A DNA stretch of 25,673 nt from the IMG/VR virus record IMGVR_UViG_3300046517_000688, positions 1-25,673 of that record; one strand, 5' to 3'. Source of the DNA: a virus. Positions 1-25,673 of the stretch are shown piece by piece. The translations under genes were made by a program, and so were the position numbers. How positions within the stretch are numbered: position 1 is the stretch's first letter; every line of letters starts with the position of its first letter. The notes beneath the pieces were generated by a model. It was given only the letters and a program-made list of their open reading frames with translations. It had not been told where the DNA came from and did no database searches.

Positions 1-50
1 CTCCTGTGGTAGGTGAGTAGCTAGCGCAAGTATAGCTGATTTCTCAGCTA
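1..50 (-). promoter_or_regulatory. Left-edge promoter candidate with inverted repeat
   Basis: On the minus strand TATACT (34-29) is followed by CAGGAG at 6-1, suggesting a gene just beyond the left edge. A perfect 7-base inverted repeat TAGCTGA-TTTC-TCAGCTA (33-50) overlaps both the upstream gene's stop codon and the first bases of the -10. It may be an operator, or a short hairpin terminator. No clear -35. Confidence 0.42.
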
Positions 51-439
51 CGCGCCTCAACTTTGTAAGCTTCTTCGACCGGCGTGTGCCAGTCGCCGCG
101 AGCGTTGTGTGGGTAGCCGTCTATCAAAGCCGACACATGGCCGTCCGTGTAGACCAAGAACTTGCCGTACTCACAGCGCATGGCGAGCGTCGCCACCGTC
201 TCATGCGGGTCGAGGCGGATCATGGTGAGCTTGTAGCCGAGCGCTAGCAGCGTCCGGTTTAGACCGCCGCGAGCGATGCCCTGGCCCTCCTGGTAGTCGC
301 CGTCCTTGGTGCAAGCATCGACGCACTTCTGTCGGTTGAGTCCCGTCACAGCCTGCGCTGCTATCACGCCGCAGTCGGACGTGCTGATATTCTGAAGCAT
401 TATTTCAGACTTGCGCTCTGGGGTGAGCGAGCTGTTCAT
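44..439 (-). CDS. Small papain-fold-like (C39-like) Cys/His protein
   Basis: 131 residues from the ATG at 439 (ATGA overlap); a later ATG at codon 14 is possible, and a start at 508 is a shadow. A Cys near the start of a helix (C23 in TSDCGVIAAQAVTG) and a His before a strand (H101 in TDGHVSALIDG, with D107) are placed as in compact C39-like papain-fold peptidases. The middle (GIARGGLNRTLLALGYKLTM) matches the usual lobe. This family layout is seen in small phage proteins. No signal peptide. It could be a peptidase, deamidase or inactive relative. Catalysis is unproven. Confidence 0.72.
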   Translation of the reverse strand: MNSSLTPERKSEIMLQNISTSDCGVIAAQAVTGLNRQKCVDACTKDGDYQEGQGIARGGLNRTLLALGYKLTMIRLDPHETVATLAMRCEYGKFLVYTDGHVSALIDGYPHNARGDWHTPVEEAYKVEARS

Positions 440-978
440 ACCAGGTACTCCGTTTCGACCGTGTGCCGAGCGACCTGGCGAACGCTGTTGAACTTCCAGC
501 GGAACCACAGCGTGCTCTCGCAGTCCCAGCCGTACAACCCCGGCTCGGTGTTACGGGTCGCCAACTCACCACCCCCCGTTAGATGGATGCCATCGTAAAT
601 GCGGGCTGCGGCCTCGAAGTCTATCTGCGCCTCCCGTGCGAAATGTGACGGCACGCCTCGATGCGGGAAATGCTCGATCAAAATCTGAAGGTCGCAGAAG
701 TCGCCGATCTCATAGACCTTCGCATCCGGGTCTACGTCGAGTAGCCAGAAACTGTGAGCGCCTTCAGGCGGTTCCCATTCTTCCATGTGGCACCAGTTGA
801 CCCAGTTGTGCGGATCGTCAAAAGTTGAAGTCCAAAAGGCAGTCCGGGGTTCCGGCTTGTGCCATCCGCCATTTCGGTTCATGACGGGGTTAATCAACTC
901 TGCGCTTGGCGGACCGATGATTGGGTCGGCAGGGTCCGTGATGATCTTCGCGTGGTTGACCCAGAGCTGCGTTCTCAT
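436..978 (-). CDS. Conserved-looking phage protein of unknown function
   Basis: 180 residues, ATGA overlaps on both sides. Trp- and Asp-rich, with distinct blocks: PRTAFWTSTFDDPHNWVNWC, HSFWLLDVDPDAKVYEIGDF, ARIYDGIHLTGGGE and a highly patterned YGWDCESTLWFRWKF near the end. I recall similar proteins (a W-x-S-T segment, a D-G-V/I-H-L-T segment, a W-D-C-E-S-T-x-W-F-R-W segment) in actinobacterial phages. The W-T-S-T and C-E-S-T motifs are vaguely reminiscent of ADP-ribosyltransferase-type active sites, but I cannot show this. No signal peptide or membrane helix, so likely cytoplasmic. Confidence 0.8.
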   Translation of the reverse strand: MRTQLWVNHAKIITDPADPIIGPPSAELINPVMNRNGGWHKPEPRTAFWTSTFDDPHNWVNWCHMEEWEPPEGAHSFWLLDVDPDAKVYEIGDFCDLQILIEHFPHRGVPSHFAREAQIDFEAAARIYDGIHLTGGGELATRNTEPGLYGWDCESTLWFRWKFNSVRQVARHTVETEYLV

Positions 979-1157
979 CGTTGCCCCCGGTACTCAGAGC
1001 GATAGAACAGCTGGCAGCTGTGCCGCGACCAATGCGTCCCCTGGGCACAGTAGGTCTTGAGCCAGGCTTGGTCGTTGCTCTGGGGCGCTGGCTGCTGAGC
1101 CGAACCGCAACCCGACAGCACAGCCGCTACGGCGAGCGCTGCTGCTAGCCGCTTCAT
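975..1157 (-). CDS. Small lipoprotein
   Basis: 60 residues. A type II signal sequence: KRLAAALAVAAVLSGCGSAQ, with lipobox LSGC and lipid-carrying C17. The mature part is only 44 residues: a Gln/Pro linker and a small core with C37 and C48 (TYCAQGTHWSRHSCQLFYRS), which could form a disulfide. It would be anchored on the outside of the cell membrane. Phage-encoded lipoproteins of this size are known superinfection-exclusion factors (for example Llp of T5), but no sequence link to them is seen. ATGA overlaps at both ends. Confidence 0.82.
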   Translation of the reverse strand: MKRLAAALAVAAVLSGCGSAQQPAPQSNDQAWLKTYCAQGTHWSRHSCQLFYRSEYRGQR

Positions 1158-1372
1158 CGGTCGTCGCCCCAGGCTTCGTCGTACGGGTCCGCCTTACTGC
1201 GGTCATAGTCACGTTGCGCCATCCGGCGCTCGATCTCCTCTAGCTCCTTTTCCGCTGAGCGAAGATCAACGCGCTGCTCGATAGTCAGGTTGCCCCGCTG
1301 GAGGCGATGGCGGAGTCCAGCGCGCCCCTCTGGGTCGGTCATGTCTGGACCCTCATACCCTTGGCGGCTCAT
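1154..1372 (-). CDS. Small charged helical protein (unknown)
   Basis: 72 residues from the ATG at 1372, which overlaps the DUF6011-like stop as ATGA; an upstream start at 1402 is less likely. The protein is hydrophilic with a predicted helix or coiled coil (NLTIEQRVDLRSAEKELEEI, then ERRMAQRDYDRSKADPYDEA). It ends in an acidic tail and overlaps the lipoprotein gene as ATGA. No family recognised. The cassette position suggests it is co-made with the lipoprotein. Confidence 0.7.
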   Translation of the reverse strand: MSRQGYEGPDMTDPEGRAGLRHRLQRGNLTIEQRVDLRSAEKELEEIERRMAQRDYDRSKADPYDEAWGDDR

Positions 1373-1917
1373 CAGAACGTCCACTCCATCTTGTCCGCGC
1401 ACACCGGGCCGATGCCCCGCTCGATGCTGTCGTTGTTGGTCAGGGTCCGCCCGCAGACGCCGCAGTGGCCTAGCTCGCGGCCGTAGCGCTTGCTCGCCTG
1501 TTCGGGTCCATCCGCCTCGATGCGGTCGAGGATGCCCTGCTGGTTGCGGAGCGGGACGCGCTGGTATTCGTCGCTCACCTGGAGCTTGACGAACGTATAG
1601 CCAGCCCAGCGGCCAGCGGTCGGGCGGTCCACCTTGTAGAAGTCGGTGGTGCCGTCCTGGCCGGTGATCGCATAGCGGCCCTGCGGGACTTTGCTTTTGA
1701 CGCTCGGCGTCGCACCGCGCTGCGGAATCATCGAAGCGTGACGCTTGGGAAGCTCCTTGAGCCGAGTGATCCAGCGGCTCGCGTTGTGCTTGCTCAACCC
1801 CTTCGCCTGCTCCTTCAACTCTGGAACATTCTCGATCTCACGACCGTCGAGCAAGTCGTTGATGAAGTCGAGCTGAGGCTTGGTGACCGGCTCTGAGTAA
1901 ACTGCGGTGGTAGACAT
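1372..1917 (-). CDS. DUF6011-like zinc-binding protein
   Basis: 181 residues, CAGGAG upstream. The N-terminal third has the recurrent TKPQLDFINDLLDGREI segment. The middle is a beta-type domain (GRYAITGQDGTTDFYKVDRP, WAGYTFVKLQVSDEYQ). The C-terminus carries the motif CGVCGRTLTNNDSIERGIGP followed by VC: C152, C155 and C173 are probable zinc ligands. This C-x2-C-R-x-L-T-N-x-x-S-I-x-x-G-I-G-P-x-C pattern is widespread in actinobacterial phages and plasmids, where its role is unknown; nucleic-acid binding is often guessed. The next gene starts in its stop (ATGA). Confidence 0.83.
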   Translation of the reverse strand: MSTTAVYSEPVTKPQLDFINDLLDGREIENVPELKEQAKGLSKHNASRWITRLKELPKRHASMIPQRGATPSVKSKVPQGRYAITGQDGTTDFYKVDRPTAGRWAGYTFVKLQVSDEYQRVPLRNQQGILDRIEADGPEQASKRYGRELGHCGVCGRTLTNNDSIERGIGPVCADKMEWTF

Positions 1918-1990
1918 AAGTAGCTCCTGTTAGGGTGACTCTGTTATGAACTCAACGGAAGTATAGACGATCCTCCGCCGGAAAGCTACC
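1918..1990 (-). promoter_or_regulatory. Promoter candidate and leader of the left cassette
   Basis: On the minus strand TATACT (1965-1960) is a five-of-six match to a sigma-70-type -10. No good -35 is visible; TAGCTT stands 17 bases upstream. About 30 bases downstream comes CAGGAG, then the ATG at 1917. The same TATACTT...CAGGAG arrangement recurs at the left edge of the window, which supports both. Confidence 0.45.
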
Positions 1991-2014
1991 CCCGCTCGCC
2001 GGAGCGAGCGAGGG
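1991..2014 (-). terminator. Hairpin after the secreted-protein gene
   Basis: GCTCG / CGAGC stem (loop CCGGAG) with flanking CCC / GGG pairing across a two-base bulge. It lies 13 bases after the secreted-protein stop and before the next promoter candidate. No T-run. Likely transcriptional punctuation. Confidence 0.42.
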
Positions 2015-2026
2015 CTGTGCCGTCAA

Positions 2027-2683
2027 CTAAATAACTTCCTCGGTGATGACAAACGTGTTGTCGATGCCGGGGTTGGACGGGCCAAGAATGCAAGTTGGCG
2101 CGCTGAACTGGGCGCTGTACTTCGCCCAGACTTCTACCGTCAGAGGACCGGTGCCGATCCCGGCGAATAGCGCCGTAGTCGATACGTTGACCGCTCCCTG
2201 CGTTGAAAACACTTCGCCGCCACCAGCGTTCGGTTCCGCTCCGTTCACCCGGACCTGGAACACGCAGTTGGTGCCGCTACCTGATGCCACAGCCCCGGAC
2301 CACGTTACGTTCAGCAGACTTTCTGCCTGGGTCTTGTTGTAGGTCCCGACATCGGCGAGCTTGGTGAACTGATCCGTCACCGGGCCGCTTACGCCGTTCG
2401 GAGTCGTCTCAGAGGGAGGCGGCAGCTGTACGTCGGTTGGGGTCACCTGGTTCGCCCCGATGTCAGGGCTGGTGACCTGTTCGCTGCCGATGTCCGCCGT
2501 GCTGACGGTCCCGTTGTGGATGTCGGTCGAGGCGACAGTGTTGTTGTGGAGATCCTTGGTCGTCAACGTGCCATTCTTGATCTGCGCCCCGGTGATCAAG
2601 TTGGTCTGCGCCCAAGCACCGGCGGTGGTAAGGGCGACGACGAGAGCCAAGGTTGAAATGACTAGCGAGGCTCGATCCTTCAT
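2027..2683 (-). CDS. Secreted protein with decapeptide repeats
   Basis: 218 residues; strong AAGGAGGAACC upstream of the ATG. A signal peptide (basic start, LVISTLALVVALTTAGAWAQ, likely cleaved after AWA) is followed by about five ten-residue units: KNGTLTTKDL, HNNTVASTDI, HNGTVSTADI, GSEQVTSPDI, GANQVTPTDV. These would stack as a small beta-helix. A Pro-rich hinge and a beta-sandwich-like C-domain of about 110 residues with two Cys (C-x-F-Q-V-R-V-N-G region and PTCILGP) complete it. Similar signal-plus-repeat openings are common in secreted proteins of Thermoleophilia and other soil Actinobacteria. Its own flanking hairpins suggest a separate, possibly acquired (moron-like) unit. Function unknown; cell-surface modification, exclusion or virion decoration are possible. 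Confidence 0.85.
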   Translation of the reverse strand: MKDRASLVISTLALVVALTTAGAWAQTNLITGAQIKNGTLTTKDLHNNTVASTDIHNGTVSTADIGSEQVTSPDIGANQVTPTDVQLPPPSETTPNGVSGPVTDQFTKLADVGTYNKTQAESLLNVTWSGAVASGSGTNCVFQVRVNGAEPNAGGGEVFSTQGAVNVSTTALFAGIGTGPLTVEVWAKYSAQFSAPTCILGPSNPGIDNTFVITEEVI

Positions 2684-2738
2684 GGTTCCTCCTTGTTGTT
2701 ATTGATGCTTCAACAAGAAGCGTAGCTGATAAGCGTCC

Positions 2739-2778
2739 GGGGCGGGGGATCCCTCCCCCGTAGGGGAGGGTCCGCCCC
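2739..2778 (-). terminator. GC-rich hairpin, probable end of the late operon
   Basis: Two nested stems: outer GGGGCGG / CCGCCCC (7 bp) and inner CCCTCCCC / GGGGAGGG (8 bp, loop CGTA), separated by a small internal loop. This is a very stable structure in a non-coding gap between holin and the secreted-protein gene. No T-run follows on the minus strand, so it is not a textbook intrinsic terminator; GC-rich actinobacterial terminators often lack one. Confidence 0.5.
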
Positions 2779-2780
2779 AG

Positions 2781-2808
2781 CGACAGCTACGACAAGCTAC
2801 AGCTGTCG
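2781..2808 (-). terminator. Hairpin at the end of the holin gene
   Basis: Perfect 8-base inverted repeat CGACAGCT / AGCTGTCG with a 12-base loop, spanning the holin stop codon (TAG). Part of the probable end of the late operon, together with the stronger hairpin just beyond it. It could instead be a protein-binding site. Confidence 0.4.
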
Positions 2809-3177
2809 CGGCCGAGCCGGTACTGGCGCTGGCGTAGGCCCGTTCGACTTCCGCCAGACAAAGAACGCTGCGATTCCTGCGTAGACGAGCGCGCCGATCT
2901 TCACTCCCAGGTCACTAGGTATCTGAGCAAAGAAGTTTGCCACCGCTATGCCGCCGGTGACGAGCTGCATGATCGCCTTGTCGATTGCGTCTTCCGTCGC
3001 GTTCTTCGTTCCTATCACCGCGATCACCCCTGCTGCGAGCGGGATCAGAGCGATGACCTGTGCCTGGAAGTCCGCGTTGATGTGGAAGCCGAAAATCTGA
3101 TTGCCGAAGAACAAGGCAATCGCGGCAAACGCAAACACCAGCAGGCTGACTATGCCCTTGCTGTACTTTTCGAGCAT
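2797..3177 (-). CDS. Holin candidate
   Basis: 126 residues from the ATG at 3177 (AAGGG upstream); longer frames upstream are shadows of the endolysin. Hydrophobic helices at about 8-26 (IVSLLVFAFAAIALFFG), 38-56 (QVIALIPLAAGVIAVIG), 68-84 (a weaker one) and 92-108 (KIGALVYAGIAAFFV), then a basic, Pro-rich tail (PTPAPVPARPRQL). Three or four membrane spans, small size and place right after the endolysin fit a holin. There is a hairpin at the stop codon. Confidence 0.8.
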   Translation of the reverse strand: MLEKYSKGIVSLLVFAFAAIALFFGNQIFGFHINADFQAQVIALIPLAAGVIAVIGTKNATEDAIDKAIMQLVTGGIAVANFFAQIPSDLGVKIGALVYAGIAAFFVWRKSNGPTPAPVPARPRQL

Positions 3178-3191
3178 TGGATGCACCCTTT

Positions 3192-3818
3192 CTATTTGTG
3201 AGCCGGGATCGGATCGACCCCGTATACGTGGCGGATGTTGTTGATCTCCTTCCGCAGCCGTTCCGTGTGGGAGGCGGTCGGGTGGAGCTTGTGTGCGATG
3301 AAGAACTTGGCGAGCAGGGTCACGTAGCCCTGCGGGTATCCATCCCCGCAATCGCTGTGACCGGAGCCGCTGATGCCCAAGTCCTTGTGCTGGAACACTC
3401 CGGCCTCGATGATTGCCGAGCCGGACACCTTGCCTGGCTTTAGAGGCACCCCGTAGTGGATGTGCCCGTAGGCCAAGAATTCAGCCGCGCCGTGGAGCTG
3501 GTCGTGACGGTGCTTGAACCAGGTCTCCTTGGTGTAGGCTGCGAATGCGATCTGCTCCAGAGAGAGCGTCACGCTATTGAAGTTGCAGACTGCCCAAGCC
3601 TTCGCGGAGTCGGCGACGTAGCGCCCGAACCTGCCGTGCACGTTGACGCCGAGATGGGCTGAGGCTTCCTCCCCGTCGAAGATGCTGCCGAGCTGCTTGA
3701 GATCGGCATCCCCGTCCGGGTTATCGGAACCCTCGGTGGTGTGTAGGACCAGGCCGTGAATCCGCGCACCCTCGCGGCTGGACTGGTGATCGGTGATGTG
3801 GGTGTAGCTGATGTCCAT
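3192..3818 (-). CDS. Endolysin, N-acetylmuramoyl-L-alanine amidase
   Basis: 208 residues, ATG preceded by AAGGAG. Amidase_2/PGRP-type zinc amidase that cuts the glycan-peptide bond. The family opening HGLVLHTTEGSDNP carries the first zinc His (H26). AHLGVNVHGRFGRYV is the conserved strand pair, and LSLEQIAFAAYT gives the expected Glu. FQHKDLGISGSGHSDCGDGY carries the second half of the site: H144 and C157 (H154 as alternative). The C-terminal 30 residues are a basic helix and tail (HTERLRKEINNIRHVYG), possibly wall-binding. No signal peptide, so it depends on a holin. Confidence 0.92.
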   Translation of the reverse strand: MDISYTHITDHQSSREGARIHGLVLHTTEGSDNPDGDADLKQLGSIFDGEEASAHLGVNVHGRFGRYVADSAKAWAVCNFNSVTLSLEQIAFAAYTKETWFKHRHDQLHGAAEFLAYGHIHYGVPLKPGKVSGSAIIEAGVFQHKDLGISGSGHSDCGDGYPQGYVTLLAKFFIAHKLHPTASHTERLRKEINNIRHVYGVDPIPAHK

Positions 3819-3826
3819 GCGGCTCC

Positions 3827-4192
3827 TTACTTGTATTGGTCTTGACAGTTGACTGGTGCGTATCGGTCGATGTCTTTTTTGAGGATTGCTATCTCCGGTT
3901 TGGACAGTTCGACCGCTTGGGCCTCGGTTAGGTGCAAGGCTTCCAAGACTTTCAAATCGGGGTGTTCCGTTTTGATCAGTTCAGCTTCCTTTTCTTCGCG
4001 CAGTCCTTGGCGCAGAGGGTTGCCGTTCTTTTCGCAGCTGATGATGAGGCTGTTACGCAGTTCCTCTTCTTGGAGACTGTGGAAATACAGGTACGCGCCG
4101 AGCGTGATCCCGGCTGCGGCGATGACGCAGAGCAGCGCCGCTACCGTCCATTTGATCCGCGACTTCCGACGCTTCGCTCGCTCCGGCGACAT
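3827..4192 (-). CDS. Small N-anchored membrane protein of the lysis cassette
   Basis: 121 residues from the ATG at 4192, which overlaps the previous stop as ATGA; an upstream start at 4282 is rejected as a shadow. A basic start (SPERAKRRKSRIK), one membrane helix about 15-36 and an outside domain of about 85 residues with two Cys (C53 in SCEKNGNPLRQGL and C116 in APVNCQDQYK). I associate a Cys-...-LR...-P-V-(D/N)-C layout with small membrane proteins near lysin genes in actinobacterial phages. The Cys pair could form a disulfide. Spanin-like or holin-accessory roles are possible but unproven. Confidence 0.75.
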   Translation of the reverse strand: MSPERAKRRKSRIKWTVAALLCVIAAAGITLGAYLYFHSLQEEELRNSLIISCEKNGNPLRQGLREEKEAELIKTEHPDLKVLEALHLTEAQAVELSKPEIAILKKDIDRYAPVNCQDQYK

Positions 4193-4476
4193 CAATGTGC
4201 CGCCTGGATGACAAGTGAAGCGACTGCCACCGTGAACATCATGCCGACCGCGATGGCCCCGAACAGACCGCGCTTGATCCATTTCATGTCGTTCTTCATT
4301 TCTGCGATGTCGTCTCCCTGCTCTTCGACCTTGCCCTCGATCCTGATAAGAGCTTCGCCGCGCGTGCTCTCGCGGGTCCGCATCCTTGCTAGCTCGTCAT
4401 GGTTGGACCTCGTCCTAGCGTCGAGCGATTTCATCCTCTCGTCTATGCGCTCCAGCGATAGTGGGAATCCCTCCAC
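4192..4476 (-). CDS. Coiled-coil protein with C-terminal membrane segment (XhlA/holin-like)
   Basis: 94 residues, GTG start two bases after the tail-hub stop, with GGGGGTGAG upstream. Residues 5-65 form a charged coiled coil (LERIDERMKSLDARTRSNHD, IRIEGKVEEQGDDIAEMKND); residues 70-91 are one membrane-spanning helix (GLFGAIAVGMMFTVAVASLV). This arrangement resembles XhlA-type proteins linked to holins in Gram-positive phages. It overlaps the next gene as ATGA. A role at the membrane during lysis is inferred from that layout and its location. Confidence 0.72.
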   Translation of the reverse strand: MEGFPLSLERIDERMKSLDARTRSNHDELARMRTRESTRGEALIRIEGKVEEQGDDIAEMKNDMKWIKRGLFGAIAVGMMFTVAVASLVIQAAH

Positions 4477-4478
4477 GC

Positions 4479-6152
4479 TCAGCTCACCCCCAGTGCAATT
4501 AGCCCCACCTGCAAGCGTTCCAGCAAAGCTTCGAGTCCTGACGCCGGAGCGTCCAAGTCGATCTCCGAGCTGCGTTCGCTGTGCCGATAAGTTTTGTTGA
4601 TGATCTTTCGGTAGCTGGTATCAGCAGCGTCCATAAAGCTAATCCAGTCTCCTGATTTTACGCACGCCGCTGGATAGAAGACCCCTTTGTCGTCCATCAC
4701 ATATCCGGACAGAGTGGCTGACCCTGACCTGTTGATTAGAGCTGCTTCTTCAAGAAACCTTTTGCCGACAGCGATGGCGCTCGCCGGAGTGCCAATGCCC
4801 TGGAGATCGAGAATGTCTCGCCTAGTTCGATTTGCCTGCACAGCCGGATGGTCGGGGTCAGTCACTTCCAGAGATGCGGATTCGACGTTGGCCTGAGAGC
4901 CGGGAGGGCCGACGCTCTTGGTGGAGCCGTCCACATCGGTGTACTGGACAACTACGGAGCGCCAGAGGCGCTGTGAGTCTTCTCCTAGCTCGTTGAGGTT
5001 CGATGAACCCACATAAGCTTTCCAAAACTTGCCATATGATCCCGGTTTGCGATACTGAAACTGCTTGTTGAAGTAAACGAACCAATCGTACAAACCGTAT
5101 TTGGTAACGTCCTTAGCGATGGTTGCGACGCTAGTGGGTTCTGGGTAGGCGGCGTGCGGAATGATGAAGCCGTCTTCATCCAGCAATTCTTCCTTCGTGG
5201 TGAGCGGCTGAGCGAAGTTGTTTATCAGGTATAGAAGAAGCTGATTAGACGTGAACCCCTCTAGCGGCCAAGTGCCCTTGGTGAAGATGCCGTGTCGCCC
5301 GAACACCCGGATGTTCAAGAACCCGAAAGAAGCGTTGGCTTCTCCGGCAAAACCTCCGCCGTAGTAAATGTTCAAACCTATGTACTTGATGCCAGGACCG
5401 TTGTTGCCGAACGCCTGTTCGGGGAACGTGGTGTTGTGCATATCGTTGCCTGATACCCCCGCCACATACGGATCGGCCCGGCTGGCGAACGGATAAGCGT
5501 GCCATTCAACATTGCCTTCTGGTGATGCCGTCGGGTTGAGGTTCTTGAAGTCGAATCGAATCGTGTCGATGTCGATGGTTCCGTCCCCGTACCAGACCTG
5601 TCCCTCCTCAACCTGGCTCGCCCCAAAGGTGGAAAAGCCGAACACAATTCCAGGACCGGCTGCGCCCACCCCCTGTCCTCCTACTTCCGGTGATTCATAT
5701 CGAACATTCGATGCTGCGATTTCGTTAAGCCTCTGCTGTAGGGACGGGTCATGCCAACGGGATAGATCGCGGTCTATGAATATGATCTGCACAGCCTGGT
5801 TGTCTTCGAGAACCGACTGCCACCCGATCCCAGAAGGCGAGATCGACATTTGGTCTCCGCTTACATCCGGGGTCTTGTCGAGGAACCCGTGCCAGATCTT
5901 CTCGAAGCCGGGCTGATAAACCAACAGATCGCTGTAGGGAACTAGGTCTCCCCAGGTGTCCTGAGGGTTCCTGGCTAGCGTCCCCTGCATGTCTTTGCAG
6001 CCACCCGGCATCTCATCGGATATTTCGATGTCAGAAAGAATGTTCTCGGGTAGTTTCTCGTCTTCTGCCCAGCGATTCTGGTAGCCGCTAGGAGCGGTAA
6101 CTTTGATGGCCAGATTATCGGGCGGTAGCTCTTTGGTGACGGCGATGGTCAT
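4479..6152 (-). CDS. Tail hub/Tal-like minor tail protein
   Basis: 557 residues, ATGA overlap with the preceding gene. The beginning (ILSDIEISDEMPGGCKDMQG, then YSDLLVYQPGFEKIWHGFLD) is the strand-rich opening of tail-hub proteins, followed by a Gly-rich region with YGGGFAGEANASFGF, and a C-terminal part with YDWFVYFNKQFQYRKPG and SGDWISFMDAADTSYRKIIN. This resembles the gp37/Tal-type second minor tail protein of actinobacterial siphoviruses that sits at the tail tip. No enzymatic motif or collagen-like repeat is seen. Confidence 0.75.
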   Translation of the reverse strand: MTIAVTKELPPDNLAIKVTAPSGYQNRWAEDEKLPENILSDIEISDEMPGGCKDMQGTLARNPQDTWGDLVPYSDLLVYQPGFEKIWHGFLDKTPDVSGDQMSISPSGIGWQSVLEDNQAVQIIFIDRDLSRWHDPSLQQRLNEIAASNVRYESPEVGGQGVGAAGPGIVFGFSTFGASQVEEGQVWYGDGTIDIDTIRFDFKNLNPTASPEGNVEWHAYPFASRADPYVAGVSGNDMHNTTFPEQAFGNNGPGIKYIGLNIYYGGGFAGEANASFGFLNIRVFGRHGIFTKGTWPLEGFTSNQLLLYLINNFAQPLTTKEELLDEDGFIIPHAAYPEPTSVATIAKDVTKYGLYDWFVYFNKQFQYRKPGSYGKFWKAYVGSSNLNELGEDSQRLWRSVVVQYTDVDGSTKSVGPPGSQANVESASLEVTDPDHPAVQANRTRRDILDLQGIGTPASAIAVGKRFLEEAALINRSGSATLSGYVMDDKGVFYPAACVKSGDWISFMDAADTSYRKIINKTYRHSERSSEIDLDAPASGLEALLERLQVGLIALGVS

Positions 6153-8092
6153 ACAGACTCCGCCGCGAAGTGATAGCCCGCGTAGTAGAAAATCTGAGCA
6201 GCGAGTTTGTGGTTTCCTTCATCGGTGATAATGTTGAAGTCTCCAAAGCTTGGTACTAGTAGGCCGCGAGCAGACCTAGCCTCCATGCCGGATGGCGGGG
6301 CGACAAACAAGAAGCCATCAGCAATCATGCGCGCCCAGATTTCTTCGGTTTTGTGCTGACGGAATACACCGTCTGAGCGAACCTCCATAGAGCGCGTCTG
6401 GAAACAGAGGCGGTTTTCATCGCCAAGTTCGGTGTAGTAGACGGTGATCGTCACGGAGTCGATTTCAGCGGTGACTCCGGGTAGGTTCGTGCCGTTCTGC
6501 AAGACACACTGAATCGCCGCCCCAAAGTTAGCAGCGTTGATCTGAGCAGGAGTCCAAGTCTGCGACCACTTGTCGCCTGATCCGCCATAGGTCTTGGTTA
6601 GCACTTCGCCGGGCCATTCGATGTAGCGTTCTCCCTTGTCGCTTTCCCATTTGGCGACGCCTTCCTTGACGATCTGCACAGCCGCGTCGAAGACCCAGGT
6701 GTTGGCGGTCTTGCCTGCACCGTAGTTTCCTTTGCGTTTCACTTCGACGATGATCCCGCTGATCGTCGCGCCTTCCGGGATCGCAAACCCGTAGTTCGTG
6801 CATTTCAGAAAGTGGCTTTCTTTCGACCCGCCAACTCCAGCCCCGATGCCAATGGTCGCGTACACGCCATCAGATAGTTTGGCGTTGGCGGGGTTCGTCC
6901 AAGCCGTCGAGCCGACCGTTGCGCTGTCTTCCGCCGTTCCGGGAAGTTTCGATACGAATGAGTCGGGCTGTGAGCCAGAGTCAGGAGCAGTCACAACAAG
7001 ATGCTGCTCAGTCGGCTCGATGAATACACAATCTAGACGTGGTAGCGTCCCAGCTCCACCAGGAGCGCGCGCCGATATTCGCCACTCAATCTGCTGGGTG
7101 CCGACCACCGCGATTTCAGGCCTTATTACCCCAAAGTCAACTAGCGACCAGTTGCCGATCAAGGGAGCTTCGATCACGTTATTCTGCGTCCAACGGGTCG
7201 CGCCCTGAGGCTTCCATTCCAACCGCATCTGTACGGTGCCAAGAGCCGCGTTTGCATCGAATACCCGCATCCGAATCTTGCGGGCGCCAATGTGGGTCAT
7301 GTGACCTGACGCGACGATTTTCGAGTCCAGCACGTTTAGCCACCCGGCATTGAGCGTGGCGTTCTCTACCGTACTGCCGCCCGATGCCCCTGCCCTTCCA
7401 ACGATGCTCGATCCCCCACGCAGCGTTAGAGCCTCGCACTCATAGAACAGAGCCGCCGTAGCGGCTGCGCTGTAGAATCGGGACTCAATCGCAGCCGCTA
7501 GCCCTCGGATATCTTTGGCTGCTTCGTTTTTCAGGCGAATGCGTATCAGGCCTGGAGCAGTCCCCTTGATGTTAGCAATTAGCCATTCGAGTCGGCGAGC
7601 TTCTTCTACTTTGATTTCTCCGCTTGCGATCTCTTTCACGCTGTAGAAGTAAGGGCCGATGGTGAGGGTCAAAGTGATTTCGTTCAAGGTCTGCCGGTGA
7701 GCCATGAGCCATCCATCGACGCCTCCCAGCACAGCCGTGTGAACTATCGCGCCGACCGACACGGAGAAGCCGCCGCCTGAGCTGAAGTCGCGTCGCAACC
7801 AGCCGCCCTCATTCTGGATGCGCCCGATCTTCATCTGAAGAGTCTGTAGCGCGCCAGCCAGGGTGATGCCGCTCTCCGGCTTCGCCCGTAGTTTCAGGGC
7901 GACGGTGCGGTTCGGCGGGTGACGGTCGGCGGGAATTTCTCCGAGTGACTGCCGCACCAAGAACAGTTCCTGTTCGGAATCACCCCATTCAGCCTCTACC
8001 ACACGTAGCCCTAGACGATCTAGGTTCAGCTCGGCACGAGCAGGAGACTGGGTGAACTCCAGAGGGTCGAGGGTGACCGTCTCCATTGGCAT
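6149..8092 (-). CDS. Dit-like minor tail protein with inserted beta domains
   Basis: 647 residues. Residues 1-150 resemble a distal-tail N-domain (ELFLVRQSLGEIPADRHPPN, then NEITLTLTIGPYF). Residues about 155-365 form a jelly-roll-like region (HIGARKIRMRVFDANAALGT, VDFGVIRPEIAVVGTQQIEW). Residues about 395-555 look like a separate beta-sandwich with WTNPANAKLSDGVYATIG, YGFAIPEGATISGIIVEVKR, GGSGDKWSQTWTPAQINAAN. The last part (RSMEVRSDGVFRQ, GFLFVAPPSGMEARSARG, GDFNIITDEGN) returns to the tail-protein pattern. The inserted domains are plausible carbohydrate- or receptor-binding modules. The start overlaps the tape measure stop; a second ATG lies six bases in. Confidence 0.8.
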   Translation of the reverse strand: MPMETVTLDPLEFTQSPARAELNLDRLGLRVVEAEWGDSEQELFLVRQSLGEIPADRHPPNRTVALKLRAKPESGITLAGALQTLQMKIGRIQNEGGWLRRDFSSGGGFSVSVGAIVHTAVLGGVDGWLMAHRQTLNEITLTLTIGPYFYSVKEIASGEIKVEEARRLEWLIANIKGTAPGLIRIRLKNEAAKDIRGLAAAIESRFYSAAATAALFYECEALTLRGGSSIVGRAGASGGSTVENATLNAGWLNVLDSKIVASGHMTHIGARKIRMRVFDANAALGTVQMRLEWKPQGATRWTQNNVIEAPLIGNWSLVDFGVIRPEIAVVGTQQIEWRISARAPGGAGTLPRLDCVFIEPTEQHLVVTAPDSGSQPDSFVSKLPGTAEDSATVGSTAWTNPANAKLSDGVYATIGIGAGVGGSKESHFLKCTNYGFAIPEGATISGIIVEVKRKGNYGAGKTANTWVFDAAVQIVKEGVAKWESDKGERYIEWPGEVLTKTYGGSGDKWSQTWTPAQINAANFGAAIQCVLQNGTNLPGVTAEIDSVTITVYYTELGDENRLCFQTRSMEVRSDGVFRQHKTEEIWARMIADGFLFVAPPSGMEARSARGLLVPSFGDFNIITDEGNHKLAAQIFYYAGYHFAAESV

Positions 8093-11000
8093 CAGCGTAT
8101 CCCCCTTCCACCAGGAGTCCTGGACATAGATTTGAGCGTGTCCTTGCGGGTAACCCGCCTCACGTCCTTTTCAAACGGCTTACCGTTAGCCCTGCCAACC
8201 ACCTTCTGCTCCGCCTCATGAAACTCTACATGTTCAAAGTTGATGTCTCCGCCCTCCTTGAGCGCTGCCTGCGCCTCATGCGAGGGAATCACGCGGCTTC
8301 CCTGCGGCACTGCAACGACCTCCCGCCCCTTCTCGCCTACTTCCGCCATCACGACGCCTCCCTTGGCGTAGGCGCCAGCGTAGGGCGCTGCAGGGGCGGC
8401 TATAGCGGAGACGCTCGGCATGGCAGACAGGACGGCGTACTGGCTCTGTGAAACCAGGTATCGCTTCCTCCATTCTTCTGCCAGCTGTTCCGCGATCTGT
8501 TTGGCTTCAGATTCGCTTTCGGATTCACCGCTGGCTCCGACTCCGCTGGCCTTTTCAGCGTCTTCCTGTATTTCCCTGAGGCGATTCTGAACGGTGAAGA
8601 TCTCGCCGCCAACCGTGCCGATGGGCGGCGGGTTGCCGATGTCGCCAAGGCTACCCCCGGCACCCTGAATGAGCTGCAAGCCGGAGAACGATATGTGCTG
8701 CCCTCGCCCTTCTACTTCACCAGCTTCACCCTTGATTCCTTCGAGCAGCTGGGCGACGCTTTCTTTCTTTCCGGTCAGGCTTGGTATGATCGTTCCGGTG
8801 AGAGCCGATTCGACTCGGTGACGGTCTTTCTGCTCTCCTTCGATGCGGTGCACCTGATCGTTGAGCTTGTGAATTTCTTCCTGGGCGTGTTTGTCGTTGC
8901 CGCTGATTGCTTCCTTCTTGGCGTGCACTTCGCCGCGCAGAGTTGCCAGTTCACCTTTGTTCGGATTTTTGGCTTTTTCAGCGGCCGACAAACGATGTTC
9001 GACTTCGCCTAGCTCTTTTTCAAGTTTAGTTTTCGACTCTTTCTGCGCCCGTTCAATTTCTTTGACCTGCTTTTCAATTTCCTGCTTCTTCTTTTCGGCT
9101 TCGCGGATCGCCTTCTTCACAGCATGGAGTCGCTGGTTGGCTTCTTTCAGCAGCTTTTTGAGTTTGGGAAGCTCCGGTGCCTCGATGCCGTACTCCCCCG
9201 CCACACGGCTGCGCAGACGGAGCAACGCGCCGAGCTGTTCGTTCAGCCATTCGCCCTCGGTTCGGCCCTTGAACTTGCCCTGGTTGACTACCCCTTCTTC
9301 ACTTTCGGTAGTCAACGTGGATGCGTTGCTGGCAAATTCTTCGTACTTCGAGACATCGCCGGTCATGTCTTCGAGGGTCTGGAGCCGACCAAGCTGTTTG
9401 TCATTCAAGCCGATGGCGTCGATATGGCGTTTGAGCTTTGCCAGTTTCCCTTGATACTTTGGCAAGTGTTTGCCAGCTCGCAATCCCTGCAGAACGTTGC
9501 CTATGGATTTCGCTATCGGGTCCTGTTTAGCTTTCGTTTTGCCATCTTTGGTGCTGCCGCCGGACGCCATTCCTAGCAAGCCACCCTGCATAGCTTTCTG
9601 CATATTCTGGACCTTCACCAAGCCCAGCCAAGCATTCGGCAATCCCAAAGCTTCCGCCGTCTGGTACCACAGGTCGATGTCGCGCGAGTGTCCGTCTACA
9701 GCTCCGCCTCCAAGACCGATGTCAAGTTTTTCCCCGATTACAGACTTGCCACCACGGCTGATACGGAGCTTCGCCCCGAACGGAAGGTCCCCCAACGCTT
9801 TGCCCATCATCAACTCGGCAAACGCCATTTTCCCAGGCAAGCTCACGCCGGATGCGCCAACCGTTCCGCTAACGTGATCGGCAGGACCACCGTAGGTCGA
9901 TGCTCCGACGATTCGACCCGGCCCCATGAGCGCGGCGTCGCCGCCGCCCCACTGGCCGGGCGTATGAGCTTTCGCCCACTTTTCCGCCGCAGCCTGCGCG
10001 TCTCCGACAGACTTGGCTCCGGTAGACCCCAGCTCTCCAGGAGGACCGGAGAAGGCGACTTTGGCTAGCGCTGCCATCACAGCGCCGGTCGGATGGCGCA
10101 CCTGGAACTTGCCGCCGCTGTCGCCTTCGTTCGCCTCGCCTTCGCCAACGCTGGTTGGGAAGAAACCAGCTCCGCCCCCAGGGTTGGAGCCGCTGGTGCC
10201 AAAGAACTTGCCTGCGATTTTCATGAAGGTGTGAACGGCGTTGGCATAGATCGTTATGGGGCCAGGTCCGGCTGCACCAAAGTTCGCAAGTTCTCCGGAC
10301 ACCATCGGTTTGTCGAGCCAGCCACCTGCGTGCAGCACAGCCGACACCGCTCCCGAACAGTCGTACGGACCGGAGAAGCCGCCGTGGCCTCCGCCCCAGA
10401 CGTAGGGAAAGTGCTGGCTGTCGATGTTCGAGGCGGTCGCCATAGCGGCTGCCATGTTGCCGCCTTCTGCAAACTTGCGGTGCGGGAAGCGTGGGACTTC
10501 CTGGTTGATGTGTTCGAGCGCGCCGAGCTTCTTGCGGTCCTTCGATGCCCGGCTGTTCAGAACGTGAACGATCTCGCCCGGCTCGACCATCGCGGTGAGC
10601 GGCACCTTGTCGCCGGTTCCGCCACCGGGGACGACCATGCCACCTAGCTGGTGACCTTTTCCTTTTTTGCCGCCGCCGGTAATCGAAGAATGGAATTCAG
10701 CTTTGCTGATGCCTAGTTCTTTGGCAAACTTAGACAGGTTGCCTTTCACCAGCACCACACCATGGTTAGTTTCCCTGTACCAGGTACGGCTGTCTTCCGT
10801 TGCAGTTTTGGTCTTCTGCCCAAATATGTCTCCCATGTGGGTGAAGTCATGCACCATCTGCTGCGTCGAGTTCTGGGTGACTTTTGGCAGCGAGTTAAAA
10901 CGGTTTTCAAGACCGTGTAGATGCTTGCCCAGGGTCGCCTGTACCGGGGTCATCTTCTGCAGCCCGGCGGCAAACTTATGCCCTGCCTTTTCGCCAGCTT

Positions 11001-13335
11001 CAGCGACGGTCTTGCTAATGTTCCTGCGGACTTCAGCCGCAACGTTTTCTTTTTTGACAAGGCGGCGCAGCAGGGCGTAGTTGTGTTCTTCAGATTCGTA
11101 CTTGTGCGACATGTGCTTGATCTGCGCATCGAGCGAAGGCAGACGCTGCTTTTCGGCGGCAATGGTGATCGTGGTTTCATGCCGGTAGAGCTTCAGCGCG
11201 TTACCGGCGAGCTGGTGTGCCCGTTTGGCTTCGTGTGCGGTCTGTGCGTCTCGATGCTGAGCGTGGGCCAGGGCAAGCTCGGCTTCGCGTGCCTGATGGC
11301 TGCTCGGGCCGAACTGTTTGATCGCATGGTTTAGTTCGCGGTGGGCCTGGGTGACTCGCCTCGTAGACTGGTGGTGCCGTTTGTTGGCCTGAGTCACCTG
11401 ATCTTCAGCCTGGACCAATTCGTCGGCTGCTGCTCGCTGCGACTTCGCCGCGTCGCGAGCGTGCTGGGCCTGCGCCATCATCTCGTCCTGCATCGGACGG
11501 GCGACATGTCCGCCGAACAGCTTGCCAATGAAGCCGCCCAAGATCGAGCCGAGTCCACCGCCTATCAAAGCTCCGGGCAAACCGCCAATGAGACCACCGG
11601 CTATCGCGCCTGCGGCTGCGCCGCCAACCTTGAACAGCGCCCCTTTCGAGTCTCCTCCCAGCACCGACGACAATATGTTGATTACTCCCGCCGCAGCCAG
11701 CGCTGCGGGCAGCATCGAAGCTAGGCCGGACGCGAACCCACCGGCCGCGACTCCCCCAGCGGCTCCGGCCTCTGCGCCCACCGCAGCCTCGGCTGGGGCG
11801 GCTGCGGCCATGGGGGTGGTGCCGAGTAGCGAAAGCTGTCCTCCTGCCCCGGCGCTAGGCATCAGCATCGACATCTGGCCGATCTTCGCGTCGGCGGCAG
11901 CCGTAGCCTGGGCCGCAGCGGCAGCCTCGGCGGACGCAGCTACAGCGTCATATGAAACTGCTAGCTCGGAGTTCGCAACGGTGGCCTCCTCGGCCATCGC
12001 CGCGTTCGATCCGAGCGCCATGTTGTTGCGCTCCAACCAGAGGATCAGTTCCCCTGATTTCCGCATCATGAATCCGAACAAGGTCAACAGCGGGCCGATG
12101 GCGGCCACCAAGAACCCTATATAGACGATGGATTTCTGAGTGCCCGGCGGTAGCTTGGCAAAGGCGTCTACGACGTGCCCGATCACATGTGCGACTTTGA
12201 TGAAGGCGGGGACGACGATGGGCACGATCACTTCACCAATTTTCACCAGCGCTACCTGGATGGTGCTCCACGCCTTCTGGAGTTCAACCAGCGGATTTTC
12301 TTCCGCGACTTTCAGCTGGTGGTTGTATTTGCCGATGCCTTCGCCGACCAGCTTCTGTTTTTCAAAGAGTTCCTGCCAGTTCTGTACAAGCATCTCAATC
12401 GTGGCGCTCGATTTGGCTCCACCGAACGCTTCGATCATGATTCGGTTCTGCTTGTTTTTGCTCAGCGAGTCCAGATGTTTGGCCAGGAACTCGATGGCAG
12501 CAGGAAGACCTTTCGAGCGCATGATAGTCGCCAGGTCTTCTGATTTGATGCCAACGCCTTCGAGGGCTTCTTCAGCCTTTTTGGAGTGTGGGATCAGCAT
12601 CGTTATCGCCGTCCGCAAGCGGGTGGACGCGACCTGGGCTGGTACGTTCCTGTCGGTCATGACGGTCAGAGCGCTGGCGTAGTCACGCATTCCCATCCCG
12701 GCCTGCACGAACGCGGGCAGAACGCCGGTACTCAGGGCGTCCTGCAGTTCTTCCATCCGCATGTCGCCCGTACCTACGGTGGCGTTCATTTCTGCGGCCA
12801 GATGCTTCATGGCCTTGCTGCCCTCTAGGTCGAGCGACTTCGCAGCGCCCGTGAGCGCTTTGGTCGTCATCTCAAGATTGGAGTTGCCCAAAGTAGCCAG
12901 CTGCATCCCGCGTTTCAAAACCGCAAGACCTTTGGCTCCTTTGAAACCCGCTGAGCGCACTCGGAATAGTGCCTCTGCCACTTCATCTGGGCCGAACTTG
13001 CTGGCTTCAGACAGCCCAAGGACTTCCTTCTTCAGATACGCCGTTTCCTTAGCCGACGCTCCAGCCTGAGTCTGAATCAGGCTCATGTCGCGATTGAATT
13101 TCAGCGACATTGCGGTTGACGCAGCCGCGATGGCGAGCAGCGGCGTCGTCACGCCCTTCGTCATGAACTTCCCGGCGGCGGTCGTCTTCTTTCCGGCCGA
13201 CACCATGCCACGGCCCATTGCGACACTGGCTGCCTCGGTCTTCTCTAGGGTGCCCTGGACGGTACGCAACTCTGCGTTCGTCGCAGCGACGCCCCTAGCC
13301 TTGACCACAACAGCCAGTATCGCAGCAGGCTCCAT
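8092..13335 (-). CDS. Tape measure protein with two embedded cell-wall-active domains
   Basis: 1747 residues; sets tail length and leaves the tail during infection. Order: coiled N-terminus; TP901-type core about 55-350 (SEASKFGPDEVAEALFRVRS, RNVPAQVASTRLRTAITMLI); hydrophobic segments about 355-425; Ala/Gly-rich hydrophobic stretch 525-610 with a glycine-zipper look; His/Gln-rich helices 615-850; NlpC/P60-like domain about 965-1050 (PYVWGGGHG, catalytic C993 in YDCSGAVS, H1035 in VHTFMKIAGKFFG); RlpA/double-psi-barrel-like domain about 1140-1235 (GASTYGG, GHSRDIDLW with D1219/D1221); long charged coiled coil 1390-1510; and a C-terminal domain. GGAAG precedes the ATG. The stop overlaps the next gene as ATGA. 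Confidence 0.95.
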   Translation of the reverse strand: MEPAAILAVVVKARGVAATNAELRTVQGTLEKTEAASVAMGRGMVSAGKKTTAAGKFMTKGVTTPLLAIAAASTAMSLKFNRDMSLIQTQAGASAKETAYLKKEVLGLSEASKFGPDEVAEALFRVRSAGFKGAKGLAVLKRGMQLATLGNSNLEMTTKALTGAAKSLDLEGSKAMKHLAAEMNATVGTGDMRMEELQDALSTGVLPAFVQAGMGMRDYASALTVMTDRNVPAQVASTRLRTAITMLIPHSKKAEEALEGVGIKSEDLATIMRSKGLPAAIEFLAKHLDSLSKNKQNRIMIEAFGGAKSSATIEMLVQNWQELFEKQKLVGEGIGKYNHQLKVAEENPLVELQKAWSTIQVALVKIGEVIVPIVVPAFIKVAHVIGHVVDAFAKLPPGTQKSIVYIGFLVAAIGPLLTLFGFMMRKSGELILWLERNNMALGSNAAMAEEATVANSELAVSYDAVAASAEAAAAAQATAAADAKIGQMSMLMPSAGAGGQLSLLGTTPMAAAAPAEAAVGAEAGAAGGVAAGGFASGLASMLPAALAAAGVINILSSVLGGDSKGALFKVGGAAAGAIAGGLIGGLPGALIGGGLGSILGGFIGKLFGGHVARPMQDEMMAQAQHARDAAKSQRAAADELVQAEDQVTQANKRHHQSTRRVTQAHRELNHAIKQFGPSSHQAREAELALAHAQHRDAQTAHEAKRAHQLAGNALKLYRHETTITIAAEKQRLPSLDAQIKHMSHKYESEEHNYALLRRLVKKENVAAEVRRNISKTVAEAGEKAGHKFAAGLQKMTPVQATLGKHLHGLENRFNSLPKVTQNSTQQMVHDFTHMGDIFGQKTKTATEDSRTWYRETNHGVVLVKGNLSKFAKELGISKAEFHSSITGGGKKGKGHQLGGMVVPGGGTGDKVPLTAMVEPGEIVHVLNSRASKDRKKLGALEHINQEVPRFPHRKFAEGGNMAAAMATASNIDSQHFPYVWGGGHGGFSGPYDCSGAVSAVLHAGGWLDKPMVSGELANFGAAGPGPITIYANAVHTFMKIAGKFFGTSGSNPGGGAGFFPTSVGEGEANEGDSGGKFQVRHPTGAVMAALAKVAFSGPPGELGSTGAKSVGDAQAAAEKWAKAHTPGQWGGGDAALMGPGRIVGASTYGGPADHVSGTVGASGVSLPGKMAFAELMMGKALGDLPFGAKLRISRGGKSVIGEKLDIGLGGGAVDGHSRDIDLWYQTAEALGLPNAWLGLVKVQNMQKAMQGGLLGMASGGSTKDGKTKAKQDPIAKSIGNVLQGLRAGKHLPKYQGKLAKLKRHIDAIGLNDKQLGRLQTLEDMTGDVSKYEEFASNASTLTTESEEGVVNQGKFKGRTEGEWLNEQLGALLRLRSRVAGEYGIEAPELPKLKKLLKEANQRLHAVKKAIREAEKKKQEIEKQVKEIERAQKESKTKLEKELGEVEHRLSAAEKAKNPNKGELATLRGEVHAKKEAISGNDKHAQEEIHKLNDQVHRIEGEQKDRHRVESALTGTIIPSLTGKKESVAQLLEGIKGEAGEVEGRGQHISFSGLQLIQGAGGSLGDIGNPPPIGTVGGEIFTVQNRLREIQEDAEKASGVGASGESESESEAKQIAEQLAEEWRKRYLVSQSQYAVLSAMPSVSAIAAPAAPYAGAYAKGGVVMAEVGEKGREVVAVPQGSRVIPSHEAQAALKEGGDINFEHVEFHEAEQKVVGRANGKPFEKDVRRVTRKDTLKSMSRTPGGRGIR

Positions 13336-13338
13336 GGC

Positions 13339-13933
13339 TTACTTCCGAGCCGCTCTCTCGGCTTCCTCAGCCTGGACTTCGCGCAGGACTCGCCACATGG
13401 CCAGCTCGTGATCGCTAGTTGACCTCATTAGCTCGTCGTGCGTCCTTCCCAGTGAATCGGCTAGCTCGTACTCAAACCTGATCTGGCTCGTCAGGTCCTG
13501 GAAATTCTTCTCGCGCTTTGGCGAGTTTCTCCTTGTCGATCTTGCCCATCTCATCCAGCTTCTCGATGACGCGAGCGAAGCCACGACCGGAGGACAGGTG
13601 CAACTCGCGCACCTGCTCTTCCGTGAACTCAGGCTCCTTCACGCCCATCTTGAACTGCATGATCTCCATCTCGGCCCAGGCGAAGGTCGTCTCCTCGCCT
13701 TTGAACCCGATGCCCCGCTGCTTGATCGACGCAGCCTCAGCGGCGGTGAACGTCTTCAGGACGACAGAGCAGTCCCACTCGGGAACGTCGAGGATTTCCT
13801 CAACGATGTCCTCTGGTGCCTTCTTGAGGATCGCCTCGACGGTCCCGCGTGGCAACTTGCCTTCCTGCGTGAGCTTCCGTGCCTCGCCTGGCGACAAGCC
13901 AGCCCCGGTCGGAGTCTCGTCTGGTGCACCCAT
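13339..13933 (-). CDS. Tail assembly chaperone, frameshifted long form (gpGT-like)
   Basis: The frame after the short chaperone has no plausible start or ribosome binding site of its own and encodes a typical gpT-type segment: FQDLTSQIRFEYELADSLGR, then THDELMRSTSDHELAMWRVL and a charged end. It lies +1 relative to the first frame (coordinate offset 1 mod 3), so joining needs a +1 or -2 shift. The best slip site is TTTC at 13504-13501: tRNA-Phe reading TTT can re-pair with TTC. That would give a 197-residue product ending four bases before the tape measure start. AAAG at 13519-13516 is a second candidate. Confidence 0.8.
13472..13933 (-). CDS. Tail assembly chaperone, short form (gpG-like)
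   Basis: 153 residues, ATG preceded by AAGGAGGAACC. It binds and guards the tape measure protein during tail assembly in phages of this layout. Features: an acidic, helical protein with VEAILKKAPEDIVEEILDVP, VVLKTFTAAEAASIKQRG and a basic/acidic C-terminal helix. It ends at a TGA 37 codons inside the overlapping downstream frame. A fraction of ribosomes should shift into that frame, as for lambda G/GT. Confidence 0.9.
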   Translation of the reverse strand: MGAPDETPTGAGLSPGEARKLTQEGKLPRGTVEAILKKAPEDIVEEILDVPEWDCSVVLKTFTAAEAASIKQRGIGFKGEETTFAWAEMEIMQFKMGVKEPEFTEEQVRELHLSSGRGFARVIEKLDEMGKIDKEKLAKAREEFPGPDEPDQV

Positions 13934-13963
13934 GGTTCCTCCTTGGTTGTAGTTAGCCCTGTC

Positions 13964-14428
13964 TTAGAACAGGGCTTTGATCGCCGTTTCGGCCGCTTCG
14001 ACTTCCGCTTTGGAGACGCAGCGTTCGATGCCGAGATCGGTGACGTTTTTGATGGTCGGTTCCGTGGTGGAAGCCTCGCCAACCGACCCGCTCAGCGGGT
14101 TGTAGTTGAAGAGCTTCCCGCCCATCACGTAGCACGGGTTGGTCGCCGACGGTTCGCCGGGTTCCGCCTGTACCTTGACAATGAACTTTTTGCTGTTTTT
14201 CTTGATGGGCCAGAGGATCGCGTCCACGGAAGCCGCCGCGAAGTCCTGGAACACGCTGAACGTCATCGACGCATCGCGCAGCCCCATCTCGGTCTGCTTG
14301 AATTCAGACCCGAACGTGGTCACATCCACTTCGTCGTCCGGCATGTCGATGCCGAGCTGACTGATGCGCTTCGTCAGGTCCGTCCCGTCCATGGTGATGA
14401 CGGGTTTCTTCAGGATGAACTTTGCCAT
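13964..14428 (-). CDS. Major tail tube protein
   Basis: 154 residues. The pattern is that of a siphovirus tail tube monomer: KPVITMDGTDLTKRISQLGI at the start, DDEVDVTTFGSEFKQTEMGL (the VDVTTFGS motif is typical), FSVFQDFAAASVDAILWPI (the helix plus hydrophobic loop) and CYVMGGKLFNYNPLSGSVGE in the second sheet. AAGGAG precedes the ATG at about ten bases. It is followed by the two chaperone frames and the tape measure gene, the invariant order in long-tailed phages. Confidence 0.92.
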   Translation of the reverse strand: MAKFILKKPVITMDGTDLTKRISQLGIDMPDDEVDVTTFGSEFKQTEMGLRDASMTFSVFQDFAAASVDAILWPIKKNSKKFIVKVQAEPGEPSATNPCYVMGGKLFNYNPLSGSVGEASTTEPTIKNVTDLGIERCVSKAEVEAAETAIKALF

Positions 14429-14434
14429 GTTGGC

Positions 14435-14698
14435 CTAGCTCCTTCCCCGACCACCGCGCCGCGACTCGGGCGTGGTCGGCTCTGGGGTTGACACGGGCGA
14501 CTCGGGAGAGGCATCGTCCCCAGGCGACTCGCTGTCGCTGGTTGCCTCGCTGGCCGTCTCGCCGCCACCGCCGACTACTTCGATGGCTCCGCGATCAACC
14601 ATCCGCGCCTCCTCGTCTGGCAGCAAGTCGCGCTGTCCAGTCTCTCCGGGCGGGATGTCGAGCTGATCTACGTTCGTGATGTTCTTGTAGGTCTTCAC
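14435..14698 (-). CDS. Small unknown protein before the tail tube gene
   Basis: 87 residues, GTG start with a very strong AGGAGGACC upstream. The first 43 residues are a compact segment (KTYKNITNVDQLDIPPGETG, then LLPDEEARMVDRGAIEVVGG) of the kind often found as short tail-linked proteins. The remainder is disordered, rich in Ser, Pro, Glu and Asp, with an Arg/Gly end. No catalytic motif. The strong ribosome binding site suggests substantial expression, fitting a virion or assembly role. Confidence 0.75.
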   Translation of the reverse strand: MKTYKNITNVDQLDIPPGETGQRDLLPDEEARMVDRGAIEVVGGGGETASEATSDSESPGDDASPESPVSTPEPTTPESRRGGRGRS

Positions 14699-14706
14699 CG
14701 GTCCTC

Positions 14707-15102
14707 CTATTCTGCTTCTGAGTCGAGCTTGTACTCAGCTCCGACATGGTTGTAGCGCTCACCATCAGTCACCTCGTCCATATCGACATCTGCGATGGGG
14801 CGAATGTCCTGATGAGCCTTTCCTTTGATAGCCAAGGTTGCACGGGTCAAGATCTCCTTGCACCGTGCGTCTATCTTCTCGGCGTCCTCGCGGCCACCGA
14901 CACCCTTGACTAGCCAGACTTCCCGATCCAGAGAGGGGCCATCCATGGCCCAGATCGGTACACCTGACGCCTTATGGAAGATGACATACGGGGTCTCAGT
15001 CCCAGCCGGAGCTATCCGGTGGAAGACGCCGCCAGTCGCCAGCCCTTTGAGAACTGGGTCTTCCTTCAAGATCTTGCTTAGAGCTTCGCGCACGGGGTTC
15101 AC
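14707..15102 (-). CDS. Tail terminator/completion protein (DUF3168-like)
   Basis: 131 residues, GTG start (GTGA overlap). The layout fits the tail-terminator fold that caps the tail tube: an N-terminal helix (REALSKILKEDPVLKGLA), then TPYVIFHKASGVPIW, a central strand-rich region REVWLVKGVGG, a helix (EDAEKIDARCKEILTRATL) and a final strand region RYNHVGAEYKL. Position between the gp10-like gene and the tail tube gene agrees. Confidence 0.8.
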   Translation of the reverse strand: MNPVREALSKILKEDPVLKGLATGGVFHRIAPAGTETPYVIFHKASGVPIWAMDGPSLDREVWLVKGVGGREDAEKIDARCKEILTRATLAIKGKAHQDIRPIADVDMDEVTDGERYNHVGAEYKLDSEAE

Positions 15103-15407
15103 AAGTACGCCGCCCTGATGTCACGCTCGAACTCCGGCTGCGCCTGCTCAATCGCGGGCCGGAGCATCGGCTGTGCTGACATGTAGACCGTTCCGAACTC
15201 GTTGTACACCGTGTAGTAGACCAGGTTGAATACCACGCCATCGAATGCGCCGGTGATTCGGTTCTGCCAACCGCCTCGCATGTTGCCGGTGTCAACCCTC
15301 GATTTCGCCTTGGCGACACGCTCGATGGTCATTTCAGCCTTACGCACAGCCGCACTCACTCCGGCCTCGCTGGCGAGGATGATCTGGGGGATGCGGCTAG
15401 TTAGCAT
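15099..15407 (-). CDS. HK97 gp10-like tail completion protein
   Basis: 102 residues from the ATG at 15407; I prefer this over an upstream start at 15518 because that extension would be a shadow of the preceding gene, and GAGGACGACG sits right before this ATG. Family features: the VDTGNMRGGWQNRI block, the hydrophobic YYTVYNEFGT motif and the terminal AQPMLRPAIEQAQPEFERDI helix, all characteristic of HK97 gp10-like proteins at the head-tail joint. The stop overlaps the next GTG. Confidence 0.87.
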   Translation of the reverse strand: MLTSRIPQIILASEAGVSAAVRKAEMTIERVAKAKSRVDTGNMRGGWQNRITGAFDGVVFNLVYYTVYNEFGTVYMSAQPMLRPAIEQAQPEFERDIRAAYL

Positions 15408-15714
15408 CGTCGTCCTCGTCCTCGCCGAACGCCCGCATGGACTCCGGGTCCTCGGGACGCGGCCGACGCTGGCTAGGAGGCGGCTCCTGTGGACCAGAGG
15501 CTCGCGCGGCGGCCACAACGGCGGAAGCGGCCGGGTCTACCTCGACGCGCTGCTCCTGGACCGCCTGGACGGCTAGCGCCTGAGTCGTCACGCCCTCGAT
15601 TAGAGCGGCGCTGATCTGCTCCGCGTCCTCGGGCTTCACTGGGCTGGCATCAGCCTGTAGCCAGATCTTGCGTTTGGCGTCGATGTCGATCCCGATCTCC
15701 ACCCTGATGATCAC
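15397..15714 (-). CDS. Unknown connector-region protein
   Basis: 105 residues, GTG start in a GTGA overlap. The first 60 residues look folded (IIRVEIGIDIDAKRKIWLQA, then EDAEQISAALIEGVTTQALA); the C-terminal 45 are low-complexity, Pro/Arg-rich and end in an acidic run (EDEDDD). No family recognised. Its 3' end supplies the GAGGAC ribosome binding site for the next gene. Being wedged between two connector genes it is probably a virion or assembly protein. Confidence 0.7.
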   Translation of the reverse strand: MIIRVEIGIDIDAKRKIWLQADASPVKPEDAEQISAALIEGVTTQALAVQAVQEQRVEVDPAASAVVAAARASGPQEPPPSQRRPRPEDPESMRAFGEDEDDDAN

Positions 15715-16124
15715 AACACCAGCTCCCTAACCTGCAGCCGGGTGGTCGCGGCATCGGTACGAGACGGGCTGGCGGTAATGGTCCACATGACGCCGTTGAT
15801 TTCGATCCGGTCGTTGGAGGTCACATCGGCTTCCGGTTCCAACGACACGATGTGGGTCGTGGCCTCGTCTATCTGCTCAGCAGCCATGCCACCACTGGAC
15901 CCGCGTTTGCCAAGCTCGTCAATTCGGCCCGCGATGGGTTTGCCATGGGGTTCCCATTTGCTGTTGAAGTCGCCCCCGCCATCGTCCGTCGTGTTGTTGC
16001 GAAAGACTTGAGCAGCTTTATCGACTAGGACGATGTTGCGAACGCTCTGCTTGGCTGCCTCAGGAAATATGTCCTGCCCTGGACCACGCAGCCCTGCTCC
16101 CTTAACCAACGCTCGCGGGGTCAC
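15711..16124 (-). CDS. Head closure/stopper-like connector protein
   Basis: 137 residues starting at GTG in a GTGA overlap. The C-terminal part is beta-rich with a turn-rich core: HIVSLEPEADVTSNDRIEI, NGVMWTITASPSRTDAATT and RLQVRELVL. This matches the small SH3-like/beta-barrel head-completion proteins (SPP1 gp16 type) that follow the adaptor. The N-terminal 35 residues are more variable. Position, second gene after the adaptor, is the main support. Confidence 0.7.
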   Translation of the reverse strand: MTPRALVKGAGLRGPGQDIFPEAAKQSVRNIVLVDKAAQVFRNNTTDDGGGDFNSKWEPHGKPIAGRIDELGKRGSSGGMAAEQIDEATTHIVSLEPEADVTSNDRIEINGVMWTITASPSRTDAATTRLQVRELVL

Positions 16125-16513
16125 AGGGCTTCACCGTCCCCGCCTTCCATCGCCGTCGTGATCCGCATCTCACGACGGCTGAAGAAGTCCGTGCCTATCT
16201 CTGCGATCTCGAAGTCGTAATCGCCGTCAGCCTGTTCTTCAAGCTTGTCGGCAAGTTCCAATAGGGCTTTTGCCGTCTTGGACCCGTCAGTTTTGAGTTC
16301 CATGAACGTGATCGCCTTCGACACCTGCGCCTCATTCGACGCGATGGTCCTTAGCGCCGACGCAGCCGCGATGCGGAGGTCTTCGTTGAAGCTGATGAAG
16401 GCTTCGATCTCTTCATCCGAGAAGAGGAAAGATTTGCCATCGTTGCCGCCCACGTCTGCGATCAGCAGGCGAACCTTGCCGGGGCCAGTCGTCACATCGT
16501 AGGTGCTAGGCAT
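16121..16513 (-). CDS. Head-tail adaptor protein (HK97 gp6/SPP1 gp15-like)
   Basis: 130 residues that likely form the first connector ring under the portal. The N-terminus, TTGPGKVRLLIADVGGND, followed by FSDEEIEAFISF, is the recurring adaptor opening in actinobacterial phages, and the remaining helices (AAASALRTIASNEAQVSK) fit an all-alpha bundle. AGAGGA precedes the ATG. The next gene starts within its stop (GTGA). Called from this motif and its position. Confidence 0.82.
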   Translation of the reverse strand: MPSTYDVTTGPGKVRLLIADVGGNDGKSFLFSDEEIEAFISFNEDLRIAAASALRTIASNEAQVSKAITFMELKTDGSKTAKALLELADKLEEQADGDYDFEIAEIGTDFFSRREMRITTAMEGGDGEAL

Positions 16514-16679
16514 GAGTGATCCTCTTGTGTTCGTTCAGCTCGATCTGCGACCTGAATTTGGCGCCACAGTGCTGGCAGGTGTTGCCTAGCCCCGTTAGTA
16601 GCCGCTGTGGCGCAGGCGAAGGCGGCGACGAGCGGGTGCCCTCCCGCCGCCGACCTTCGCTATTACGCCCCTGACTCAT
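16506..16679 (-). CDS. Small C2H2 zinc-finger protein (57 aa)
   Basis: This frame fills the space between the major capsid gene and the first connector gene. The C-terminal half is a textbook C2H2 finger: C35, C38, F42, L48, H51 and H56, i.e. C-x2-C-x3-F-x5-L-x2-H-x4-H, including both hydrophobic core residues. The N-terminal half is basic and disordered (GRNSEGRRREGTRSSPP). The stop overlaps the next gene's ATG by eight bases. The ribosome binding site is weak (AGG about ten bases from the ATG). The finger could bind DNA or RNA, or be a small structural zinc knuckle. A frame extending further upstream would overlap the capsid gene, so I chose the ATG at 16679. Confidence 0.72.
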   Translation of the reverse strand: MSQGRNSEGRRREGTRSSPPSPAPQRLLTGLGNTCQHCGAKFRSQIELNEHKRITHA

Positions 16680-16689
16680 TGAGCCAGAC

Positions 16690-17862
16690 CTATTCGCCGG
16701 ACCCGTTGGAGGCCACGGTGGCCTTCTGGCCGCCGGTTTCCACGAGACGGGTACCACCCAGCACGTGGCGGATACGCCACGCCACGGAGTCGTCGTCAAA
16801 CGACTCGTTGGGCTCTCCGCCCCCTCCACCGATCCGGCGAGCGTCGGGAGCCTTTTCGTACAGGCTCGGGACCTCGTACCCGCGCAGGAACCCAAGCTCC
16901 AGTGCGGGACGACCGACGCCAGGATCGGCGAACAGGAACCAACTGGTGGAACCGTGTTCTTTGGAGGCGACCACCGGGATGTACGGCTCAACCTGTAGGT
17001 TGATCCGGTTCTTCATCCAGTTTTCAGCACGAATGCGCTGTTTTTCGGTGCCTCCTTCGACGTTGATGTCGATGGTCTGCGCCCGGAGGATGTTGTTGGC
17101 CGTGACCTCCAGGGCAGGCGGGACCACCAGGGTGATGGCGTCCACCACGATGGGTTCCCCGTCTTTGTCCTTCATTTCGGCGAGCGCCAGCATGGCCAGC
17201 TGGAGTCCCGCAATCGTCAGGACGGGCTGTTTGCCAGCGCCATCTTTGACGATGTTCGCCGCGCCAGCCGTGTACAGCGAGGCGTGTGGGCCTTTGCTGT
17301 CCACGAACAGTTCCGTTGCGAACTTCGCCTCGGAACGCCGGGCTGCGCGGGCAAGACGTTCCGGGTTGCGCCTGAACGCATCCAGATCGTCGTTGACCAG
17401 CGCCTCCCATGACAGGTCGATCCGGCGTCCGAACTTCTTGACGCTGAAGGTATCGACGCTGTCGCTGAGCGGGACCTCTTTGTACTCACTGCGCTCCTTG
17501 ACTTCCGGGAGCACAGCCTCGCCGCCGTCCAGCGCGAACCGCTTGACTGAACGGAAGTCGGGGACGGTGCTTCGCCGGCAGTAGGCCTGCCAGGTCGGCT
17601 TCGTCTCCGAGAAGTACCCGAGCAGCTGCCTGTCGAGCACATCGGCGAACAGGATGGGGAAATCGGAAGTGGTCATCGCCTCTTTGAGGTGACTCATCGG
17701 GCGCTTCCCGCTCTCGACCTCCCCCACGAACTTCATCGCCTCCATGAGATCTCGGTTGTCAACGGAACGACCGCGTACACGGGCACCGTCACCCCCGAAC
17801 AGCTGCGAGATTGAGGCGTCATCCGCCCGCAGCCTCTCGATTAGCTCAAGCATCTCAGCCAT
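16690..17862 (-). CDS. Major capsid protein (Mu gpT-like, HK97 fold)
   Basis: 390 residues, the expected size. Sequence hallmarks of the Mu-like major head subunit are visible: TTSDFPILFADVLDRQLLGY at the start of the shell domain, then FGRRIDLSWEALVNDDLDAF (the conserved SWEALVNDD block), RRSEAKFATELFV, and later ITLVVPPALEVTANNILRA and the P-domain-like SWFLFADPG. The C-terminus is polar and Gly-rich. Strong AAAGGAG upstream of the ATG. It follows the DUF2190-like gene by 15 bases, the standard order. The HK97 fold is assumed from the family. Confidence 0.93.
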   Translation of the reverse strand: MAEMLELIERLRADDASISQLFGGDGARVRGRSVDNRDLMEAMKFVGEVESGKRPMSHLKEAMTTSDFPILFADVLDRQLLGYFSETKPTWQAYCRRSTVPDFRSVKRFALDGGEAVLPEVKERSEYKEVPLSDSVDTFSVKKFGRRIDLSWEALVNDDLDAFRRNPERLARAARRSEAKFATELFVDSKGPHASLYTAGAANIVKDGAGKQPVLTIAGLQLAMLALAEMKDKDGEPIVVDAITLVVPPALEVTANNILRAQTIDINVEGGTEKQRIRAENWMKNRINLQVEPYIPVVASKEHGSTSWFLFADPGVGRPALELGFLRGYEVPSLYEKAPDARRIGGGGGEPNESFDDDSVAWRIRHVLGGTRLVETGGQKATVASNGSGE

Positions 17863-17877
17863 GTGCCAATCTCCTTT

Positions 17878-18219
17878 CTAGTACCCGATCTTGACGAGGA
17901 TTTCGGTAGTGGCCCCGGCTTCGACTACTTCCAGGGCGTATCCGAATCGCACGCCTTCTTCGTTGTTGACGTTGAGTTCTTTTCCTTTCAGGAAGACGAT
18001 GTCCCCGATTTCGATTTTTTTGTTACCGGCTTTGTTTTTGCCGACCACTTTGAACTTGTACGCCCCATCGTGATCGAGCGGGGCGGTGCCATCCGCCTGG
18101 CGATCAGTGAGAGCGACACCGGGAATCTGGCCAACGACGACCGGATCACCGGATTTGGTGCCTTCCGCAACAGGCAGCGGAAAGCTGTCTGCCTCCTCGA
18201 ACACACGGTTCTTGGCCAT
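17878..18219 (-). CDS. Capsid cement/decoration protein (DUF2190-like)
   Basis: 113 residues. The start (AKNRVFEEADSFPLPVAEGT) and the following KSGDPVVVGQIPGVALTD match the hallmark opening of DUF2190 proteins: a short lead, then a beta-barrel with a SGDPVVVG-type motif. The centre, NKKIEIGDIVFLKGKELNVN, and the end, GYALEVVEAGATTEILVKIG, complete the small barrel. Members lie beside the major capsid gene and are thought to stabilise the shell at symmetry axes. It sits between the protease-scaffold and major capsid genes, four bases after the former. GAGGGGCGG precedes the ATG. Confidence 0.85.
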   Translation of the reverse strand: MAKNRVFEEADSFPLPVAEGTKSGDPVVVGQIPGVALTDRQADGTAPLDHDGAYKFKVVGKNKAGNKKIEIGDIVFLKGKELNVNNEEGVRFGYALEVVEAGATTEILVKIGY

Positions 18220-18222
18220 CGT

Positions 18223-18735
18223 CTACCGCCCCTCAGCCGCAGCCTTCGCTGCGGACTCGCTCAGACCGCGAGCTTCAAATGCCTCCTGAAGCGCGGTCTT
18301 CTCCTCGGCGCTGGAGCCGCCGCCGTTGCTGGACTCGGAGAGCGGTCCACCGCTCGACCCCGCGCCGCGCACCTTGCCGCGACCGCTGGCCTCACCGATG
18401 TACTCGACCTCCTCGCGCAGCTTCGCGCGGGCACGCTCCTCCAGAGCGCCCTTGTCAAGCTTGCCGTCCGAATCGGTCGGCAGCTCACCACGCAGCGCGT
18501 TCTCGATGACGCGAGCGGCAGCCTTCTTCGGCAACCCCTCATGCTGATCGAGAACGTCGCTGACGATCCGGCCCGCCTCGCGTACCTGAAGACCTTCCTC
18601 GGCACGGTCTGCGCGGTCCCTCTCGTTTTTCTCCGACTCTTTGAGGTCGGCGATTTCCTTCGCCTTGGCCTCGTCGGACTCCTTGAGCTGCCGAACTGAC
18701 TCCTCCAGCTCCGACAGCCGACTTGCATCGGACAT
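18223..18735 (-). CDS. Predicted internally initiated scaffolding protein
   Basis: Inside the protease-scaffold gene, codon 332 is an ATG preceded by GAGGAGGACAGA, a near-perfect Shine-Dalgarno sequence at good spacing. Initiation here would yield a 170-residue protein beginning MSDASRLSELEESVRQLKE, containing only the coiled-coil scaffold and the C-terminal capsid-interacting tail. Nested protease/scaffold genes are established in lambda (C/Nu3). The site lies exactly at the boundary between the protease/linker and the scaffold. The caveat is that GAG GAG GAC also encodes an ordinary acidic stretch. Confidence 0.62.
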   Translation of the reverse strand: MSDASRLSELEESVRQLKESDEAKAKEIADLKESEKNERDRADRAEEGLQVREAGRIVSDVLDQHEGLPKKAAARVIENALRGELPTDSDGKLDKGALEERARAKLREEVEYIGEASGRGKVRGAGSSGGPLSESSNGGGSSAEEKTALQEAFEARGLSESAAKAAAEGR

Positions 18736-19728
18736 TCTGTCCTCCTCGTTGTCACGGCCGGAGCCGCTCTCTTTGTACGGATCGGGGCGGCCAAGCTCTG
18801 CAGCCGCCTCTTGGATGAAGGTTTGGAAAGCCTCTTTCAGGCTCTCGTCATCGCGTATCACAGGTGGCAGCGAATCGGCGAACGTCGCCAGGTCATCCGG
18901 CTCGCTGGTCGGCACGTACGTGGTTTCGCGCTCGACTTCTTCCCCTGACCCTGACAGAGCAACGTCGCCATCCGTGTTCCTGATGTACGCGATCTTCATC
19001 AGGACGCGGTCACCGCCACTCGGGCGAACTGAGAAGATGGCCCAGTTCTCGTCTATGTCAAAGTCTTCGATGTAGACGTAGGTGTACGGTTCCTTTGAAC
19101 CCCACTTTTCTTCGCCCGCCTTTTCAAGGTTCTGGCGCAGCGTCGCGTCCAGCGCCTCCTGGGCGGGCTGTGCAGCCTTCGCGGACTCGATGAGCGGCAT
19201 CACCTTGGCACGCGCAGCCTCGCTGAGCGGGCCGATCTTGCCGCCAGCTCCGGCGAGCGTCACAAAGTCGATGCTCATTCCCTCGGTCAGGTTTTTGATG
19301 AGCGGACCCTCTTTACCACCAGCCGCACCCTGCTCGGTAGTTCCGAACGCCCGAATGCTCAAGCCTATGTGCTCGGCCAGAGCGTCGATCACCGGGACCC
19401 AGTGCTCAAAGATTTCGCAGACCGCGACAGATGCGATCCCGGACATGCGCGGAGCCTCGGCTACTACCCCAACCAGATCCCTGACCGAACGCTCGGGGCG
19501 TTCTGAGTCTTCCTTTCGCGTCGGATGGTCCAGGTACATGTGGGATCCGACCGGGAAGATGCGCGGGATGTCCCGCTCTAGGACTTGCTCAGAGTAGTAG
19601 CCGGACGAACCCCACCCAGCTTCGATGATGACGATCTCCCGCTTGGTCGAACCAGCGGCAGCGGCCTCTCGGAACGCGCGGCTGGACGACTCCAGTATGT
19701 CGGTCTTGTCAAGCGTAATCGTCATCAT
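18223..19728 (-). CDS. Capsid maturation protease fused to scaffold
   Basis: 501 residues with two parts. Residues about 30-170 form the protease: IIEAGWGSSGYYSEQVLERD, then HMYLDHPTR with H68, and GLSIRAFG with S124, the His and Ser expected for prohead proteases of the herpesvirus/S78-like fold; SIDFVTLAG at 152-160 follows. Residues about 210-275 form a linker domain with YVYIEDFDID and ETTYVP. From about 330 the protein is a charged coiled coil (SRLSELEESVRQLKESDEAK) ending in a Ser/Gly-rich, helical tail, typical of scaffolding. The fusion lets the protease co-assemble and then digest the scaffold. Start: tandem ATGs with AAAGG upstream; the exact one is undecided. It is followed immediately by the cement and major capsid genes. 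Confidence 0.88.
   Translation of the reverse strand: MMTITLDKTDILESSSRAFREAAAAGSTKREIVIIEAGWGSSGYYSEQVLERDIPRIFPVGSHMYLDHPTRKEDSERPERSVRDLVGVVAEAPRMSGIASVAVCEIFEHWVPVIDALAEHIGLSIRAFGTTEQGAAGGKEGPLIKNLTEGMSIDFVTLAGAGGKIGPLSEAARAKVMPLIESAKAAQPAQEALDATLRQNLEKAGEEKWGSKEPYTYVYIEDFDIDENWAIFSVRPSGGDRVLMKIAYIRNTDGDVALSGSGEEVERETTYVPTSEPDDLATFADSLPPVIRDDESLKEAFQTFIQEAAAELGRPDPYKESGSGRDNEEDRMSDASRLSELEESVRQLKESDEAKAKEIADLKESEKNERDRADRAEEGLQVREAGRIVSDVLDQHEGLPKKAAARVIENALRGELPTDSDGKLDKGALEERARAKLREEVEYIGEASGRGKVRGAGSSGGPLSESSNGGGSSAEEKTALQEAFEARGLSESAAKAAAEGR
18729..18746 (-). promoter_or_regulatory. Internal ribosome binding site for the scaffold
   Basis: GAGGAGG followed by ACAGA and ATG within the protease-scaffold gene. 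It is among the strongest Shine-Dalgarno matches in the window, comparable to those before the tail chaperone and endolysin genes, although it sits in the middle of a coding frame. Confidence 0.6.
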
Positions 19729-19763
19729 CTGCCTTTCTTGCTTTTTGTGAGAGGGCTACTGGT

Positions 19764-20165
19764 CTAGAAGCTGACCTGGTAGACCTCCATTTTCACACCG
19801 GCGACTTTGTTGAATTTCACTTCCAGCTGGTTTTTGGAGTTGTTGTAGACGGTCGGATCGAATGGCCCCATGACCTCGGTTTCCCCGATCCCGATTTCGT
19901 TTTCGAGGTCGGCGATGGCGTTGCCACCCGGAGCGTTCGGCGTCACAACGGTCACTTTGATCGCTTCAGCCCCGGCCGTGATGCGCAGCATCACGTTCGC
20001 GTTCGGGTTCGGAATGATCTGGGTGTCGGCAGCCGACATGCCTTCGATCACCGTGGCTTTGACGCCCTGGGCGATCGGCTTCTGTGGCGCGCGTTCGATT
20101 TCGGCCATCATCGTTGCAGCGACGGCGACTCCGAGCGCTAGCCCGATCTTCAACAGCGTCTTCAT
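19764..20165 (-). CDS. Small head-region protein with hydrophobic N-terminus, beta-rich
   Basis: 133 residues from the ATG at 20165, chosen because AGAGGAGG lies directly upstream at ideal spacing; a second ATG at 20183 overlaps the MuF stop and is the alternative start. Residues 4-20 (LLKIGLALGVAVAATMM) are a hydrophobic, signal-anchor-like stretch. The rest is Thr/Val-rich and predicted beta: ATVIEGMSAADTQIIPN, then VMLRITAGAEAIKVTVVTPN, and GETEVMGPFDPTVYNN. This pattern resembles small Ig-like or fibre/decoration proteins encoded in the head modules of actinobacterial phages. A decoration or head-fibre protein is the best guess. The hydrophobic leader is odd for a capsid protein; it may be cleaved, buried, or insert in a membrane. 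Confidence 0.7.
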   Translation of the reverse strand: MKTLLKIGLALGVAVAATMMAEIERAPQKPIAQGVKATVIEGMSAADTQIIPNPNANVMLRITAGAEAIKVTVVTPNAPGGNAIADLENEIGIGETEVMGPFDPTVYNNSKNQLEVKFNKVAGVKMEVYQVSF

Positions 20166-20179
20166 GCTTCCTCCTCTGG

Positions 20180-20986
20180 TCATGCGTACGGGCCAAACGC
20201 CAGGACGCAGTTCGGATGGGTTCCGTTTGCTTCCGCTTCTGCTTCGTCAAAAGTGAAGATCGCGCCGTTCCGAGCCGCGCATTCCTCATCGCTCTCGCCA
20301 TCGAAAGCCACGCAGAAGTTCACCTGTGGAGCAGACCTGTAGACCTGGACGGTGCTGATCCGAGCCGAGTGCAGCGTCTCGGTGCGAGCGATCAGCCGCG
20401 AGCGGTAGCCAACCCCCGCGTTCGTGAACCTGCCAGCGGGCACAAACTGTTCGATCAGTTTGGCGGTCGCTTTGGGATTAGCTCCGATCATACGCCCCGC
20501 GTCGATGGTCTTGAAGAGAGCGGCTCGCGTGTCGCTAGCGATGTCCACCAGGCCCATTCGTTTGCCGCCTTCCAACAGCATCTTCTGGGCCAGGCGGTCG
20601 CGCGGGGTAGCGGCCTCTATGCCATACTGCTTCAGAACATCCATGGTCAGCACAGCCCCACGTCGCCATGCGCGCTCGAAGATCGGCTTCAGGATTTCGG
20701 TCTTCCACTTCTCAAGGCTGGACGCCGCCAGGATCGCGTTGATCCGCTCCTCCTCGGTGGGCGATACGTCGCTCTCGATCAGCAGACCGCCGACGCTCTG
20801 ACTTGCCTTCGCTACGTGCACGCCAAGCTTGAACATCGCGGGCTTGATTTCGCTCCGCATCATGACTTCTTTGCGAGGCTCGACCTTGCGGAGCGCCCTC
20901 ACCACGGCTGCGCCGGGAGCGATGGCCTCCTGCATCTCGTAGATGTCGTTTAGCAGGGCGCGGCGCTGTAGCGTGGCCGGGGTCAT
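20180..20986 (-). CDS. MuF-like head morphogenesis protein
   Basis: Minor capsid protein of the Mu gpF/SPP1 gp7 type, found in a few copies inside the head near the portal. 268 residues. The C-terminal domain carries the family signature: RLIARTETLHSARISTVQVY, then CVAFDGESDEECAARNG, and finally THPNCVLAFGPYA, with conserved Cys residues spaced as in other MuF domains. The N-terminal half is helical. It starts at an ATG overlapping the portal stop (ATGA) and its own stop overlaps the next frame. No toxin-like C-terminal extension is present, unlike in polymorphic MuF toxins. Confidence 0.92.
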   Translation of the reverse strand: MTPATLQRRALLNDIYEMQEAIAPGAAVVRALRKVEPRKEVMMRSEIKPAMFKLGVHVAKASQSVGGLLIESDVSPTEEERINAILAASSLEKWKTEILKPIFERAWRRGAVLTMDVLKQYGIEAATPRDRLAQKMLLEGGKRMGLVDIASDTRAALFKTIDAGRMIGANPKATAKLIEQFVPAGRFTNAGVGYRSRLIARTETLHSARISTVQVYRSAPQVNFCVAFDGESDEECAARNGAIFTFDEAEAEANGTHPNCVLAFGPYA

Positions 20987-22632
20987 TTGCCGCCTCCAGC
21001 GGGCACCGGAGCGGGCGGCGGTGGGCCGCCATTGCCGGGCGGTGGAGGGGGAGCCTGCTGCATCGCCAGCATGTTCGCTTTCATGTCTTCGACGGCTTTC
21101 TTCAGCTCGTCCTGTTCTTCTTCGTCCATCTCTTTCAGCGCCTGCTCTATGTCATCGACGCCGAGCACTTCCATCAACATTTCGCGGAGCTTTTCGGGCG
21201 GGATCATGCCAGCCTCGCTCCTGCCCATAAGGGTCGCCGCCGCCACGATGGATTCAATCACAGCCTTCTGATCATGTTCGAGGATGGGCGGGAAGGAGAC
21301 TTCTAGCTCAGGGTCCACGCTCGGCTCGATGACCTGGTTGCCTTCGCTATCCCACTCGATGTGGCCCGGCAGAAGACCAACCCTGACCTTGGCATCTACG
21401 TTGTAGCGAACGATGTCTCGACGCAGCTGCGCTTCCGCCTCCTGCTCGCTCAGAATGTACAACTCGGTCGGGCGGTCGAGCGTCTGCGCCGTCGCCAGCG
21501 CACCCTGCTGCGGATCGTTGGACAGGATCGTGTCGGGGATGTTCATACCCGACGCGACCATCAGGCGGCTCGGCTTCGCGTCCTGAGCACTGGTCGTCGC
21601 CCCAGACTTAGGGATCGCCGCGATCTCATCGCCCTCTTTGCCGACGAATGCAGCGCCGCTCGCCTGGTCATTCGTTTCACGGGCTTCGTCTGAGTCAGGG
21701 ATCGTAGAACGCAGTTTTTCCTTCGCCCGTTTGATTTTGCTTCCCTTGGTTTTCACCTGCCAAGCGAATTTGCTGAGCGAAGCGACTAGCGTGTGCCAGT
21801 TCTCAAGGAACTTCTTGTAGGCTCGCGCCCAGTCGAGCGCGGCGTACGTCTCGGGTACGCCGAACAGCATCGACTTCAACCCACCCGTCTTGACATGGAT
21901 CACCGGCGCATCCCACATGACCTCGTACACGCCGATCTTGGCGGGCTGCTGTTTGGGGTAGTAGCGCCAGTCGGGATAGAGCGCCTGTCGCGTGATCTGT
22001 TTCGTCACGCCGGTCTGCTCATCAAAGACCTGTTCCATCCATTCACGCATGTAATACTTGATGAAGCGCGAGTCGCCTTCCTTGGTGTGGATCTCCCTCA
22101 CCTGGTCAGCCGGGATCGCGCGAAGGCTCACGTTCGCCTCATGGTCGGTGAACATGCTGATGAAGACATTGCCATCTACGAGTCGATCTACCTGGGTCAA
22201 CAGCGCAGCCTGATGTGAGAACAGCTCGACTCGGTTGTAGTCGTCGCCCATCAGCGGCTCGACAACCTCGTCCTGAACCTGTTTGTCAGGGGCGGTCATC
22301 TCACAACCCTGAGCCCAGGTGTAGTAGGTCACGATGTTGACGGCACGCTGGATGAGCGGGTGGCTCAGGTAATAGGCACGCGACAAGCCGATGATGTTGT
22401 CCAGGCCACGCCGCGAGAATTCACGCTCCATGCGCCAGCCCGCTCGGCGCCAGCCTTCTTCCTCCATCTCGATCTCAAGCAGGCGCAGGTTCTCCTGGAT
22501 GATCTCGTTGTTCAACCTCTCCTGGCCTAGCTGCTCATGAAGAACATCGACCGGATCGCGGGCAGGACCGGACTCGGGCGGCTCTGGCCCACGCCCCGTC
22601 ACTGCCTCGCTGATCCGGTCGAGAGCACCCAT
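20983..22632 (-). CDS. Portal protein
   Basis: Forms the dodecameric ring at the capsid vertex through which DNA enters and to which the tail connectors attach. 549 residues. The N-terminal third has the typical portal block with LSRAYYLSHPLIQRAVNIVT followed by YYTWAQGCEM. The middle contains the wing/stem-like region with an amphipathic YKKFLENWHTLVASLSKFAW segment. Near the C-terminus is a long acidic helix (DDIEQALKEMDEEEQDELKK), then a Pro/Gly-rich tail with PPPP runs. Start is the ATG at 22632 with AGGTG about eight bases upstream. The stop overlaps the MuF-like gene as ATGA, the standard portal-MuF pairing of siphoviruses. Assignment is from sequence character and context. Confidence 0.93.
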   Translation of the reverse strand: MGALDRISEAVTGRGPEPPESGPARDPVDVLHEQLGQERLNNEIIQENLRLLEIEMEEEGWRRAGWRMEREFSRRGLDNIIGLSRAYYLSHPLIQRAVNIVTYYTWAQGCEMTAPDKQVQDEVVEPLMGDDYNRVELFSHQAALLTQVDRLVDGNVFISMFTDHEANVSLRAIPADQVREIHTKEGDSRFIKYYMREWMEQVFDEQTGVTKQITRQALYPDWRYYPKQQPAKIGVYEVMWDAPVIHVKTGGLKSMLFGVPETYAALDWARAYKKFLENWHTLVASLSKFAWQVKTKGSKIKRAKEKLRSTIPDSDEARETNDQASGAAFVGKEGDEIAAIPKSGATTSAQDAKPSRLMVASGMNIPDTILSNDPQQGALATAQTLDRPTELYILSEQEAEAQLRRDIVRYNVDAKVRVGLLPGHIEWDSEGNQVIEPSVDPELEVSFPPILEHDQKAVIESIVAAATLMGRSEAGMIPPEKLREMLMEVLGVDDIEQALKEMDEEEQDELKKAVEDMKANMLAMQQAPPPPPGNGGPPPPAPVPAGGGK

Positions 22633-22635
22633 GGT

Positions 22636-22803
22636 CTACACCTGCCACCCGTCAATTACCTCTGGAACAGGTATTGGGGTTACGCCCTTTCGTTGGGCCG
22701 ACTTGATGTCAGGCTCGCACAGCCTCTCTGTGAAGTGCCAGCGTCCTAGCGCCTCGCCGGTAACGGCGTCGCGTACGCGCCAGACTTTGAGCCGAGCCAT
22801 CAT
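22636..22803 (-). CDS. Small unknown protein (55 aa)
   Basis: Two tandem ATGs begin this frame. The first (22803) overlaps the peptidase stop as ATGA, and the stop (TAG, 22636-22638) lies three bases before the portal ATG. The product is small, starting MMARLKVWRVRDAVTGEALG, with one Cys, several Trp, and an ending IPVPEVIDGWQV. It reads like a compact beta-type protein and its amino-acid usage looks coding rather than random. I do not recognise a family. Its 3' end contains the GGCAGGTG that serves as the portal ribosome binding site. Its place suggests a packaging- or portal-associated accessory, or a partner or inhibitor of the neighbouring peptidase. Both are guesses. Confidence 0.65.
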   Translation of the reverse strand: MMARLKVWRVRDAVTGEALGRWHFTERLCEPDIKSAQRKGVTPIPVPEVIDGWQV

Positions 22804-23573
22804 GACTGGATCGCTCGGAAGTCGTCAGCGTAGCCGCCGAACAGGAAGGCGTTGGGCATCCAGACGTAGCCGTTGTCCATGACGTTCGGACCCCAGCTGT
22901 TGCGGCACTCCATGTAGCCGGGTTTCCAGCCGACGATCAACATCTCGTGGCCGCCGATGAACTGTTCGGCCGTGTTGTACGGCGGCAGCACGCCGGTCGT
23001 CATGGTCGCCTCGCCCTCGAACGATTCCGGCACGGGGAAGCCGAACGCCACCGGCTGCTTCTGGTGGACGAGCTTCTTGACCTCCGCAGCCGTGGTCCGG
23101 GCGTGAGTGTAGTGGTGGATTTTATGAGCGCCTGCGTCGGCGTAGGCCTGCTCACTCGGTTTGTCGGCGAAGCGGGCGATGATGTACGGCCAGACCGTCT
23201 CGGGCGGGACGCCGACCTTGCGGAGCGCCGCGAAGCCGTCACGACCGTACGCGCCGGAGTCGGTAGTCACCGTGCCCTCGCGCAGGCGCTCCAGGTAGTA
23301 GATGAACAGGCGCGACGGAACGCCAAAGTCCGTTCCCGCGAGCATGTTGAAATACTGGATCGCCCCGGCTAGAGCGTTGCCCGTACAGGAGCCGAGCTGG
23401 CCCTGGTCATAGACCGGGGGCATCTCATCCCTCAGGCTGAAGACGTCGGGCAGGTCCATCACGTCGGCGTCGGTCAGCGGCGACGCGAAGGCCATCGCAT
23501 CGCGGGCGTCGGGCAGGCTGCGCTTGTAGCCGTAGCGGCGCTCGCCTAGTAGCTCTGCGGCGTAGGTGCTCAT
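22800..23573 (-). CDS. Papain-like (C1A family) cysteine peptidase
   Basis: A complete papain-fold peptidase of 257 residues. The oxyanion-hole Gln (Q57 in DQG) precedes the nucleophile C63 in GSCTGNA by six residues, as in papain. The catalytic His is H209 in GGHEMLIVGW, and the Asn is N225 in the classic RNSWG motif. About 45 N-terminal residues (YGYKRSLPDARD region) resemble the short leader of bacterial C1 enzymes. No signal peptide is visible, so it is probably cytoplasmic or virion-packaged. I chose the ATG at 23573, not the GTG 30 bases upstream: it overlaps the terL stop as ATGA and has TTGGAG eight bases upstream. A cysteine peptidase between terminase and portal is unusual. The head protease is encoded separately below, so this enzyme may act on a host protein, serve as an anti-defence factor, or process a virion component. 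The substrate is unknown. Confidence 0.9.
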   Translation of the reverse strand: MSTYAAELLGERRYGYKRSLPDARDAMAFASPLTDADVMDLPDVFSLRDEMPPVYDQGQLGSCTGNALAGAIQYFNMLAGTDFGVPSRLFIYYLERLREGTVTTDSGAYGRDGFAALRKVGVPPETVWPYIIARFADKPSEQAYADAGAHKIHHYTHARTTAAEVKKLVHQKQPVAFGFPVPESFEGEATMTTGVLPPYNTAEQFIGGHEMLIVGWKPGYMECRNSWGPNVMDNGYVWMPNAFLFGGYADDFRAIQS

Positions 23574-24928
23574 ATATCTGCTCCAATCCGTTCGGGTTCC
23601 CACGTTTCCTCGACGTGCTCGTCATCCTCGTCTTCAAGGAACAACTCGGTAAACAGCCAGACGAGAGCATCAAGTCGGTCAGGCGAGTCTTCGTCCCCAG
23701 GCACCCACGTGCAAAGCTGGTCCTCTAGATCGGGGAAGCCACCGATATGACGGACCATCCCCTCACGGATCACGTCGCCGTTGTCCTCATAGTCCCCGTA
23801 CAGCGACGCGACTGGCTGCGCTCGGGTCGCCTTGCCTCGGCTCGCGTGGACCGCCTTGAACGGAACGTTCGGGTTGACCGTAGAGATCACATGCTCTACC
23901 ATCTCACCACCGTTGTTGACCTCGCCCACGATGTAATCGGCTCGGTGTTTTTCATACATATGTACAGCCCTCGCGCCCCACTTGTTCGGCGGCAGGTGGC
24001 AGGTCGCGTCCTCGATCACGTAGCCATAGCCGTCAACGCCTAGCCCGCCGACCAGAATGCCGGTGTCGTCGGCGTCAGGTTTGCTAGTCGCGGCCGGATC
24101 GACGGCCACCACGACCATCGCCATGTCGGGAACTTTGAGCGGGTCCTGTACGCGCTCTGAGTCAATCATGAAGCGCGTCCAGAGCGCTCCGATCACGTCT
24201 TCCAGAAGCTCACCGTACAGCTCCTGGCGCCCGAGCCGCGTGCCCTTGTACTTCTTCAACATCATGTCGGTAAACGATTTGGGGTTGTGCGGATTGTCGA
24301 GCATGCTGATGCCCGTCACGAGAAACGTCTCGGCCATCGCTCGGATCGTCCGGTACGCCTTGATCGAGCGCGGGGTGGTCGAGCCGATGGCGTGTGGAAA
24401 GCTACCTAGCCTCAGACCGAACGCCGCCTGATCCCACGCTTCCTGGAGCTGGGTGTTGGCCGCCATCTCCTCCCACCAGTCGATGTGGCGGTTGCCCGTA
24501 GCGCGGAGACGTTCGACATCCTTCTGAAAGGGCGTTCCTAGTACCAGCGCCTCAGCTCCGCCCGGCCAGATCAGCTTCGAGCCACCATCCGCGCCGGGGA
24601 TCCATCGGACCTCTGGGTCCTGGTTAAGCACCCCGCTTGGCCCGCGCACGCAGGCTTCCACGGCGTCGCCAAAAGTCGGGGCGATGATCCGACCCCGTGC
24701 TAGCGGGTTTTGACGCATGAACTTGCAGTAGTACCTTGCGCAAGCCTCGGTCTTGCCCGCGCCACGGCCAGCCTCTAGTAGCCAGAGCGATGGCCCTCCT
24801 CTCTTGCCTAGTCGATCAGGAGGAACCTGATGCGGCTCTAGCGGCGGTCGTCCCGTAGCCGACCAGGGCGGCGGGTCGATGATGTCGGCTGCCACCGCCA
24901 TAGGATCTATGACGGCGGTAGGACTCAC
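23570..24928 (-). CDS. terL: Terminase large subunit (ATPase-nuclease)
   Basis: DNA-packaging motor and headful/cos nuclease that docks on the portal. 452 residues from a GTG start, a normal length. The ATPase domain has Walker A AGRGAGKT at 53-60 and a Walker B-type acidic segment IDWWEE at 149-154. A Ser/Thr-rich coupling segment (GSTTP, 182-186) follows. The RNase H-like nuclease half shows the expected three acidic sites: D277 in VAVDPAA, E336 in GEVNNGG, and D417/D420 in SPDRLDALVW. The C-terminus is an acidic tail of about 25 residues. The start overlaps the preceding short frame as GTGA; the stop overlaps the peptidase gene as ATGA. Packaging type (cos or pac) cannot be told from this alone. 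Confidence 0.97.
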   Translation of the reverse strand: MSPTAVIDPMAVAADIIDPPPWSATGRPPLEPHQVPPDRLGKRGGPSLWLLEAGRGAGKTEACARYYCKFMRQNPLARGRIIAPTFGDAVEACVRGPSGVLNQDPEVRWIPGADGGSKLIWPGGAEALVLGTPFQKDVERLRATGNRHIDWWEEMAANTQLQEAWDQAAFGLRLGSFPHAIGSTTPRSIKAYRTIRAMAETFLVTGISMLDNPHNPKSFTDMMLKKYKGTRLGRQELYGELLEDVIGALWTRFMIDSERVQDPLKVPDMAMVVVAVDPAATSKPDADDTGILVGGLGVDGYGYVIEDATCHLPPNKWGARAVHMYEKHRADYIVGEVNNGGEMVEHVISTVNPNVPFKAVHASRGKATRAQPVASLYGDYEDNGDVIREGMVRHIGGFPDLEDQLCTWVPGDEDSPDRLDALVWLFTELFLEDEDDEHVEETWEPERIGADI

Positions 24929-25074
24929 GCGCTTTCTTTCATCCCTCGAAGCATGGCCGGGGGAGGCGTACGCCGCAGTGACGCCTCAACCCCGGCCGCG
25001 TTCGGTCGCCCGGCTCGCGCGCTGGGCAGGCTATGCGCGACGGTGGCCGTCCTCGATTGCGCCGAACGATTCAA
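24925..25074 (-). CDS. Possible 49-codon gene between terS and terL
   Basis: A short open frame fills the gap between the terminase subunits. It would start at a TTG that overlaps the terS stop as TTGA and ends with a TGA that overlaps the terL GTG start as GTGA. Such exact 4-base overlaps are the usual junction in this operon, which is why I list it. The product is a basic 49-residue peptide (MNRSAQSRTATVAHSLPSAR at its start) with a Pro-rich stretch and no domain I recognise. A purine-rich GAGGCGGGGG run precedes the TTG. Against it: TTG start, Arg/Ala/Pro composition typical of chance frames in GC-rich DNA. Alternatively the region is just a spacer carrying the terL leader, or a packaging-related site. 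Confidence 0.35.
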   Translation of the reverse strand: MNRSAQSRTATVAHSLPSARAGRPNAAGVEASLRRTPPPAMLRGMKESA

Positions 25075-25673
25075 GCTGCCCCCGCCTCGGCAGCGCCGCC
25101 CTGGATCAGGCGAAGATGTTTGCCTACTAGGCCGGGCACCTTGTCAGCCTGGCTATCTGGAATCTTCAACTCTCCCAGCACAGCCTGCAGCACCTGGGCG
25201 ATCATCTGCCCCTGGCTTTCGGCGAGCTGGACGCGGCGCTCCTCGATGCCCGCCTGGATACACGACTTGGCTACGTCTTCAAGATGCTTACGCTCGGCGC
25301 AGAACATCTGATACCAGACGCTCGGCTTGTACTCGGGGATCGCGCCCTGACCGCCGCCGACCGGGCCTACCATGTTGACCTGCGGGCCTTCGTCCTCCAG
25401 GTTGTTCACTTTGTATTCGAGGAACAGCACCAACCCGTGAGTCCGTTCAAGCTCCTTGATCAAGGCGGTGTGCGGGTCCACCGGGACGGGCAGTGCATAC
25501 TTCTTGACCGCCTGAATTGCGCGGAGCCGATGGACCTCTGAGGCGTAGTCGGGGTTGGCTCCGCCGTGCAGCTTGCAACGGCCCACTCCGGGGTGCCACG
25601 TGCCCCATCCCGGCGATTTCTGGCAGTACGCCTTGGACTTCGCTTTCCAGCCCTGACAAGCCAAGTCCAAGGC
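25071..25673 (-). CDS. terS: Terminase small subunit-like protein (5' partial)
   Basis: Likely DNA-recognition subunit that works with the large terminase to choose and load phage DNA. The reading frame is open to the right window edge (a TTG at 25670 exists, but the true start is probably outside), leaving about 200 residues. Near the N-terminus is a Cys/His cluster, C5, C16, H26, C32 and H35 counted from that TTG, with the sequence GWGTWHPGVGRCKLHGG. This block is familiar from small terminase-type proteins of actinobacterial phages and probably binds zinc. The middle is helical with an ELERTHGLVLFLEYKV stretch; the C-terminus is Gln/Ala-rich. Position directly upstream of terL supports the call. 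The assignment rests on that motif and on gene order, not on a solved fold. An HNH-like or other zinc protein is the main alternative. Confidence 0.72.
   Translation of the reverse strand, partial: ALDLACQGWKAKSKAYCQKSPGWGTWHPGVGRCKLHGGANPDYASEVHRLRAIQAVKKYALPVPVDPHTALIKELERTHGLVLFLEYKVNNLEDEGPQVNMVGPVGGGQGAIPEYKPSVWYQMFCAERKHLEDVAKSCIQAGIEERRVQLAESQGQMIAQVLQAVLGELKIPDSQADKVPGLVGKHLRLIQGGAAEAGAA

Follow-up and report, generated by a model that had tools for sequence, protein, structure and literature searches.

The window analysed here, the 25,673 nucleotides of IMG/VR virus record IMGVR_UViG_3300046517_000688 (positions 1 to 25,673), carries a tight operon on the minus strand in the order terL, peptidase, a 55-aa ORF, portal and MuF. 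The stop codon of terL (23,570-24,928; PF17289, PF03237; phrog_979) overlaps the start of the peptidase gene (22,800-23,573) as ATGA, and the stop of the peptidase gene overlaps the start of the 55-aa ORF (22,636-22,803) in the same way. These genes are followed by the portal gene (20,983-22,632; phrog_10963, E 3.5e-68) and a gene for a MuF/SPP1 gp7-like minor head protein (20,180-20,986; phrog_2468), the identification of which is weaker than those of TerL, portal, head protease and capsid, as PF04233 and TIGR01641 both matched below the Pfam and NCBIfam cut-offs. Further along the same strand lie a separate head maturation protease, identified by homology (18,223-19,728; phrog_15531, E 3.6e-27), and the major capsid protein (16,690-17,862; PF25209, E 2.2e-43). 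The first-pass annotation of this DNA had placed the peptidase between terminase and portal, translationally coupled to terL, and had noted a dedicated head protease elsewhere. The separate head protease was borne out and the slot itself stood, except that the 55-aa ORF, which had gone unmentioned, separates the peptidase from the portal; as for the coupling, the ATGA overlap was seen, and coupling is what such an overlap would suggest.

The peptidase gene runs from an ATG at 23,573 to a TGA at 22,800-22,802 on the minus strand and comprises 257 codons. Its 257-aa product matched Peptidase_C1 (PF00112) alone among Pfam families, scoring 39.6 bits (cut-off 20.7; E 8e-10), and phmmer aligned it with xylellain (PDB 3ois; E 3.8e-40). 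The codons of the oxyanion-hole residue Gln57 (23,403-23,405), the nucleophile Cys63 (23,385-23,387), His209 (22,947-22,949) and Asn225, the first residue of NSWG (22,899-22,901), were checked by position, and all four columns were invariant across 58 aligned homologues. The spacings Q-x5-C and H-x15-N are those of papain, in which the counterparts are Q19/C25 and H159/N175. By residue order and spacing, Pfam match and papain fold the protein belongs to the C1A papain family, and by its N-terminal segment and closest similarity it is a short C1A peptidase of the xylellain type; ORF, residues, Pfam and 3ois thus agree with the complete papain-type peptidase previously described at this position. 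The GC3 of the gene (0.876) is higher than that of the other window genes measured (0.68-0.79). A recent foreign origin by composition was considered and rejected, since peptidase GC3 roughly tracks the genome in relatives and is therefore weakly informative.

An AlphaFold2 model of the peptidase, built on 58 homologues, reached a pLDDT of 93.9 and a pTM of 0.92, and resembled papain, cathepsin and xylellain structures in both Foldseek and VIA-align. The top structural match in Foldseek was xylellain 3ois (TM 0.85), which VIA-align superimposed on model residues 1-257 with a Z of 33.6, the next entry reaching 25.7. With a papain/xylellain fold predicted and the catalytic residues in place, the papain-type active site proposed earlier was upheld. 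Mature cathepsin K, cathepsin H and ervatamin aligned from model residue ~40 and pro-enzymes from residue 1-3, placing residues 1-40 (23,454-23,573, minus strand) at the position of a zymogen prosegment. This segment carries a conserved YG[WY]xxSxPDxRD-type motif, which is kept in phage as well as bacterial homologues. Since residues 1-40 sit at the prosegment position, the encoded peptidase may be zymogen-like and may need activation; the predicted structure is not outright without an accessible active site, with ~40 N-terminal residues lying at that position. Neither a hydrophobic N-terminal segment nor an anchor or binding domain was found in the window peptidase.

The same terL-portal slot holds a peptidase in six other IMG/VR phages, namely L005, L006, L008, L009, L010 and L086; L003 and L085 lie on the contig of L006, and L004 and L094 on that of L008. 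The slot copies and L007 formed one phage-only clade (SH-aLRT 99) in a tree that also included 44 bacterial sequences and 45 further viral ones, all of which fell outside it. Same-slot relatives of 72-73% identity gave a peptidase dN/dS of 0.23-0.26, near the 0.17-0.21 obtained for portal, MuF, head protease and capsid, indicating that the peptidase is under purifying selection and is not a chance ORF. The active site is intact in six slot copies including that of the window, from phages with portals down to about 50% identical, and the gene probably encodes an intact, working papain-type protease. The exception is the L086 copy (6,668-7,453), in which Cys, His and Asn are kept, the GQLGSC/GSC motif is gone and one residue is missing from the Q-C loop; judged by its sequence, this copy may be altered or inactive. 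Only one phage clade has the peptidase at the terL-portal position, where no routine function is known for it. Other optional genes occupy the terL-portal gap or follow MuF in sister phages (L086:5052-6659, L089:7216-7770, L005:9156-11873, L009:7274-9328) and encode a GH28/pectate-lyase-like protein, a DUF6884 protein and large spike-like proteins, with a beta-helix domain in L005; beta-helix spike-like genes were seen in or near the operon of L086, L005 and L009.

Loci L257 and L258 both keep terL (505 aa), the small ORF, portal, MuF, head protease and capsid, and the peptidase is absent from their terL-portal slot, with PF00112 found nowhere in the two records (26 and 47 kb). As their shared DNA is identical, we counted them as one phage. 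In the portal tree they nest within the peptidase-bearing clade as sister to L010 (support 100/99), and this tree requires two changes in peptidase presence. One gain and one loss, the latter in L257/L258, is the simplest history, on an unrooted count of changes by which the direction is not provable. We also ran the peptidase HMM on 64 loci having both capsid and portal relatives, where it matched L260 (contig of L005) and L330 (contig of L010) alone; some of these loci end near the portal, making this an incomplete census. Moreover, the peptidase is absent from relatives L087-L089, from the slot of two isolated portal relatives (a Glutamicibacter phage and a Methanoculleus virus) and from relatives with portals 46-52% identical to that of the window. 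A protease needed for head maturation in every phage with such a head module would have been present in L257/L258 and in the other capsid and portal relatives, and it was not. The view of the first-pass annotation that the enzyme has no necessary job in capsid maturation was thus strengthened, as L257/L258 dropped the peptidase and retained the head genes and a separate head protease is present.

Relatives of the peptidase are encoded in about 300 IMG/VR stretches, and outside the window clade their settings vary. In L043 a C1 peptidase directly follows an SPP1-type portal (PF05133), the two genes overlapping by 4 bases; L061 has one upstream of a Terminase_3. The gene order in L043 (506-4878), an unrelated phage, is SPP1-type portal, C1 peptidase, RNase H-like protein (phrog_2259), probable scaffold and capsid; here a C1 peptidase has come to lie within a head operon independently of the window clade. 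The idea that phage C1 peptidases generally associate with terminases was not retained, as outside the window clade a terminase lay within 5 kb in 6/15 cases against 2.5 expected (Fisher p 0.10, not significant). PHROG tallies gave mixed neighbours, including tail/fibre, methyltransferase, anti-repressor and HNH genes; some copies adjoin tail-fibre or virion structural genes, that of Thermoanaerobacterium phage THSA-485A adjoins a GH25 endolysin, that of ctsTn925 lies between head-completion and tail/lysis genes, and that of a jumbo phage lies among hypothetical genes. Fused domains were also observed: the C1 peptidase domain is joined to collagen-like repeats in L064 (4738-6438) and to an N-terminal LamG/ConA-like domain (LamG_3) in L084 (1622-3205), both resembling fibre or adhesin proteins of virions, and in the 753-aa annotated endolysin of Alicyclobacillus phage MMB025 (L185:5881-8142) to Rv2525c glycosidase-like and peptidoglycan-binding domains. 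The virion enzymes reported for jumbo phage XacN1 include a chitinase, a lipase and an M23 peptidase but not its C1 peptidase (PMC5852040), which speaks weakly against packaging of the latter in that phage.

Among known systems the closest is xylellain of Xylella fastidiosa, a short C1A peptidase with about 40% identity to the window protein over the whole length and with the same fold, N-terminal segment and catalytic residues; xylellain, however, is a bacterial gene, whereas the window copy lies in a phage packaging operon and belongs to a phage-only clade. Xylellain-type C1A peptidases were previously reported in Caudoviricetes and Mimiviridae, with horizontal acquisition from bacteria (PMC10380794). 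In the part of that report considered here, the tailed-phage family is described without genome position or function, whereas the present data add a fixed terL-portal slot with likely gain and loss. The isolated phage THSA-485A also has an annotated papain-family peptidase, but with about 24% identity and outside the packaging operon. NlpC/P60 phage peptidases share the papain-like superfold and are sometimes tail-associated (PMC7824862); these enzymes cut peptidoglycan peptides, in contrast to the Peptidase_C1 match of the window protein.

Taken together, the purifying selection on the peptidase, its dispensability in one lineage, the separate head protease and the unrelated head modules beside which C1 copies occur elsewhere argue for an accessory protease rather than one of essential maturation; the gene is probably a long-kept optional one that is not essential for building the particle. 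We consider it an accessory, late-made C1A protease of the xylellain type, the most likely target of which would be a host-derived protein and the most likely site of action outside the producing cell, and give this reading a probability of roughly 0.45. The collagen, LamG and peptidoglycan-binding fusions, the endolysin and fibre neighbours and the spike-like genes of the sister phages count for it, while the missing anchor or binding domain and hydrophobic N-terminus, the XacN1 proteome, the mixed contexts and the non-significant terminase proximity count against it. By analogy with the relatives, in view of their fused domains and their places among late genes, the substrate would be a protein of the surface, the matrix or the cell envelope, although the window protein itself is without such domains.

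Such a gene would have been acquired, most simply once, by a tailed-phage lineage, perhaps of Actinobacteria, and inherited along with the packaging and head operon; most relatives of the portal belong to phages of Arthrobacter, Microbacterium and Streptomyces. Its product would be translated together with TerL and portal and made with the late packaging proteins, fold under the reducing conditions of the cytosol into a zymogen-like enzyme with a short prosegment, and hydrolyse protein by the usual Cys63-His209 mechanism, in which Asn225 would orient the histidine and Gln57 would provide the oxyanion hole. It would most likely act on a host-derived rather than a phage head protein, and most likely outside the producing cell, either particle-borne or freed at lysis, on a surface or matrix protein.

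Other roles have to be weighed against this one. Encoded within the packaging operon between terL and portal, and consisting of one soluble domain that lacks a signal or hydrophobic N-terminus, the protease could be incorporated in the particle or attached to it and injected with the DNA, to cut a specific host protein early in the next cell for host takeover or anti-defence, for which the late-synthesised, injected Alt of phage T4 offers a counterpart (PMC5512222). Given that no PADLOC model matched the peptidase at E 0.001, by which defence homology was rejected, and that papain-type enzymes are not among the four peptidase superfamilies listed in a survey of injected polyvalent proteins, we find this less likely, though injection is a live rival. 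Late action within the producing cell, through breakdown of host proteins for turnover or as an aid to lysis, would suit a protein expected to be soluble and cytosolic and is in line with the relatives near endolysins or in lysis modules (THSA-485A, MMB025 and ctsTn925). The window phage, however, has its own Amidase_2 endolysin (3,192-3,818, minus strand), which is distinct from the peptidase and led us to discard the latter as the endolysin of this phage, and the prosegment-like N-terminus suggests restraint within the cell; such a role is thus also unlikely.

Processing of the phage's own head proteins during assembly, with portal, MuF, the TerL tail or scaffold as substrates, would be in line with the fixed slot in the head operon and its ATGA overlaps and with the fact that phages with an exchanged terL also inherited the peptidase together with the head module, but it is difficult to reconcile with the absences in L257/L258 and L087-L089, with the separate head protease and with the C1 copies of L043 and L061. 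An essential role in capsid or portal processing is unlikely, and head processing of any kind appears quite improbable; portal/MuF processing, one of the candidates of the first-pass annotation, was weakened by the related portals lacking the gene and by the C1 copies adjoining unrelated portals and terminases. Finally, the loss in L257/L258 and the altered L086 copy could be taken to mean that the peptidase is a near-neutral passenger, which the purifying selection and the six intact active sites across divergent portals make very improbable.

C1A peptidases of phages occur commonly on environmental contigs, yet the literature searched gave annotation-level mentions and no functional study, for either a function or a virion location. 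Sister phages with and without the peptidase in an otherwise conserved head operon offer a clean natural comparison, by which the role of a papain-type protease in a phage becomes testable, and the comparison with L257/L258 argues against assigning phage C1A genes to capsid maturation.

Two further observations concern the genes flanking the peptidase. The 55-aa ORF belongs to a family of small proteins (51-58 aa) encoded just upstream of the portal, with or without a peptidase, as recognized by a leave-one-out HMM (L005:6531-6686, L006:7060-7215, L008:5167-5322, L009:4697-4873, L010:5339-5500, L257:4937-5155 and window 22,636-22,803, minus strand). Its AlphaFold2 model (pLDDT 90) has a beta-beta-alpha-beta arrangement, and no significant match was obtained for the model in the PDB or for the protein in Pfam and PHROG. 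Until L257/L258 were added, the small ORF was found with intact peptidases alone; as these carry it without a peptidase, we rejected a two-gene cassette of peptidase and inhibitor or partner and regard the ORF as a head-module gene. TerL, on the other side, is swapped for a different type in L005, L006, L010 and L257. The last 38 TerL residues of the window (23,570-24,928), L005 (4268-5764) and L006 (4723-6219) are nevertheless 55-58% identical and end in ETWEP..IGAD, a shared C-terminus that suggests a recombination joint or a docking tail.
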